From Agromyces luteolus (GTDB lineage: Bacteria; Actinomycetota; Actinomycetes; Actinomycetales; Microbacteriaceae), in NCBI RefSeq assembly GCF_009729855.1, contig NZ_WODA01000025.1, forward strand, positions 682,001-746,000: DNA of 64,000 nt, read 5' to 3'. The notes below the pieces were generated by a model. It ran no database searches and was not told the DNA's origin. It saw only the letters and a list, made by a program, of their open reading frames with translations. Of this stretch, positions 1 through 64,000 are shown piece by piece (position 1 is the first letter of the stretch; each line of letters starts with the position of its first letter). The translations under genes and the position numbers were made by a program.

Positions 1-1
1 C

Positions 2-1294
2 AAGGCGCTCGTCGTCGTCCCCACGCGCGAACTGTGCGTGCAGGTGACCGAAGACCTCGAGCTCGCGACGTCCAACCGCCCCACCAAGATCGTCTCGATC
101 TACGGCGGCAAGGCCTACGAGGGGCAGATCGAGCAGCTCAAGGCCGGGGCCCAGATCGTCGTCGGCACGCCCGGGCGCCTGCTCGACCTCGCGTCCCAGC
201 GCCTGCTGTCGCTGAAGAACGTCACCGAGATGGTGCTCGACGAGGCCGACAAGATGCTCGACCTCGGCTTCCTCGCCGACATCGAGAAGCTCTTCGCGCA
301 GACCCCGCCGACCCGCCACACCATGCTCTTCTCGGCGACCATGCCGGGCCCGATCGTCGCGCTCGCGCGCCGGTTCATGTCGCGCCCGATCCACATCCGC
401 GCGAACGACCCCGACGAGGGCCTCACGCAGGCGAACATCAAGCACCTCATCTACCGCGCGCACTCGCTCGACAAGGACGAGGTCATCTCGCGCATCCTCC
501 AGGCCGACGGCCGCGGCAAGACCGTCATCTTCACGCGCACGAAGCGCGCGGCCGCCAAGCTCGTGGAGGAGCTCAACGACCGCGGCTTCAACGCGGCCGC
601 CGTGCACGGCGACCTGAACCAGGACCAGCGCGAGCGCGCGATGGCCGCCTTCAAGGCAGGCAAGAAGGACGTCCTCATCGCCACCGACGTCGCGGCCCGC
701 GGCATCGACGTCGACGACGTGACCCACGTCATCAACCACACGATCCCCGACGACGAGAAGACCTACCTGCACCGCGCCGGCCGCACGGGCCGCGCGGGCA
801 AGACGGGCATCGCGGTGACGTTCGTCGACTGGGACGACCTGCACAAGTGGGCGCTCATCAACCGCGCGCTCGAGTTCGGCCAGCCCGAGCCCACCGAGAC
901 GTACTCGTCGAGCCCGCACCTCTACACCGACCTCGACATCCCGGAGGGCACGAAGGGCCGCCTGAAGCCCGCGGCTCCGACCGCAGCGCCGTCGCGGTCG
1001 AGCACCGCGGGCCGGCGTGAGAACGGCGGGCGAACGGATGCCTCCGGCGAGCGCGGCTCGCGATCGCGCCGCCGCACGCGGTCCGGCCGGCCGGTCGGCG
1101 AGGGCGCCGCGACGGATGACACCGCCGCCTCGGACTCCGCCACCCAGGAGAAGGAGCCCGGCGCGGGCACGCACGACGGCAAGGGCAAGGAGCACCACGA
1201 CGGCAACGCGGCCCCGCGTCGCCGCCGTCGACGCCGCGGCGGTCGCTCGGGCGGCAGCGCCGCCGGCGCGCCCTCGACGGCGCCCACCGCCTGA
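2..1294 (+). CDS. DEAD-box RNA helicase, 3' part (5' end outside window)
   Basis: ATP-dependent RNA helicase that remodels RNA duplexes in the cytoplasm. The reading frame is open from base 2, so the Q motif and Walker A lie outside the window. Visible helicase motifs in order are PTREL, TPGRL, DEAD, SAT (FSATMP), the second RecA domain start VIFTRTKR, ATDVAARGIDV and HRAGRTGRAG. The last roughly 110 residues form a charged low-complexity tail ending in an Arg-rich and RGG-like stretch, typical of cold-shock or ribosome-assembly helicases (RhlE/CsdA-like) in actinobacteria. A strong hairpin follows the stop codon. The family call is firm. The exact subfamily and RNA target are not. Confidence 0.95.
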   Translation, partial: KALVVVPTRELCVQVTEDLELATSNRPTKIVSIYGGKAYEGQIEQLKAGAQIVVGTPGRLLDLASQRLLSLKNVTEMVLDEADKMLDLGFLADIEKLFAQTPPTRHTMLFSATMPGPIVALARRFMSRPIHIRANDPDEGLTQANIKHLIYRAHSLDKDEVISRILQADGRGKTVIFTRTKRAAAKLVEELNDRGFNAAAVHGDLNQDQRERAMAAFKAGKKDVLIATDVAARGIDVDDVTHVINHTIPDDEKTYLHRAGRTGRAGKTGIAVTFVDWDDLHKWALINRALEFGQPEPTETYSSSPHLYTDLDIPEGTKGRLKPAAPTAAPSRSSTAGRRENGGRTDASGERGSRSRRRTRSGRPVGEGAATDDTAASDSATQEKEPGAGTHDGKGKEHHDGNAAPRRRRRRRGGRSGGSAAGAPSTAPTA

Positions 1295-1318
1295 CGGCCG
1301 CGAACCCGTACGAACGTC

Positions 1319-1361
1319 GGAACGGGCCGGACGCCTCACCACGAGGCATCCGGCCCGTTCC
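1319..1361. terminator. Bidirectional hairpin terminator
   Basis: A 19-bp stem with one mismatch (arms 1319-1337 and 1343-1361, loop ACCAC) lies between the convergent helicase and PHP genes. No T-run follows, as is usual for actinobacterial terminators. Confidence 0.7.
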
Positions 1362-1386
1362 GCGTCTCGCCCGCCTCAGCGGGTCG

Positions 1387-2253
1387 TCACGGCAGGACCG
1401 GCTCGCTCCCGTGCCCCTCGGCGAGGATGCGCGCGACGACCTCGGGCGCGGTCGTGTACTGGCCGAGGCGGTTGACCTTGCCGCGCCCGTGGTAGTCGCT
1501 CGAGCCCGTGATCGCGAGCCCGTGGCGGCGTGCGAGTTCGCGCAGGCGCGGCTTCGCGGCATCCGTGTTCTCGGGGTGGTCGACCTCGAGGCCGAACAGG
1601 CCCGCGTCGGCGAACCTGCCGAGCCGGCGGTCGGGGACCACGTCCTCGGCGCCGCGCGTGCCGGGGTGCGCGAGCACGGGCACGCCGCCCGCGGCGCGGA
1701 TCAGGCGGATTCCCGTGAGCGGGTCGGGCGCGTAGTGCGGCTGCGCGTAGCCGGAACGCCAGTGCAGGATGCCGGCGAAGGCGTCGGACCGGGTCGATGC
1801 GTGACCGCGGGCGACGAGCGCGTCGGCGATGTGCGGTCGACCGATCGTCGCGCCGGCGCTGGTCTGCGCGAGCACGTCGTCCCACGTGAGGTCGTAGTCG
1901 GCGGAGATGCGCCGCACGATCGCCTCGGCGCGTGTCATCCGGGAGTCGCGGATGCGCGACATCTCGGCCAGGAGGGGCTCGTCGTCGGGATCGACGAGGT
2001 AGCCGAGCACGTGCACGCTCGTGAACTGCTCGCGCGTCGAGAGCTCGATGCCCGGGATGAGGGCGATGCCGCGGCGACGGGCGGCGTCTGACGCCTCGGC
2101 CCAGCCGGCCGTCGAGTCGTGGTCGGTGATGGCGAGCGCCGCGAGGCCCGCTGCGGATGCCGCGGCGACGAGCTCCGTCGGCGTGTCCGTGCCGTCGGAG
2201 ATCGTGGTGTGCGCGTGCAGGTCCGCTGCGACGGCGAACGGGGCGTCGACCAT
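1387..2253 (-). CDS. PHP domain phosphoesterase
   Basis: A 288-residue protein of the PHP metal-dependent phosphoesterase family, related to RNase AM/YciV and to 3',5'-nucleoside bisphosphate phosphatases. Metal-ligand motifs are visible: DLHAHTTISDG near the N-terminus, ITDHDS, PGIELS, LAHPG, and SSDYHG near the C-terminus. ATG at 2253 is chosen because the domain starts within ten residues of it and a TACGAT -10 element sits exactly 6 nt upstream, implying a leaderless mRNA. The frame stays open further upstream, but that part is Arg-rich shadow sequence. Divergent from the EEP hydrolase gene. The natural substrate is not known from sequence. Confidence 0.9.
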   Translation of the reverse strand: MVDAPFAVAADLHAHTTISDGTDTPTELVAAASAAGLAALAITDHDSTAGWAEASDAARRRGIALIPGIELSTREQFTSVHVLGYLVDPDDEPLLAEMSRIRDSRMTRAEAIVRRISADYDLTWDDVLAQTSAGATIGRPHIADALVARGHASTRSDAFAGILHWRSGYAQPHYAPDPLTGIRLIRAAGGVPVLAHPGTRGAEDVVPDRRLGRFADAGLFGLEVDHPENTDAAKPRLRELARRHGLAITGSSDYHGRGKVNRLGQYTTAPEVVARILAEGHGSEPVLP

Positions 2254-2259
2254 TCCCTC

Positions 2260-2265
2260 ATCGTA
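2260..2265 (-). promoter_or_regulatory. -10 element, leaderless PHP gene
   Basis: TACGAT (TANNNT) ends 6 nt before the ATG at 2253, so the predicted transcription start is the start codon itself. Confidence 0.55.
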
Positions 2266-2345
2266 GGCGCGCGGAGTCAGCCGGTTCCCCGCGGACTCCC
2301 AGCGGACGCCCCGTGGATGCTCCGCCCGGTCCGCGCCCGCTCGCC

Positions 2346-2351
2346 TACGCT
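2346..2351 (+). promoter_or_regulatory. -10 element, leaderless EEP gene
   Basis: TACGCT ends 7 nt before the ATG at 2359. No Shine-Dalgarno sequence is present in between, which supports leaderless transcription. Confidence 0.55.
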
Positions 2352-2358
2352 GTGTTGA

Positions 2359-3381
2359 ATGCTCCCCCGCATCCTCGGCTGGGTCGTCGTGCTCGGCACC
2401 ACGGCCCTCGCCGCGGCGCTGCTGTGGCCGCAGGCGTTCGGGTTGCAGAACCAGTGGATCGCCGCGCACGTCGTCGCACTGCGCGGGGTCGCCGCCGCCG
2501 GCGCCGGCCTCCTCGCCGCGGTGCTCGCGATCGCCCTGCTCCTCGGCCCCGGGCGTCGCCTCCTGGGAGCGGTCCTGGCGATCCTCGTGCTGTTCGCGCT
2601 CGGCAACCTCGGGATCCTCGCGGTGCGCGGGCTGGGCGGCGGCGACGCGGTCGCGGCATCCGACTCGGTCACCGTGCTGTCGTGGAACACGCTCGGCGAG
2701 GTCCCCGACGCCTCGACGATCGCCGGCCTCGCGCTCGAGCAGGAGGCCGACGTGGTGGTCCTCCCCGAGACCACGGAGTCGCTCGGCGAGGAGATCGCGA
2801 TCGCGATGCGCGAGGGCGGTCGGCCGATGTGGGTGCACACGCAGTTCTTCGACGAGGTCGCCAAGGCGCGCTCGACGACCATCCTCATCTCCCCCGAACT
2901 CGGCGACTACGACGTGGTGAACGATCCGTGGCCCGGCCCGCCGGGCAACACCAACACGCTGCCCTCGGTGGTCGCCGAACCGGCGGACGGCGACGGTCCA
3001 CGCATCGTCGCCGTGCACGCCGTCGCGCCGATCCGATGGGAGCTGCGCAACTGGCGCAGCGACCTCGACTGGCTGGCCGAGCAGTGCGCGGGCGACGACG
3101 TCATCATGGCGGGCGACTTCAACGCCACTGTGGACCACTTCGCCGGTCGCGGCGTCGACGGCGGCGACCTCGGCCGATGCGCCGATTCGGCGGTCGCGGG
3201 CGGAGCGGGCGGCCTCGGAACCTGGCCGACGAGCCTGCCCGAGCTGCTCGGCAGCCCCATCGACCACGTGCTGGCGACGCCGGGCTGGTCGGTCGACGCG
3301 TTCCGGGTGCTCGACGCGCTCGACGGCGCGGGCAGCGATCACCGGCCGATCGTGGCGACCCTCTCGCGGGCGGGCGGCTGA
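2359..3381 (+). CDS. Membrane-anchored endonuclease/exonuclease/phosphatase family protein
   Basis: A 340-residue protein with three predicted N-terminal membrane helices (about residues 5-90) followed by an EEP (DNase I-like) domain that probably faces outside. Catalytic signatures are present: WNTLGE at about 109, PETTES at about 137, GDFNAT at 252 and SDHRP at 326. EEP enzymes hydrolyse phosphodiester or phosphomonoester bonds in nucleic acids or lipids; the substrate here cannot be told. Homologous membrane-anchored EEP proteins are common in actinobacteria. The start is supported by the leaderless -10 upstream. It runs in the same direction as the following aminopeptidase gene. Confidence 0.88.
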   Translation: MLPRILGWVVVLGTTALAAALLWPQAFGLQNQWIAAHVVALRGVAAAGAGLLAAVLAIALLLGPGRRLLGAVLAILVLFALGNLGILAVRGLGGGDAVAASDSVTVLSWNTLGEVPDASTIAGLALEQEADVVVLPETTESLGEEIAIAMREGGRPMWVHTQFFDEVAKARSTTILISPELGDYDVVNDPWPGPPGNTNTLPSVVAEPADGDGPRIVAVHAVAPIRWELRNWRSDLDWLAEQCAGDDVIMAGDFNATVDHFAGRGVDGGDLGRCADSAVAGGAGGLGTWPTSLPELLGSPIDHVLATPGWSVDAFRVLDALDGAGSDHRPIVATLSRAGG

Positions 3382-3419
3382 TCCTCCACCGCTCGGCACG
3401 GCGGCGGGGCGGTGCGAGA

Positions 3420-5006
3420 ATGGAGACCATGACGAACACCGGCGACGCGACCGCGACGGCCCACGAGGCCCCCACCGACGAGACCACCGCTGAGGAGACC
3501 GGCCGGAACGCGAACCGTTCGACCACGCCGGAGTCCGAGGGCTTCAAGGCCTTCATCAGCAGCGGCTGGGCCGAGCGCGACGAGCGGCTGCCCGAGGCGC
3601 GCCCGCAGGCGGCGTACGCGGCCGCACGTCGGGCGAAGGTCTCGGCGGAGTTCCCGGGCCGGCGGCTCGTGATCCCCGCCGGCGACATGAAGCAGCGCGC
3701 GAACGACACCGACTACCCGTTCCGGGCGCACTCCGCGTTCGCGCACCTGACCGGCTGGGGCTCCGACTCCGAGCCGGGTGCCGTGCTCGTGCTCGAGCCG
3801 GCGGGTGACGCCGGCCACGAGGCCACCGTCTACTTCCGCGAACGTGCGGGGCGCGACAGCGAGGAGTTCTACGCGAACCCCGCGATCGGCGAGTTCTGGA
3901 TCGGGCCGCGCCCGTCGCTCGCCCACGTCGCCGCCGACCTGCAGCTCGCGACGCGCGGCATCGCCGACTTCGACGCGGTCGTGGACTCGACCGACACGGC
4001 CACGCTCGTCGTGCGCGAGGCCGACGCCGCGATCACCGAGCGGGTCGACCACGCGCGCCTCCGCTTCGCCGCCGAGGAGGCCCTGTCGACGAACGCGTCC
4101 GACGCGCCCTTCAGCCTCGAGGTGAACTCCGAGCACGAGCCCGACGCCGAGCTCGCGCGCGTGCTCTCCGAGCTGCGCCTCGTGAAGGACGAGTTCGAGG
4201 TCGCCGAGCTCCGTGCCGCGGTCGACGCGACCGAGCGCGGCTTCACCGAGGTGTTCGCCGAGCTGCCGCGCATCACGAGCGAGGTGCGGGGCGAGCGCGT
4301 CATCGAGGGCGTCTTCGCCACCCGGGCCCGCCTCGACGGCAACGACGTCGGCTACGCCTCGATCGCCGCGGCCGGCCCGCACGCGACGATCCTGCACTGG
4401 ACCCGCAACGACGGCCCCGTGGTCCCCGGCGACCTGGTGCTGCTCGACGCGGGCGTCGAGATGGACAGCTACTACACGGCCGACATCACGCGCACGTTCC
4501 CGGTGAACGGCACGTTCTCGCCGGTGCAGCGCCGGGTCTACGAGGCCGTCCTCGAGGCGGCGGATGCCGCGTTCCGCATCGTGCGCCCCGGCGCGGTCTT
4601 CCGCGAGATCCACGCCGCCGCGATGGAGGTCATCGCGAAGCGCACCGCCGAGTGGGGCTTCCTCCCGGTCCCGGCCGAGGAGTCGCTGCAGCCCGAGAAC
4701 CAGTTCCACCGCCGCTACATGGTGCACGGCACGAGCCACCACCTCGGCCTCGACGTGCACGACTGCGCGCAGGCGCGCCGCTCGATGTACATGGACGGCG
4801 TGCTCGAGCCGGGCATGGTCTTCACGATCGAGCCGGGCCTCTACTTCCAGGCCGATGACCTCACCGTGCCCGAGGAGTTCCGCGGCATCGGCGTGCGCAT
4901 CGAGGACGACATCCTCGTAACCGCCGACGGCGCCGAGAACCTCTCGGCGGGCATCCCGCGCACGGCCGACGAGGTCGAGGCCTGGGTGCGCGGCGCACGG
5001 CGCTGA
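3420..5006 (+). CDS. Aminopeptidase P family protein (M24)
   Basis: Xaa-Pro aminopeptidase, a cytoplasmic dinuclear metalloenzyme removing N-terminal residues ahead of proline. About 528 residues. It has an N-terminal AMP_N-like domain (after a low-complexity Thr/Ala/Glu stretch of about 45 residues) and a C-terminal pita-bread domain. Metal ligands are visible in LLDAGVEMDSYYTADITRTF (two Asp), HGTSHHLGLDVHD (His), TIEPGLYF (Glu) and IEDDILVT (Glu). Two ATGs, at 3420 and 3429, are possible starts. Neither has an ideal ribosome site: a GGAG lies only 3 nt before 3429. A hairpin terminator follows the stop. Confidence 0.93.
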   Translation: METMTNTGDATATAHEAPTDETTAEETGRNANRSTTPESEGFKAFISSGWAERDERLPEARPQAAYAAARRAKVSAEFPGRRLVIPAGDMKQRANDTDYPFRAHSAFAHLTGWGSDSEPGAVLVLEPAGDAGHEATVYFRERAGRDSEEFYANPAIGEFWIGPRPSLAHVAADLQLATRGIADFDAVVDSTDTATLVVREADAAITERVDHARLRFAAEEALSTNASDAPFSLEVNSEHEPDAELARVLSELRLVKDEFEVAELRAAVDATERGFTEVFAELPRITSEVRGERVIEGVFATRARLDGNDVGYASIAAAGPHATILHWTRNDGPVVPGDLVLLDAGVEMDSYYTADITRTFPVNGTFSPVQRRVYEAVLEAADAAFRIVRPGAVFREIHAAAMEVIAKRTAEWGFLPVPAEESLQPENQFHRRYMVHGTSHHLGLDVHDCAQARRSMYMDGVLEPGMVFTIEPGLYFQADDLTVPEEFRGIGVRIEDDILVTADGAENLSAGIPRTADEVEAWVRGARR

Positions 5007-5051
5007 CCTCCCAGCGGTCCCCGACCCCGTCGCGCGGAGTGTTCCACGTCT

Positions 5052-5087
5052 CGCCGAGTGATGTCGGTGCTTCGGCATCACTCGGCG
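5052..5087. terminator. Hairpin terminator between convergent genes
   Basis: 12-bp perfect arms CGCCGAGTGATG (5052-5063) and CATCACTCGGCG (5076-5087). The right arm is nearly repeated at 5096-5106 (ATCACTCGGCG), overlapping the end of the next gene. Confidence 0.6.
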
Positions 5088-5096
5088 CGGACGGTA

Positions 5097-5474
5097 TCAC
5101 TCGGCGGCGGGTCGCGCGGCGCGGCGCGCCTTCCACCAGGCCCAGAAGCGGTCGAGCATGCGCTTGACCCACGCCGCGAGCCGGCGCGCCCAGGCGAACT
5201 CGGTGCCGAGGATCGCGAGGCCGAGGAAGACGACGAGCCAGCCGGGCCCGGGCAGCGGCACGAGCGCGAGACCGGCGACGGCGATCACGCCGCCGAGCAC
5301 GCCCACGCCGGTCCGGTAGGCGAACCGCAGGCGCGGGTGCCGGTCGATCCGGCGACGGATGCCGCGCAGCCACCGCCGCACCGGGCGGTCGGGCCGCTCG
5401 GCGTCGGCGATCTCGGCGCGCACCGTCTGCTCGAGCGGCGACCGGCCGGAGTCGGTTCGGGTGGCACTGGGCAT
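5097..5474 (-). CDS. TIGR02611/PGPGW-type membrane protein
   Basis: A 125-residue small membrane protein with the hallmark PLPGPGWLVVFLGLAILG segment of the TIGR02611 (PGPGW) family, whose function is unknown. A basic N-terminal region is followed by two closely spaced hydrophobic segments (about residues 60-100), then a basic, Trp-rich amphipathic tail. ATG at 5474 is preceded by a TAGCGT -10 at 7 nt, indicating a leaderless transcript. The frame remains open upstream, but the extra residues are Arg/Ala-rich and unconserved in type. Confidence 0.85.
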   Translation of the reverse strand: MPSATRTDSGRSPLEQTVRAEIADAERPDRPVRRWLRGIRRRIDRHPRLRFAYRTGVGVLGGVIAVAGLALVPLPGPGWLVVFLGLAILGTEFAWARRLAAWVKRMLDRFWAWWKARRAARPAAE

Positions 5475-5481
5475 GCCCGTC

Positions 5482-5487
5482 ACGCTA
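5482..5487 (-). promoter_or_regulatory. -10 element, leaderless PGPGW gene
   Basis: TAGCGT on the minus strand, 7 nt before the ATG at 5474. Confidence 0.5.
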
Positions 5488-5544
5488 GGCGCCGACGCTG
5501 GGAGTCGCCGGTACGTCCCCGTCCGACGGGCGCGCGAGCTCTGG

Positions 5545-6252
5545 CTACTCGTCGCCGCGCTCGCGCGCCGCGCGGCGGCGGGCATCCTGCGCCTCGCCGT
5601 AGGTCAGCGGGCGCGACGGGTCGATCTCGCGCGCCTCGGGCCCACTCGACGCCTCGGCGTCGGACGCGGGCGGCTCGGCCGGGGCATTTGCCTCGGGCGC
5701 GGCGGGCGGGGCGGCCGGCGGGCGGGCGACCGTCGTCGCTGCGGGCGCGGGCGGCGCCGCGGCATCCGTCACGCCCAGCACCTGGCGGGCCCGCACGACG
5801 TGCGCGGGCTCCGCGATGATCGCGTAGCGCGTCGCGAGCACCTGCATGACCGAGGTGAAGTCGCGTCGACGGCGGTTGATCGAGTACGAGACGAGGCTGA
5901 AGATCATGCCGAACCCCGCGCCGATGAGCACGGCGGCGCCGAGGATGCCGAGCGAGGTGCCGGACGGCGAGAAGATGAAGAACAGCAGGCCGAGGAACGT
6001 GCCGAACCACGCCCCGGAGAGCGCGCCGGCGGCGGCGGTGCGGCCCCAGCTGAGGGTGCCCGTGATGCGCTCGACGCTCGTGAGGTCGTGGCCGACGATC
6101 GAGAGCTCCTTGACCGGGAACTCGGCCTTCGCGAGCTGGTCGACCGCCGCCTGCGCCTCCTGGTAGGTCTCGTAGCTCGCGACCGTCTCGCCCTTCGGCA
6201 GGGTCGGGAAGGCGCGGCCGATGCGACCGCCGAACGGTGACTGGGTGCTCAC
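5545..6252 (-). CDS. General stress protein, YflT/17M-like
   Basis: A 235-residue protein. The first 60 or so residues (VASYETYQEAQAAVDQLAKA and following) match the heat-induced stress protein YflT/general stress protein 17M fold. They are followed by a Gly-rich pair of membrane-spanning segments (about 75-120) and an unstructured Pro/Ala/Glu-rich tail. GTG at 6252 is the only start close to the conserved domain. An imperfect -10 (AAGAAT) lies 6 nt upstream. The biochemical function is unknown in the family; members are induced by general stress in Bacillus. Confidence 0.8.
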   Translation of the reverse strand: MSTQSPFGGRIGRAFPTLPKGETVASYETYQEAQAAVDQLAKAEFPVKELSIVGHDLTSVERITGTLSWGRTAAAGALSGAWFGTFLGLLFFIFSPSGTSLGILGAAVLIGAGFGMIFSLVSYSINRRRRDFTSVMQVLATRYAIIAEPAHVVRARQVLGVTDAAAPPAPAATTVARPPAAPPAAPEANAPAEPPASDAEASSGPEAREIDPSRPLTYGEAQDARRRAARERGDE

Positions 6253-6306
6253 GGTGCCATTCTTCCACGCGGCTCCGCCGCCCGGTCCGAACGCGGGTGC
6301 GCGGGG

Positions 6307-6312
6307 TAAGTT
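6307..6312 (+). promoter_or_regulatory. -10 element, leaderless MgtE-N/CBS operon
   Basis: TAAGTT ends 7 nt before the GTG at 6320. The GGGAGG at 6313-6318 is only 1 nt from the start codon, too close to act as a ribosome-binding site. Confidence 0.55.
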
Positions 6313-6319
6313 GGGAGGC

Positions 6320-7654
6320 GTGAGCGCCACGAGAGTCTTCGTCGCCCGACTCGCCGGGTGCGCCGTGTTCGACCCCGCGGGCGACCGGGTCGGGAAGGTG
6401 CGCGACGTGCTCGTCGTGTACCGCAAGGACGACCCGCCGCGCGTGGTCGGCCTCATCGTCGAGATCCCCGGCAAGCGCCGCGTCTTCGTCTCGATCGGGC
6501 GCGTCACCTCGATCGGCGGCGGGCAGATCATCACGACGGGGCTCATCAACCTGCGCCGCTTCGAGCAGCGCGGCGGGGAGGTCCGCGTGATCGCCGAGAT
6601 GCTCGGCCGCAAGGTCTCCTTCAACGACGGATCCGGCACGGCGAGCATCGAGGACGTCGCGATCGAGGAGCGCGAGCCCGGCGAGTGGGAGGTCGACCAG
6701 CTCTTCGTGCGCCGCCCGAAGACGAGCGCGTCGCCGTTCGCGAAGGGCCCGTCGGCCTACGTCACGTGGCGCGAGGTGAGCGAGACGACCGAGGCCGGCG
6801 AGGCGCAGTCGGCCGAGCAGCTCATCGCGACCTACTCCGAGCTGAAGCCCGCCGACCTCGCCAACACGCTCCTCGACCTGCCGCCGCAGCGCCGGCAGGA
6901 GGTGGCGGCCGAGCTCCCCGACGACCGGCTGGCCGACGTCCTCGAGGAGATGCCCGAGATCGACCAGGTCGAGATCCTCGCGAAGCTCGGCGACGACCGC
7001 GCGGCCGACGTGCTCGACCACATGTCGCCCGACGACGCCGCCGACCTCATCGCGCAGCTGCCCGAGGAGCGCGGCGAGCACCTGCTCGAGCTCATGGAGC
7101 CCGAGGAGGCCGAGGACGTCCGGTTCCTGCTCTCCTACGGTCCCGACACCGCGGGCGGCCTCATGACGACCGAGCCGATCATCGTCTCGGCGGATGCCAC
7201 GGTGGCCGAGGGGCTCGCACTCATCCGGCGCCACGACCTGCCGCCCGCGCTCGGCGCGGCGGTGTGCGTCACGCTCCCCCCGTACGAGCCGCCGACCGGC
7301 CGCTTCCTCGGGATCGTGCACTTCCAGCGGATGCTGCGCTACCCGCCGCACGAACGGCTGGGCTCGCTCATCGACCAGGGCCTCGAGCCCGTGAAGGCCG
7401 AGACGTCGGCCGCCGAGGTGAGCCGCATCCTCGCGAGCTACGATCTCGTCTCGGTGCCCGTGGTCGACGAGAAGCATCGCCTGGTGGGCGTCGTCACGAT
7501 CGACGACGTGCTCGACTACCTGCTCCCGGACGACTGGAGGAGTCACCCCGAGGACGAGTCGGAGGTGAGCAGACGCGCGACGGCCCGCGCACAGCTGGCC
7601 ACCGGCAGCATCCCGATCGCACCCGGAAGGAGGGCAGGAGATGGCACGCGCTGA
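6320..7654 (+). CDS. PRC-like/MgtE-N/CBS-domain protein
   Basis: A 444-residue soluble protein. Residues 1-125 contain two PRC-barrel-like repeats, about 165-290 an MgtE intracellular N domain (superhelical repeats such as LPDDRLADVLEEM and MSPDDAADLIAQL), and about 295-420 a CBS-domain pair (TTEPIIVSADATVAEGL; VVDEKHRLVGVVTIDDVLDYL). The MgtE transmembrane channel domain is absent, so it is probably a regulatory relative rather than an Mg2+ channel itself. The stop overlaps the start of the DUF1003 gene by 14 nt. This three-domain protein next to DUF1003 and Mrp resembles the Rv1232c-Rv1231c-Rv1229c block of Mycobacterium tuberculosis. Confidence 0.88.
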   Translation: MSATRVFVARLAGCAVFDPAGDRVGKVRDVLVVYRKDDPPRVVGLIVEIPGKRRVFVSIGRVTSIGGGQIITTGLINLRRFEQRGGEVRVIAEMLGRKVSFNDGSGTASIEDVAIEEREPGEWEVDQLFVRRPKTSASPFAKGPSAYVTWREVSETTEAGEAQSAEQLIATYSELKPADLANTLLDLPPQRRQEVAAELPDDRLADVLEEMPEIDQVEILAKLGDDRAADVLDHMSPDDAADLIAQLPEERGEHLLELMEPEEAEDVRFLLSYGPDTAGGLMTTEPIIVSADATVAEGLALIRRHDLPPALGAAVCVTLPPYEPPTGRFLGIVHFQRMLRYPPHERLGSLIDQGLEPVKAETSAAEVSRILASYDLVSVPVVDEKHRLVGVVTIDDVLDYLLPDDWRSHPEDESEVSRRATARAQLATGSIPIAPGRRAGDGTR

Positions 7655-8168
7655 CGCCGCCGACGACCGTCGGTTCGACACCCCGAAGGGCATCCGCCGA
7701 CCCGCGCCGCCCCTGCGCCGTTCCGGCGATCGGGACCGCTTCGGCCGGTTCACCGAATGGGTCGCACGCAACATGGGCACCCCGTGGTTCCTGCTCGGCC
7801 TCACGCTCTTCGTCGCGTTCTGGATCCTGTGGAACACGCTCGCCCCGCCCGCCTGGCGGTTCGACTCGGTCGAACTCGGCTTCATCGCGCTCACGCTCGT
7901 GCTCTCCCTCCAGGCGTCCTACGCCGCGCCCCTGATCCTGTTGGCGCAGAACCGCCAGGACGACCGCGACCGGGTCCAGATCGAGCAGGACCGCCAGCGC
8001 GCCGAGCGCAACCTCGCCGACACCGAGTACCTCGCCCGCGAGGTCGTGGCGCTGCGCCTCGCCGTGCGCGACCTCGCCTCGAAGGAGTTCATCCGGCAGG
8101 AGCTGCGGCAGGCGCTCGAGGAGCTCGACCGGCGCGACGAGGAGGACGCCGCGAATGCCCCGTCCTGA
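7641..8168 (+). CDS. DUF1003 membrane protein
   Basis: A 175-residue protein with two hydrophobic helices in the DUF1003 arrangement: RFTEWVARNMGTPWFLLGLTL then ILWNTL, and LGFIALTLVLSLQASYAAPLILLAQNRQ. A charged coiled-coil-like tail follows. A good ribosome site (GGAAGGAGGG with a second AGGAG) precedes ATG 7641. The gene overlaps its upstream neighbour by 14 nt and the downstream mrp by 14 nt, so the three are almost certainly translationally coupled. The function of DUF1003 is unknown. Confidence 0.9.
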   Translation: MARADAADDRRFDTPKGIRRPAPPLRRSGDRDRFGRFTEWVARNMGTPWFLLGLTLFVAFWILWNTLAPPAWRFDSVELGFIALTLVLSLQASYAAPLILLAQNRQDDRDRVQIEQDRQRAERNLADTEYLAREVVALRLAVRDLASKEFIRQELRQALEELDRRDEEDAANAPS

Positions 8169-9330
8169 CGCGGGCGGCATCGAGCGCGCCGTCCGAGCCG
8201 CGCTCGAGGGCGTGATCGACCCGGAGATCCGCCGACCGATCACCGAGCTCGACATGGTCGAGCGCGTGACCGCGACCGACGCGGGCGTCGAGGTCGGAGT
8301 GCGCCTGACGATCGTCGGCTGCCCGGCGTCCGACCGCATCGAGCGCGACGTGCGCGCAGCGGCCGAGCAGGTCGTCGGCGCGGGCAACGCCGTCGTCGAG
8401 CTCGGCGTCATGACGCCCGAGCAACGTGCAGCGCTCACCGAGCGCCTCCGCGGCGGCCGCGCGGCGCGCGGCAATCCGTTCGGGCCGGGCACGCTGACTC
8501 GCGTGATCGCGGTCACGAGCGGCAAGGGCGGCGTCGGGAAGTCGACGCTGACGGCGAACCTCGCGGTCGCGCTCGCGGCGCGCGGGCTCTCCGTCGGCCT
8601 CGTCGACGCCGACGTGCACGGCTTCTCGATCCCCGGCCTCCTCGGCCTGGTCGACGAGCACGGCACGGCGGCTCGTCCCACGCGCGTCGACGACATGATC
8701 CTCCCGCCCGTCGCCTACGGCGTGAAGGTCATCTCGATCGGCATGTTCGTCGAGCCGACCGAACCGGGCGGCCGCGGATCGTCCGTCGCCGTCGCGTGGC
8801 GCGGCCCGATGCTGCACCGCACGCTCCAGCAGTTCCTCACCGACGTGTACTTCGGCGACCTCGACGTGCTCCTCGTGGACCTGCCGCCCGGCACCGGCGA
8901 CGTCGCGATCTCGCTCGGCCAGCTGCTCCCGAACGCCGATGTCGTCGTCGTGACGACTCCGCAGCCGGCCGCGGCCGACGTCGCCGAGCGGTCGGGTCTC
9001 GTCGCCAGGCAGACCGGGCAGCGCGTCGTCGGCGTGATCGAGAACATGGCGGGCTTCGCCCAGCCCGACGGGTCGCTCCTCGACCTGTTCGGCACGGGCG
9101 GCGGCGCCGAGGTCGCACGACGACTCTCCGAGGGCGTCGACGAGCCCGTCCCGCTCGTCGCCGCGGTGCCGCTCAGCGTCGCGCTCCGGCGCGGCGGCGA
9201 CGAGGGCCGTCCCGTGGTCGTGGCCGAACCCGACGACCCTGCGGCGCGTGCGATCGAGCAGGCCGCGGCGTTCCTCGCGGGTCGGCCGCGGTCGCTCGCC
9301 GGCCGGCGACTCGACGTCTCGGTGCGGTGA
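8155..9330 (+). CDS. mrp: Mrp/ApbC-type P-loop ATPase
   Basis: A 391-residue Mrp/NBP35-family ATPase, usually an iron-sulfur cluster carrier. An N-terminal MIP18/DUF59 domain (residues 1-85, with VGCPASDRI) is followed by a deviant Walker A, SGKGGVGKST, at about 122-131 and the Mrp signature VDLPPGTGDVAISL. The C-terminal CxxC that bridges a cluster in Escherichia coli-type Mrp is not present: the corresponding segment reads ENMAGFAQPDGSLLDLFGTGGG without cysteine. It is the third gene of an overlapping operon. Family assignment is secure; the cluster-transfer role is uncertain because the cysteines are missing. Confidence 0.93.
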   Translation: MPRPDAGGIERAVRAALEGVIDPEIRRPITELDMVERVTATDAGVEVGVRLTIVGCPASDRIERDVRAAAEQVVGAGNAVVELGVMTPEQRAALTERLRGGRAARGNPFGPGTLTRVIAVTSGKGGVGKSTLTANLAVALAARGLSVGLVDADVHGFSIPGLLGLVDEHGTAARPTRVDDMILPPVAYGVKVISIGMFVEPTEPGGRGSSVAVAWRGPMLHRTLQQFLTDVYFGDLDVLLVDLPPGTGDVAISLGQLLPNADVVVVTTPQPAAADVAERSGLVARQTGQRVVGVIENMAGFAQPDGSLLDLFGTGGGAEVARRLSEGVDEPVPLVAAVPLSVALRRGGDEGRPVVVAEPDDPAARAIEQAAAFLAGRPRSLAGRRLDVSVR

Positions 9331-9335
9331 GACGG

Positions 9336-10229
9336 ATGCCGCCTGCCGCCCGCTCCTCCGTGAGGCTCGCGCGCGGCACGGCCGCCGGCCTCGCCGTCGG
9401 GGTGCTCGCCGCCGCGGCCCTGACCGCGTGCGCGACGGGCGCCGGCCCGGACGCCGAGCGCGACGCCGCGCTCCCCGACGGGCTCACGGTCGCGGTGCAG
9501 CAGGGGCGGCTCGACGTGCCGCAGGGTCGGCTCGTCCTGCACTTCGAGAACACGGGCGAGCCCGTCACGGTGACCGCGGTCGCCGTCCGCTCCCCCGCCC
9601 TCGAACCGGGCATGGACCGCGACGAGCCGTTCGCCCTCGGTCGGGGCGACGCCATCGACATCCGGCTCGACCTCACCGGCAGCGTCTGCGACGGCGACCC
9701 CGCCGCGATCGGCGTCGACGTGCGCCTCACGGCCGCCGACGGCGCCGAGCGCGAGGGCACGCTCGAGCCCGACGACCCGTTCGGCACGATGGCGCGCATC
9801 GCCGACGCCGACTGCCTCGCCGAATCGGTCGCCGGCGTCGCCGCCATCGAGCTGCCCGAGCGGCTCCGCACGACGGGCACGGGCGCCGACCGGCGCGCGT
9901 GGATCGACGTGCGGGTCGCGCCCGTGGCATCCGGCGACGGCACGCTCTCGATCGACGGTGTCTCGGCGACGACGCTCATCGGCAACGAGGAGGGCCAGGA
10001 CTGGCCGCTCGGCATCGAGGTCGCCGCGGGCGACGAACCGGTCGACGCGGCGCTCGCCGTCCGGCCGGCGCGGTGCGACGCGCACGCGCTCGCGGACGAC
10101 AAGCGCGGCACGATCCTGCCCTTCACCGTCGCGACCGGCGACGGCCGCGAGGGTCGCCTCGAGATCGCCTCGGGCGCCGCCCTCAAGGCCGACCTCTACG
10201 CCTACTACGCCGAGCGCTGCGGCCTGTAG
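9336..10229 (+). CDS. Predicted lipoprotein, unknown function
   Basis: A 297-residue secreted protein with a signal peptide and lipobox ALTAC (Cys32 from ATG 9336), so it is likely anchored on the outer face of the membrane. The rest is soluble, beta-rich and acidic, without a recognised domain. The segment LVLHFENTGEPVTVTAVAVRSPALEPG suggests an immunoglobulin-like fold. The gene follows mrp by 5 nt. An alternative GTG at 9327 would overlap the mrp stop as GTGA. Functional role unknown. Confidence 0.82.
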   Translation: MPPAARSSVRLARGTAAGLAVGVLAAAALTACATGAGPDAERDAALPDGLTVAVQQGRLDVPQGRLVLHFENTGEPVTVTAVAVRSPALEPGMDRDEPFALGRGDAIDIRLDLTGSVCDGDPAAIGVDVRLTAADGAEREGTLEPDDPFGTMARIADADCLAESVAGVAAIELPERLRTTGTGADRRAWIDVRVAPVASGDGTLSIDGVSATTLIGNEEGQDWPLGIEVAAGDEPVDAALAVRPARCDAHALADDKRGTILPFTVATGDGREGRLEIASGAALKADLYAYYAERCGL

Positions 10230-10246
10230 CGGCGGCGTGGCGCCGG

Positions 10247-10252
10247 TACGCT
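10247..10252 (+). promoter_or_regulatory. -10 element, leaderless tocopherol-cyclase-like gene
   Basis: TACGCT ends 6 nt before the ATG at 10259. It lies in the 29-nt gap after the lipoprotein gene. Confidence 0.5.
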
Positions 10253-10258
10253 GGCCGC

Positions 10259-11269
10259 ATGCGGACACCGGCCCAATGGCTGCGCGGGGTGCGTCACCCC
10301 GAGGCGTTCCACGGTCACGGCGTGCGGCGCGGCTTCTTCGAGGGCTGGTACGTGAAGCTCGTGTCGCAAGACCGGGCGCACCGCTGGGCGGTGATCCCGG
10401 GCGTGTTCCGCGGCATCGCCGACGACGACGGAGGCGGCTGCGACGAGGCGTTCGTGCAGGTCCTCGACGGCCTCACCGGGCGATCGTGGTACCACCGGTT
10501 CCCGGTCGACGCCTTCTCGGCGTCCGCGCGCGGGTTCCACGTCGAGGTCGGCCCCAACCGGTTCGACGCGCGCGGCGTCACGCTCGACCTCCCGCAGCTG
10601 CGCGGGCGCATCGAGCACGCGGAACCGCTCCGACCATGGCCGGTGACGCTCCGCGAGCCGGGCATCATGGGCTGGTACGGGCTCGTGCCGTTCATGGAGT
10701 GCTTCCACGGCATCGTGTCGTTCGGCCACGGCCTCCGGGGCACGCTCGAGGTCGAGGGCGCCGAGGAGTCCTTCGACGGCGGGCGCGGCTACATCGAGAA
10801 GGACTGGGGCCGGGCGTTCCCGTCGGGCTACGTCTGGATGGCGAGCAACCACGTCGACCACGCCGACGGCGAGCATCCGGATGCCTCGCTCATCGCGTCC
10901 GTCGCGATCATCCCCTGGCTCGGCGGGAACTTCCGGGGCTCGATCGTCGGGCTCGAGCACAGCGGCCGCCTGCACCGCTGGACGACGTACAACCGCTCGG
11001 AGGAGCGGCGGCTCGAGATCGACGACACGCACGTGCGGTGGTCGCTCGCCGGCCCCGACGGGGTGATCGACCTCGAGGCCGAGCGCGTGCGCGGCGGCCT
11101 GCTGCACGCCCCGCTGCGGACCGCGATGCACCAGCGGGTCGAGGAGACGCTCGACGCGCGCATCACCCTCCGCCACGTCGCGCACGATGGGACCACGCTG
11201 CTCGAAGGCGTCGCGGAGTGCGCCGGCCTGGAGGTGTTCGGCGACACCGACCGGATGCTCGCACTCTGA
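10259..11269 (+). CDS. Tocopherol cyclase-like protein
   Basis: A 336-residue protein of the tocopherol cyclase family. Signatures are FHGHGVRRGFFEGWYVKLVS at the N-terminus, IMGWYGLVPFMECFHGIVS in the middle and the strongly conserved GYIEKDWGRAFPSGYVWMAS. Plant and cyanobacterial members close the chromanol ring of vitamin E precursors. Bacterial members outside cyanobacteria have no proven substrate, and no tocopherol pathway genes are nearby, so only the fold is safely inferred. No signal peptide is apparent. It is followed by a GC-rich repeat tract and faces the PLP decarboxylase convergently. Confidence 0.82.
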   Translation: MRTPAQWLRGVRHPEAFHGHGVRRGFFEGWYVKLVSQDRAHRWAVIPGVFRGIADDDGGGCDEAFVQVLDGLTGRSWYHRFPVDAFSASARGFHVEVGPNRFDARGVTLDLPQLRGRIEHAEPLRPWPVTLREPGIMGWYGLVPFMECFHGIVSFGHGLRGTLEVEGAEESFDGGRGYIEKDWGRAFPSGYVWMASNHVDHADGEHPDASLIASVAIIPWLGGNFRGSIVGLEHSGRLHRWTTYNRSEERRLEIDDTHVRWSLAGPDGVIDLEAERVRGGLLHAPLRTAMHQRVEETLDARITLRHVAHDGTTLLEGVAECAGLEVFGDTDRMLAL

Positions 11270-11273
11270 GCTG

Positions 11274-11322
11274 GCCGGCCCGGCGGCCCGGCGGCCCGCC
11301 CGGCGGCCCGGCGCCGCGCCGG
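11274..11322. repeat. GC-only CCCGGCGG repeat tract between convergent genes
   Basis: Four near-perfect copies of GCCCGGCG, with one CCGCCCGG interruption, make up almost the whole 56-nt gap. It can fold into several alternative hairpins and probably serves as the transcription stop for both flanking genes. Confidence 0.5.
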
Positions 11323-11325
11323 ACC

Positions 11326-12861
11326 TCAGCGCGGCTCGACGACGCGTGCGAGCAGCTCGACGAGGAGCCGCTCGGTGAGCGGCCCGGGGAGCGCCTCGAC
11401 GAGCGCGAGCACGGGCGCCATCCGGTCGGGCAGCGCTCCGCCCGCGCCGTCGCCGCCGAGCAGCCCGAACGCCCCGAGCAGCAGCGCCGCGCCGTCCGAG
11501 TCGATCCCGGCGGATGCCGCGGCGAGCGCATCCGCGCCGCCGGGCAGTTGCCCGGCGAGCCCGGCGACCAGCGCGCGGCCGTCCACCGCGGGCACGCCGC
11601 GCACGGTGTCCGCGGCGGCCGCGAGCGCCGGCACCAGTTCGCCGACGACGTGGTCGGTGACCGGCGTGATCGTGAGGTGCGTGGTGTGCGGCAGCACGGT
11701 GCCGTCGGCCTGGACCGTGCCAGGCTGCAGCTGCAGGTGCCACCCGGCGCCGCGCGCGGCATCCGCCCAGTGGTGGGGGTCGACGCGCCGTTCGGCGAGC
11801 ACCGACTCGTCGGTGCGGACCGCCAGCAGCGGACCCACGGGGTCGCCGACGACGGCGAGGCCCTCGATGCCGTCGATCGCCTCGCGGAGGGTCGCGGTCG
11901 CCGCCGTCGCCCGCGCCGTGAGCTCCGCGAACCCGGACTCGCCGAGCACCTGGACGATCGCCCACGCCGCGGCGAGCGGGCCGGCCGGCTTGGAGCCCGC
12001 CATCGTCGGGTTCACGACCGGATAGCCCGGCCACGCGGTGGTCGCGAAGTACTGGCGGCGCTGCCGGTCGCGGCCGCGCTGGAGGAGCACCGACACGCCC
12101 TTCGGCGCGTAGCCGTACTTGTGCAGGTCCGCGGAGAGGCTCGTGACCCCCGGCACGCGGAAGTCCCAGTCGGGCAGCCCCTCCTGGAAGGCGAGCGCGA
12201 AGCCGCCGATGCACGCGTCGACGTGGAGGGCGATCCCGAGGTCGGCGGTCTCCGCGGCGACCTCCCCGACCGGATCGAGGGTCGCGAACGGGTAGGACGG
12301 CGCGCTCATCACGACGAGCGCGACGTCGTCGTCGAGCCGCTCGACCACGTCGGCGACCGACGGCGCACCGGTCTCCGCGGAGACCGGGACGAGGTCGAGC
12401 GCGAGCCCGAAGTAGTGCGCCGCCTTGTGGAACGCGGCGTGCACCGTCGTCGGGGCGACGAGCCGCGGCATCCGCTCGTCGCCGGGGCGGGCCGCGCGCC
12501 AGGCGTCGCGCGCCGTCTTCACGGCGAGCAGGCAGCTCTCGGTGCCGCCGGACGTGACCGAGCCGACGACCTCGGTGCCCGCCTCATCTACGCCCGCCCC
12601 GGCGGGCCCGCCGTGGAACACCCGGCGCGCGAAGCCGACGACGCCGGCCTCCATCGCCGCGACGGAGGTGAACGTGGTCGGATCGAGGCCGTTGACCGGC
12701 TGCACGAGGCGCGCCGCGCGCGCGGCGAGCTCGTCGAGCTCGGCGAGGCCGGAGTCGTACACGTACGAGAGCACCCGGCCGCCGTGCGTGGGCGCGTCGC
12801 CCTCGCGCAGCGCGGCGAGTTCCGCGAGCACCTCGTCGGGCTCGCGTTCGAAGGCGTTCAT
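11326..12861 (-). CDS. PLP-dependent group II decarboxylase/lyase (sphingosine-phosphate-lyase-like)
   Basis: A 511-residue pyridoxal-phosphate enzyme of the group II decarboxylase superfamily. Motifs in order: VTSGGTESCLLAVKTARD (phosphate binding), HVDACIGGFALAF (Asp that pairs with the pyridine nitrogen) and SLSADLHKYGYAPKG (Schiff-base Lys). The GG(T/S)E..HVD...DxHK(Y/F)GYA pattern is closer to sphingosine-1-phosphate lyases (Dpl1-like) than to GadB glutamate decarboxylases, but the substrate is not provable. The last roughly 100 residues form an extra helical Ala-rich region. The ATG overlaps the stop of the upstream transporter gene (ATGA), so the two proteins are made together and probably act on one substrate. 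Confidence 0.82.
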   Translation of the reverse strand: MNAFEREPDEVLAELAALREGDAPTHGGRVLSYVYDSGLAELDELAARAARLVQPVNGLDPTTFTSVAAMEAGVVGFARRVFHGGPAGAGVDEAGTEVVGSVTSGGTESCLLAVKTARDAWRAARPGDERMPRLVAPTTVHAAFHKAAHYFGLALDLVPVSAETGAPSVADVVERLDDDVALVVMSAPSYPFATLDPVGEVAAETADLGIALHVDACIGGFALAFQEGLPDWDFRVPGVTSLSADLHKYGYAPKGVSVLLQRGRDRQRRQYFATTAWPGYPVVNPTMAGSKPAGPLAAAWAIVQVLGESGFAELTARATAATATLREAIDGIEGLAVVGDPVGPLLAVRTDESVLAERRVDPHHWADAARGAGWHLQLQPGTVQADGTVLPHTTHLTITPVTDHVVGELVPALAAAADTVRGVPAVDGRALVAGLAGQLPGGADALAAASAGIDSDGAALLLGAFGLLGGDGAGGALPDRMAPVLALVEALPGPLTERLLVELLARVVEPR

Positions 12862-14228
12862 CGGGCGATCTCCTCGGTCGGGGCGGGGGCGTCGATGTCC
12901 GCGCGCCGCAGCGGGTAGCGCAGGAGCGGGACGAGGCTGACGAGCACGAGCACGGCGGGGAGCACGCTGAAGCTCAGCGCGATGCCCGCGACCGCCGCGT
13001 CGGGCTGCGCGACGACGGCCGATCCGACCGACTCGAGGTACCCGGTCGCGGCGAGCACGATCGTGAGCAGCGTCGCGCCGAGCGCCATCCCGGTGGTCTC
13101 GCCGGCGGTCCAGACGCCGCCGAACGTGCCCGCGCGGCCCGGGCCGTTCGTCCGCGCGTCGTGCGCCACGACATCCGGCAGCATCGCCATCGGCAGCGAC
13201 TGCATGCCCGCGTACGCGGCGCCCGCGATCGCGACGGGCGCGTACACCCAGGCGCCCGGCGCCCAGAGCATGCCGACGAGGGCGGCGGATGCCACGGCGA
13301 ACGCGAGGCTCGCGAGGACGTACGACCGCTCCTTCCCGATGCGACGCGCCAGCCGGCCCCAGAGCGGCGCGCACAGGATCGCCGGGCCGATGAGGGCGAC
13401 GAAGAGGAACGTCAGCGCGTCCTCGGAGTGGAGGACCCAGACCGCGACGTAGTTCGCGCCCGCGAGCATGACGCCGGTCGCGAGCCCCTGCAGGAGGAAG
13501 CCGGAGAGCAGCAGCCGGAACGGCCGGCTGCGGCGCAGTGCGGCGAGGCCCTCCGCGTAGCCGTCGGCGAGACTGCGACGCTCGCGCTCCCGGACGACCA
13601 TGCCGGTCGGAGCGGTCGTCGTGGCCACCAGCATGCCGATGCCGATGACGAGACCGGCGACGACGGCCATCACGAGGTAGCCGAGCGCCTCGTCGTCGCC
13701 GCCGACCCGGCGGAGCATCGGGCCGCCTGCGCCGAACAACAGGATCGCGAGGCTCAGCACGACCACGCGCCACGTCAGCAGGCGCGTGCGCGCGTCGTAG
13801 TCGTCGGTGAGCTCGGCGGGCAGCGCGATGTACGGCACCTGGAACAGGCTGAACGCGGTCGCGGTGGCGAGGAAGGCGACCATGACCCACGCGCCCGCGA
13901 CGACGGGGCCGAGTCCGGCGGGTGCGGCGAAGGTGACGACGAACGCGAGCGGGAGCGCCATCGCGCCGACGCGCATCCAGGTGCGGCGCGTGCCCGAGAC
14001 GGCGAGGGCGTGGTCGCTCCGTTCGCCGATCCACGGGTCGATGACCACGTCCCACACCTTGGCTGCGGTGACGACGAGTCCGGCGAGCAGTGCGGTGACG
14101 CCGAGCGTGTCGGTGAGGTAGAAGACGAGCACGAGCCCGGGCAGCGTCGCGAAGCCGCCGGTGCCGATCGAACCGATGGCGTACCGGGCCACGATGCCGC
14201 GAGAGACCCGCCGTTCGGGGGAAGTCAT
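12858..14228 (-). CDS. MFS_2/GPH-type sodium-coupled symporter
   Basis: A 456-residue, roughly 12-helix membrane protein of the glycoside-pentoside-hexuronide:cation symporter group (MFS_2). N-terminal features typical of the group: YAIGSIGTGGFATLPGLVLVFYLTD and AKVWDVVIDPWIGERSD. The family includes sugar symporters and also lysophospholipid transporters (Mfsd2 in animals), so substrate prediction is poor. It is first in a two-gene operon with the PLP lyase (ATGA overlap). Divergent from the succinate-semialdehyde dehydrogenase gene with 74 nt between starts. Confidence 0.87.
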   Translation of the reverse strand: MTSPERRVSRGIVARYAIGSIGTGGFATLPGLVLVFYLTDTLGVTALLAGLVVTAAKVWDVVIDPWIGERSDHALAVSGTRRTWMRVGAMALPLAFVVTFAAPAGLGPVVAGAWVMVAFLATATAFSLFQVPYIALPAELTDDYDARTRLLTWRVVVLSLAILLFGAGGPMLRRVGGDDEALGYLVMAVVAGLVIGIGMLVATTTAPTGMVVRERERRSLADGYAEGLAALRRSRPFRLLLSGFLLQGLATGVMLAGANYVAVWVLHSEDALTFLFVALIGPAILCAPLWGRLARRIGKERSYVLASLAFAVASAALVGMLWAPGAWVYAPVAIAGAAYAGMQSLPMAMLPDVVAHDARTNGPGRAGTFGGVWTAGETTGMALGATLLTIVLAATGYLESVGSAVVAQPDAAVAGIALSFSVLPAVLVLVSLVPLLRYPLRRADIDAPAPTEEIAR

Positions 14229-14290
14229 GCGGGGAAGCCTACCCAGTCGGCCAGGCCGATCCGGACACGCTCCCCCGGTCGCGGCACGCC

Positions 14291-14296
14291 TAGACT
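14291..14296 (+). promoter_or_regulatory. -10 element, leaderless SSADH gene
   Basis: TAGACT ends 6 nt before the GTG at 14303. Confidence 0.55.
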
Positions 14297-14302
14297 GGCC
14301 GG

Positions 14303-15871
14303 GTGTCCAACGCCGCCACCCGAACCCCGGCCGTCACCCACAGCCCCGCGCGCGACGCCCTCGTCGCCGACCTCATCGCCACGACCGGCCGCACGGCCGC
14401 GATCCCCACTCCGGCGACCGGCGAGACGCTCGTCGACCTTCCGCGATCGAGTGCCGACGACGTCCGCGGAGCGGTCTCGCGCGCGCGCCTGGCGCAGGTC
14501 GCGTGGGCCCGGGCCGGGTTCGCCGCGCGTCGCCGGATCCTGCTGCGCGCGCACGACCTCATCGTCGAACGGCGCGAGGAGCTCCTCGACCTCACCCAGC
14601 TCGAGAGTGGCAAGACGCGCGGCCAGGCGTTCGAGGAGGTCTTCCAGGCCTTCTCCGTGACGCGGTGGAACGCGCTCAAGGCGCGCCGCGTCCTCCGCGG
14701 CGGCCGCCGGCGCGCGGGCATCCCCGTCGCCCTGTCCACGCGCGTCCGCTACCGCTCGAAGGGCGTCGTCGGCGTCATCACCCCGTGGAACTACGCGATC
14801 AGCCTCGCCGCGATGGACGTGATCCCGGCCCTCGCCGCCGGCTGCGCCGTCGTGCAGAAGGCCGACGACCAGGGCACCCTGTCCGTCCTCGCGCTCCGGC
14901 GCGCCTTCATCGACGCGGGGCTTCCGGAATCGCTCTGGGCCGTCGTCTCCGGCGACGCGACCGAGGTCGGCGAGGCCCTGACCGACGAGGCCGACTACAT
15001 CTGCTTCACCGGGTCGACCGCGACCGGACGCCGGATCGCCGAGAAGGCCGGACGGCGGCTCGTGGGCGCCTCCCTCGAACTCGGCGGCAAGAACGCGCTG
15101 ATCGTGCTCGACGACGTCGACGTCGAGCAGGCGGCGGCGGATGCCGCGCACGCGTGCTTCTCGTCGATGGGCCAGCTGTGCGTGTCGGTCGAGCGGATCT
15201 ACGTGCACCGACGCGTCGCCGACGCCTTCACCGCGGCGCTCGCCGCGCGCCTGGCCGACCCGCGGATCGGCTCGGGCCTCGACCACGACGCCGACTACGG
15301 CAGCCTCGCGACGGCGGCCCAGCTCGACCGGATCCGCGGCCACCTCGACGACGCGCTCGCGAAGGGCGCCCGGGTGCTGGTCGGCGGCAGCGCGCGGCCG
15401 GATGTCGGGCCGTGGGCGTTCGAGCCGACCGTCCTGACCGACGTCGCACCCGGCATGCGCGTGCTCGACGAGGAGACCTTCGGGGCGATCGCGTCGCTCC
15501 ACGTGGTCGACGACGAACTCGAGGCGATCTTCGCCGCCAACGCCTCGGAGTACGGCCTCAACGCGTCGGTGCTCGCGGGCTCGACCCGTCGGGCGCTCCG
15601 CGTCGCGGACCAGCTCGACGCGGGCAGCGTCAACGTGAACGAGGGGTACCGCGGCAGCTTCGGCTCGGTCGACGCGCCGATGGGCGGGGTCAAGGCGTCC
15701 GGGATCGGCCGTCGCAACGGGCGCGAGGGCCTCCTCCGTTTCGTCGACCCGGTGACGGTGTCGGTGAACACGCGGATCATCCCGCTGCCGCACACCGGGC
15801 GCGACTACGCGCGGCTCAGCGGCCTGCTGGTCGTGCTCGCGCGGGCGCTCCGCGCCATCCGCCGCGCCTAG
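14303..15871 (+). CDS. gabD2: Succinate-semialdehyde dehydrogenase (NAD(P)+)
   Basis: A 522-residue aldehyde dehydrogenase oxidising succinate semialdehyde to succinate, cytoplasmic. ALDH motifs: ITPWNYAISL, FTGSTATGRRIAEKA (cofactor loop), LELGGKN with general base Glu259, SSMGQLCVS with nucleophile Cys293, and MGGVKASGIGRRNG near the C-terminus. Overall sequence resembles actinobacterial GabD2. GTG start with a leaderless promoter. The divergent operon encodes a PLP decarboxylase and a transporter, so this enzyme could handle an aldehyde made there. The assignment to succinate semialdehyde specifically is inference. Confidence 0.87.
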   Translation: MSNAATRTPAVTHSPARDALVADLIATTGRTAAIPTPATGETLVDLPRSSADDVRGAVSRARLAQVAWARAGFAARRRILLRAHDLIVERREELLDLTQLESGKTRGQAFEEVFQAFSVTRWNALKARRVLRGGRRRAGIPVALSTRVRYRSKGVVGVITPWNYAISLAAMDVIPALAAGCAVVQKADDQGTLSVLALRRAFIDAGLPESLWAVVSGDATEVGEALTDEADYICFTGSTATGRRIAEKAGRRLVGASLELGGKNALIVLDDVDVEQAAADAAHACFSSMGQLCVSVERIYVHRRVADAFTAALAARLADPRIGSGLDHDADYGSLATAAQLDRIRGHLDDALAKGARVLVGGSARPDVGPWAFEPTVLTDVAPGMRVLDEETFGAIASLHVVDDELEAIFAANASEYGLNASVLAGSTRRALRVADQLDAGSVNVNEGYRGSFGSVDAPMGGVKASGIGRRNGREGLLRFVDPVTVSVNTRIIPLPHTGRDYARLSGLLVVLARALRAIRRA

Positions 15872-15923
15872 CGGAACCCGGCCGGGGACGCCGAGCGCGC
15901 GACGACCGCGGCCGGCGGCCGGC

Positions 15924-16313
15924 TCAGGTCGCCTCGGAGTCGAACGGCGCCGACTCGCCCGCGGCGATCGCGTCGAGCTTGCGCTTGCGCTGCAGGTACG
16001 CGGAATTCTCGTTCACCGCCGCCCTCGCGACGACCGGCTTCGCGGGCTCGGCGAACGGGTCGACGTCGCTCAGCGCCTCGCGCACGATGCGTCGCGGGTC
16101 GTACTGGCGCGGGTCGAGCTTGCGCCAGTCGACGTCGTCGAAGTCGGGGCCCATCTCCTCGCGCATGCGGTCCTTCGCACCGTTGGCCATGTCGCGCAGC
16201 GAGCGCACGAACCGGCCGAGTTGCGCCGCGTAGTGCGGGAGCCGCTCCGGACCGAGCACGAACACGGCGATCACCCCGATGATGAGGAGTTTGTCGAAGG
16301 TGAGGCCGCCCAT
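15924..16313 (-). CDS. tatB: Sec-independent translocase subunit TatB
   Basis: A 129-residue Tat component that receives twin-arginine substrates with TatC. It has a short N-terminal membrane helix (LLIIGVIAVFVLGPERLP, including the conserved GPERLP hinge), then an amphipathic helix (HYAAQLGRFVRSLRDMANG) and a charged disordered tail with KLDPRQYDPR, typical of actinobacterial TatB. ATG 16313 puts the helix directly at the N-terminus and has a leaderless -10 behind it. Divergent from an O-methyltransferase gene. Confidence 0.93.
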   Translation of the reverse strand: MGGLTFDKLLIIGVIAVFVLGPERLPHYAAQLGRFVRSLRDMANGAKDRMREEMGPDFDDVDWRKLDPRQYDPRRIVREALSDVDPFAEPAKPVVARAAVNENSAYLQRKRKLDAIAAGESAPFDSEAT

Positions 16314-16320
16314 GCGGTCA

Positions 16321-16326
16321 AGGATA
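16321..16326 (-). promoter_or_regulatory. -10 element, leaderless tatB
   Basis: TATCCT on the minus strand ends 7 nt before the tatB ATG. Confidence 0.55.
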
Positions 16327-16358
16327 GTCGGCGGCGAGGCGTGCGATCGACCGTTGCC

Positions 16359-16382
16359 TCGACCCCTAGGCTTGGGGGTCGA
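16359..16382 (+). promoter_or_regulatory. Inverted repeat enclosing a TAGGCT -10 upstream of the O-methyltransferase
   Basis: Perfect 8-bp arms TCGACCCC (16359-16366) and GGGGTCGA (16375-16382) enclose TAGGCT at 16367-16372, about 33 nt before the start codon. It could be a promoter overlapped by an operator or a 5' UTR hairpin. Confidence 0.4.
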
Positions 16383-16404
16383 CAGAAGCCCCGGGAGCCG
16401 CCAC

Positions 16405-17037
16405 GTGTCCGAACACGACCTCAACTGGAAGTACGTCGACGAATCCGTCGTCGAGTCCGAGTCGATCGCGAAGGCACGCCTGCAGTCCCTCGAGCTCGGT
16501 GTCGATCCCGTCTCGCCGGCCGTCGGCGCGCAGCTCGCGGTGATCGCCGCGGCGAGCGACGCGCGGGCGATCATCGAGGTGGGCACCGGCGTGGGCGTCT
16601 CGGGGCTCTGCATGCTGCAGGCCGCACGGTCGGCGCACCTGACGTCGATCGACTCGGAGACCGAGTACCAGCAGCACGCGCGCGAGCACTTCGCCGACGC
16701 CGGCATCGCCCCCGCACGGGTCCGCCTCATCGCGGGTCGTGCGGGCGAGGTCCTGCCTCGGATGAACGAGGGATCCTACGACCTCGTGGTCGTCGATGCG
16801 GACGCCGCCTCGGTCATCGAGTACGTCGAGCACGGGCTTCGCCTGGCCAAGCCGGGCGGAAGCGTGCTCGTGGCCCGCGCCCTGTGGAAGGGGAGGGTGG
16901 CCGACCCGGCGCGACGGGACGACGTGGCGACGGCGTTCCGCGGGCTCGTCTCGGAGCTCGCGGCCTCCACCGCCGTGGTCACCGCCATCTCGCCGGCCGG
17001 GGACGGCCTGCTGCAGATCGTGAAGCTGGGCGCCTGA
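16405..17037 (+). CDS. O-methyltransferase (YrrM/CCoAOMT type)
   Basis: A 210-residue SAM-dependent O-methyltransferase of the YrrM/catechol-OMT family. The SAM site IIEVGTGVGVSGL lies at about 55-67, the acidic ribose-binding strand is LTSIDSE, and the metal-site region is YDLVVVDADAAS. GTG start with a good ribosome site GGGAG 7 nt upstream. In Mycobacterium tuberculosis the counterpart Rv1220c is separated from tatB by sigE-rseA-htrA; here it is adjacent. The natural substrate is unknown. Its stop codon abuts the stop of the convergent DUF3117 gene with no spacer. Confidence 0.88.
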   Translation: MSEHDLNWKYVDESVVESESIAKARLQSLELGVDPVSPAVGAQLAVIAAASDARAIIEVGTGVGVSGLCMLQAARSAHLTSIDSETEYQQHAREHFADAGIAPARVRLIAGRAGEVLPRMNEGSYDLVVVDADAASVIEYVEHGLRLAKPGGSVLVARALWKGRVADPARRDDVATAFRGLVSELAASTAVVTAISPAGDGLLQIVKLGA

Positions 17038-17211
17038 CTAGGCCGCGTTGACGACGCCGCCCAGGACGTCGTAGAGCTCCTTGGCCTCAGCGTCGTTCAC
17101 CGAGACGACGAGGCGACCGCCACCCTCGAGGGGCACGCGCACGATGATGAGCCGCCCCTCCTTCACAGCCTCCATCGGTCCGTCTCCAGTGCGTGGCTTC
17201 ATGGCCGCCAT
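17038..17211 (-). CDS. DUF3117 small protein
   Basis: A 57-residue protein beginning MAAMKPRTGDGPMEAVKEGR, the highly conserved actinobacterial DUF3117 family. The remainder (RLIIVRVPLEGGGRLVVSVNDAEAKEL in two conserved strands, then a short helix) agrees in length and pattern. A strong AAAGGGG ribosome site lies 7 nt upstream. No function is known, although near-invariance across actinobacteria suggests an essential or core role. Convergent with the O-methyltransferase, sharing no spacer. Confidence 0.93.
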   Translation of the reverse strand: MAAMKPRTGDGPMEAVKEGRLIIVRVPLEGGGRLVVSVNDAEAKELYDVLGGVVNAA

Positions 17212-17240
17212 TGAGCTACCCCTTTCGTGGCTGAATCTCC

Positions 17241-17246
17241 ATTATC
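17241..17246 (-). promoter_or_regulatory. Possible -10 of DUF3117 gene
   Basis: GATAAT on the minus strand, 30 nt before the start codon. The rest of the 166-nt gap up to 17377 holds no gene that I can support. Confidence 0.35.
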
Positions 17247-17377
17247 TCGTATCGAGACCGTGCACCGGGACACCGGGCTCCGGTTTGTGGACGACACGGG
17301 CGGCCGTTCACGCGTCCGACGTCGTCCGTGCACCGGCCGATCACCGACGGCGGCGCGGCCGGACGGCCGGCCGGCGA

Positions 17378-18622
17378 TCACGGCGGGGTCCAGTCGTAGC
17401 CGTCGATGAACCACCCGATGCGCAGCCACGCGACCTGCAGCGCGATCGAGACCGCGACGAGCGAGGCCCGCCACCACGGCGAGCGCGGCACGGCGAACGC
17501 GCCGACCACGGGGAAGAGGGGCGCGAGGAGCCGGAACGTGCTCGACTGCGGGAAGAACACGGCGAGCAGGTACAGCGCGTAGCTCGCGAGCCAGAGCCTG
17601 ATGTCGACGCCCAGACGCCGGACCCAGGGCGTGAAGAGCAGCGCGCCGAAGGCCACCACCAGCGCGATGGGCAGGATCGTCCCCATCGGTTGCCCGAGCC
17701 ACCAGTCCCCGGACTGGAACCAGGGCGTGAGCGGTACGAGCTCCACGTATCCGATGTAGGGCGCGCGCCACGCGAGCTCGGTGTCGGTGTAGGCGGCCGG
17801 CTCCCCGGTGAACGCCCACGCGATCGCCGGCCAGGCGAGTCCGACCACGGCCGCGAACAGGGTGACGGATGCCGCGACCACGCGCTCGCGCACGGGGAAC
17901 GGGTCGCGCGACCGCGTGAACCAGCGCACGATCCAGTGCAGGCCGAGCGCCAGCGCGAACGCGAGCGCGCCCGGCCGCGTGAAGGCCCAGATGCCGATCA
18001 CTGGCACGAGCCATCCGTACCGTCGGTCGACGAGGAGCAGGAGCGCGAGGGCCAGCCAGAGGAAGCCGAGCGCCTCGGCGTAGCCGAACCCCATGATCGG
18101 CGACACGGGCGCGACGCAGAAGAGCACGACCGCGAACAGGGCCTGGTCGGGCTCGAGGAACCGCGACATGAGCCGGTGGAACACGAGCGCCGCGGCGAGG
18201 CCGGCGACGAGCGAGACGACGACGGAGGCCAGGTCCCACGGGACGCCGACGACGGTGAGGATCCGCACGATGCCGGGGAAGACGGGGAGGAACGCCCACG
18301 CGTTCTCGGCGACGTGGCCGTCGTCCGTGAGCGGCAGCTCGGTCGGATACCCGGCGGCGGCGATGAACGCGTACCAGCGGCCGTCCCAGATGTTGGCGTA
18401 CTCGAAGTACCCGGGCCGGGCCTCGGTCCACGCGCTCGCGGCCTGCGCGTGCGCGAACTGCAGCACGATGACGATCGAGACGACGCGCGCGGCGACGTAC
18501 ACGACGACGACCCGCCCCCACCACGGCAGGAGGCGCCACCGCACGCGCGGGGACCAGCGTCCGACGCGGTGCGCGTCCGCGTCCCGCGGCTCCGGCGCAC
18601 CCGCCGCGGTCTCCACGCCCAC
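17378..18622 (-). CDS. PIG-V-like membrane glycosyltransferase
   Basis: A membrane protein of about 414 residues and about ten helices resembling the bacterial relatives of mannosyltransferase PIG-V (GT-C fold). The signature YANIWDGRWYAFIAAAGYP, with its Trp-Asp on the first extracellular loop, is the expected catalytic Asp region. The other loops are short. It would transfer a sugar from a polyprenyl-phosphate donor on the outer face. GTG at 18622 (alternative 18616) lies 8 nt past the dapE stop on the same strand, so it is probably cotranscribed with dapE. The acceptor is unknown. Confidence 0.72.
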   Translation of the reverse strand: MGVETAAGAPEPRDADAHRVGRWSPRVRWRLLPWWGRVVVVYVAARVVSIVIVLQFAHAQAASAWTEARPGYFEYANIWDGRWYAFIAAAGYPTELPLTDDGHVAENAWAFLPVFPGIVRILTVVGVPWDLASVVVSLVAGLAAALVFHRLMSRFLEPDQALFAVVLFCVAPVSPIMGFGYAEALGFLWLALALLLLVDRRYGWLVPVIGIWAFTRPGALAFALALGLHWIVRWFTRSRDPFPVRERVVAASVTLFAAVVGLAWPAIAWAFTGEPAAYTDTELAWRAPYIGYVELVPLTPWFQSGDWWLGQPMGTILPIALVVAFGALLFTPWVRRLGVDIRLWLASYALYLLAVFFPQSSTFRLLAPLFPVVGAFAVPRSPWWRASLVAVSIALQVAWLRIGWFIDGYDWTPP

Positions 18623-18630
18623 GGATCGGC

Positions 18631-19734
18631 TCAGCGCGCCGACCCCGTGAGCCAGCCGCGCAACGCGGCCTCGCAGGCGAGGATCTCGTCGCAGTCCACG
18701 CGCTCGTCGTCGGCGTGCGCGAGGAGCGGGTCGCCCGGACCGAAGTTCACGGCCGGGATGCCGAGCGCGCTGAAGCGCGCGACATCCGTCCACCCGTACT
18801 TCGGCTGCGCGTCGGCGCCCACGGCGTGGACGAACTCCTGCGCGAGCGGGTCGTCGAGGCCGGGCCGCGCACCCTCCGACGCGTCGGTGACCGTGAGCTC
18901 GTACTCGGGGAAGAGCGCCCGGACGTGCTCGGTCGCCTCCTCGACGGAGCGGCTCGGCGCGAAGCGGTAGTTCAGCGTGAGCACGGCGTCGTCGGGGATG
19001 ACGTTGCCCGCGATGCCGCCGTGCATGAAGACGGCGTTCAGCCCCTCGCGGTAGTCGAGGCCGTCGACGCGCACGGTCTCCGCCTCGTACGTCGCGAGCC
19101 GCTCGAGCGCTGGCGCGAGCTTGTGGATCGCGTTCTCGCCGACCCAGCCGCGCGCGGAGTGCGCCCGGCGCCCGGTCGCGCGCAGCTCGACGCGCAGGGT
19201 GCCGTTGCAGCCGCCCTCGACCTCGCCGCGGGTCGGCTCGCCGAGGATCGCGAAGTCGGCCGCGAAGAGGTCGGGTCGCGATCGCAGGACGCGGCCGAGC
19301 CCGTTCAGGTCGGCGGCGACCTCCTCGTGGTCGTACCACATCCACGTCACGTCGACGATCGGGGCGACGAGCTCGCGCGCGAGCTTCAGCTGCACCGCGA
19401 CGCCCGCCTTCATGTCGACCGTCCCCCGCCCCCACAGCACCTGCCGGTCGCCGTCGACCTCGAACCGGGTCGGCACGTTGCCGTTGATCGGCACCGTGTC
19501 GAGGTGCCCGGCGATGACGACGCGCCGGTCGCGCCCGAGGTCCGTCCGCGCCACGATCGTGTCGCCGTCGCGGAACACGTCGAGGTGCGCGGCATCCGCG
19601 AGGGCGTCCTGCACGAGGTCGGCGAGCAGGCCCTCCTCCCCCGAGACGCTCGGGACGTCGCAGATCGCCTGCGTGATGGAGACGACGTCGGCGGACAGGT
19701 CGAGCGCGGCCGTGGGCCTGGCGGGTGCAGCCAT
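18631..19734 (-). CDS. dapE: Succinyl-diaminopimelate desuccinylase
   Basis: A 367-residue M20-family zinc hydrolase that removes succinate from N-succinyl-LL-diaminopimelate, a late step of lysine and peptidoglycan precursor synthesis. Motifs: [12 protein letters not shown] (first metal His), [14 protein letters not shown] (bridging Asp), [14 protein letters not shown] (catalytic and metal Glu) and [14 protein letters not shown] near the C-terminus. It is divergent from dapD, and both start codons are preceded by leaderless promoters, so the pathway pair shares one 86-nt intergenic region. Confidence 0.95.
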
Positions 19735-19741
19735 GTCCCCG

Positions 19742-19747
19742 AGTCTA
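19742..19747 (-). promoter_or_regulatory. -10 element, leaderless dapE
   Basis: TAGACT on the minus strand, 7 nt before the dapE ATG. Confidence 0.55.
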
Positions 19748-19808
19748 CGAGGGCGGATGCCGCGCTCCCGCGCCGCGTCATCCGCCGTCGCCGCCCCGTC
19801 GTGCTCGG

Positions 19809-19814
19809 TACCCT
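19809..19814 (+). promoter_or_regulatory. -10 element, leaderless dapD
   Basis: TACCCT ends 6 nt before the dapD ATG at 19821. The GGAG in between is only 1 nt from the ATG. Confidence 0.55.
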
Positions 19815-19820
19815 TGGAGC

Positions 19821-20777
19821 ATGCCCGCAGACTCGTCGAACCCGACCGCGCCCGCCACCGCCTGGGGCGACGGCCTCGCCACGATCGCCGGCGACGGCAC
19901 GGTGCTCGACACGTGGTTCCCGGCCCCGCAGCTCGGCGAGCCCGCCGACGCGCCGGCGTGGGAGCCGCCGCCCGGGTCGGTCGGTCCGGACGAGCGGCGC
20001 GGGGTCCGCGTGGAGGCGGTGCGTGTCGCCATCCGCCTCGCCGACGCCCCGGCGAGCACGTCCGACGCCTACCTGCGGCTCCACCTGCTCTCGCACCTGC
20101 TCGTCCGTCCCAACGGGCTCGACCTCGACGGCGTCTTCGGACACCTCCCGAACGTCGCCTGGACCAACGCCGGCCCGGTGCACCCCGACGACCTCGACCG
20201 GCTCCGCTCGGCGCTCCAGCGCGCCGGCATCCACGTCACCGGGCTCGACAAGTTCCCCCGCCTCCTCGACTACGTGGTCCCCGAGCGCGTGCGCATCGCC
20301 GACGCGTCGCGCGTGCGCCTCGGCGCGCACCTCGCGCCCGGCACGACGGTGATGCACGAGGGCTTCGTGAACTTCAACGCCGGCACCCTCGGCTCCTCGA
20401 TGGTGGAGGGCCGCGTCTCGCAGGGCGTCGTCGTCGGCGACGGCAGCGACATCGGCGGCGGCGCCTCGATCATGGGCACGCTGTCGGGCGGCGGCACCCA
20501 GCGCGTGTCGATCGGCGAGCGCGCGCTGCTCGGCGCGAACTCGGGCATCGGCATCTCGATCGGCGACGACTCCGTGGTCGAGGCCGGCCTCTACGTGACG
20601 GCGGGCACGAAGGTGGTGCTCCGGGGCGGCCCGGGGGAGCGCGACCGGATCGCCAAGGCCGTCGAGCTCTCCGGCCTGCCGAACCTGCTGTTCCGCCGGA
20701 ACTCGCTCGACGGGCGCGTCGAGGTGCTCTCGCGCTCGGGCGGCGGCATCGCGCTGAACGCCGCGCTGCACGCCTGA
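19821..20777 (+). CDS. dapD: Tetrahydrodipicolinate N-succinyltransferase
   Basis: A 318-residue succinyl-CoA-dependent acyltransferase of the succinylase branch of diaminopimelate synthesis. The actinobacterial type has an N-terminal alpha/beta domain ([18 protein letters not shown]) and a left-handed beta-helix with hexapeptide repeats ([28 protein letters not shown] in two parts, then [20 protein letters not shown]). The catalytic Glu lies in the [13 protein letters not shown] segment. Length matches M. tuberculosis DapD (about 317). Divergent from dapE. Confidence 0.95.
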
Positions 20778-20822
20778 TCCCGGAGCTCGGCGGCGCGACC
20801 CTCGTCGCCGCGGTCGCCGGGG

Positions 20823-20828
20823 TACAGT
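20823..20828 (+). promoter_or_regulatory. -10 element of the penicillin acylase gene
   Basis: TACAGT lies 59 nt before the GTG at 20888, giving a 5' UTR of about 53 nt that ends in the GAAGGAG ribosome site. Confidence 0.45.
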
Positions 20829-20887
20829 GATGACCCGGGGCCGCTCGGACGGGCGGCCCGAGCCATGCGCCGACACGAAGGAGTGAC

Positions 20888-23491
20888 GTGGGAACCGACG
20901 CGCCGAGGACCCGACGGACCGGATGGGCGAAGTTCCTCGTCGGGGCGCTCGTCACGGTGCTCGTGCTCGGCGTCGCGGCCGTCGGGTTCGGCTGGTGGAC
21001 GGTGCACCGCTCGTTCCCCGTCGAGTCGGGGCGGATCTCGGTCCCCGGCCTGAACGGCGCCGTGACGGTGTACCGCGACGACGCGGGCATCCCCCAGCTC
21101 GTCGCCGAGACCGACCACGACCTGCTCTTCGCGCAGGGCTACGTGCACGCGCAGGACCGCTTCTGGGAGATGGACTTCCGCCGGCACGTCACCGCGGGCC
21201 GCGTCGCGGAGCTCTTCGGCGAGTCGCAGGTCGCGACCGACGCGTTCATCCGCACGCTCGACTGGCGCGGCATCGCCGAGCAGGAGTTCGAGATGCTCGA
21301 CGACGGGACCCGGGCGCTGTACGAGGCGTACGCCGACGGCGTGAACGCCTACCTCGCCGAACGATCGGGAGTGGAGCTCTCGCTCGAGTACGGCGTGCTC
21401 GCCCTGCAGAACCCCGGCTACGCGCCCGAGCGGTGGACCCCGGTCGACTCGATCGCCTGGCTCAAGGCGATGGCCTGGGACCTCAGGTCGAACCTCGGCG
21501 ACGAGATCGACCGTGCGCTCCTCCTCGCCTCCGGGCTCTCCTCCGAGCAGGTCGCCGAGCTCCACCCCGCGTTCCCCTGGTCGGCCAAGCCGACCATCGT
21601 CGGCGGGCCTGCGCCGGCGGCGCCAGCCGCCCTCGACGTGCGGGCCGTCGACGCGTCGGCCGCCGGGATCGAGGCGTCCGCCGGCACGATGCCGGCCGAC
21701 GACGAGACCGCGAGCGTGCTCGGCGACCTCGCCGCACGGCTCGACGCCCTGCCGGAACTGCTCGGACCCGAGGGCGGCGACATCGGCTCGAACTCGTGGG
21801 TCGTCTCGGGCGCGCTCACCGACACGGGCATGCCGCTGCTCGCGAACGATCCCCACCTCGGGCCGGCCATGCCGTCGATCTGGGTCCAGATGGGCCTGCA
21901 CTGCGCCGAGCCCACCCCGAACTGCACGTTCGACGTCGCCGGCTTCGGGTTCTCGGGGCTCCCCGGGATCATCATCGGCCACAACGAGCGCATCGCCTGG
22001 GGGTTCACCAACCTCGGGCCAGACGTGGCCGACCTCTACCTCGAGCGCGTCGCCGACGACTCGTACGAGTTCGACGGCGCGCTCGAGCCGCTCACGACGC
22101 GCGAGGAGGTCATCGAGGTCGCCGGCGGCGAGCCCGTGACGATCACCGTGCGCTCGACCGCGCGCGGACCGATCGTGACCGACATCGGCTCGGACTTCGC
22201 CGCGGTCGCCGAGGGGTATGCGCCGACCGCCGACGGAGCGGAGGAGCCCGTCGAGGGCGCGGGCGAGCCCGAGCTCGAGGTCTCCCTGCAGTGGACGGCG
22301 CTGCAGCCGGGCCGCACGCCGCAGTCGATCTTCGCCATGAACCGGGCATCCACCTGGCAGGAGTTCCGGGACGCCGCCGAGCGCTTCGAGGTGCCCTCGC
22401 AGAACCTGGTGTACGCCGACGTCGAGGGCAACATCGGCTACCAGGCGCCGGGGCGCATCCCGGTGCGGGCCTCGGGCGACGGCACGGTGCCGCTGCCCGG
22501 CTGGACGAGCGAGAACGGCTGGACGGGGACGGTGCCCTACGAGGAACTCCCGTCGGTGCTGAACCCCGAGCGCGGGTACATCGTGACGGCGAACAACGCC
22601 GTCGAGCAGGACGGCCCGCTGCTCACGCGCGACTGGGACCTCGGGTACCGCGCCGAGGGCATCGAACGCCGCCTGGGCGAGCTCATCGCCGCGGGCGAGC
22701 CGATCACGGTCGAGGACATGGGCGCGATCCAGTTCGACACCCGCGACGCCAACGCCGAGGCGTTCCTGCCGGTGATCGCCGAGCTCGACCTCGACGGCGA
22801 CGCCGCGCGGGGTGCGCGCCTCCTCGCCGACTGGGACGCGTCGGCCGACGTCGACAGCGCCCAGGCGGCGTACTTCGCGGTGTTCTGGCGGAACCTCCTC
22901 GACGGCATGTTCGGCGGGCTCCCAGAGTCGACCCGACCGGTCGGCGGCGACCGGTGGTTCTCCGTGCTCGGGACCCTGCTCGGCCAGCCGGAGGACGAGT
23001 GGTGGACCGATCGCGCGACCGGGGCGACCGGACGCGATGCCGTGCTCGCCGCCGCCCTGGACGCCGCGTGGGCCGAGGCATCCGGGCTCATGGGCGACGA
23101 CCCCGCGTCATGGCGCTGGGGCGGCCTGCACACGCTGACCCTGACGAACCAGACGTTCGGCGAGTCGGGCATCGGCCCCATCGAATGGCTGTTCAACCGC
23201 GGTCCGTACGAGACGGGCGGCGGTTCGGCGATCGTGAACGCCAACGGCTGGGACGCCACGCTCGGCTACGAGGTGAACTGGGTGCCCTCGATGCGCATGG
23301 TCGTCGACCTCGAGAACTTCAACGACTCGACCTGGGTGAACCTGACCGGCGCCTCGGGCCACGCCTTCCATCCGCACTACGACGACCAGGCCGAGCTGTG
23401 GCAGCAGGGCGAGACGCGCGAGTGGCCGTTCTCGACCCGCGCGGTGCGGCGGGCGGCGACCGACGCGCTCGTCCTGCAGCCCGGACGCTGA
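20888..23491 (+). CDS. Penicillin acylase family N-terminal-nucleophile hydrolase
   Basis: An 867-residue self-processing amidase. A single N-terminal membrane anchor (about residues 13-38) replaces the cleavable signal. An alpha-chain region follows, then the autoproteolytic junction GSNSWVVSG with nucleophile Ser301, and a large beta chain containing NDPHLGPAMPSIWVQM. Members hydrolyse beta-lactam side chains, N-acyl-homoserine lactones or acylated amino acids; the substrate cannot be read from sequence. GTG start with a good ribosome site (GAAGGAG, 5 nt). It is a single gene, with a long palindrome after the stop. Confidence 0.92.
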   Translation: MGTDAPRTRRTGWAKFLVGALVTVLVLGVAAVGFGWWTVHRSFPVESGRISVPGLNGAVTVYRDDAGIPQLVAETDHDLLFAQGYVHAQDRFWEMDFRRHVTAGRVAELFGESQVATDAFIRTLDWRGIAEQEFEMLDDGTRALYEAYADGVNAYLAERSGVELSLEYGVLALQNPGYAPERWTPVDSIAWLKAMAWDLRSNLGDEIDRALLLASGLSSEQVAELHPAFPWSAKPTIVGGPAPAAPAALDVRAVDASAAGIEASAGTMPADDETASVLGDLAARLDALPELLGPEGGDIGSNSWVVSGALTDTGMPLLANDPHLGPAMPSIWVQMGLHCAEPTPNCTFDVAGFGFSGLPGIIIGHNERIAWGFTNLGPDVADLYLERVADDSYEFDGALEPLTTREEVIEVAGGEPVTITVRSTARGPIVTDIGSDFAAVAEGYAPTADGAEEPVEGAGEPELEVSLQWTALQPGRTPQSIFAMNRASTWQEFRDAAERFEVPSQNLVYADVEGNIGYQAPGRIPVRASGDGTVPLPGWTSENGWTGTVPYEELPSVLNPERGYIVTANNAVEQDGPLLTRDWDLGYRAEGIERRLGELIAAGEPITVEDMGAIQFDTRDANAEAFLPVIAELDLDGDAARGARLLADWDASADVDSAQAAYFAVFWRNLLDGMFGGLPESTRPVGGDRWFSVLGTLLGQPEDEWWTDRATGATGRDAVLAAALDAAWAEASGLMGDDPASWRWGGLHTLTLTNQTFGESGIGPIEWLFNRGPYETGGGSAIVNANGWDATLGYEVNWVPSMRMVVDLENFNDSTWVNLTGASGHAFHPHYDDQAELWQQGETREWPFSTRAVRRAATDALVLQPGR

Positions 23492-23500
23492 CGCGACGCC

Positions 23501-23524
23501 CGGCCGCGCCGCGCGGCGCGGCCG
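23501..23524. terminator. 24-bp perfect palindrome, likely terminator
   Basis: CGGCCGCGCCGC (23501-23512) is followed directly by its reverse complement (23513-23524), between the convergent penicillin acylase and Lrp genes. Confidence 0.5.
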
Positions 23525-23549
23525 CTCGGCGCCCGGCGCGTCGCGCGGC

Positions 23550-23981
23550 TCAGCGGAGCACCGAGCTCAGCAGCAGGCTCGTCTCGCTGTTGACCACGCC
23601 GTCGATCGAACGGATGCGCCCAAGCACGCGGTCGAACTCGCCGAGGGTCTCCGTGCGGAGCTCGGCGACGAGGTCCCATCCCCCGTTCGTCGTGTGCAGC
23701 GCGATGATCTCGGGGAACCCTCGCAGGCGCCTGATCACGTCGTCGGTCGTGCGCCCCTCGACCTCGATGAACGAGATCGCGTGGATCGAGAGCGGGTCCG
23801 TCTCGTCGCGCACGCGCACCGAGAAGCCGACGATGATGCCGGATGCCACGAGCCGGTCGATCCGGCCCGTGACGGTCGCCCGGGCGACGCCGAGCCGGCG
23901 CGACAGCTCGGCCACGGGCGTCCGCCCGTCCTCCCGGAGGAGGGCCAGTAGCCGGCGGTCGAGGTCGTCGAGCGGTTCCAT
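23550..23981 (-). CDS. Lrp/AsnC family regulator
   Basis: A 143-residue transcriptional regulator. It has an N-terminal helix-turn-helix (LDDLDRRLLALLREDGRTPVAELSRRLGVARATV in sequence order) and a C-terminal RAM ligand-binding domain (GFPEIIALHTTNGGWDLVAELRTE). ATG 23981 is preferred over 23987 because TACGAT lies exactly 6 nt upstream of it. It is divergent from ornithine cyclodeaminase and ctlX. Lrp-type regulators next to amino-acid catabolic genes normally control them in response to the substrate, so it probably senses ornithine, citrulline, arginine or proline. Confidence 0.9.
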   Translation of the reverse strand: MEPLDDLDRRLLALLREDGRTPVAELSRRLGVARATVTGRIDRLVASGIIVGFSVRVRDETDPLSIHAISFIEVEGRTTDDVIRRLRGFPEIIALHTTNGGWDLVAELRTETLGEFDRVLGRIRSIDGVVNSETSLLLSSVLR

Positions 23982-23987
23982 GTGCAT

Positions 23988-23993
23988 ATCGTA
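23988..23993 (-). promoter_or_regulatory. -10 element, leaderless lrp
   Basis: TACGAT on the minus strand, 6 nt before the ATG at 23981. It overlaps a GCATATCG motif that recurs at 24057. Confidence 0.5.
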
Positions 23994-24048
23994 CAGCGAC
24001 GTCTTGCACTGTGCGCATCTGGCTGACGATCCGTGAGCAAGGAGGTCG

Positions 24049-24078
24049 TTGCTGTTGCATATCGACGGATCGTACCCT
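24049..24078 (+). promoter_or_regulatory. Promoter of the ocd-ctlX operon
   Basis: TTGCTG (24049-24054) and TACCCT (24073-24078) are spaced by 18 nt. A GCATATCG motif (24057-24064) sits in the spacer, a possible Lrp half-site. The ocd gene has its own ribosome site, GAAGGGA. Confidence 0.5.
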
Positions 24079-24104
24079 CGAATCAACGAACTGAAGGGAA
24101 CGAG

Positions 24105-25133
24105 ATGACGAGCTTCGTCGACGTACGCAACATGGTCGGATGGGTCGCCGCAAACGGCCCCGAGCGCATCATCGCCGGGATCATGGAGTACCTCGAGCAG
24201 GACTTCGCGCGCTGGGAGAGCTTCGACAAGACGCCCCGGGTCGCGAGCCACACGCCGTTCGGCGTCATCGAGCTCATGCCGACGAGCGATCACGAGTCCT
24301 ACGCCTTCAAGTACGTCAACGGGCACCCGTCGAACCCCGCCCGCGGCTACCAGACCGTCACCGCCTTCGGCGTGCTCGCCGACGTGCACAACGGCTACCC
24401 GACCTTCCTCGCCGAGATGACCGTGCTCACCGCGCTCCGCACGGCGGCGACCTCCGCCTTCGCGGCGAAGCTGCTGGCACGCCCCGACTCCCGGGTCATG
24501 GCGATGATCGGCACCGGCAGCCAGGCGGAGTTCCAGGCCCTCGCGTTCCGTCACGCCTTCGGCATCACGACCCTCCGCGTGTTCGACGTCGACCCCGACG
24601 CGATCGCCAAGTTCGTCCGCAACATGCTCCCCCTCGGCTTCGAGATCGAGGTCGCCGGCAGCGCCGCGGAGGCGCTCGAGGGCGCCGACATCGTCACGAC
24701 GTGCACGGCCGACAAGGCCCGCGCGACGGTCGTCGCGGACGAATGGGTCCGCCCGGGCATGCACCTCAACGCGATCGGCGGCGACTGCCCCGGCAAGACC
24801 GAGCTCGACCCCGCGATCCTCGATCGCGCCGACGTGTTCGTCGAATACACGCCCCAGACGCGCATCGAGGGCGAGATCCAGGCGAAGGCCGCCGACTTCC
24901 CCGTCACCGAGCTGTGGGAGGTCCTCGCCGGCCGCGAGCCCGGTCGCGCCTCCGCCGAGGCGATCACGGTGTTCGACTCGGTCGGCTTCGCGATCGAGGA
25001 CTTCTCGGCCCTGCGCTACGCCCGCGACCAGGTGGCCGGAACCCGGTACGAGCAGCGGATCGACCTGGTCGCCGACCCCGACGACCCGAAGGACCTCTTC
25101 GGCCTCGTCGGCGCCTACTCCCCGGTGGGCTGA
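24105..25133 (+). CDS. ocd: Ornithine cyclodeaminase
   Basis: A 342-residue NAD-dependent lyase of the OCD/mu-crystallin family that converts L-ornithine to L-proline and ammonia. The Rossmann nucleotide site is MIGTGSQAEFQALAF. The catalytic-region motif GMHLNAIGGDCPGKTELDP carries the conserved Asp. The N-terminal part (TPFGVIELMPTSD, FKYVNGHPSNP) fits the long bacterial OCD group. It precedes ctlX by 4 nt and is divergent from an Lrp regulator, so the operon probably degrades citrulline or ornithine. Confidence 0.92.
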   Translation: MTSFVDVRNMVGWVAANGPERIIAGIMEYLEQDFARWESFDKTPRVASHTPFGVIELMPTSDHESYAFKYVNGHPSNPARGYQTVTAFGVLADVHNGYPTFLAEMTVLTALRTAATSAFAAKLLARPDSRVMAMIGTGSQAEFQALAFRHAFGITTLRVFDVDPDAIAKFVRNMLPLGFEIEVAGSAAEALEGADIVTTCTADKARATVVADEWVRPGMHLNAIGGDCPGKTELDPAILDRADVFVEYTPQTRIEGEIQAKAADFPVTELWEVLAGREPGRASAEAITVFDSVGFAIEDFSALRYARDQVAGTRYEQRIDLVADPDDPKDLFGLVGAYSPVG

Positions 25134-25137
25134 GCGG

Positions 25138-26124
25138 ATGTCGGTCCAGTCGCCGGCCGCGGTCGTCATGGTCCGGCCGCACCACTTCGCACCGAACCCG
25201 CACACCCTCGCCGACAACGGCTTCCAGCCGAACGCCGACGGACTCGACCCCGACCGGCTCGCGGCGGCGGCCTACGACGAGGTCACGCGCGCGGCCGCCG
25301 CGCTCGAGGCGGCGGGCGTGACCGTGCACCTCTTCGAGGATGAGACGACCCACCGGCCCGACAGCGTCTTCCCCAACAACTGGATCTCGACGCATTCGGG
25401 CGGTCACATCGCGCTCTTCCCGATGTTCACGCCGAACCGCCGCACCGAGCGGCGCAGCGACATCGTCGAGCTGCTGAAGACCACGTACCGCGTGCAGGAC
25501 GTCATCGACTACTCGGGCCTCGAGTACGACGACGTCTTCCTCGAGGGCACGGGGGCGATGGTGCTCGACCACGAGTCTCGGATCGCCTACGCCGCGCGCT
25601 CGAACCGCGCCGATCCGATCGCGCTCGAGCGCTTCTGCACGAACTTCGGCTATGAGCCGATGGTCTTCGACGCGGTCGACGGTCGAGGGGTCGCGGTCTA
25701 CCACACCAACGTGATCCTGAGCATCGCGACGGAGTTCGCGCTGGTCGCCGCCGACATGTTCGTCTCCCCCGCGCGTCGCGACGAGGTGCTCGGGCGCCTG
25801 GCCGCACGCGGCCGCCGCGACGTCATCGCGCTCGACAACGCGCAGGTCGACGCCTTCGCCGGCAACGCGCTCGAGCTCTGGTCCACCGAGGGACGCGTGC
25901 TCGCGCTCTCCCGCACGGCGTTCGACGCGCTGGACCTCGACCAGCGCGCGCGCATCGAGCGCACGGCCCGGCTGCTGCCGCTCGACGTCCCGACGATCGA
26001 GCTCGCCGGCGGGTCCGTGCGCTGCATGCTCGCCGGCGTGCACCTCGATCCGCGACCGGGTCTCGTCGAGCACCGTTCGGCGCCGGTGGACGACGCCGCC
26101 GCCGACGAGATCGCCGCGCTCTGA
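25138..26124 (+). CDS. ctlX: CtlX-like citrulline/dimethylarginine hydrolase
   Basis: A 328-residue member of the amidinotransferase/arginine-deiminase superfamily, CtlX type. Substrate and catalytic motifs: PDSVFPNNWISTHSGG (Asp/Asn), FLEGTGAMVLDH (Glu), VYHTNVILSI (catalytic His) and GGSVRCMLAGVHL (nucleophile Cys). CtlX enzymes break citrulline to ornithine, ammonia and CO2. The adjacent ornithine cyclodeaminase would then give proline, which strongly supports this reading over dimethylargininase. A strong hairpin follows the stop. Confidence 0.88.
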   Translation: MSVQSPAAVVMVRPHHFAPNPHTLADNGFQPNADGLDPDRLAAAAYDEVTRAAAALEAAGVTVHLFEDETTHRPDSVFPNNWISTHSGGHIALFPMFTPNRRTERRSDIVELLKTTYRVQDVIDYSGLEYDDVFLEGTGAMVLDHESRIAYAARSNRADPIALERFCTNFGYEPMVFDAVDGRGVAVYHTNVILSIATEFALVAADMFVSPARRDEVLGRLAARGRRDVIALDNAQVDAFAGNALELWSTEGRVLALSRTAFDALDLDQRARIERTARLLPLDVPTIELAGGSVRCMLAGVHLDPRPGLVEHRSAPVDDAAADEIAAL

Positions 26125-26153
26125 CGCGCGCCGCGGCATCCGGGCCGGGAACG

Positions 26154-26186
26154 ACGAACGGCCCGTCCGAGGGACGGGCCGTTCGT
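26154..26186. terminator. Bidirectional terminator
   Basis: Perfect 15-bp stem ACGAACGGCCCGTCC (26154-26168) and its complement (26172-26186) with a 3-nt loop, between the convergent ctlX and citrate synthase genes. Confidence 0.8.
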
Positions 26187-26210
26187 GCTCGCCGCGGACC
26201 GCGCCGCGGC

Positions 26211-27521
26211 TCAGTGCATCGGGTAGTGCCGCTCGGGCGATCCCGTGTACAGCTGCTGCGGTCGGCCGATCTTGGTGCCGCCGTCGAGGTTCATCTCGCG
26301 CCAGTGCGCGATCCAGCCGGGCAGGCGGCCGATCGCGAACAGGACGGTGAACATGCGCGTCGGGAAGCCCATGGCCTTGTAGATCACGCCGGTGTAGAAG
26401 TCGACGTTCGGGTAGAGGCGACGCTGCTTGAAGTAGTCGTCCTCGAGCGCGAACTGCTCGAGCTCCTTGGCGATGTCGAGCAGCGGGTCGTTCACCCCGA
26501 GGCCCTCGAGCACCGCGTCGGCGCTCGTCTTCACGATCTTCGCGCGCGGGTCGTAGTTCTTGTAGACCCGGTGGCCGAAGCCCATGAGCTTGACGCCGTC
26601 CTCCTTGCGCTTGACGCGCTCGACGAACTTGCCGACGCCCTCGCCCGAGTCGCGGATCTGCGCGAGCATCTGGAGGACGGCCTCGTTGGCGCCGCCGTGG
26701 AGCGGGCCCGACAGGGCCTGGATCCCGGCGGAGATGGACGCGTACAGGTTCGCACCCGTCGAACCGACGAGCCGGACCGTCGACGTCGACGCGTTCTGCT
26801 CGTGGTCCTCGTGGAGGATCAGCAGCCGATCGAGCGCCTTCGCGAGCGTCGGGTCGATGTGGTACGGCTCGGCCATGTTGCCGAAGTTCAGCCGCAGGAA
26901 GTTCTCGACGAAGTTGAGCGAGTTGTCGGGGTAGAGGAACGCCTGGCCGATGCTCTTCTTGTGCGCATAGGCGGCGATCACCGGCATCTTCGCGAGCAGG
27001 CGGATGGTCGTGAGCTCGACGTGATCGGGATCGTGCGGGTCGGACGAGTCCTCGTAGTACGTCGAGAGCGCGGCGACGGCGCTGGAGAGGACGGCCATCG
27101 GGTGCGCAGTGTGCGGGAGCGCGGAGAAGAAGCGCTTCAGGTCCTCATGGAGGAGCGTGTGGCGCCGGATCTTCTCGTCGAACTCGCCGAGCTGGTCGGC
27201 GGTCGGCAGCTCGCCGTACATGAGCAGCCAGGCGACCTCGAGGTAGGTCGAGTGCTCGGCGAGCTCCTCGATCGGGTAGCCGCGGTACCGCAGGATCCCC
27301 TGCTCGCCGTCGATGTAGGTGATCGCCGACCGCGTCGACGAGGTGTTGACGAACCCGTAGTCGAGTGCGGTGAGGCCGGTCTGCCGGGTGAGCGTCGAGA
27401 CGTCGATGCTCGCATTGCCCTGCGAGGCGCGGTGGATCGGGAATTCCGCCGTCCCACCGGGGAAGTTCAGCGTCGCGGTGTCGGCGTCGACTCCGACGGA
27501 TTCGTTCACGACGTTGCTCAC
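26211..27521 (-). CDS. gltA: Citrate synthase (type II)
   Basis: A 436-residue TCA-cycle enzyme condensing oxaloacetate and acetyl-CoA. Conserved blocks: GILRYRGYPIEELAEHS, HEDHEQNASTSTVRLVGSTG (active His), SGPLHGGANEAVLQML, MGFGHRVYKNYDPRAK (active His and Arg) and YPNVDFYTGVIYKAMGFP (active Asp). GTG 27521 is selected for its AGGAGA ribosome site 5 nt upstream. The 15 or so codons further upstream are not needed. Length and motifs match the hexameric actinobacterial GltA. Confidence 0.96.
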   Translation of the reverse strand: MSNVVNESVGVDADTATLNFPGGTAEFPIHRASQGNASIDVSTLTRQTGLTALDYGFVNTSSTRSAITYIDGEQGILRYRGYPIEELAEHSTYLEVAWLLMYGELPTADQLGEFDEKIRRHTLLHEDLKRFFSALPHTAHPMAVLSSAVAALSTYYEDSSDPHDPDHVELTTIRLLAKMPVIAAYAHKKSIGQAFLYPDNSLNFVENFLRLNFGNMAEPYHIDPTLAKALDRLLILHEDHEQNASTSTVRLVGSTGANLYASISAGIQALSGPLHGGANEAVLQMLAQIRDSGEGVGKFVERVKRKEDGVKLMGFGHRVYKNYDPRAKIVKTSADAVLEGLGVNDPLLDIAKELEQFALEDDYFKQRRLYPNVDFYTGVIYKAMGFPTRMFTVLFAIGRLPGWIAHWREMNLDGGTKIGRPQQLYTGSPERHYPMH

Positions 27522-27600
27522 GGCGTCTCCTGTGATCGTCACTGTCTCGCGGTTCCCTGCTCTCCGGCCCGGCACCGGTCGGCGCGCGCGGCCCGACTAC

Positions 27601-27606
27601 AGCCTA
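27601..27606 (-). promoter_or_regulatory. Possible -10 of gltA, flanked by an inverted repeat
   Basis: TAGGCT on the minus strand lies between 7-bp arms GCCCGAC (27591-27597) and GTCGGGC (27612-27618). The predicted 5' UTR is about 70 nt. Confidence 0.4.
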
Positions 27607-27702
27607 GACGGGTCGGGCGCACACTGTCGCATCCGCCAATGGATCACGCGATCGATTGGAGCGGTGCCACAGTCTTGGCGACGATTCGGTGACGATCGGC
27701 CC

Positions 27703-28818
27703 TCAGCGCACCGCGGTCGCCCGAAGCCGGTCGGCGGCACGACCGATCCGCTCGTCCGTCGCCGTGAGCGAGAGCCGGACGTGCTGCGGGAAGTGCGGTC
27801 CGTAGAAGTGCCCGGGCCCGGCGAGGATGCCGAGGTCGGCGAGGCGCCCGATCGACTCCCAGGCGTCGCGTCCCTCGGTCGCCCACAGGTACAGGCCCGC
27901 CTCACTGCGGTCGATGCGGAAGCCGGCGTCCTCGAGGGCGGGCCGGAGGAGGTCGCGTCTCGCCCGGTAGCGTGCCTTCTGCTCCCGCACGTGCTCGTCG
28001 TCCGCGAGCGCGACGGCCATCGCCGCCTGCAGCGGGGCCGGGACCATGAGCCCGGCGTGCTTGCGGACCTTCGTGAGGCGGACGATCAGCGCGGGATCGC
28101 CAGCGACGAACGCGGCACGGTAGCCGGCCATGTTCGACTGCTTCGACAGCGAGTAGATCGCGAGCACCCCGCTCGGATCACCGCCGGTCACGGCCGGGTC
28201 GAGCACGCTCGGGACGGCCCCCTCGTGCCACGGCTCCTCCCAGCCGAGCTCGGCGTAGCACTCGTCGGCGACGAGGATCGCCCCGAGCTCGCGGGCCCGC
28301 TCCACTGCGCGGCGCAGCTCGGGCACGCCGAGCACGCGACCGTCGGGGTTGCCCGGCGAGTTGAGCCAGACGAGGCGGGTGTTCGCGGGCCATTCGGCCG
28401 GGTCGTCGGATGCCACGGCCTCCGCGCCCGCGAAGATCGCACCCATCTCGTACGTCGGGTAGGCCGCCATGGGATGGACGACGGCATCGCCGGCGCCCAC
28501 GCCGAGGAAGAAGGGCAGGAGTGCGACGAGCTCCTTCGAGCCGATCGTCGGCAGTACGCCATCCGTCTCGAGACCCTCGACGCCGCGCCGACGCGCGTAC
28601 CAGTCCACGATCGCGCGTCGCAGGGCCGTCGTCCCGGCGGTCGCCGGATAGGAGTGCGCGTCGGCGGCCGCCGCGAGTGCGTCGCGCACGATCGGCGGCG
28701 TCGGGTCGATCGGCGATCCGATCGAGAGGTCGACGATGCCGTCGCGGTGCGCCGCCGCCCGATCGCGGTACGGGACCACCAGGTCCCAGGGGTACTCGGG
28801 CAGTGCCCCGAGCGCCAT
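27703..28818 (-). CDS. dapC: Succinyldiaminopimelate transaminase
   Basis: A 371-residue class I/II PLP aminotransferase. Motifs: SIGSPIDPTP, YPATAGTTALRRAI, WLNSPGNPDGRVL, LVADECYAELGW and the PLP-lysine motif YSLSKQSNMAGYRAAF. Its position 2 nt after the ferredoxin gene is the conserved fdxC-dapC arrangement of actinobacteria (Rv1177-Rv1178), supporting the DapC assignment: transamination of N-succinyl-2-amino-6-ketopimelate. It complements dapD and dapE found 8 kb away. Confidence 0.92.
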   Translation of the reverse strand: MALGALPEYPWDLVVPYRDRAAAHRDGIVDLSIGSPIDPTPPIVRDALAAAADAHSYPATAGTTALRRAIVDWYARRRGVEGLETDGVLPTIGSKELVALLPFFLGVGAGDAVVHPMAAYPTYEMGAIFAGAEAVASDDPAEWPANTRLVWLNSPGNPDGRVLGVPELRRAVERARELGAILVADECYAELGWEEPWHEGAVPSVLDPAVTGGDPSGVLAIYSLSKQSNMAGYRAAFVAGDPALIVRLTKVRKHAGLMVPAPLQAAMAVALADDEHVREQKARYRARRDLLRPALEDAGFRIDRSEAGLYLWATEGRDAWESIGRLADLGILAGPGHFYGPHFPQHVRLSLTATDERIGRAADRLRATAVR

Positions 28819-28820
28819 GG

Positions 28821-29141
28821 TCAGTGACCCTGCGGGGGCAGCGCCGCGATCAGCGGGTGGTCCTTCGGGATGACGCCGACCTTCGCCGCGCCGCCCGGGG
28901 AGCCGACCTCGTCGAAGAACTCGACGTTCGCCTTGTAGTAGTCGGCCCACTCGTCGGGAAGGTCGTCCTCGTAGTAGATGGCCTCGACCGGGCACACCGG
29001 CTCGCAGGCGCCGCAGTCGACGCATTCGTCGGGGTGGATGTAGAGCGAACGCTCACCCTCGTAGATGCAGTCGACGGGACACTCGTCGATGCAGGCACGG
29101 TCCTTCACATCGACGCACGGCAGGGCGATGACATAGGTCAC
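28821..29141 (-). CDS. fdxA: 7Fe ferredoxin
   Basis: A 106-residue soluble electron carrier with one [3Fe-4S] and one [4Fe-4S] cluster. The cysteines are C9, C17, C21, C25, then C40, C43, C46 and C50; the replacement pattern C9-x7-C17-x3-C21-P and C40-xx-C43-xx-C46-xxx-C50-P is that of FdxA/FdxC. It has the long C-terminal extension usual in this family. It heads the dapC transcript. The electron partner is unknown. Confidence 0.95.
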
Positions 29142-29180
29142 GGTGGGTCGCGGTCCCTTCGATGAGGCTTGACTGCCAGT

Positions 29181-29582
29181 CTATGCGCGACGCGCCTCGC
29201 GCGACGGCAGCGAGGGCCACGCGACGACCAATACCGAAACGATCGCGGGCCCGATCGCCCAGACGATGCCGACGACGCCGTCGGCGACGAGCACCGATCC
29301 GCCGGGGCCGGGGAGCGCCAGGACGGCCACGCTTCCGACCACGCCCGCCGCGGCGGCCGCGGCGGCCGCCCGTCCGCCCGCCACGAGGCGGATGCCGAGG
29401 AGCAGTGCGGCGACGCCGACGAGGCCCGCGACGACGCCCCACGGGATCGACGCGCCGCCGATCTCCCACGCGTGCCGGTGCCCGATCGTCGCGACCGTTC
29501 CGTAGACCACGCCGACCGCGAACGAGATCGCGAGAGTGCCGATCCGGGAGCCGAGCGACCGGCGCCCGCTCGCCGCGGTCAC
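29181..29582 (-). CDS. Small membrane protein (DUF6113-like)
   Basis: A 133-residue protein with four predicted membrane helices and no charged active-site motifs (SFAVGVVYGTVATIGHRHAW; VVAGLVGVAALLLGIRLVAG). Resembles the small actinobacterial membrane proteins called DUF6113; this name is from memory and not verified. GTG start, overlapping the upstream lipoprotein stop as GTGA, so it is translationally coupled to that gene. It lies 39 nt ahead of the ferredoxin gene on the same strand. Function unknown. Confidence 0.75.
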   Translation of the reverse strand: MTAASGRRSLGSRIGTLAISFAVGVVYGTVATIGHRHAWEIGGASIPWGVVAGLVGVAALLLGIRLVAGGRAAAAAAAAGVVGSVAVLALPGPGGSVLVADGVVGIVWAIGPAIVSVLVVAWPSLPSREARRA

Positions 29583-30022
29583 GGCGCCGGCGTCACGGTG
29601 TAGGTCACCGTGCCGCCCTCGCCCGCGAGGATCACGAGGAACTCGCCGTCGGTGTAGACCGTCCCCGCCGCGCTCGCCTGCGCGAGGGTGGAGTCCTCGC
29701 GGAAGCCCGCGCCCTCGACCTCGGCGCGTGCGTCACCCAGCGGGTCGGCCGCCTCGGACGTGAGCACCACGACCCAGCCGTCCGAGCTCGCGGCCCCGCC
29801 GGCGAGCTCGATGCTGCCGTCGATGATCGGCACCGACGCCGGGAAGTCGGCCGGGAGCTCGCCGCTCAGCTCGACCCGACCGCCGGTCGCGTCCTCGACG
29901 GTGTCCTCGACCCCGCGCTCGACGAGGTCCTGCACGGTGCCCGTGCAGCCGGAGAGCAGGGTCGCCGCGGCGAGGCTCGCCACGACGGCGACGGCGCGCG
30001 CACGCCGGGAGAAGAGAGGCAT
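29579..30022 (-). CDS. Small predicted lipoprotein
   Basis: A 147-residue secreted protein with a basic N-terminus, a hydrophobic core and lipobox LLSGC (Cys26). The mature part contains a possible phospholipid- or ligand-binding beta fold with LPADFPASVPIIDGSIELAGG, a pattern seen in actinobacterial lipoproteins of unknown role. A leaderless promoter precedes the ATG. The stop overlaps the downstream membrane-protein start (GTGA). Confidence 0.82.
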   Translation of the reverse strand: MPLFSRRARAVAVVASLAAATLLSGCTGTVQDLVERGVEDTVEDATGGRVELSGELPADFPASVPIIDGSIELAGGAASSDGWVVVLTSEAADPLGDARAEVEGAGFREDSTLAQASAAGTVYTDGEFLVILAGEGGTVTYTVTPAP

Positions 30023-30029
30023 GCGCGCG

Positions 30030-30035
30030 AGTCTA
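30030..30035 (-). promoter_or_regulatory. -10 element, leaderless lipoprotein gene
   Basis: TAGACT on the minus strand, 7 nt before the ATG at 30022. Confidence 0.55.
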
Positions 30036-30090
30036 TCCGTCGCGCCTGTGCGGGTGCCGCCGGTGCGGCGCGCGTGCGCGCACCATGCCG

Positions 30091-30096
30091 TAGCGT
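30091..30096 (+). promoter_or_regulatory. -10 element of the enoyl-CoA hydratase gene
   Basis: TAGCGT lies 44 nt before the ATG at 30140. A GGAAGGA ribosome-site candidate sits between them. Confidence 0.4.
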
Positions 30097-30139
30097 GGTC
30101 GGCGGCGCGGCCCGACCGCCGCGGGAAGGACGATCGAGG

Positions 30140-30952
30140 ATGACCGAACAGCCCGGACCCGACGAGCAGCACCCGCCCGTGCGGATCGAGCGCGACGGCG
30201 TCGTCGCCACCGTCGTGATCGACCGGCCGACGGCGCTGAACGCCCTCTCCCCCGACGTGCTCGTGGCCATCGCCGACGCGTTCGACGCGCTCCGCGCCGA
30301 GGCCGACGCCGTCCGCGGCGTCCTGGTCGTCGGCGAGGGCGGGCGGGCGTTCGTCGCGGGCGCCGACATCCGCTCGCTGTCGACCCTCACGCCCGAGGAG
30401 GGCGCCGAGGCCGCCCGCCTGGGGCACCGGGTCGCCGCGACGATCGAGGCGTTCCCGGCGCTCGTCATCGCCTGCGTCGACGGGTTCGCACTCGGCGGCG
30501 GGCTCGAGCTCGCGCTCGCGTGCGACCTCATCTACGCGACCGAGTCGTCGTCGTTCGGCCAGCCGGAGGTCCGGCTCGGCCTCATCCCCGGGTTCGGCGG
30601 CACCGTCCGGCTGCCCCGCGCCGTCGGGCTCCCGCTCGCGAAGGACCTCATCTTCACCGGACGGCGCATCGACGCCGCGACGGCGGAGGCCGCGGGCCTC
30701 ATCGCGCGACGGTTCCCCGATCGCGACGCGCTGCTCGCCGGCGCACGCGCGACGATCGACGAGGTCGCGGCGAACGCCTGGACGGCCGTCGCCCTCGCGA
30801 AGCGGGTGCTCGTCGAGGCGGCGGGAACCCCCACCGCGACCGCGACCGCCCTCGAGGTCGCGGGCTTCGCCGACGCGTTCCGCACCGACGACATGCGCGA
30901 GGGCGTCGCCGCGTTCATCGAGAAGCGCGAGCCCGGGTTCTCGGGTCGCTGA
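30140..30952 (+). CDS. Enoyl-CoA hydratase/isomerase family protein
   Basis: A 270-residue crotonase-fold protein. The oxyanion-hole residues are in AFVAGADIRSLS and the second motif DGFALGGGLELALACDLIYA carries the conserved GG. FGQPEVRLGLIPGFGGTVRLPRAVG contains the catalytic Glu of typical hydratases. It probably acts in fatty-acid or branched-chain beta-oxidation, but crotonases are diverse and no pathway genes are adjacent. A hairpin follows the stop. Confidence 0.88.
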   Translation: MTEQPGPDEQHPPVRIERDGVVATVVIDRPTALNALSPDVLVAIADAFDALRAEADAVRGVLVVGEGGRAFVAGADIRSLSTLTPEEGAEAARLGHRVAATIEAFPALVIACVDGFALGGGLELALACDLIYATESSSFGQPEVRLGLIPGFGGTVRLPRAVGLPLAKDLIFTGRRIDAATAEAAGLIARRFPDRDALLAGARATIDEVAANAWTAVALAKRVLVEAAGTPTATATALEVAGFADAFRTDDMREGVAAFIEKREPGFSGR

Positions 30953-30960
30953 GGCGACGG

Positions 30961-30984
30961 ATGCCGCGGCTCGCGCCGCGGCAT
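30961..30984. terminator. Hairpin terminator
   Basis: Perfect 10-bp arms ATGCCGCGGC and GCCGCGGCAT around TCGC, just after the enoyl-CoA hydratase stop. Confidence 0.6.
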
Positions 30985-31000
30985 CGGCCGCCGCGTCGGC

Positions 31001-31060
31001 TCAGCTATCGACGTGCGTGCTCAGCCGTCGACGTGCGTGCTCAGCCGTTGACGTGCGAGC
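31001..31060. repeat. Three tandem 20-bp repeats covering the 3' end of the M23 gene
   Basis: Units begin TCAGC at 31001, 31021 and 31041 with only a few substitutions. The third is the last part of the M23 gene including its stop; the first two lie beyond the stop, each repeating a stop plus C-terminal codons out of phase. Confidence 0.85.
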
Positions 31061-31916
31061 TCAGCCAGGACATGCCGTCGAAGCGGACGCCGTCGGCGCC
31101 GTACATCTCGAGGTGGAGGTGCGGCCCGGTGGACTGGCCGGTCGTGCCGACCGCACCGAGCGCCTGGCCGGCGGTGACCCGCTGGCCGGGGGCGACCTGG
31201 AGCGAGCCGTACTGCATGTGCGCGTACAGCGAGGTGATGACGGCACCGCCGATGTTGTGCTGGACCTCGACGTAGACGCCGAGCCCGCCGCCGGCCTCGG
31301 TGGCCGTGATGACGACGCCGTCGGCGACCGAGCCGATGGTCGCGCCGGCGCCCGGGTTGAAGTCGATGCCGTCGTGGAAGGTGGAGCAGCCCGCACAGGG
31401 CGCGATGCGAGGGCCGAAGCCCGACGCCGTCCGCGACGGGTCGACCGGCCACACGACGCGGTCGGCCTGCAGGAGGGACACGTCGCCGAGGCCCGCGACG
31501 CTCGACTCGATGGGCGGCGGAGCCGCCTCGACGTCCCAGTCGCCGACGTCGATCGGCTCGAGCGCGACCTCGGAGCCGACCTCGAGGGTCTGCGAGCGGA
31601 TCGAGATCGAGTCCTCGGCCGGCGCGTAGACCGACGCGCGGGCCACGGTGTCGGTCGCGGTCACCGCGAGCGCGGGGACGCTCGTCGAGAGCAGCATGCC
31701 CCCGGCGAAGGTCATCGCGCCGATCGTCATGACGGGGCGCAGCGCGGCGGAGGCGCGGCGGCGGCGCACGGGGCGGGCGACGGCCTCGGGCGCGGCGATC
31801 GGCCTGGCGCTCTCGGCGGAGGTCGCGGTGCTGGCGGGGGTGGCGGGGGTGGCGGGGTTCGCGCGGCGGTAACGGGGGCGTCCGGCCGCACGACGGCCAT
31901 GCTGGGGGAAGTTCAT
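31041..31916 (-). CDS. M23 family metallopeptidase
   Basis: A 291-residue exported peptidoglycan endopeptidase. A long basic N-terminal region (about 70 residues) precedes a membrane-spanning signal segment (VMTIGAMTFAGGMLLSTSVPALA). A linker and a LytM/M23 domain with metal ligands follow: STFHDGIDFNPGAGATIGSVADG (His, Asp), TSLYAHMQYGSL and GPHLHLEMYG (HxH). The domain is complete, so it may be active. ATG 31916 has no clear ribosome site. The gene ends inside a 20-bp triplicated sequence. Confidence 0.9.
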   Translation of the reverse strand: MNFPQHGRRAAGRPRYRRANPATPATPASTATSAESARPIAAPEAVARPVRRRRASAALRPVMTIGAMTFAGGMLLSTSVPALAVTATDTVARASVYAPAEDSISIRSQTLEVGSEVALEPIDVGDWDVEAAPPPIESSVAGLGDVSLLQADRVVWPVDPSRTASGFGPRIAPCAGCSTFHDGIDFNPGAGATIGSVADGVVITATEAGGGLGVYVEVQHNIGGAVITSLYAHMQYGSLQVAPGQRVTAGQALGAVGTTGQSTGPHLHLEMYGADGVRFDGMSWLSSHVNG

Positions 31917-31962
31917 AAGCGGGGGAAGGGTGAAGCTCAGGTAACGGTTGCGTAACGACAAA

Positions 31963-31984
31963 GTCGGGTTTCGAAGAACCCGAC
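31963..31984 (-). terminator. Hairpin with T-run upstream of the M23 gene
   Basis: Minus-strand 8-bp stem GTCGGGTT/AACCCGAC, loop CTTCGA, followed by TTT. It would stop typA read-through 47 nt before the M23 start. Confidence 0.5.
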
Positions 31985-32050
31985 AACCATACGAGGTGCT
32001 TTCTGTGAGGTTCCTCCACCGCCCCGGCAACCCGCGTGAGCCGCGAACGA

Positions 32051-32091
32051 CGACGGGGGATGCCGCGGCGACCCCGCGGCATCCCCCGTCG
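32051..32091. terminator. typA terminator
   Basis: Perfect 18-bp stem (32051-32068 with 32074-32091, loop CGACC) starting 13 nt past the typA stop codon. Confidence 0.8.
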
Positions 32092-32103
32092 CTCGTCCCT
32101 GCG

Positions 32104-34026
<1,923 letters not shown>

Positions 34027-34150
34027 GGTGAGGTCCTCGCGTGGCCTCCGGTCGCCGTGAGGGCTCCGGGGCGCGGATCGGCAGCGCCGAGGCGCTGGAT
34101 TGGAGTCGGTGGGAGCGCGGGCAGCCGATGGTCACGGTTCGCGCCAGACC

Positions 34151-34156
34151 AGCCTA
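34151..34156 (-). promoter_or_regulatory. -10 element of typA
   Basis: TAGGCT on the minus strand, about 125 nt before the ATG, giving a 5' UTR of roughly 118 nt. Confidence 0.4.
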
Positions 34157-34176
34157 CCGCGTCCGGCGGAAACGGC

Positions 34177-34210
34177 GGACGCCCGGCCTCCGCGAGGAGA
34201 CCGGGCGTCC
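34177..34210. terminator. Terminator after the peptide ABC operon
   Basis: GGACGCCCGG (34177-34186) pairs with CCGGGCGTCC (34201-34210). An inner CCTC/GAGG pairing extends the stem with a bulge. Confidence 0.7.
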
Positions 34211-34222
34211 GTGCGGCGCAGG

Positions 34223-35995
34223 CTACGCGCCGAGCTGGAGGTTCGCACCGGGGATCGCCGCGAGGAGATCCTTCGTGTACTGCTCCCTGGGGTTCTCGAA
34301 CACCTCGTCGGTCGTCGCGGCCTCGACGATGCGCCCCTTCTGCATCACGCAGACGTGGTCGGCGATGACGCGCACGACCGCGAGGTCGTGCGTGATGAAG
34401 AGGTAGGTGAGGTCGAGCTCGGCCTGCAGGTCGGCGAGCAGGCGCAGGATCTGCGCCTGCACGAGCACGTCGAGCGCGGAGACGGCCTCGTCGAGGACGA
34501 CGATCTCGGGCTTCAGCGCCAGCGCACGCGCGATGGCGATGCGCTGCCGCTGGCCGCCTGAGAGCTCGTTCGGGTAGCGGCCCACGAGGGTCCGCGGCAG
34601 CGACACCTGGTCGAGCAGCTCGAACACGCGGGCACGGCGCGACGCGCGGTCGCCCACGCTGTGCGTGACCAGCGGCTCCGAGATGGTGTTGCCGATGTTG
34701 CGGAGCGGGTTCAGCGATCCGTACGGGTCCTGGAACACGGGCTGCATCCGGCTGCGGAGGTCGAAGAGCTCCTTGCCGGTGAGGCTCGCGAGGTCCTTCC
34801 CGCCCACGAGGATCTTGCCGCTCGTGGCATCCTCGAGCTTCAGCAGCATCTTCGCCACGGTGGACTTGCCCGAACCGGACTCGCCCACGAGCGCGGTGGT
34901 GGTGCCCTTCGGAATCTCGAAGGAGACCTTGTCGACCGCCGTGAAGTCGCCCGAACCGCGGATCTTGAAGACCTTCGTGAGGTCCTCGATCACGATCGCC
35001 GGCGGTTGCGCCATCGCGGCCTCGTGCGCCTCCGCACGGGCCTCGGCGGTCGCGATCAGGTCGATCGTGTCGGTCGTCGTCGCGGGCTCGGTGCCGAGTT
35101 CGTGCGCCCCGGCGGCCTCCTCGCCGTGGCTCGTCGCCTGGATGCGGCGCGAGGCGAGGCTCGGCGCCGCGGCGACGAGGCGCTGCGTGTAGGGGTGCTG
35201 CGGGTTCTGCAGGATCTCGAGCGACGGACCCGACTCGACGACCTTGCCCTTGTACATGACCACGAGCTGCTCGGCGCGCTCGGCCGCGAGGCCGAGGTCG
35301 TGCGTGATGAACAGCAGTGTCGTGCCGAGCTCGCGAGTCAGCGACTCGAGGTGGTCGAGGATGACGCGCTGCACCGTCACGTCGAGCGCCGACGTGGGCT
35401 CGTCCGCAATGAGCAGCTGCGGGTCGGCCGACAGGCCCATGCCGATGAGCACGCGCTGGCGCATGCCGCCGGAGAACTGGTGCGGGAACTGCTTGAGGCG
35501 GCGGTCCGCATCCTGCAGCCCGGCCTGCTTCAGAACCTCGATGGCGCGGGCGCGGACCTCCTTGCGGCCGGTCGCGATGCCGTTGGCCCTGATGGCCTCC
35601 TCGACCTGGAACCCGATCGACCAGACCGGGTTCAGGTTCGACATCGGGTCCTGGGGCACGAAGCCGATCTTGCGACCGCGGATCGACTCCATCTCCTTCT
35701 TCGACGCCTTGGAGATGTCCTGGCCGTCGAGGAGGATCTGGCCGCCCGCGATTCGACCCGAGCCGGGCAGCAGGTTGATGATCGCGTGCGCGGTCGTCGA
35801 CTTGCCCGAACCGGACTCGCCCACGATCGCGAGGCTCTGCCCGCGGTAGAGCGTGATGTTCACGCCGTCGACGGCCGTGACCTTGCCCTCCTGGGTCGTG
35901 AAGTCGACCTTGAGGTCCTTGATCTCGAGGAGCGGCCGCTCCTCTCCGTCGGGCGTGGAGTGCTTCACGTCGGTTCCGTTCACGGTCGAGGTCAT
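34223..35995 (-). CDS. Peptide ABC transporter ATP-binding protein, fused DppD-DppF type
   Basis: A 590-residue protein with two complete ATPase domains in one chain. Domain 1 has Walker A GESGSGKSTTA (about 58), signature FSGGMRQR and Walker B LLIADEP. Domain 2 has GESGSGKSTVA, LSGGQRQR and IVVLDEA. The C-terminal oligopeptide/dipeptide extension (PQHPYTQRLVAAAPSL) follows domain 1, and a linker of about 75 residues joins the halves. It energises the two permeases. The start overlaps the dppC-like gene stop (ATGA). Domain 2 reads DEAVSALD where most have DEPxSALD. Confidence 0.93.
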   Translation of the reverse strand: MTSTVNGTDVKHSTPDGEERPLLEIKDLKVDFTTQEGKVTAVDGVNITLYRGQSLAIVGESGSGKSTTAHAIINLLPGSGRIAGGQILLDGQDISKASKKEMESIRGRKIGFVPQDPMSNLNPVWSIGFQVEEAIRANGIATGRKEVRARAIEVLKQAGLQDADRRLKQFPHQFSGGMRQRVLIGMGLSADPQLLIADEPTSALDVTVQRVILDHLESLTRELGTTLLFITHDLGLAAERAEQLVVMYKGKVVESGPSLEILQNPQHPYTQRLVAAAPSLASRRIQATSHGEEAAGAHELGTEPATTTDTIDLIATAEARAEAHEAAMAQPPAIVIEDLTKVFKIRGSGDFTAVDKVSFEIPKGTTTALVGESGSGKSTVAKMLLKLEDATSGKILVGGKDLASLTGKELFDLRSRMQPVFQDPYGSLNPLRNIGNTISEPLVTHSVGDRASRRARVFELLDQVSLPRTLVGRYPNELSGGQRQRIAIARALALKPEIVVLDEAVSALDVLVQAQILRLLADLQAELDLTYLFITHDLAVVRVIADHVCVMQKGRIVEAATTDEVFENPREQYTKDLLAAIPGANLQLGA

Positions 35996-36942
35996 CGCTG
36001 CGCCCTCGCCTTCGGGTCGAGCGCGTCGCGGACGACCTCGCCGAGCATGATGAAGCTCAGCACGGTCACCGACAGCGCGATGGAGGGCAGGATCAGGGTC
36101 TGCGGGTTGGTCCGCAGGTCGACCTGGGCCTGGCTGATGTCGTTGCCCCACGACATCGTGCTCGACGGCAGTCCGACGCCGAGGAACGACAGGGTCGCCT
36201 CGGCGACGATCGCCGACGCGAGCGAGATCGTCGTGATCACGATCACCGGGGCGATCGAGTTCGGGAGCACGTGCCGGATCAGGATGCGGAGCCGCGTGAC
36301 GCCGACGGCGGTGGCCGCCATGACGAAGTCGGAGTTCTTCACCCTGAGGATCTCGGCCCTCAGCACACGCGCCGTCGCCGGCCACGCGAAGATGCCGATC
36401 GCCAGGGAGATCGTCCACACGCTCGCGTACTGCGAGAGCACCGACATGATGACGACCGCGGCGAGGATGTAGGGGATCGAGAAGAAGATGTCGCCGAGAC
36501 GGGACAGGACCGCGTCGACCCACCCGCCGTAGAAGCCCGCGAGCGCACCGAAGAAGATGCCGAGCGAGGCGACGAGGAAGGTCACGATGAGGCCGACCGA
36601 GAGCGACGTCGACGTGCCGTGGATGATCCGCGAGTAGATGTCGCAGCCCTGCCGGTTGTAGCCGAGCACGCTGCCGTCACCGGGACCCTGGTTGCTCAGC
36701 GAGAGCTGGCAGAACCGCGGGTCGACGCTCGTGAAGAGCGTCGGGAAGAGCGCCACGACCACGATCAGGACGATCAGGGCCGACGAGATCCAGAACATCG
36801 GACGCTTGCGCACGTCGCGCCAGGCGTCGGTCCAGAGGTTCGTGGGCTTGCCCTCGGCCTTGACGGAGTCGATCGCGACGAGCGGAGTCTCGTCGATGGG
36901 CGCGACGAAGTGCGCCTGAGCGGGGCGGGTGTTACTTGGCAT
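35992..36942 (-). CDS. Peptide ABC transporter permease, DppC type
   Basis: A 316-residue inner-membrane permease with an N-terminal OppC_N segment (MFWISSALIVLIVVVALFPT) and a binding-protein-dependent transport domain carrying the EAA loop (RVLRAEILRVKNSDFVMAA and following). An extracellular loop between helices 1 and 2 contains a Cys-rich segment (RFCQLSLSNQGPGDGS, RQGCDIYSR) usual for this subfamily. It overlaps the upstream permease by 11 nt and the downstream ATPase by 4 nt. Confidence 0.93.
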   Translation of the reverse strand: MPSNTRPAQAHFVAPIDETPLVAIDSVKAEGKPTNLWTDAWRDVRKRPMFWISSALIVLIVVVALFPTLFTSVDPRFCQLSLSNQGPGDGSVLGYNRQGCDIYSRIIHGTSTSLSVGLIVTFLVASLGIFFGALAGFYGGWVDAVLSRLGDIFFSIPYILAAVVIMSVLSQYASVWTISLAIGIFAWPATARVLRAEILRVKNSDFVMAATAVGVTRLRILIRHVLPNSIAPVIVITTISLASAIVAEATLSFLGVGLPSSTMSWGNDISQAQVDLRTNPQTLILPSIALSVTVLSFIMLGEVVRDALDPKARAQR

Positions 36943-37861
36943 AGCGGATCCTCGGGTCGAGAACGGCGTACAGCAGATCCACCAGCAGGTTGATGACGAG
37001 GTAGATCAGCACCATGACGGTCACGAACGAGACGACGGTCGGTCCCTCGCCGCGGATGATGGCCTGGTACAGGGTTCGTCCCACGCCGGGGACGTTGAAG
37101 ATGCCCTCGGTGACGGTCGCGCCGACCATGAGCACGCCGAAGTCGACGGCGAGGTAGGTCACGACGGGGATCAGCGAGTTGCGCAGGATGTGGACGGGGA
37201 CGATGCGTCGGCGCGACAGTCCCTTGCTCGCGGCGGTGCGAACGAAGTCCTGTCCTCCTGTGTCGATGACCGACGCCCTTGTCAGTCGGACGATCTGGGC
37301 GAAGCTGATCGTCGCCAGCACGATGGCCGGAAGTATGAGGTCCTGGATCGGCGCACCCGGACCCACCGTGGTCCGGAACCAACCGAGCTGGATGCCGAAG
37401 ACGTACTGCGCGACGAACGCGACGACGAAGACCGGCAGCGAGATGAGGATCAGGCTGACGACGAGGAAGCTCGCGTCGAAGATCCCGCCCTTGCGGAGGC
37501 CCGAGACGAGCCCGATGGCGATGCCGAAGACCATCTCGATGAGCACCGCGAGGATCGCGAGGCGGAGGGTGACGGGGAACGTCTCCGCGAGGATCTCGGA
37601 GACCGGCTGACCGGAGAACGAGACGCCGAAGTCGCCCTGGAAGATGCCCGCCAGGAACAGCAGGTACTGCACGATGAACGGCTGGTCGAGGTTGTACCGC
37701 TCGCGGACGGCCTCGAGCACCTGGGGCGGAGGGGTCTTGTCGCCGAACAGGGCGACGACGGGGTCGCCCGGCATGGCGAAGACCATGAAGTAGATCAGGA
37801 AGGTGGTGCCGAGCAGCACAGGGATCGCCTGGAGCAGTCGGCGCGCGATGTAGCCGGCCAT
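36932..37861 (-). CDS. Peptide ABC transporter permease, DppB type
   Basis: A 309-residue permease of the DppB/OppB family: N-terminal helix IARRLLQAIPVLLGTTFLIY, then MPGDPVVALFGD, and six membrane helices with EAA motif RLTRASVIDTGGQDFVRTA. Followed directly by the DppC-type permease with an 11-nt overlap. Translation start ATG 37861 has a weak ribosome site. A stem-loop and a 9-codon upstream frame lie between it and the binding-protein gene, suggesting post-transcriptional control of permease level. Confidence 0.93.
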   Translation of the reverse strand: MAGYIARRLLQAIPVLLGTTFLIYFMVFAMPGDPVVALFGDKTPPPQVLEAVRERYNLDQPFIVQYLLFLAGIFQGDFGVSFSGQPVSEILAETFPVTLRLAILAVLIEMVFGIAIGLVSGLRKGGIFDASFLVVSLILISLPVFVVAFVAQYVFGIQLGWFRTTVGPGAPIQDLILPAIVLATISFAQIVRLTRASVIDTGGQDFVRTAASKGLSRRRIVPVHILRNSLIPVVTYLAVDFGVLMVGATVTEGIFNVPGVGRTLYQAIIRGEGPTVVSFVTVMVLIYLVINLLVDLLYAVLDPRIRYAK

Positions 37862-37971
37862 GGATCAGGCCCCGCGTTCTGCGTGTGTTGACATTGTTGA
37901 AGAAAACCTCACCGTTATGGGAGTGCGCACACACGATGTTACGCGCCTCGGCACACCCCGGATACGTGGGA

Positions 37972-38004
37972 GTGGGGCGGCGATCCACTGGACCGCCGCC
38001 CCAC
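37972..38004 (-). terminator. Stem-loop between binding-protein and permease genes
   Basis: 11-bp arms GTGGGGCGGCG and CGCCGCCCCAC with an 11-nt loop, 43 nt after the binding-protein stop. Likely a partial terminator or 3' stabiliser that gives more binding protein than permease. Confidence 0.55.
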
Positions 38005-38046
38005 GGGCGTCAGAGAGTCTAACCCCCTGAAACCGCTGATCGAGAA

Positions 38047-39666
38047 TTACTCGCTCTTGGTGACCTCGTAGTAGAGGGGCACCGAGTTCCAGCCGAACTG
38101 GACGTTCTCGACCTGCTCGCCCCACGCGCCGTTGACGGTGGAGTACCAGAGCGGGATCGCGGGGAGGTCCTCGAAGAGGATCTCCTGCGCCTGCTGGAAC
38201 TTCTCGATGCCCGCCTCGACCTCGGTCTCGCTGAGGCCTTCGTTGATGAGGGCGTCGAACTCGGGGTTCGAGTAGTCACCGTCGTTCGAACCGGCGCCGG
38301 TCACGTAGATCGGTCCGAGGAAGTTGGAGAGCGACGGGTAGTCGGCCTGCCAACCGGTGCGGAAGCCGGTCTCGATGGCGCGGTCGGTGATGGCGGTGCG
38401 GAACTCGGCGAACGTCGGGTACGGAGCACCCGAAGCGTCGATGCCGAGCTCGTTCTTGATCTGGTTGGTCACTGCGTCGACCCAGCCCTGGTGGCCGCCG
38501 TCGGCGTTGTAGCCGATCTGGAACGAACCCTCCCACGGGCTGATGGCGTCGGCCTCGGCCCACAGCTCCTTGGCGAGCTCCGGGTCGTACTCGAGGACCT
38601 CGCTACCGGGGATGTCCTCCGAGTAGCCGTCGATGACCGGCGACGTGAAGTCGTGGGCCGGCGTACGGGTGCCCGAGAAGATCACGTCGGTGACCTCTTC
38701 GCGGTTGATCGCGTGCGAGATCGCGGCGCGGCGGAGCTTGCCCTCCTCGCCACCGAAGTGCGCGAGACGGTCCGGGACCACGAACGACTGGAAGATCGCC
38801 GCGCCCTGGGTGACGGAGCGGTCGCCGAACTCGTCCTGGAAGGTCGAGAGCGCGCTGTCCGGGATGGCGTCGAGCACGTCGAGGTTGCCACCCTGGAGGT
38901 CGGCGTACGCCGCGTCCTGCGTGGCGTAGAAGATGATCGAGAGACCACCGTTGACCGCCTGGCGGTCACCCTGGTAGTCCTCGTTCACCACGAGGTCGAT
39001 GCGCTCGTTGTGCTTCCACGCACCCTCGCCGTCGAGCATGTAGGGGCCGTTGCCGATCGGGTTCTCACCGAAGGCGTCGAGGTCCTCCCACGCCGCCTCG
39101 GGCAGCGGGAAGAACGCCGAGTAGCCGAGTCGCAGCGGGAAGTCGGACTCCGGCTGCTTCAGGGTCACGGTGAAGGTCTTGTCGTCCACGACCTCGAGGC
39201 CCGAGAGCTCGTCGACGTTCTCGTCGTAGCTGAAGCCCTCGATCGAGTCGAAGAAGTAGCTCGAGAGCTGCGCGTTGTCGAGCGCGGCGCCGTAGTTCCA
39301 GGCCTTGACGAACGACTCGGCGGTGACGTCCTCGCCGTTCGTGAACGTCTGGCCGTCCTTGATGGTGATGGTGTACGTCTGCGCGTCGTCGGTCTCGATC
39401 GACTCCGCCATGTCGTTGTGCGGAGCACCCTCGCCGTCGTAGTAGACCAGGCCGGCGAAGATCGAGTCGAGGATCTTGCCTCCACCGGTCTCGTTCGTGT
39501 TGGTCGGGATCAGCGGGTTCTGGGGCTCAGAGCCGTTGGTCGTGATGATCGCGGTCGAGTCGCCGGCCGGGGCGGTCGGCTCGTTGCTGGACGAGCAACC
39601 GGCGAGCGTGAGCGCACCGGCCGCCGCAAGAGCAATGGCGGCAACGCCGATTCTCTTGATCTTCAA
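38047..39666 (-). CDS. Peptide ABC transporter substrate-binding lipoprotein
   Basis: A 539-residue family 5 extracellular solute-binding protein (DppA/OppA type). Signal peptide with lipobox TLAGC (Cys24). The core contains TDDAQTYTITIKDGQTFTNG, the family-5 signature region, and RRAAISHAINREEVTDVIF. TTG start codon, supported by a perfect AGGAGG 4 nt upstream. First gene of the operon with permeases and fused ATPase. Probably binds peptides; the ligand is not determined. Confidence 0.95.
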   Translation of the reverse strand: MKIKRIGVAAIALAAAGALTLAGCSSSNEPTAPAGDSTAIITTNGSEPQNPLIPTNTNETGGGKILDSIFAGLVYYDGEGAPHNDMAESIETDDAQTYTITIKDGQTFTNGEDVTAESFVKAWNYGAALDNAQLSSYFFDSIEGFSYDENVDELSGLEVVDDKTFTVTLKQPESDFPLRLGYSAFFPLPEAAWEDLDAFGENPIGNGPYMLDGEGAWKHNERIDLVVNEDYQGDRQAVNGGLSIIFYATQDAAYADLQGGNLDVLDAIPDSALSTFQDEFGDRSVTQGAAIFQSFVVPDRLAHFGGEEGKLRRAAISHAINREEVTDVIFSGTRTPAHDFTSPVIDGYSEDIPGSEVLEYDPELAKELWAEADAISPWEGSFQIGYNADGGHQGWVDAVTNQIKNELGIDASGAPYPTFAEFRTAITDRAIETGFRTGWQADYPSLSNFLGPIYVTGAGSNDGDYSNPEFDALINEGLSETEVEAGIEKFQQAQEILFEDLPAIPLWYSTVNGAWGEQVENVQFGWNSVPLYYEVTKSE

Positions 39667-39740
39667 TGTTCCTCCTGTGAGATGAGCGCACGACTGTTCG
39701 ATTCGTGGTCGAGCAGGGGGGCGCTGGTAGGTGAATCGAG

Positions 39741-39746
39741 ACTATA
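39741..39746 (-). promoter_or_regulatory. -10 element of the peptide transporter operon
   Basis: TATAGT on the minus strand, about 75 nt before the TTG start, in an unusually AT-rich patch. Only a weak -35 is visible. Confidence 0.5.
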
Positions 39747-39878
39747 AGGGGGTCCCGGCCGAACAAACTTCACGGCGGAACCGTTACCGAGGCGCAATCT
39801 TGCGACAGGGTGATGCGCAGATGAGCAGCCGTCGACGCACGATTCTTGCGCCTCGAGCGCTCGTGCGAGGATTGCCGC

Positions 39879-40643
39879 ATGCCTGCGGCACGACGTCTCC
39901 GCATCGAGGTGGCCATCGTGCTCGCGCTCTCGCTCGGGGCGTCCGCCGTCTACTCGATCGTCGCGATCGTCGCCCGGCTCACCGCCGAACGCCCGCTCGG
40001 CGAGCAGAGCGCCGCGCTCAACCAGTCCCGTTCGACGCGGGAGTGGCTCGACCTCACCTACCAGCTCCTCGACTTCGTCTTCGGCCTGGCGGTCGTGGCG
40101 CTCGTCCTCTACCTGCTCTGGCAGCCGGGCCGCAGCCCGTTCCGCCGCATCGGGTTCGACCTGACGCGACCGGGGCGGGACGCGGCATCCGGCCTGCTGC
40201 TCGCCGCCGTCATCGGCGTGCCGGGTCTCGCGCTCTACGCAGCCGGGCGGGCGTTCGGCTTCACCGTGGCGATCGTGCCGCAGCCGCTCGACACCTATTG
40301 GTGGACGATCCCGGTCCTCGTGCTGGCCGCGCTGAAGGCGGCGCTCACCGAGGAGCTCATCGCCGTCGGCTACCTCTTCACCCGCCTCCGCGAGCTCGGC
40401 GTCGGCCCGTGGGCGACCATCCTCTCGAGCGCGCTCCTCCGCGGCAGCTACCACCTGTACCAGGGCTTCGGCGGCTTCATCGGCAACGCGATCATGGGCG
40501 TCGTGTTCGGCTGGGCCTACACGCGCTGGGGCCGCACGATGCCGCTGGTCATCGCGCACTGGCTCCTCGACATCGTGAGCTTCGTCGGCTACCCGCTCGC
40601 GGTCGGCTGGTGGCCGGGGCTCTTCGCGCCGCCCGCGGACTGA
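39879..40643 (+). CDS. CPBP family intramembrane glutamic endopeptidase
   Basis: A 254-residue membrane protein with six or more helices and the CPBP/Abi (Rce1-like) motifs: ALTEELIAVGYLFTRL (catalytic Glu pair), RGSYHLYQGFGGF (motif 2 with His) and VIAHWLLDIVSF (motif 3 His). Bacterial members process or protect peptides or act as maturases; the target here is unknown. ATG 39879 has a near-match -10 (GAGGAT) 6 nt upstream. The 3' end overlaps the convergent next gene by 55 nt. Confidence 0.88.
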   Translation: MPAARRLRIEVAIVLALSLGASAVYSIVAIVARLTAERPLGEQSAALNQSRSTREWLDLTYQLLDFVFGLAVVALVLYLLWQPGRSPFRRIGFDLTRPGRDAASGLLLAAVIGVPGLALYAAGRAFGFTVAIVPQPLDTYWWTIPVLVLAALKAALTEELIAVGYLFTRLRELGVGPWATILSSALLRGSYHLYQGFGGFIGNAIMGVVFGWAYTRWGRTMPLVIAHWLLDIVSFVGYPLAVGWWPGLFAPPAD

Positions 40644-41065
40644 CCGACGGGCGCTTCGGGCCGAACGGGCGCGGTCGACGGATGCCGCGGGCGCGGCGCA
40701 TCGGCCACGTGCCGGGCTCCGGCGAGCGCGACCACGGTCGCGGGCATCGGCGGCAGCGTCTCCTCCGGCGGTTCGACGCGCAGGTCGGAGTCGTTCGAGC
40801 GCACGAGCGCGCCGTCGATCCAGCTGCGACGGCCGGGCGTGCAGACGGCGGAGAACTGCTCGGCTCCCCCGTAGAAGCCGCCGCGCGACAGGTCGCTGAA
40901 CGACTCGGCCCGTCGGAGCGCGTCGGCCAGGGCGGGGTTCCGGCGGTCCAGCATCCCGGCGCGCTGCTCGAGGCCCGTCATGCGCGACGCGCCGATCGTG
41001 CAGCCCACCATCACGCCCACGAATCCGAGCGTGGCGAGCGCCGCCACGAGGTCGATCGGGATCAT
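40589..41065 (-). CDS. Hypothetical membrane-anchored protein
   Basis: A 158-residue protein with one N-terminal membrane helix (IDLVAALATLGFVGVMVGCTIG) and a soluble part rich in Pro/Ala toward the end. A central segment (FYGGAEQFSAVCTPGRRSWIDGALV) has no domain that I recognise. ATG 41065 has GAGGGG 6 nt upstream and a TACACT -10 behind it. The last 55 nt overlap the 3' end of the CPBP gene on the opposite strand, so the C-terminal 18 codons are constrained by both genes. Function unknown. Confidence 0.68.
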   Translation of the reverse strand: MIPIDLVAALATLGFVGVMVGCTIGASRMTGLEQRAGMLDRRNPALADALRRAESFSDLSRGGFYGGAEQFSAVCTPGRRSWIDGALVRSNDSDLRVEPPEETLPPMPATVVALAGARHVADAPRPRHPSTAPVRPEAPVGQSAGGAKSPGHQPTASG

Positions 41066-41093
41066 GCGCACCCCCTCAGTGCGAGTGATCCTC

Positions 41094-41099
41094 AGTGTA
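41094..41099 (-). promoter_or_regulatory. -10 element of the hypothetical membrane protein gene
   Basis: TACACT on the minus strand, 28 nt before the start codon. Confidence 0.4.
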
Positions 41100-41206
41100 C
41101 TCCCGGGGGGCGACGGCGGGACGGCCCGGATGCCGCGGCGGCGGCCGGGGCGCACGATGGCTGCGGCCGTTCGAAGCGGCCCCAGCCAGCCTGAGGAGAA
41201 GGAACC

Positions 41207-41395
41207 ATGGACCTCGCACACGCGCTCAGCGCGGGCGGCCTCGCCGGCCGTCGCACCGACCACCGCTTCACCGCGGACGAGGCCGAGATCCGCGAGGCCG
41301 AGCAGCGCGTGGCCCGCCGTCGAGCGGCCGCGGTCGAGCGACGACCGGTCGTGTTCGCCGAGCGGGGCCGGCACGCCGCGCCGCGAACGGCCTGA
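41207..41395 (+). CDS. Small basic protein, unknown
   Basis: A 62-residue Arg/Ala/Glu-rich protein (MDLAHALSAGG... helical centre EIREAEQRVARRR) with no recognised domain. A strong ribosome site GAGGAGAAGG lies 6 nt upstream of the ATG, and the length and codon use are consistent with a real gene. It ends 6 nt before the stop of gcvP on the opposite strand. No function can be proposed. Confidence 0.65.
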   Translation: MDLAHALSAGGLAGRRTDHRFTADEAEIREAEQRVARRRAAAVERRPVVFAERGRHAAPRTA

Positions 41396-41401
41396 CGACC
41401 G

Positions 41402-44299
<2,898 letters not shown>

Positions 44300-44315
44300 C
44301 GTCTTCCTTGTCGTT

Positions 44316-44354
44316 CGCTGGTCGAGGAGCGGGCCGAGCCCGCGGCTCGAGACC
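44316..44354. repeat. 39-bp REP-like palindromic element A
   Basis: Starts CGCTGGTCGAG and ends CTCGAGACC with a GCGGGC-CGA-GCCCGC hairpin inside. It lies between gcvH and gcvP and matches element B at 46098 in length and in end motifs (CGAG...CGAGA). Confidence 0.5.
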
Positions 44355-44725
44355 TACTCGCCGGTCAGGGCGCGGTACTCGTCGAGGCTGAGCAGGGCGG
44401 GCAGCGACGTGGTCGTGAGCTTCAGGAGCCATCCGTCGCCGAAGGGGTCGCTGTTGACCAGCTCGGGGGTGTCGACGACGGCCTGGTTCGACTCGACGAC
44501 CTCGCCGTCGACCGGGGCGAACAGCTCGCCCACCGACTTGGTCGACTCGATCTCGCCGACGACGGTGCCGGCGACGACGGTGCTGCCGGCGTCGGGCAGG
44601 TCGACGTAGACGACGTCGCCGAGCTTCTCGGCGGCGTAGTCGGTGATGCCGACGGTGACGGTGTCGCCGTCGACCTTCACCCACTCGTGCTCGGCGGTGT
44701 ACTGCAGTTCGCTGCGGTCGGTCAT
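44354..44725 (-). CDS. gcvH: Glycine cleavage system H protein
   Basis: A 123-residue lipoyl carrier. The attachment site is Lys63 in [12 protein letters not shown]-terminal [23 protein letters not shown] and C-terminal [21 protein letters not shown] complete the standard fold. It shuttles the aminomethyl group between GcvP, GcvT and the L protein. Middle gene of the operon, 61 nt after gcvT. Confidence 0.97.
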
Positions 44726-44786
44726 GGGGTGCTCCTCGTGGTCGTGTGGTGCTGGTCCGGCGACGCGGCCGCCGGCGGGTTCGTGG

Positions 44787-45965
44787 TCAGGCGCCGCGCT
44801 TGTAGAAGGGCAGTGCGGTGACGGATGCCGCGACGCGCGTGCCGCGGACGTCGACGAAGAGCGACGAGCCGACCTCCGCGAACCCGGGGGCGACGAAGGC
44901 CATCGCGACGGGGTGGCCGAGCGTGGGCGAGAGGGCGCCGGAGGTGACCTCGCCGACCCGGTCGGCGTCGTCGCCCGCACCGTCGAAGACGGCGTACCCG
45001 GCGCGCGCCGCGCGGCGGCCCTCCGCGGTGAGGCCGACGAGCACGGGCGCGTCGTCGGCGGGGCCCTGCTCGATCGCCGTCCGGCCGACGAAGTCGCCCT
45101 CCTTGGTCAGTGCGACGACGCGGCCGAGGCCGGCCTGCACGGGGAGGATGTCGCGCGAGAGCTCGTGGCCGTACAGCGGCATGCCCGCCTCGAGGCGGAG
45201 CGTGTCGCGGCTCGCGAGGCCGCAGGGCACGACACGCGGCCCGCCGGTCTCCTGGAGCGCCTCCCACAGGGCCTTCGCGCGCTCGGGCGCGACGTAGAGC
45301 TCGAAGCCGTCCTCGCCGGTGTAGCCGGTCCGGGCGACGAGCACGGGCTCGCCCTCCCAGGTCGCGGCGATCGCGCGGTAGTACTTCAGCGCGGCGACGG
45401 CGTCGACGAAGTCCTCCTCGTCGTTGCCCGGGCCCTCGATGCCGAAGCCCGGGGTCTGCTGGAGCACCTCGAGCGCATCGGGACCCTGCAGGGCGACGAG
45501 CGCGATGTCGTCGGACTCGTCGAAGACGTCGGCCTCGAACGGCGCGGTGCGAGCACGGAGCTCCTCGGCGACGACGTGGCGGTTCGCGGCGTTCGCGACG
45601 ACCATGTAGCGGTCGGGCCCGGTCCGGTAGATCACGAGGTCGTCGATGACCCCGCCGTCGCGGGCGAGGAGGAGCGAGTACTTGGCCTGGCCCTCGACGA
45701 TCGCCGACAGCTTGCCGGCGAGCGCGTAGTCGAGGGCGTCGGATGCCTCGGGCCCGACGACCACGATCTCGCCCATGTGCGAGAGGTCGAAAAGGCCGGC
45801 GTGCTCGCGCACGGCGTGGTGCTCGGCGAGGTCGCTGGAGTAGCGGACCGGCATCTGCCAGCCGGCGAAGTCGGTGAACGACGCGCCCGCGGCGCGGTGC
45901 ACCTCGTCGAGGGGGCTGCGGCGCTCGGTGGTGCCGGTTTCGGTGGTTCCGGGTGCGTCGGTCAC
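44787..45965 (-). CDS. gcvT: Glycine cleavage system aminomethyltransferase
   Basis: A 392-residue tetrahydrofolate-dependent T protein releasing ammonia and forming methylene-THF. Motifs: [34 protein letters not shown], the folate-site [12 protein letters not shown] and [23 protein letters not shown] start with GGAG 5 nt upstream. This ribosome site can pair with the 3' end of the riboswitch. First gene of gcvTHP. Confidence 0.96.
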
Positions 45966-46097
45966 GAGTTCTCCAGGATCGCGCGGATCACGCGGCGGTC
46001 GCCGCGGAAGAACTCCCCCTCTGTCATGGGCCTGAGAGCTTCGCGACGCTCCGGGGGAGCTGTGCTTTCACCTTCGGCGGCTCACGACGAACGGGAG

Positions 46098-46136
46098 GAT
46101 CTCGATACGGGCCGACGTCGTCGGTCCTACTCGATC
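46098..46136. repeat. 39-bp REP-like palindromic element B in the riboswitch linker
   Basis: Begins GATCTCGATAC, ends CTACTCGATC, with inner GCCGAC/GTCGG arms. It lies between the two aptamers. Same length as element A at 44316, with similar CTCGA-based ends. Confidence 0.5.
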
Positions 46137-46159
46137 TGCTCCGCGCTCCGCGCGGAGCA
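46137..46159. repeat. 10-bp perfect palindrome adjoining element B
   Basis: TGCTCCGCGC and GCGCGGAGCA around a 3-nt loop, directly after aptamer 1 in the transcript. Possible intrinsic hairpin of the linker. Confidence 0.6.
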
Positions 46160-46306
46160 CTTTTCAGAGTCGGCCTCGTCATCGCGGTGATGCGACCTGA
46201 GAGATTGGCGGGGAGGCTTGCTCCTTCGGTGCCGAACGGCTCCCCGGAGGGATCCGTGCGGCTCTCCCGCGATGCGTCGATGGCCCGGTATGCGGTTGTC
46301 GGGGGA

Positions 46307-46312
46307 AGTCTA
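46307..46312 (-). promoter_or_regulatory. -10 element of the glycine riboswitch transcript
   Basis: TAGACT on the minus strand, about 38 nt upstream of aptamer 1. No consensus -35. Confidence 0.5.
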
Positions 46313-46401
46313 CCCAATGCGCGCGCCCGGGTCCGCTCGCGGGGTGGTGCGCGCGCGTCGCGCGTGCGGCACCGTCCGCGCGTCACGCGATTCGCGTTCG
46401 T

Positions 46402-46449
46402 GTCATCGTGACTGTAAGCTGGGCTCCATCGACTTCGCGTCATGGTGAC
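46402..46449 (+). promoter_or_regulatory. Putative NrtR operator pair and nrtR promoter
   Basis: Two near-identical sites, GTCATCGTGACTGTAAG (from 46402) and GTCATGGTGACTCTAAG (from 46439), each a GTCA-N3-TGAC palindrome, 37 bp apart. A TAAGCT -10 (46415-46420) directly follows the first, so a bound repressor would block the promoter. Confidence 0.65.
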
Positions 46450-46484
46450 TCTAAGTCGGGCGGGTCGTCAGGAGGGAGCAGCGG

Positions 46485-47264
46485 ATGTCGCAGCACGACG
46501 CGCACGCGCGCCTGGCCGTCTCGACGGTCATCTTCGCGCTCGCCCCCGACCAGGCCGACGGCGTCGTCGAGGTCCGCGAGCGTCCCGCCAGCCTGCGCAT
46601 CCCCCTCGTGCGTCGTCTCCGCGAGCCCGGGCTCGGCCGCTGGGCGCTCCCCGGCGGCTGGCTGCCCGTCAGCGAGGCGCTCGACGGCGCGGCGGCGCGC
46701 ACGCTGCATGAGACGACCGGGCTCGCCCCGAAGTACCTCGAGCAGCTCTACACGTTCGGCGACCCCGACCGCTCCCCCGGCGAGCGCGTCGTCTCGGTCG
46801 TGTACTGGGCACTCGTGCACTCCGACGAGGTCGAGCGCGCCGTCTCCGACGAGAACGTCCGGTGGTTCGACGAGGACGCGCTGCCCGACCTCGCCTTCGA
46901 CCACGCCGCGATCATCGACTACGCGCTCCGGCGCCTGCGCACCAAGCTCGTGTACTCGCGCATCGCGCACGCGCTGCTCGGCGAGCGGTTCACGATGGCC
47001 GAGCTCCGCCGCGTGCACGAGGCCGTCCTCCGGCGCCGCCTCGACCCCGCGAACTTCCGACGCACGATCGAGGCGTCCGGCACCCTCATCGACACCGGCG
47101 AGCGCCTCGCGGGCACGCGCCACCGCCCGCCGGCCCTCTACCGCTTCGACCCCGCCCATTCGCCCGTGGCGTCGCCCTCACCGGCGCCTGCGGCGCCGCC
47201 GCACGCGGCATCCGCCACCGCATCCCACACCAGGCCCGGAACGCACAGCAAGGAACCGCAATGA
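46485..47264 (+). CDS. nrtR: NrtR-type Nudix regulator of NAD synthesis
   Basis: A 259-residue repressor with an N-terminal Nudix-like domain (VSTVIFALAPD...) and a C-terminal winged helix (KLVYSRIAHALLGERFTMAELRRVHEAVL in order). The Nudix box GGWLPVSEALDGAAARTLHETTGL is degenerate (the REUXEE core reads RTLHET), as in NrtR regulators that sense ADP-ribose without hydrolysing it. It overlaps nadA by ATGA and has palindromes over its promoter, arguing for control of its own NAD operon. A Pro/Ala-rich tail ends the protein. Confidence 0.9.
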   Translation: MSQHDAHARLAVSTVIFALAPDQADGVVEVRERPASLRIPLVRRLREPGLGRWALPGGWLPVSEALDGAAARTLHETTGLAPKYLEQLYTFGDPDRSPGERVVSVVYWALVHSDEVERAVSDENVRWFDEDALPDLAFDHAAIIDYALRRLRTKLVYSRIAHALLGERFTMAELRRVHEAVLRRRLDPANFRRTIEASGTLIDTGERLAGTRHRPPALYRFDPAHSPVASPSPAPAAPPHAASATASHTRPGTHSKEPQ

Positions 47265-48688
47265 GCACCACCGCCACCACGCCCGAGCGCGAGGTCCGCC
47301 TCGCGGCATCCGTCGACCGCACCATCCGGCTCATCACGACCGGCAAGGCCGCAGGCGAGACCTGCACACCCGACCTCGCCAAGGGGCCGTGGGAGTTCGA
47401 CGCCGGCCCCGCCGGCTACGGGCCGGGCTCGTCGATGGGCGACGTCATCCCGACCGGGTCGCCCCGCCAGGGCGCGCTGCCCGCCGAGTACCGCGAGGCC
47501 TCCGACGCCGAGCTGCACGACCGCATCCGTGCCGCGAAGGCGACGCTCGGCGAGAAGGTCGTGGTCCTCGGCCACTTCTACCAGCGCGACGAGGTCGTGC
47601 AGCACGCCGACTTCACGGGCGACTCGTTCCAGCTCGCGAACGCCGCGATGACGCGCCCCGAGGCCGAGGCGATCGTGTTCTGCGGCGTGCACTTCATGGC
47701 CGAGACCGCCGACATGCTCTCGCGGCCCGACCAGGCCGTGATCCTGCCGAACCTCGCCGCGGGCTGCTCGATGGCCGACATGGCCGACGAGTCGGGCGTC
47801 GAGGAGTGCTGGGAACAGCTGGAGGAGGTCTACGGCGACCTGGCCGCCACCGACGCCGAGGGCCGCGTGCCGGTGATCCCGGTCACCTACATGAACTCGT
47901 CGGCCGCGCTGAAGGGCTTCGTGGGTCGCAACGGCGGCATCGTCTGCACGTCGTCGAACGCGAAGACCGTGCTCGAGCAGGCGTTCGAGCGCGGGCAGCG
48001 CGTGCTGTTCTTCCCCGACCAGCACCTCGGCCGCAACACCGCGAAGGCCATGGGCGTGCCGCTCGAGCAGATGCCGATGTGGAACCCGCGGAAGGCCCTC
48101 GGCGGCAACACCGCCGACGAGCTCGCCGACGCCCGTGTCATCCTCTGGCACGGCTTCTGCTCGGTGCACAAGCGGTTCACGGTCGACCAGATCGAGCGCG
48201 CCCGCGCCGAGCACCCCGGCGTGCAGGTCATCGTGCACCCCGAGTGCCCGATGCCCGTCGTCGACGCGGCGGATGCCGCGGGCTCGACCGACTTCATCGT
48301 GAAGGCGATCCAGGCGGCGCCCGCCGGCTCGACGTTCGCGATCGGCACCGAGATCAACCTCGTGCAGCGCCTCGCCGCCGAGCACCCCGAGCACGAGATC
48401 TTCTGCCTCGACCCGGTCGTCTGCCCGTGCTCGACGATGTACCGGATCCACCCCGGCTACCTCGCGTGGGTGCTCGAGGAGCTCGTGGCCGGCCGCGTGG
48501 TCAACCGCATCTCGGTCGGCGAGGACGTCGCGGTGCCGGCCCGCCTCGCGCTCGAGCGCATGCTCGCGGCGAAGCCCCCGGCCTCGGTGCCGGTCCCCGC
48601 CGGCTCGACGATCGCGGCGGCGACCGATGCCGCGGCCGCGCGCTCGGCCGCCGCGTCCTCTCCCGCACCCGCGGCGACCGGGGCCTGA
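47261..48688 (+). CDS. nadA: Quinolinate synthase
   Basis: A 475-residue [4Fe-4S] enzyme condensing iminoaspartate and dihydroxyacetone phosphate to quinolinate. The long actinobacterial type has an extra N-terminal 80 residues or so. Cluster cysteines sit in VFCGVHFMAETADML, GIVCTSSNAK and DPVVCPCSTM. Other signatures are VVLGHFYQRDEVV and HPECPMPVVDAADAAGSTDF. Start overlaps the nrtR stop (ATGA). Followed by nadB after 1 nt. The C-terminal 30 residues are Ala/Pro-rich. Confidence 0.96.
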   Translation: MSTTATTPEREVRLAASVDRTIRLITTGKAAGETCTPDLAKGPWEFDAGPAGYGPGSSMGDVIPTGSPRQGALPAEYREASDAELHDRIRAAKATLGEKVVVLGHFYQRDEVVQHADFTGDSFQLANAAMTRPEAEAIVFCGVHFMAETADMLSRPDQAVILPNLAAGCSMADMADESGVEECWEQLEEVYGDLAATDAEGRVPVIPVTYMNSSAALKGFVGRNGGIVCTSSNAKTVLEQAFERGQRVLFFPDQHLGRNTAKAMGVPLEQMPMWNPRKALGGNTADELADARVILWHGFCSVHKRFTVDQIERARAEHPGVQVIVHPECPMPVVDAADAAGSTDFIVKAIQAAPAGSTFAIGTEINLVQRLAAEHPEHEIFCLDPVVCPCSTMYRIHPGYLAWVLEELVAGRVVNRISVGEDVAVPARLALERMLAAKPPASVPVPAGSTIAAATDAAAARSAAASSPAPAATGA

Positions 48689-48689
48689 C

Positions 48690-50300
48690 ATGACCGCCGT
48701 GCTCGTCGTCGGCTCCGGCATCGCCGGGCTGTGGACGGCGATCCGCGCCGCCGAGGCGGGCTGCGACGTCACCGTCGTGACGAAGGCCGCGATCGGCGAG
48801 GGATCGACGCCCTGGGCGCAGGGCGGCATCGCCGCGGCGATCTTCGCGGGCGACGCGCCCGCGCGACATGCAGCGGACACGCTCGCCGCGGGCGCCGGGC
48901 TCGGCGACGCCGACGCGGTCGACGTGCTGACGACGGAGGGCCCGGCCCGCATCCGCGACCTGATCCGGTTCGGCGTCGCGTTCGACCGCGACGAGTCCGG
49001 CATCGCGCGCGGACTCGAGGCGGCGCACTCGCGCGCCCGCATCCTGCACGCGGGCGGCGACGCGACGGGTGCGGCGATCGAGGCGGCGCTCGTGGCGACG
49101 GTCCGCGCGCGCGGCATCCGCGTGCTCGAGCGCACGACGCTCGTCGACCTCGTCGTCGAGGGCGGCCGGGTCGTCGGTGCGCACGTGCTCGTCGAGGGCG
49201 AGGCGGATGCCGCGGGCGCGACGCCCGCCGTGCTCCGGGCGGACGCCGTGGTGCTCGCGACCGGCGGCGCAGGCGTGCTGTACGCCCACACGACCAACCC
49301 CGACGTCGCGACGGGTGACGGCGTCGCGGCGGCCGCGCGCGCCGGTGCCGAGGTCGCCGACCTCGAGTTCGTGCAGTTCCACCCGACGGCCCTCGCGGTG
49401 CCGGGCACCCCGCTCATCTCCGAGGCCGTGCGCGGCGAGGGCGCGGTGATCCGCGACGCGGACGGCCGCCGGTTCCTGCTCGACGTCGACCCGCGCGGCG
49501 AACTCGCCCCGCGCGACGTCGTCGCGCGCGCCGTCTGGCGGCGGATGGCCGAGCAGGGCGGCGAGCCCGTGCGCCTCGACGCGACGGCGCTCGGCGCGGA
49601 GTTCCTCGCGCGGCGCTTCCCCTCCCTCGACCGGGCGTGCCTGGCCGCGGGCTTCGACTGGTCGCGCGAGCCCGTGCCGATCGTGCCGGCCGCGCACTAC
49701 GCCATGGGCGGGATCGCGACCGACCTCGACGGGCGCTCGAGCCTGCCCGGGCTCTGGGCCGTCGGCGAAGCCGCCCGCACCGGCGTGCACGGCGCGAACC
49801 GGCTCGCCTCGAACTCGCTCCTCGAGGGCGCGGTGTTCGCCGAGCGCGCCGCCGCCGCGATCGCGCACGCGGCATCCGCCCCTGCCGATCTCATCTCCCA
49901 CGTTCACGACGGCGGATATACGATCCGCCGCACCGGAGGCGGACCGGGCCCGGGCGGCGCGGCGGATCGTATATCCGCCGATGTGGACCCGAGCCGGGCG
50001 AGCGGGCCGGTCGATCGCGGCGAGCTGCAGCGGCTGATGTGGAGCCGCGTCGGGCTGGAGCGCGACGCGGCCGGGCTCGCCGAGGCATCCGCTCGCCTGG
50101 ACGGCTGGCGCGCGCCCGACCCGGTCGACCGTCGCAGCGTCGAGGACCGCAACCTCCTCGACCTCGCCCGGCTCACCGTCGCCGCGGCGCTCGCCCGCAC
50201 CGGGAGCGTCGGCGCCCACACCCGCACCGACGCGCCGACGACCGCCGCGGCCGGCGCCGACGGCGCACGCCGCACCGACCTGGAGAGGCAGGCCGCCTGA
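48690..50300 (+). CDS. nadB: L-aspartate oxidase
   Basis: A 536-residue FAD enzyme oxidising L-aspartate to iminoaspartate for NadA. The FAD site is VVGSGIAGLWTAIRAAEAG. Active-site blocks are FVQFHPTAL, EAVRGEGAVIRDADGRRF and HYAMGGI. The C-terminal helical domain begins ELQRLMWSRVGLERD. Between the two (about residues 408-430) a Gly-rich segment is encoded by a nested palindrome pair, so this linker looks inserted. It overlaps nadC by one base (TGATG). Confidence 0.95.
   Translation: MTAVLVVGSGIAGLWTAIRAAEAGCDVTVVTKAAIGEGSTPWAQGGIAAAIFAGDAPARHAADTLAAGAGLGDADAVDVLTTEGPARIRDLIRFGVAFDRDESGIARGLEAAHSRARILHAGGDATGAAIEAALVATVRARGIRVLERTTLVDLVVEGGRVVGAHVLVEGEADAAGATPAVLRADAVVLATGGAGVLYAHTTNPDVATGDGVAAAARAGAEVADLEFVQFHPTALAVPGTPLISEAVRGEGAVIRDADGRRFLLDVDPRGELAPRDVVARAVWRRMAEQGGEPVRLDATALGAEFLARRFPSLDRACLAAGFDWSREPVPIVPAAHYAMGGIATDLDGRSSLPGLWAVGEAARTGVHGANRLASNSLLEGAVFAERAAAAIAHAASAPADLISHVHDGGYTIRRTGGGPGPGGAADRISADVDPSRASGPVDRGELQRLMWSRVGLERDAAGLAEASARLDGWRAPDPVDRRSVEDRNLLDLARLTVAAALARTGSVGAHTRTDAPTTAAAGADGARRTDLERQAA
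49911..49979. repeat. Nested palindrome pair inside nadB
   Basis: 21-bp arms 49911-49931 and 49959-49979 are exact inverted copies around a 27-nt centre. Each arm contains a self-palindromic 19-mer, GGCGGATATACGATCCGCC or its complement, so four GGCGGAT half-sites are present. The AT-rich core stands out in nadB. Confidence 0.9.
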
Positions 50301-51163
50301 TGACCGAGACCCGCGAGATCGAGCGGATCGTGCTGATGGCGCTCGACGAGGACGCCCCGTGGGGCGACCTGACGGGCGAGACGCTGATCCCCGAGGCGGC
50401 GACCGCGACGGCCGACCTCGTCGCGCGCGAACCCGGCGTGTTCAGCGGCGCGCGCGTCGTCGAGGCGACGTTCCGACTCGTCGACCCCCGGATCGCGGTC
50501 GAGTTGCTCGTCGCCGACGGCGAGCCCTTCGCGACGGGCGACGTGCTCGCCCGCGTGTCCGGGCCGGCCCGCGGCATCCTGCGCGCCGAGCGCGTCGCCC
50601 TGAACCTCGTGCAGCGGATGTCTGGTGTGGCGACGCTCACGGCCCGCTACGTCGCCGCCGTCGCGGGCACCCGCGCGCGCATCGTCGACACGCGCAAGAC
50701 GACGCCGGGCCTGCGCAGCCTCGAGCGGCAGGCCGTGCGCGACGGCGGCGGCCGCAACCACCGCCGCTCGCTGTCGGACGCGATCATGGCCAAGGACAAC
50801 CACCTCGCGGTGCTCACCGCGGGCGGCGCCGACCTCGCCGGGGCCCTGCGCGCCGCGCGCGAGCGGATGCCGCACACCGCGCACCTCGAGGTCGAGGTCG
50901 ACCGCGTCGAGCAGATCCCCGCCGTGCTCGCGGGCGGCGCCGACACGATCATGCTCGACAACTTCGACCTCGCCGCGCTGCGCGAGGGCGTCGCGCTCAT
51001 CGACGGCCGCGCGATCGTCGAGGCGTCGGGCGGCGTGAACCTCGACACGGTCGCCGGCATCGCCGCGACGGGCGTCGACGTCATCTCGGTCGGCGCGCTC
51101 ACGCACTCGGCGCGCGCGCTCGACCTCGGGCTCGACGTCGTCATCGAGGCGGGTCCGGCGTGA
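50300..51163 (+). CDS. nadC: Nicotinate-nucleotide pyrophosphorylase (carboxylating)
   Basis: A 287-residue quinolinate phosphoribosyltransferase forming nicotinate mononucleotide and CO2. Motifs: EDAPWGDLTGETLIPE, NLVQRMSGVATLT, DTRKTTPGLRSLERQAVRDG (phosphate and substrate Arg/Lys), HLEVEVDRVEQ and the last-strand SGGVNLDTVAGIAATGVD. Fourth gene of the nrtR operon. The stop TGA overlaps the GTG of the desulfurase gene (GTGA). Confidence 0.97.
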   Translation: MTETREIERIVLMALDEDAPWGDLTGETLIPEAATATADLVAREPGVFSGARVVEATFRLVDPRIAVELLVADGEPFATGDVLARVSGPARGILRAERVALNLVQRMSGVATLTARYVAAVAGTRARIVDTRKTTPGLRSLERQAVRDGGGRNHRRSLSDAIMAKDNHLAVLTAGGADLAGALRAARERMPHTAHLEVEVDRVEQIPAVLAGGADTIMLDNFDLAALREGVALIDGRAIVEASGGVNLDTVAGIAATGVDVISVGALTHSARALDLGLDVVIEAGPA

Positions 51164-52302
51164 TCTTCGCCGACCACGCCGCCACGACGCCCGTCCGACG
51201 CGAGGCGCTCGAGGCGATGTGGCCGTACCTCACGGGCGCGTTCGGCAACCCGTCGAGCCGGCACGGCGTGGGCGAGGCGGCCGCGCAGGCGCTCGCGTGG
51301 GCGCGCGACGAGGTCGCGTCGGTGGTCGGATGCCGCGCCGGCGACGTCGTCTTCACGTCGGGCGGCACCGAGGCCGACAACCTCGCGATCCTCGGCCTCG
51401 CGCTCGCGAACCCCCGCGGACGGCACGTCGTCGTCTCGCCCGTCGAGCACGAGGCGGTGCTCGGCGCCGCCGACGCCCTCCGCCGCCTGCACGGGTTCGA
51501 CGTCGACGAGGTCGCGGTCGCTCCGACCGGCGAGGTGACGCCCGAGGCGCTGGCACGGGTCATCCGCCCGGACACGACCCTCATCTCGGTGCAGCTCGCG
51601 AACAACGAGGTCGGCACGGTGAACCCGATCGCCGAGCTCGCGGCGGTCGCGCACGACTCGGGTGCGCTCATCCACACCGACACCGTGCAGGCCGCCGGAT
51701 GGCTCCCGCTCTCGATCGACGGGCTCGGCGTCGACGCCCTCTCGCTCGCCGGCCACAAGGTCGGTGCGCCGAAGGGCACGGGCGCCCTGATCGTGCGCGG
51801 GCGGCTGCCGATCGAGCCGGTCCTGCACGGCGGCGGCCAGGAGCGCGGGCGCCGCTCGGGCACCGAGAACGTGGCCGGCGCGGTGGCGTTCGCGACGGCG
51901 CTGCGGCTCGCCGAGGACGAGCGGGCGGACGCCGCGGCGCGCGTCGGCGCCGCGACCGCGCGTTTCCGCCAGCTCGTCACGGCCGCCGTGCCGGACGCCG
52001 TGCCCACGGGGCATCCGTCGCGGCGGCTGCCGGGCACCGTGTCGTACGTCTTCCCGGGGACGGGCGGCGAGGCCGTGCTGCTCGAGCTCGAGCGGCGCGG
52101 CGTCGTCGTCTCGAGCGGCTCCGCCTGCGCGGCGGGCAGCGACGAGCCGTCGCACGTGCTGACCGCGATGGGCTTCGCGCCCGAGGTCGCCCTGACGGCC
52201 GTGCGGTTCTCCTTCGGCAGCGAGGTGACCGAGGCGGATGCCGCGGCCGCGGCCGACGCCGTGGCCGCGGCCGTGTCGGCGGTGCGCGGTATCGTCCCCT
52301 GA
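51160..52302 (+). CDS. Cysteine desulfurase (IscS/NifS-like)
   Basis: A 380-residue PLP enzyme that takes sulfur from cysteine for Fe-S clusters. Motifs: FADHAATTPV, TSGGTEADNLAI, HTDTVQAAGW, SLAGHKVGAPKGTGAL (Schiff-base Lys) and SSGSACAAGSDEPSHVL with the persulfide-forming Cys. GTG start overlapping nadC. A desulfurase in the nad operon plausibly supplies the [4Fe-4S] cluster of NadA, as known for nadB-linked NifS in Bacillus. Also usable for tRNA thiolation, not testable here. Confidence 0.94.
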   Translation: MIFADHAATTPVRREALEAMWPYLTGAFGNPSSRHGVGEAAAQALAWARDEVASVVGCRAGDVVFTSGGTEADNLAILGLALANPRGRHVVVSPVEHEAVLGAADALRRLHGFDVDEVAVAPTGEVTPEALARVIRPDTTLISVQLANNEVGTVNPIAELAAVAHDSGALIHTDTVQAAGWLPLSIDGLGVDALSLAGHKVGAPKGTGALIVRGRLPIEPVLHGGGQERGRRSGTENVAGAVAFATALRLAEDERADAAARVGAATARFRQLVTAAVPDAVPTGHPSRRLPGTVSYVFPGTGGEAVLLELERRGVVVSSGSACAAGSDEPSHVLTAMGFAPEVALTAVRFSFGSEVTEADAAAAADAVAAAVSAVRGIVP

Positions 52303-52341
52303 CCGGGTCCGAGCGACGTCGCCGGCCCGTGGGGGCGGGGT

Positions 52342-52363
52342 GATGCATGCATGTGCATGCATC
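52342..52363 (+). promoter_or_regulatory. AT-rich operator-like palindrome upstream of the efflux MFS gene
   Basis: Perfect 10-bp arms GATGCATGCA and TGCATGCATC with a 2-nt centre, 124 nt before the MFS start. The rest of the 185-nt gap shows no gene. Confidence 0.55.
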
Positions 52364-52487
52364 CGGGCCGATCGGGAATAGCGCACGCGCGCCCGGGAGT
52401 TGCATTCCTCGTTCGCCCGGCCGGGAGCGGCACCGCCGCGCCCGCCGAATCGAGCACGACGACGAGACGCAGACGACAGGACGAACC

Positions 52488-54041
52488 GTGAGCGAACGAT
52501 CCGCACCCGACACCGATTCGACCACGGTGCCCGACCCCGGCCTCGGAGCCGCTGCGGAGGCCGAGGCCGCCGACCGCGCCATCGACCGGCACATCGTCGC
52601 CGCCCGTCCCGAGCACGGCGCGCGGAACACCCGGGTGATCTGGCTGCTGCTCGCGGCCACGTTCACGGTGTTCCTCAACGAGACGATCATGAGCGTCGCG
52701 ATCCCCGAGCTCGTCGACGACCTCGGGGTGACGTTGTCGGCCGCGCAGTGGCTGACGACCGCCTTCATGCTGACGATGGCCGTCGTGATCCCGATCACGG
52801 GCTTCCTGCTGCAGCGGTTCCCGACCCGCCCGATCTTCGGCGCCGCGATGACGCTCTTCTCGGCGGGCACCCTGCTCGCCGCGCTCGCGCCGGGCTTCGA
52901 GGTGCTGCTCGGCGGCCGAATCATCCAGGCCACGGGCACCGCGATCATGATGCCGCTGCTCATGACGACGCTCATGACGGTCGTGGCCCCGGCCGACCGC
53001 GGCCGCTTCATGGGGCGCGTGTCGATCGTCATGTCGGTCGCGCCCGCCATCGGGCCGGCGATCTCGGGGCTCATCCTCAACACGCTCGGCTGGCGCTACA
53101 TGTTCTGGCTCGTGCTGCCGATCGCGGTCGCGATGCTCGTCATCGGGCTCCGCCGCGTCGAGAACGTGAGCGAGACGCGCGTGTTCCCCATCGACGTCGT
53201 CTCGGTCGTGCTCTCCGCGTTCGGGTTCGGCGGCCTCGTGTACGGCCTGAGCCTCGTCGGCGAGGTCGCGAGCGGCCGCACGCCCGGCGACGCCGTCCCC
53301 ATGTGGATCGCGCTGGCGGTCGGTGCGCTCGGCATCACGACGTTCATCGTCCGCCAGCTGCTCCTGCAGCGCCGCGATCGCGCGCTCCTCGACCTGCGCA
53401 CGTTCCGCTCGCGCAACTTCGCCGTCTCGATCGGCCTCATGGCCGTCATGATGGCCGCGCTCTTCGGCACGATCATCCTGCTGCCGATCTACCTGCAGGA
53501 CGTGCTCGGCCTGGAGCCCCTCGCGACCGGACTGCTGGTGCTGCCCGGAGGCCTCGTCATGGGCCTGCTCGGGCCGACCGTGGGCCGGCTCTACGACCGG
53601 GTCGGTCCGACGCCGCTGCTCGTTCCCGCGAGCATCGGCGTGAGCGCGGTGCTGTGGTCGCTGACGCTCGTCACCGAGACCACGCCGCCGTGGATGATCC
53701 TCGCCGCACACGTCGTGCTCTCGATCTCGCTCGCGTTCATGTTCACCCCGCTGTTCACGACCGCGCTCGGGTCCGTCGAGCCGCACCTCTACTCGCACGG
53801 GTCGGCGATCGTCGGCACGCTCCAGCAGGTCGCCGGCGCGGCCGGCACCGCCCTCTTCATCACCGTGATGACCGCGACCGCGGCCGGGGCGACGGCGGGC
53901 GGCGTCGAGGAGATCGCCGCGCAGGCGGCGGGCGTGCGCAACGCGTTCCTCGTGGGTGCGATCGTCTCGCTGTTCGCGATCGTCGGCGCGACGCTCGTGC
54001 GTCGCCCGGCCGACATGCCGGCCGGCGCACCCGCGCACTGA
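52488..54041 (+). CDS. DHA2 family MFS multidrug efflux transporter
   Basis: A 517-residue, 14-helix drug:H+ antiporter of the EmrB/QacA (DHA2) type. Signatures: TVFLNETIMSVAIPELVDDLGV (helix 1), AAQWLTTAFMLTMAVVIP, GRIIQATGTAIMMPLL and RGRFMGRVSIVMSVAPAIGPAISGLI (motif C). GTG start with a short GA-rich ribosome site. It exports hydrophobic drugs or endogenous compounds. A 22-bp palindrome in its upstream region suggests control by a MarR- or TetR-type repressor not encoded nearby. A strong terminator follows. Confidence 0.93.
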   Translation: MSERSAPDTDSTTVPDPGLGAAAEAEAADRAIDRHIVAARPEHGARNTRVIWLLLAATFTVFLNETIMSVAIPELVDDLGVTLSAAQWLTTAFMLTMAVVIPITGFLLQRFPTRPIFGAAMTLFSAGTLLAALAPGFEVLLGGRIIQATGTAIMMPLLMTTLMTVVAPADRGRFMGRVSIVMSVAPAIGPAISGLILNTLGWRYMFWLVLPIAVAMLVIGLRRVENVSETRVFPIDVVSVVLSAFGFGGLVYGLSLVGEVASGRTPGDAVPMWIALAVGALGITTFIVRQLLLQRRDRALLDLRTFRSRNFAVSIGLMAVMMAALFGTIILLPIYLQDVLGLEPLATGLLVLPGGLVMGLLGPTVGRLYDRVGPTPLLVPASIGVSAVLWSLTLVTETTPPWMILAAHVVLSISLAFMFTPLFTTALGSVEPHLYSHGSAIVGTLQQVAGAAGTALFITVMTATAAGATAGGVEEIAAQAAGVRNAFLVGAIVSLFAIVGATLVRRPADMPAGAPAH

Positions 54042-54054
54042 GCGCGGCGGCCAT

Positions 54055-54096
54055 ACGACGACGGGCGCCCTCCGGCTGGAGGGCGCCCGTCGTCGT
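54055..54096. terminator. Bidirectional terminator
   Basis: Perfect 19-bp stem (54055-54073 with 54078-54096) and GGCT loop between the convergent efflux and VWA genes. Confidence 0.8.
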
Positions 54097-54138
54097 GCGG
54101 TGGTGCGGTCGAACGGCGGTGCGGTCGACCCCGACCGA

Positions 54139-55797
54139 TCAGCCGCAGTCCGGGCGGCAGGTGCGCTGCGAGAGCGCGTCGACCAGCACCGTGCCGAGGT
54201 CCTCGGGCTTGGTCGCCGAGTAGGCGCCGCCCTTGGTCGCCTTGGCGATCTTCTTCATCGCGTCGAGGTCGGTGTCGGGACCGAAGCCGATCATGATCAC
54301 GGCGACGGGTTTCGTCGGGTCCTCGAGCTTCTTCAGCTCGCCGAGCAGCTGGTCCAGGCTGATGCCGTTCTGGTCCTCGTTCTTGCCGTCGGTGATGACG
54401 AGCACCGAGTTGACCTTGTCGGGGTCGTACGACTCCTGCACGCGCTTGTATGCGGCGAGCGTCGTGTCGTAGAGCCCGGTCGCCCCGCCGAGGCGGGCCG
54501 GCAGCGATCCGATGATCTGCTGGATCTGCTGGGTGTGCGAGGCGTCGGCGAGCGGGGCGATCGGCGAGAGGTCCTCGTAGTCGAGGTCGCCGTTGCGCGC
54601 CGTCGAGAACACCCACACGCCGAGCTCGACCTCGCCGGAGAACTTCGACATGGCCCCGACGGCGGCCTGCTGGAAGATGTCGATCCGGCGCAGGCCGTTC
54701 TCCGCCGGCTCCTCCATCGATCCCGACACGTCGATCACGGCGAGCATGCGGGAGCGGAGCGTCAGGACGCCCCAGGAGCGCAGGATCTCGATCTGCGCCG
54801 CGGAATCCAGCTCGGTCTGGGTCGGCGGCGCGGTCGCGGCGACGCCGGGCGAGTCGACCTCGCCCGACCCGTCGGGGGCACGGAATCCGGCCTCGAGGAA
54901 GTGCTCGGTCGCAGAGCCCAGCGCGGACTCGAAGTCGTCGAGGTTCGCCGAGTCGCCGTCGCCGATGCGCACGAACGGGTAGTCGAGCGCGATCGTGCCC
55001 TCCTCTGGATAGGCCGCGACCAGCGGCGCGGCCGAGGAATCGGCGTTGTGCGCGGCGACGCTCGCCTCGCTCGTGAGCACGACGGTGGGCGTGCTCGCCG
55101 AGGCGACGGTGCTCATCGCGGCATCCGCCGTCGCGGGGATCGACTTGCCGAGCGCGATGAGAGCCCCGGCGAACTGCCGCGGGTCGTCGGGCGAGGACTG
55201 CCCCTTCAGGGCGTACAGGCTCGCGAGGCTCGCGGCGGATGCCTCGGGGTCGGGCAGGAGCGCCGGCAGCGTGCCGTTCAGCACGCGCGCCCAGCTGACG
55301 GGCTCGGCGGCGAGTTCCTGCGCCTCGCTGGCCGGCGCGGCGAAGACGACGGGCGAGGTCGCGACCGAGTCCCCGACGGTCGCGTCGGGCTCGCCGAGCC
55401 CGAGCGACGCGGCGGTGGACGCGGTGCGCGAGAGCCAGCTGGTCGAGTCGGGCACCCAGGCGTCGGCGGACAGCGTGCCGGACGCGAGCTCGGCCGCCGT
55501 GTCGGCGGAGTCCTGCGCGCGGACCGCGGTCTCGACGCATCGCTTCGGATCGGCGTCGAAGTCGGCGGCGAGCTCCTCGATCGCCGGGGCGATCGACGTG
55601 TCGGCGACGATCGAGAGCTCCTCGATCTCCTCGCACGCCGGCTCGCCCGCGGAGGCGAAGATCGGGTTCAGGTGGCCGCCCACCCAGAGGTACACGCCGG
55701 ATGCGACGATGCCGATGACGGCCACCCCGGCGACGATGGACAGGATGAATCTGCGGCTCGGCAACTTCGCCGGAGCCGCGACGCTATGACGTCCCAC
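54139..55797 (-). CDS. VWA-domain protein with N-terminal solute-binding-like domain
   Basis: A 552-residue protein with one N-terminal membrane helix (RRFILSIVAGVAVIGIVASG). Residues 60-320 form a bacterial solute-binding-like domain (SIVADTSIAPAIEELAADFD ... TPTVVLTSEASV). The C-terminal VWA domain has an intact MIDAS: LAVIDVSGSM (DxSxS) and LVITDGKNEDQ (Asp). GTG 55797 is chosen for TTGGAG 5 nt upstream. It probably binds metal-dependent ligands at the cell surface. The pairing of these two domains recurs in actinobacteria, with unknown role. It has a structured 5' leader. Confidence 0.85.
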   Translation of the reverse strand: MGRHSVAAPAKLPSRRFILSIVAGVAVIGIVASGVYLWVGGHLNPIFASAGEPACEEIEELSIVADTSIAPAIEELAADFDADPKRCVETAVRAQDSADTAAELASGTLSADAWVPDSTSWLSRTASTAASLGLGEPDATVGDSVATSPVVFAAPASEAQELAAEPVSWARVLNGTLPALLPDPEASAASLASLYALKGQSSPDDPRQFAGALIALGKSIPATADAAMSTVASASTPTVVLTSEASVAAHNADSSAAPLVAAYPEEGTIALDYPFVRIGDGDSANLDDFESALGSATEHFLEAGFRAPDGSGEVDSPGVAATAPPTQTELDSAAQIEILRSWGVLTLRSRMLAVIDVSGSMEEPAENGLRRIDIFQQAAVGAMSKFSGEVELGVWVFSTARNGDLDYEDLSPIAPLADASHTQQIQQIIGSLPARLGGATGLYDTTLAAYKRVQESYDPDKVNSVLVITDGKNEDQNGISLDQLLGELKKLEDPTKPVAVIMIGFGPDTDLDAMKKIAKATKGGAYSATKPEDLGTVLVDALSQRTCRPDCG

Positions 55798-55843
55798 GGA
55801 CACTCCAAGCCGACCGGCACTGTCGGGGGGCGCCGATCCCAGT

Positions 55844-55871
55844 CTGAACGGGTTCCCCCGTTCAGGGGGAA
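55844..55871 (-). promoter_or_regulatory. Mutually exclusive hairpins in the VWA gene leader
   Basis: CTGAACGGG (55844-55852) can pair with CCCGTTCAG (55857-55865), while TTCCCCC (55853-55859) can pair with GGGGGAA (55865-55871). The two structures use the same bases, so only one can form. Confidence 0.5.
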
Positions 55872-55881
55872 GGGTGTTGCC

Positions 55882-55887
55882 AGCATA
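55882..55887 (-). promoter_or_regulatory. -10 element of the VWA gene
   Basis: TATGCT on the minus strand. The predicted start lies just before the alternative hairpins, giving a 5' UTR of about 80 nt. Confidence 0.45.
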
Positions 55888-56020
55888 GGCGAACGTGAGC
55901 GATCGGCGAATTCTCCCTCCACCGATCGCGCGAACCACACCCCGCGGCCGTGTGCAACCCCTGTTCGCGAGCGCGCGCCGTGCGCTTGAGTGAGCTGAAC
56001 TGACGAAGGGACGTGCGAAC

Positions 56021-56656
56021 GTGGACACCAGCACCACCATCTGGATCGTCGTGGGCATCATCGCCTTCCTGGTCGTGGTCGCGGCGATCGTGCTCATCGC
56101 GACCGCCGGCCGTCGGCGCGAGGCCCGGGCCGAGGCCCAGCGCGCCCACGCGGCGGAGATCCGCGAGCAGGCGGCGCAGACCGATCGCGAGGCGCGCGAG
56201 CGCGAGGCGAAGGCGATGCAGGCGGATGCCGCGGCTCGCGCGGCCGAGGCCGACGCCGCCCGGGCCCGGCTCGAGGCCGAGCGACTCGCCGAGTCGAGCC
56301 GCGAGCATCGCGACCAGGCCGCCGAGCTCCGCGACACCCAGGCGGAGCAGGAGCGACGCGCGATGGAGGTGGACCCGGATGCCTCGACGGCGGACGCGGC
56401 ACCGGCACCCGAGCCGGCGGCGGATCGGGCTCCGGCGGCCGCACCGGCATCCGCACCTGCAGCTGCGGCGGAACCCGGACCGGCACCGGCGCCGGCACCG
56501 CGGACGGCCGACGAGGCTGACGGATCGCACGACGCCCGCCACGCGGACGCCGCTCCCGCGACCGACGCCCCGGAGGTTCCGGCTCGCACCGCGGCCGATC
56601 ACGATGACCGGATCGACGCCGAACCGCACCCGCCCCGGCACGCTCGGGAGGCCTGA
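56021..56656 (+). CDS. Membrane-anchored coiled-coil protein, unknown
   Basis: A 211-residue protein with a single N-terminal helix (IWIVVGIIAFLVVVAAIVLIAT), a helical Ala/Arg/Glu coiled-coil region (about 30-115), and a disordered Ala/Pro-rich acidic tail. No domain known to me. GTG start with GAAGGGA 9 nt upstream. Architecture like the small YtxH or phage-shock-type scaffolds, without evidence for either. Divergent from the VWA gene and 57 nt ahead of the photolyase gene. Confidence 0.75.
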   Translation: MDTSTTIWIVVGIIAFLVVVAAIVLIATAGRRREARAEAQRAHAAEIREQAAQTDREAREREAKAMQADAAARAAEADAARARLEAERLAESSREHRDQAAELRDTQAEQERRAMEVDPDASTADAAPAPEPAADRAPAAAPASAPAAAAEPGPAPAPAPRTADEADGSHDARHADAAPATDAPEVPARTAADHDDRIDAEPHPPRHAREA

Positions 56657-56713
56657 ACCACCCGCTGAGCCGGTGCCGCGGAACCCGTCGGCCCGGCCCG
56701 GTCGGGGGCGACG

Positions 56714-58204
56714 ATGACGGTTCGCTGGCTCTTCGCCGGGCAGCTCGGCCCGCCGTTCGACGACGGCGGGCCGGTGCTGCTCGTCGAGGCGCGCGCGGCC
56801 TTCGGCCGCGCCCCGATGCACCGCCAGAAGGCCCACCTCATCCTCTCGGCCCTCCGGCATCGCGCCGCCGAGCTGGGGGCGCGGGCGGAGTACCGGCGGG
56901 TCGAGCGGTTCGGCGAGGCGGTCGACGGTCGCGACGACCTCGAGGTGATCGCGCCGCCGTCACGGGCCGCGCGAGCGGCCGTGCGTCGACGCGGCATCCC
57001 GATGCTCCCCAGTCGCGGGTTCGCGACCCCGGAGGCGGACTTCGCCGAGTGGATGGCCGATCGCGGATCGCGCCGCACCCGGATGGAGGACTTCTACGCC
57101 TGGGTGCGCGATCGGACCGGCCTGCTCATGCGCGGACCGGACCCCGAGGGCGGGCGGCTGAACCTCGACCGCGAGAACCGCCATCCGCCCCCGAAGGGCG
57201 CGATCACGCTCGGCCTCCCCGACCCGTGGTGGCCCGACGAGGACGACATCGACCGCGAGGTGCGAGCGGACCTCGACCGCTGGCAGGCGGACGGCGCGGT
57301 GCGGTTCATCGGCGAGGACGGGCCGCGACGCTTCGCGGTCACCGCGGCCGAGGCCGAGGCGGCCGTCGAGGACTTCATCGAGTCGCGGTTGGGGGACTTC
57401 GGCCCGTTCGAGGACGCCGTCCTCGCGCACGACTGGGTCATGGCGCACTCGCTCCTCAGCGTTCCGCTCAACCTCGGCCTGCTCGATCCGCTCCGCCTCG
57501 CGCGGCGCGTCGTGGCCGAGTACGACGCCGATCGCGCACCGCTGCCGAGCGTCGAGGGGTTCGTGCGCCAGGTGGTCGGCTGGCGCGACTGGGTCTGGCA
57601 CCTCTACTGGCACCTCGGCCCGGACTACGTCCGCGGGAACAACCGCCTCGGGGCGCACCGGCCGGTGCCACGACCCTTCGCGACCCTCGACCCGGCCGGC
57701 GTCGAGGCGGCCTGCCTGCGCGCCACGCTCGGCGACGTCCGCGACCGCGGATGGGCGCACCACATCCAACGGCTCATGGTGCTCGGCAACTGGGCGCTGC
57801 AGCGCGGCATCGATCCGGCGGCGCTCACCGACTGGTTCGCCGGGGCGTTCGTCGACGGCACCCCGTGGGTCATGCCGGCGAACGTCGTGGGGATGTCGCA
57901 GCACGCGGACGGCGGACTCGTCGCCACGAAGCCCTACGCCGCCGGCGGCTCCTACCTGGATCGCATGACCGACTACTGCGGCGGGTGCCGGTTCGACCCC
58001 CGGGTGCGGGTCGGCCCCGAGGCCTGCCCCTTCACGGCCGGGTACTGGGCGTTCCTGGATCGCTCCGAATCGGAGCTTCGCGGCAACCACCGGATGGCGC
58101 AGCCGCTCGCCGGACTCCGTCGCCTCCCGGATCGAGCGCAGGTCGTGGCGCAGGAGCGGGCTCGGGACGAGGACGGCGAGGGCTTCGGTCCGGCCCCGTC
58201 GTGA
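56714..58204 (+). CDS. phrB: FeS-containing cryptochrome/(6-4) photolyase family protein
   Basis: A 496-residue member of the prokaryotic FeS-BCP photolyase group that repairs UV photoproducts with FAD and a [4Fe-4S] cluster. Four cysteines C334, C422, C425 and C438 have spacings 88/3/13, identical to Agrobacterium PhrB (350, 438, 441, 454). Other blocks: MHRQKAHLILSALRH (antenna-domain start region), VGWRDWVWHLYW and YAAGGSYLDRMTDYCGGC. ATG start. Third in a co-directional run with 57 nt before it. Confidence 0.95.
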   Translation: MTVRWLFAGQLGPPFDDGGPVLLVEARAAFGRAPMHRQKAHLILSALRHRAAELGARAEYRRVERFGEAVDGRDDLEVIAPPSRAARAAVRRRGIPMLPSRGFATPEADFAEWMADRGSRRTRMEDFYAWVRDRTGLLMRGPDPEGGRLNLDRENRHPPPKGAITLGLPDPWWPDEDDIDREVRADLDRWQADGAVRFIGEDGPRRFAVTAAEAEAAVEDFIESRLGDFGPFEDAVLAHDWVMAHSLLSVPLNLGLLDPLRLARRVVAEYDADRAPLPSVEGFVRQVVGWRDWVWHLYWHLGPDYVRGNNRLGAHRPVPRPFATLDPAGVEAACLRATLGDVRDRGWAHHIQRLMVLGNWALQRGIDPAALTDWFAGAFVDGTPWVMPANVVGMSQHADGGLVATKPYAAGGSYLDRMTDYCGGCRFDPRVRVGPEACPFTAGYWAFLDRSESELRGNHRMAQPLAGLRRLPDRAQVVAQERARDEDGEGFGPAPS

Positions 58205-58217
58205 GGCGCGCCGGCGG

Positions 58218-58409
58218 TCAGCCGAAGACGTGCCGGATGCCGAGCGCCTCGTCGATCTCGCCGTGCAGGTCGTCGAGGCGACATCCGCTCGGGCATCGGT
58301 AGTCGGTCACCGCGAGACCCGCGTCGCCCATGGTCGGCACCACCGTCACGAGAGCGACGGCCGCCTCCCCGCATCGCGGGCAGCGCATCCGGTTCCACCG
58401 GTCGCTCAT
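58218..58409 (-). CDS. Small zinc-ribbon-like protein
   Basis: A 63-residue protein with four cysteines arranged as CPRC near residue 10 and CPSGC near residue 42, suitable for one zinc ribbon. The C-terminus is acidic (LHGEIDEALGIRHVFG). No domain family is recognised. The ATG overlaps the stop of the LON-domain gene (ATGA), so it is made from the same mRNA. Convergent with the photolyase gene, 13 nt from its stop. Confidence 0.78.
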   Translation of the reverse strand: MSDRWNRMRCPRCGEAAVALVTVVPTMGDAGLAVTDYRCPSGCRLDDLHGEIDEALGIRHVFG

Positions 58410-59191
58410 GCGTCCGTCCCCCCGGTCCCGGACGGCGGCCCGTCGACGTCCGGGTCGCCGTCCGAGCCGTCCCGTCGCCCGTCGCCGTCGTCGCCGCGGT
58501 CGTCGTCTCGCGACCCCGACGGCCCTGCGGAGCGGTCCAGGGCCTCGGCGATCTCGGCATCGAGGTCGTCGGCCGTCGCCCAGGACGTGGTGAGAACCTC
58601 GCCCGCGCCGAGCGTGAGCTCGACGAGCTGGGTCAGGAGGGCGCGCATGCTGGTCGAGGCGAGCAGTCGCACCTGGTCGAGTGCGGTGAGGGGCGCGATC
58701 CCGGCGAGCTGCCATGCCGCCTCGGACGGGTCGGAGCTGAGTCCCGCGTCCGCGTCCCAGGGCAGCTCGACGAACTCGCTCGCTCGGGCGATCGTGCGGC
58801 GCACGACGAGCTCGGCCTTCTCGAGCAGCGGCCGCAGGTCGTCGTCCCACTCGAGCTCGGGCAGGTCGCGGACGACCGCCGCGGGGTGCGGGTCGTCGGG
58901 CAACCACTCCACGACCTCGATCCGACGCCCGCCCCGGGCGATCACGGCGAGGTCGCCGTCGGTCGCGCCGAGCTCCGTCACCCGCGCGACGGTCCCGACC
59001 CCGAACCGCCGCTGCGCCTCGGCGCCGGCGGCCTCGCGCCCGCTCTCGATCAGCACGACGCCGAACTCGCTCGGCTGGTCGTTCAGGATCCTCGCCATCA
59101 TGACGAGGTACCGGGGCTCGAACACGCGCAGCGCGAGCGGCATGTGCGGAAACAGCACGCTGCCGAGCGGGAACATCGCGAACGATCCCAT
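58406..59191 (-). CDS. LON peptidase N-terminal-domain protein
   Basis: A 261-residue protein with only the LON substrate-binding domain (PUA-like): FPLGSVLFPHMPLALRVFEPRYLVMM at the start, then GVGTVARVTELG. No AAA or protease domain follows, so it is not a protease. A helical half and a disordered Asp/Gly-rich tail complete it. Start ATG 59191 (TTG 59203 possible). Proteins of this kind are common in actinobacteria; binding partner unknown. Confidence 0.83.
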   Translation of the reverse strand: MGSFAMFPLGSVLFPHMPLALRVFEPRYLVMMARILNDQPSEFGVVLIESGREAAGAEAQRRFGVGTVARVTELGATDGDLAVIARGGRRIEVVEWLPDDPHPAAVVRDLPELEWDDDLRPLLEKAELVVRRTIARASEFVELPWDADAGLSSDPSEAAWQLAGIAPLTALDQVRLLASTSMRALLTQLVELTLGAGEVLTTSWATADDLDAEIAEALDRSAGPSGSRDDDRGDDGDGRRDGSDGDPDVDGPPSGTGGTDA

Positions 59192-59272
59192 GCCAGCATG
59201 CAAGCACGTGCGCGTGCCGCGCAGGGCGCGCCACAGGTGCCTCGCGGCATCCCCCCAGCCCGTTCGGAGGAG

Positions 59273-60172
59273 CTACTTCACGAGTCGCGACCGGACGCGA
59301 TCGGCGAGCGGGGTGCCGCCGGTCTGGCACGTCGGGCAGTACTGGAACGTCGAGTCGTGGAACTCGACCTGCCGGATCGTGTCGCCGCACACCGGGCAGG
59401 ACTGGCCGGTGCGCCCGTGGACCCGGAGGTGACGTCGCTTGGCGTCCTTCAGCTCGGCGGCGGGCTTGCCGGATGCCTCGGCCAGCGCCTCGCCGAGCGT
59501 GCCCCGCATCGCGGCGAACAGCCGTTCGACCTCGGCCGGATCGAGCGTGGCGGCGATCTTGTACGGCGACATCTTCGCGGCGTGGAGGATCTCGTCGGAG
59601 TACGCGTTGCCGATCCCGGCGAGCACCGACTGGTCGCGCAGCAGCCCCTTGATGCGCGTGCGCCGGCCGTCGAGGACCTCCGCGAACCGCTCGAGCGTGA
59701 AGTCGTCGGCCATCGGATCGGGGCCGAGCCGCGCGACCCCCGGCACCTCCGCCGGGTCGCGGACGACGTACACCGCGAGCGACTTCTTCGTGCCCGCCTC
59801 GGTGAGGTCGAAGCCGGCGCCGTCGTCGAGCCGGACCCGCAGCGCGATCGGCGAACGCCCCGGACGGAGCACCGTCTTCGGAAGCTCGTCGTACCAGCGC
59901 AGCCACCCCGCGCGAGCGAGGTGGAAGACGAGGTGCAGCGGCACCTCGGTCGAGGCGCCGGCGGCCGAGTCATCCACCCCGCCCAGCTCGACGTCGAGGA
60001 ACTTGCCGTACCGCTCGACCGCGACGATGGGCCGGCCCTCGATCGCGTGCAGCGGCGGATCGAACGTCTTGAGCGCCGCGATCGCCGCGACCCTGGCGGA
60101 GGTGATCGCGTGCCCGGCCGTGCGCTCTCCGAGGAACTCGGCGAGCGCCTGGACCTCGGGCATCTCGGGCAC
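59273..60172 (-). CDS. Fpg/Nei family DNA glycosylase
   Basis: A 299-residue bifunctional base-excision glycosylase/AP lyase. The N-terminus MPEMPEVQALAEFL gives the catalytic Pro2 and Glu3; Lys in VAVERYGKFLDVEL. The H2TH motif is SVLAGIGNAYSDEILHAAKM. The C-terminal zinc finger is CPVCGDTIRQVEF...YCPTCQ. GTG at 60172 is required because Pro2 must follow the initiator Met. Could be Fpg (8-oxoG) or Nei; not separable without structure. A photolyase and this gene lie close together but on opposite strands. Confidence 0.9.
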   Translation of the reverse strand: MPEMPEVQALAEFLGERTAGHAITSARVAAIAALKTFDPPLHAIEGRPIVAVERYGKFLDVELGGVDDSAAGASTEVPLHLVFHLARAGWLRWYDELPKTVLRPGRSPIALRVRLDDGAGFDLTEAGTKKSLAVYVVRDPAEVPGVARLGPDPMADDFTLERFAEVLDGRRTRIKGLLRDQSVLAGIGNAYSDEILHAAKMSPYKIAATLDPAEVERLFAAMRGTLGEALAEASGKPAAELKDAKRRHLRVHGRTGQSCPVCGDTIRQVEFHDSTFQYCPTCQTGGTPLADRVRSRLVK

Positions 60173-60220
60173 GGGTCAATGGTGGCATCGGCGGCCGACA
60201 TCCGCGACCGCGCCACCTGG

Positions 60221-60568
60221 TCAGCCGGCGGGCGCCGCTGCGTCGGACTCGGGCGCCCGGGCGCCGAGCGCCGCCATCTCCGCGATCGCCTCCGCGGTCA
60301 GCCGCAGGCCGCCGACGCCGTTCGCCGAGCGCATGAGCCGCTCCAGCCAGGCCCGATCGAGGGCGAGCCCGTCGTCGACGTCGTAGCGGACCACGATCGA
60401 CATCGCGGGGTGCACGAGCACCTCGTCGCGGCGCCCGTCGGGCGCGATCCAGCAGACGAGCACGGGCTCGTGGACGCGGAGCTTGGCGATGACGACGGCG
60501 TGCACGTGGGCGAGCACGGGGTCGGGGAGGTCGATCCGCGAGATGCGGCCGACGTGGAGCGTACCCAA
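60221..60568 (-). CDS. Conserved small protein of Microbacteriaceae type
   Basis: A 115-residue soluble protein beginning MGTLHVGRISRIDLPDPVLAHVHAVVIAKLR, with a hydrophobic-acidic pattern (AMSIVVRYDVDDGL) and an Ala-rich end. Resembles short proteins widely present in Microbacteriaceae and recently called DUF7882; the name is from memory. Start TTG 60568 has GGAAGGA 7 nt upstream. Followed by the Fpg/Nei gene. The 207-nt stretch between this start and the MarR stop holds no gene I can support. Confidence 0.65.
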   Translation of the reverse strand: MGTLHVGRISRIDLPDPVLAHVHAVVIAKLRVHEPVLVCWIAPDGRRDEVLVHPAMSIVVRYDVDDGLALDRAWLERLMRSANGVGGLRLTAEAIAEMAALGARAPESDAAAPAG

Positions 60569-60775
60569 ACGGGGTCCTTCCGGGCGTGGCGATGGAACGG
60601 GTCAGGCCGTCGATCGCCCGGGTGTCCCGGGACGTCCGCGTGGTCGAACTCCGCGCGGTGACCGACGGCCTGTCGCGGGCTTCGGGGTCCCGCGCAGTCA
60701 GTTGTACGGACTGTTCCCGGATCGCGGGAGGGACTTGACACGGGCCGTCCGCGCGTGCTGCGGCGACCCGCGGCC

Positions 60776-61210
60776 TCAGCCGACCCGGTGGGCGGCCTCG
60801 AGGAGCGCGGTCAGTTCGTCGCGCAGTCGTTCGAGCCGCTCGACGGGGTATCCGAGGCGGGCGACGACCTCGCCGGGGACCGCGAGCGCGCGTTCGCGCA
60901 GCGCCTCGCCGTCGGCCGTGAGCTCGATGTCGACGGCGCGTTCGTCGGCCGCGCTGCGCCGCCGCGTCACGAGCCCGGCCGACTCGAGGCGCCCGACCAG
61001 CGGACTGGCGGTCGCCGGCTCGAGGTGCAGGCGATCGGCGATCTCGCGCAGTCGCAGCGGGCTCTGCTCCCACAGCGCGAGCATGACGAGGTACTGCGGG
61101 TGGGTGAGGCCGAGCGGATCGAGCGAGGGACGGTAGAGCCGCACGACCTCGCGGCTCGTCGCGGCGAGCGCGAAGCAGAGCTGGCGGTCGAGTTCGAGCG
61201 GATCGATCAT
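60776..61210 (-). CDS. MarR family regulator
   Basis: A 144-residue winged-helix regulator. The recognition region is SPLRLREIADRLHLEPATASPLVGRLESAGLV with wing RRSAADERAVDIELTADG. N- and C-terminal helices dimerise. It is divergent from a small zinc-ribbon gene, with 32 bp between the two start codons. The 18-bp palindrome there covers both -10 elements, so it almost surely represses itself and its neighbour. ATG 61210 is preferred to 61240 because a -10 is placed 7 nt upstream; the further start would lie within the operator. Confidence 0.92.
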   Translation of the reverse strand: MIDPLELDRQLCFALAATSREVVRLYRPSLDPLGLTHPQYLVMLALWEQSPLRLREIADRLHLEPATASPLVGRLESAGLVTRRRSAADERAVDIELTADGEALRERALAVPGEVVARLGYPVERLERLRDELTALLEAAHRVG

Positions 61211-61217
61211 GCCCACC

Positions 61218-61237
61218 AGATTAGTCTGTACACTAAT
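61218..61237. promoter_or_regulatory. Divergent leaderless promoter with MarR operator
   Basis: Palindrome ATTAGT-CTGTAC-ACTAAT at 61220-61237. Minus-strand -10 TAATCT (61218-61223) and plus-strand -10 TACACT (61229-61234) both overlap it. The start codons lie 7 and 8 nt away. Confidence 0.7.
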
Positions 61238-61242
61238 CATTC

Positions 61243-61473
61243 GTGCACGAACAGAAGTTGCCGAACCCGTGGAAGGGCGTTCCAGGGTTCTGGTCGCGCG
61301 TCAACCAGCTGCTCTACCCCGTCACCGGGCCCGCGCAGGTCGGCATCGGCCGACCCGAGGCCCCCTACGTGCCGCCGGCGGATCCGACGTGTCCGCTGTG
61401 CGGCGCCGCGATGGCCGAGCACCGCATCGACCGCGGTGACGCCACCACGCCGACGCACCTGCACTGCCCCTGA
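61243..61473 (+). CDS. Small zinc-ribbon protein, MarR-controlled
   Basis: A 76-residue protein: VHEQKLPNPWKGVPGFW, a Pro-rich middle and C-terminal CPLCGAAMAEHRIDRGD...HLHCP with cysteines that may bind zinc. No known domain. GTG start, leaderless. It shares a single operator with the divergent marR, so it is likely derepressed by the same ligand. Function unknown. Confidence 0.78.
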   Translation: MHEQKLPNPWKGVPGFWSRVNQLLYPVTGPAQVGIGRPEAPYVPPADPTCPLCGAAMAEHRIDRGDATTPTHLHCP

Positions 61474-61512
61474 TCGGCGCGCACGGCGAGACCGGCCTGG
61501 GATCGGCGCAGG

Positions 61513-62253
61513 TCAGGTCGACGCGCGGTCGGTGCAGCGCACCTGGTCGATCCAGCCGAACTCCCGGCCGTCGTTGCCGAACACGACGGGAATCGCCTCA
61601 TCGGCGCGGGCGTCCGGCACGAGTCGCGTCTGCGTCTCCTCCGCGACCCAGGACTCGGCGTCGTCGTTGAAGGCGAGGGTGACCTCGAGCGCGTCGCAGT
61701 CGGCCTCGGTGAACAGCGCCGCCTGCCAGCAGCCCTCCACGAACCCGATCGCGCAGTCGCCGTCGTACCGGCCGTCCCAGTACAGCTCGAGCGCGGCGGG
61801 GAACTCGTACCCGGTCTCGTACGACTCGTACCGCTCGACGTCGGCACCGACCGCACCCGGCCCGGCCGATTCGGCCGACTCGGCGATGGCCGTCTCGGCG
61901 ACGCCCCGGACCAGGCCGAACAGGCCGATGCCCGCCGCGACGAGGACCGCGACGAGGACCACGCCGCCCGCGACGATCGCGGCGACCGCGCCCCCGGAGA
62001 GCCGGCCGCGCGGCGCGGCCTCGCGTCCCACCGCCACGCGGGCGACGGGCGACGCCAGCTCCGCCACGAGCACGGCTCGCGCGCGTCCCAGCGCGTCGCG
62101 CCAGGCCTCCGCCGCGCCGCGGCCCTCGGCGTCGGGATAGCGCGACGGATGCCGCAGCCACAGCTCTCGCTGGTAGGCGGCGTCGATCAGCTCGAGCGAC
62201 AGCGGCGCATCGGGCGGGATCTGGAGGGTCGTGCGTGCGGCGATCGGGTCCAC
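61513..62253 (-). CDS. Membrane protein with possible J-like N-terminus
   Basis: A 246-residue protein. Residues 1-75 (SLELIDAAYQRELWLRHPSRYPD and following helices) resemble a J-domain-like or TPR-type helical pair, without an HPD. A membrane helix (VAAIVAGGVVLVAVLVAAGIGLF) follows, then an external soluble domain with four Cys (DGDCAIGFVEGCWQAALFTEADCDALEV). GTG 62253 has TATGAT 6 nt upstream. Unknown function; possibly a secretion or stress-linked protein. Confidence 0.75.
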   Translation of the reverse strand: MDPIAARTTLQIPPDAPLSLELIDAAYQRELWLRHPSRYPDAEGRGAAEAWRDALGRARAVLVAELASPVARVAVGREAAPRGRLSGGAVAAIVAGGVVLVAVLVAAGIGLFGLVRGVAETAIAESAESAGPGAVGADVERYESYETGYEFPAALELYWDGRYDGDCAIGFVEGCWQAALFTEADCDALEVTLAFNDDAESWVAEETQTRLVPDARADEAIPVVFGNDGREFGWIDQVRCTDRAST

Positions 62254-62259
62254 AGCGCG

Positions 62260-62265
62260 ATCATA
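62260..62265 (-). promoter_or_regulatory. -10 element, leaderless membrane protein
   Basis: TATGAT on the minus strand, 6 nt before the GTG at 62253. Confidence 0.55.
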
Positions 62266-62431
62266 GGGACGACCGCCGATGCGCGGCATCCGGTGGACGC
62301 CCCGCGCGTGCACCCGAGACGGGATCGATACGTCCTGATCGGGCTGCTGCTGCTCTGCACCCGCGGGGCGAACGAGTTCCTCCGCCGTCGACCGCGGCGG
62401 ACGCATGCCGCCCGGCGCATGCGTGTTCGCA

Positions 62432-62437
62432 TAGGGT
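62432..62437 (+). promoter_or_regulatory. -10 element, leaderless acyltransferase
   Basis: TAGGGT ends 6 nt before the ATG at 62444. Confidence 0.55.
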
Positions 62438-62443
62438 TGCCGG

Positions 62444-63037
62444 ATGCTCCGACGACTCGCCTCCCGCGTCTACTGGGCCTTCAGCAGGTGGTCGCTCGCG
62501 GGCGAGGCCGCACCGGGCCGGCCGTCCGTGCTGATCGGCGCCCCGCACACGTCGAACTGGGACTTCGTGCTGATGCTCGCCATCGCCTGGCACTACGGCA
62601 TCGACGTCCGCTGGCTCGGCAAGAAGAGCCTGTTCCGCGGATGGCGCGGCCCGATCATGCGACGCCTCGGCGGCATCCCCGTCGACCGCGACGACCCGAG
62701 TCGCGTCGTCGGCGAGGTCGTGGGTCGGATCCGGGCGGGCGAGGTGTTCGGCCTCGTCGTGACGCCGGACGGCACGCGCGGCTCGAACGCGTACTGGAAG
62801 TCGGGCTTCTACCGCATCGCCCGGGAGACGGGCATGCCGGTGACGCTCGGGTTCGTCGACCGCACGACGATGACGACGGGCCTCGGCCCGACGTTCGAAC
62901 TCACGGGCGACGTGGCCTCCGACATGGACCGCATCCGGGCGTTCTACGCCGACAAGGCGGGCGTGCGCCCCGAGCTGCGCACGGAGCCCCGCCTGCGGAA
63001 CGAGCCGAGCGACGACGCCACGGCCGGACTCGGCTGA
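62444..63037 (+). CDS. 1-acyl-glycerol-3-phosphate acyltransferase-like protein
   Basis: A 197-residue small PlsC-family acyltransferase. The catalytic motif HTSNWD (HX4D) lies at about 35, and the glycerophosphate-binding motif is VTPDGTRGS. No obvious membrane helix besides an amphipathic N-terminus. Sequence belongs to the short lysophospholipid acyltransferase/GNAT-unrelated group common in actinobacteria. Acceptor not determined. Leaderless promoter; single gene. Confidence 0.83.
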   Translation: MLRRLASRVYWAFSRWSLAGEAAPGRPSVLIGAPHTSNWDFVLMLAIAWHYGIDVRWLGKKSLFRGWRGPIMRRLGGIPVDRDDPSRVVGEVVGRIRAGEVFGLVVTPDGTRGSNAYWKSGFYRIARETGMPVTLGFVDRTTMTTGLGPTFELTGDVASDMDRIRAFYADKAGVRPELRTEPRLRNEPSDDATAGLG

Positions 63038-63100
63038 CATCCGACCGGCCGACGCCCGGTCGGGCCGGCCGCCCGGCTCGGCCCTCCGCCGCCCCGCGTC

Positions 63101-63310
63101 CTACTCCTCGAGTCGGAACCCGACCTTCAGCGTGACCTGGAAGTGCGCGACCCCGCCGTCCTCCACGACGCCCCGGGTCGAGACGACCTCGAACCAGTCG
63201 ACGTGACGCAACGTCGAGGTCGCTCGCGCGATGGCGTTGCGGATGGCGGTGTCGGTGCCCTCCGGCGAACTCCCGACGATCTCGGTGACTCGGTAGACGT
63301 GATCGCTCAT
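63101..63310 (-). CDS. Dodecin family flavin-binding protein
   Basis: A 69-residue protein that assembles into a hollow dodecamer storing flavin and CoA. The pattern [32 protein letters not shown] (with the flavin-stacking Trp39) and [16 protein letters not shown] is complete. Starts ATG 63310; -10 TAGGGT lies about 40 nt upstream. Short single-gene transcript. Confidence 0.96.
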
Positions 63311-63351
63311 GTGCCTCGGCTCCCCCTCCCGCACCGGCGCGGGATGCCTCG

Positions 63352-63357
63352 ACCCTA
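63352..63357 (-). promoter_or_regulatory. -10 element of the dodecin gene
   Basis: TAGGGT on the minus strand, about 42 nt before the ATG. Confidence 0.4.
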
Positions 63358-63405
63358 GCCGCATCGCCGGGGCGCCGACAGGTCGGCCGGTCGCGCGCGT
63401 GCGGG

Positions 63406-64000
63406 CTATCCCATGGAGAAGTCGAGTCGCTCGTCGGCGACCGCGACGACCGACCACGCACCGCCGTCGGAGTCCGTGAACTCGAACGCCGGGACGACCA
63501 GCACGCTGCCGTCGGGCTGCCATTGGCTCGCGAGTCCGAGCCGTGCCTCGACGATGTCGACGTCGTTCACCGGCCACGAGAGCGGGGTGCCGGCCGACGG
63601 GACGGCCGGCGGGTCGGTCGGCGGCACCCACTCCGCGACCTCGTCGCTCGCCTGCTCGCGCACCGCGAAGGGCATGATCGTCATCTGCGCGCCGAACCGG
63701 GGGTCCGAGAGCCGTTCGAACGCCTCCTGCTCGCTGACGACCGGGTAGTCGCCGAGCGGAACGAGCTCGGCGAGCGCGCCGTACGCGCTGTACAGGCCGT
63801 CGTCCGTGACCTCGACCGACCAGCCGGTGTCGATGCGCTGCCCGTCGACCACCGGCCACGCGGAGGCCGTGCGCGTCACCGCGCCCTCCCACGTCTCGGA
63901 GGAGAACTCGTACGCGCCCGGGTCGCGGCCCGCCGACGCGAGCAGGTCGCGCAGCGCGTCGATCGCGGCATCCTCGCTCGGGATGTCGCCGGACGGCTCG
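63406..64000 (-). CDS. Unknown protein, 3' part (5' end outside window)
   Basis: Open reading frame without stop from the window edge, at least 197 residues. The visible part ([37 protein letters not shown], and [18 protein letters not shown]) is a secreted-type beta-rich domain that resembles actinobacterial predicted lipoproteins and has no known function. The GTG at 63879 that might look like a start is internal, since coding sequence continues in frame to the edge. The signal peptide, if any, is outside. Confidence 0.78.

Follow-up and report, generated by a model that had tools for sequence, protein, structure and literature searches.

The nadB gene of Agromyces luteolus lies in the 64,000-nucleotide stretch of genomic DNA analysed here (the window) and carries a large perfect inverted repeat within its coding sequence. 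Where does such a palindrome come from, and how is it accommodated in an enzyme? The first-pass annotation had drawn attention to two copies of GGCGGAT-N5-ATCCGCC set in exact inverted arms of 21 bp, and had proposed an inserted mobile palindromic unit, an internal operator pair or a cruciform. Both copies are indeed exact and mutually inverted, and the perfect arms measure 22 bp, one base pair more than described. An imperfect outer stem extends them to a segment of 87 bp (Table 1).

The nadB palindrome and its host gene

In an inverted-repeat scan of the whole window, the palindrome ranks first (score 23, runner-up 19); the arm pair is absent from the output of a general repeat search of the window. 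When up to three mismatches are allowed, the window holds 13 matches to GGCGGAT-N5-ATCCGCC against 10.8 expected, so that just the exact matches carry weight. Folded as RNA, positions 49895–49995 reach −68.2 kcal/mol (z = −6.75), a value equalled by none of 200 shuffles. The fold statistics, together with the dispersed copies described below and their reversed control, rule out a chance origin.

The host gene was identified as nadB by TIGR00551 (493.6 bits, cut-off 452.75); an NrtR-type gene with NrtR_WHD and NUDIX matches (46485–47261) lies upstream of it. In agreement with the first-pass annotation, the segment sits in the linker between FAD_binding_2 (residues 5–378) and Succ_DH_flav_C (residues 444–519) of L-aspartate oxidase, where its 29 codons encode residues 406–434 (numbering from 48687) and leave the reading frame open throughout.

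Table 1 Features of the nadB palindrome, in positions of the window
Feature	Position	Strand	Basis or remark
In-frame type A element copy, 87 bp = 29 codons, VHDGGYTIRRTGGGPGPGGAADRISADVD	49902..49988		Bounds set by the imperfect outer stem
Left arm (22 bp), matching the right arm exactly in inverted orientation	49910..49931	+	Inverted-repeat scan
Right arm, 22 bp	49959..49980	-	Inverted-repeat scan
Palindrome inside left arm, GGCGGATATACGATCCGCC	49911..49929		Pattern match
Palindrome inside right arm, GGCGGATCGTATATCCGCC	49961..49979		Pattern match
Host gene nadB (L-aspartate oxidase)	48690..50300	+	Start codon chosen; open frame from 48627

Two other features of the window were recorded. Tandem glycine riboswitch aptamers (46011–46116 and 46175–46279, minus strand; RF00504, 32.9 / 58.2 bits) lie immediately to the left of the NrtR-type gene. 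The next inverted repeats of the window (54055–54096, 32051–32091 and 1318–1362; scores 19, 18 and 17) have short loops and are perhaps terminators.

Palindrome families dispersed in Agromyces genomes

A 17-bp core of the palindrome (type A) was searched with up to two mismatches in 60 Agromyces genomes, the window's own included, with the reversed core as control (genomes are given as G numbers, G000 being the window's own, and loci as L numbers). It matched in 26 of the 60. Forward/reverse matches numbered 31/30 in G047, 13/13 in G007, 12/12 in G045, 10/10 in G021, 6/6 in each of G009 and G014 and 5/5 in G034, against 0–1 per strand for the control; lone unpaired matches are probably background. 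Further copies were thus found in the relatives, with about 30 in G047, but not in the window's genome, where the search returned no type A core besides the nadB copy. The first-pass annotation had reasoned that presence in all related NadB proteins with only synonymous drift, combined with a lack of other copies in the genome, would refute its reading: many NadB proteins in fact lack the segment, although its own genome indeed has no other copy of this core.

Thirty type A copies outside nadB, from 23 loci, were aligned. The identity of their arms is 0.77 and that of their 18-nt loops (27 loops) is 0.295, which is the random level. The loops are therefore unrelated between copies, which indicates that most copies are old or have been rewritten and is unlike a recent spread. 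The spacing between arms is 52 in 27 of the 30 copies and 53 in one, whereas all six nadB copies (G000, G012, G007, G018, G049 and G047) have 53. This one-base offset makes the segment 29 codons long and, like the dispersal of the core in other Agromyces genomes, supports the proposal of an inserted mobile unit.

Nine of ten type A loci checked in G007 fall outside coding-like frames of at least 100 codons (L151 is ambiguous). With gene direction taken from codon-position GC rather than from annotation, 14 dispersed elements lie between convergent genes, 13 between tandem genes and 4 between divergent genes, with 5 left unassigned, a distribution that tells against the internal operator pair. 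Rfam gave no match over 16 element loci, and the type A core had no match in viral contigs.

A second type (type B, CGACACGCC-N6..36-GGCGTGTCG) is present in 32 of the 60 genomes, with 101 forward matches, 4 in the reversed control and at most 14 per genome. In G041, the genome richest in type B, nearly all copies have the outer stem GAGTCGTCGG, L097 being the exception. Elements generally span ~50–100 bp and combine a family-specific outer stem with a copy-variable loop; about half of them (48 of 96 flanking hairpins) also contain an inner core resembling GACACGCCG...CGGCGTGTC. Copies number in the tens, not hundreds, per genome searched.

The nadB linker is itself variable. Among the nadB genes of 52 of the 60 genomes (the other eight, being split, truncated or otherwise unusable, were left out), its length ranges from 37 to 84 residues, which rules out one conserved NadB linker. 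There are short linkers free of palindromes (52 residues in G001, 53 in G017), and there are linkers with different palindromes, both of which favour insertion. Six contain type B matches (G013, G020, G023, G025, G028 and G030). The linker of G041 contains GTCGCGAGTCGTCGG, the stem of the dispersed copies in that genome, and that of G054 contains GCATTCGCCGAATGTCGGAT, which is also the stem adjoining the G054 partner gene described below (L298). The linkers of G033 (L063) and G042 (L360) hold in-frame tandem copies of a third palindrome; it consists of GCCCGACTTTCATGAAAGTCGGGC and variants, and the protein reads as repeated LPDFHESRASRD.

On a quick NadB tree built with the linker excluded, the six type A rows require six changes, at least four of them forced by starred branches. 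All linker labels taken together are unclustered (24 changes, shuffled mean 22.2); the type B label, two 8-mers with up to two mismatches in GC-rich DNA, is loose and must include false positives, so the tree was used for the type A row alone. The varied linkers and the changes on the tree suggest repeated insertion, or conversion, of palindromes at this site, and the linker would then be one that tolerates in-frame copies. Between G000 and G012 the nadB element is identical at 83 of 87 positions and the remainder of nadB at 1372 of 1518.

An AbiEi_4-DUF559 gene flanked by hairpins

In six genomes, a single gene lies between two type A elements ~1.1 kb apart. The neighbourhood is common to the six, which thus represent one inherited locus and not six events. 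In G047, type A elements are found on both sides of this partner gene. Its product contains an AbiEi_4 winged helix (4.7e-9) and DUF559 (5.6e-7; PF04480, 29.9 bits, cut-off 20.6), with REase_MTES_1575 below threshold. Residues E208, D235, E245, D247 and H252 are invariant in 27 partner homologues, as is an H-C-C-H set (126, 129, 131 and 134). In the AlphaFold model of a homologue from Agromyces sp. H66 (42 sequences, mean pLDDT 93.1), residues 192–264 run alpha-beta-beta-beta-alpha-beta, which we take to be the order of a PD-(D/E)XK nuclease. Domain matches and model together predict a winged-helix protein with a PD-(D/E)XK nuclease domain.

A PDB search by sequence gave a sole match, 3hrl, ‘Endonuclease-Like Protein’ (E 0.013). 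Judged by Pfam domains and model topology, the partner is not a tyrosine transposase of the HUH/Y1 class, as found in IS200/IS605. The AbiEi models of PADLOC match just residues 15–106 (two proteins), short of a full-length AbiEi; NCBIfam returned no match to the partner protein, and a plasmid search returned four weak ones.

Close homologues of the partner (E < 1e-60) occur in 31 of the 60 Agromyces genomes. The seven genomes, G007 included, whose protein is at least 59% identical to that of G007 all have at least five forward type A matches; three of the other 53 (G034, G010 and G044) have at least three.

Hairpins with an ungapped score of at least 13 stand beside the gene at 19 of 30 Agromyces partner loci (30 of the 31). 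In a set of named genomes (the best 80 of 131 loci, from Agromyces, Microbacterium and a few others), 63 of the 80 loci have a hairpin within 350 bp of the gene, a count that includes hairpins merely overlapping this zone, compared with 10 of 847 control tiles placed at a distance of over 800 bp. Hairpins were upstream at 46 loci, downstream at 39 and on both sides at 22. When one centre rule was applied to both, with a rough coding mask, the density was 2.40 hairpins per non-coding kb near the gene and 0.146 in the control. At 18 of the 22 two-sided loci, the two stems share 11 or 12 of 12 bases, as opposed to 5.4% of cross-locus pairs. The hairpin also recurs at 33 of 39 further loci of the same bacterial family (control 1 of 156) and at 9 of 11 loci from other families of the class (control 0 of 44); these 39 and 11 loci are the best-scoring ones rather than a random sample, are partly genes of the 80-locus set (for example L296/L229, L302/L255 and L305/L239), and have approximate gene bounds where they lie at contig ends. 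Weaker Agromyces homologues have a hairpin (score of at least 12, within 450 bp) at 15 of 20 loci, those lacking one being L326, L335, L339, L342 and L343. No hairpin reached the threshold at 17 of the 80 named loci and 11 of the 30 Agromyces loci.

The flanking stems vary from species to species, and the stem beside the partner is also that of the dispersed copies in G000, G007, G041 and G039. The G039 gene is a weaker homologue (L338) with GTCTGCCGGATTCGGAGAT on both sides, the stem of the distant type B copy L096. In the searches for types A and B, seven of the 31 genomes with a close partner (G016, G024, G027, G029, G033, G035 and G052) gave neither a type B match nor a paired type A match.

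Two loci have an unusual form. In G031 (L165, G031:C1:729300-733200), a type B pair ~1.19 kb apart and with identical loops surrounds a gene that, judging its translation by eye, is alpha/beta-hydrolase-like and that stands where the partner gene would. In Microbacterium oxydans (L258), an inverted repeat whose arms measure 57 bp around a loop of a single base lies directly 3′ of the partner gene and greatly exceeds the usual elements in length.

A close homologue of the type A partner is lacking in the window's own genome, where the best one is 34% identical (G000:C9:235199-236032). The hairpin beside this gene has the stem GCATGAGAATCCGC and, as predicted, this stem (up to one mismatch) is dispersed in the same genome, with 23 forward and 23 reverse matches and 0/0 in the reversed control. 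It gave 16/13 matches in the relative G012, 5–9 per strand in G018, G031, G046, G052 and G055, and 0–4 in the remaining Agromyces, where the control gave 0–2. The 17/6 matches in G017 are spread over several contigs, with GCACGAGAATCCGC recurring every ~336–354 bp on one strand, and resemble a tandem repeat more than hairpins. In the window's genome, 21 loci hold 29 elements, 27 of which have 56 bp between arm ends, and three elements of this family surround the partner gene, covering both of its sides. The nadB copy thus belongs to another family and, as a close type A partner is lacking in G000, would be an orphan.

Eleven of these 21 loci have a homologous locus among 20 loci of G012. At L398:818-920, conserved flanks enclose an element in the window's genome but a short unrelated stretch in G012, and tandem copy number differs between the two genomes at L399/L424, L407/L429 and L398/L433. 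At L408/L428, G012 (L428, G012:C37:59000-61500) is ~560 bp longer and contains a second element, where the window's genome has one, possibly through loss or gain of a segment between two elements. Homology stops at the element at L406/L416. A search of G012 with the DNA of L412 for an empty site found two separate homologous places, none cleanly empty.

Origin of the elements and relation to REP/RAYT

Considering these findings, the nadB segment is very probably an in-frame copy of a dispersed Agromyces palindrome family that goes with an AbiEi_4-DUF559 partner gene. The best reading of the whole is a REP/RAYT-like system in which a nuclease-type partner replaces the tyrosine transposase, one copy of the element having become protein sequence in nadB. 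We tentatively propose, by analogy, that the partner protein may recognise its own stem and nick or cut the extruded hairpin, and that this cutting would spread or maintain the elements, as RAYTs do for REPs. AbiEi_4-DUF559 proteins might then be a second, independent solution to the RAYT role, a suggestion that we put forward with similar reserve: in Actinomycetes, each such nuclease would recognise, cut and propagate (or convert) the hairpins of its own family across the genome, its stem specificity would shift from one species to the next, and now and then an in-frame copy would turn into protein, as in Agromyces NadB.

Alternatively, the palindromes could be conserved and immobile binding sites of the partner protein, serving a regulon, chromosome organisation or RNA processing, with the nadB copy as a site in a coding region. 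The extract of PMC7319586 describes AbiEi antitoxins as binding inverted repeats beside their own gene, type A arms are themselves palindromic, and conserved arms around random loops are as for old constrained sites. We nevertheless consider this explanation unlikely because (i) convergent and tandem positions exceed divergent ones (14 and 13 against 4), (ii) stems differ between species, and (iii) one site is present or absent, and several tandem numbers change, between species that are ~90% identical in nadB DNA.

It is likewise doubtful that another enzyme or process (a RAYT, IS200/IS605, another transposase or template switching) spreads the elements while the DUF559 gene often travels with them as a mere passenger or stands between them as a defence gene. 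The type B pair around an unrelated gene in G031, the elements without a close partner in some genomes and the segment between two elements in which G000 and G012 differ (L408/L428) would fit this explanation, but it has to contend with the enrichment of hairpins beside homologues across the bacterial family and beyond, with the agreement in stem between the two sides of one locus, and with the identity of partner-side and dispersed stems in the four genomes named above. A vertically inherited regulatory hairpin in nadB mRNA, kept by compensatory change, would account for the strong fold (z = −6.75) and for the hairpins that many Agromyces nadB linkers contain, but is highly improbable and, as the whole story, is ruled out by the same sequences dispersed outside nadB, the palindrome-free linkers, the lack of an Rfam match at the site and the NadB tree.

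The REP/RAYT-like reading can be set against known systems. The likeness to REP/RAYT (REPtron), as outlined in extracts of the published accounts (PMC2817692, PMC3733652), lies in palindromes that are dispersed and mostly intergenic, in two repeats that flank the partner gene, in stem and partner that vary together, and in the occurrence of intragenic copies. In contrast to the HUH tyrosine transposase of those accounts, the partner here is a winged helix with a predicted PD-(D/E)XK domain; the Agromyces elements are longer, have large random loops and occur in tens rather than hundreds of copies. No GTAG (or CGTC) head as outlined for REPs was seen in the stem-bounded alignments of type A arms or GCATGAG copies. 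As the layout matches but the enzyme does not, the system is REP/RAYT-like in layout, not a member.

The nadB copy, a dispersed palindrome carried in frame by a gene that stays open, recalls the Rickettsia palindromic elements (RPEs), which lie in frame inside protein-coding genes. In the extract of PMC10969869, RPEs are ~150 bp long and reside in 44 genes of one genome, whereas among the copies examined here one gene, nadB, is affected; the comparison is one of description. CGTC-tagged palindromes, which have been compared with RPEs, apparently have no dedicated enzyme according to the extract of PMC3733652. With the AbiEi antitoxins of type IV toxin-antitoxin systems, as they appear in the extract of PMC7319586, the partner shares an N-terminal AbiEi_4 winged helix and inverted repeats adjoining the gene; it differs in that its C-terminal domain is DUF559 and its repeats, which are long hairpins, are scattered genome-wide.

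Among the matches listed in a search of open-licence papers, no title or abstract start describes DUF559-linked palindromes, which, given this limited coverage, is weak evidence of novelty; the elements and their partner appear to represent a previously undescribed type of mobile repeat of soil bacteria. REPs and RAYTs are the best-known pairing of a dispersed bacterial palindrome with a dedicated enzyme. The coupling of a different class of protein, stem for stem, to its own palindromes would mean that pairs of this sort had more than one origin, and would suggest a function for a family still of ‘unknown function’ in Pfam (DUF559). Furthermore, the switching of stems between species offers natural material on the joint change of protein and hairpin specificity, and the nadB copy extends protein-coding palindromes beyond Rickettsia, here with a candidate source. 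Stems with variable loops are also found in integron attC sites, a resemblance only, from which the Agromyces elements differ in being dispersed.
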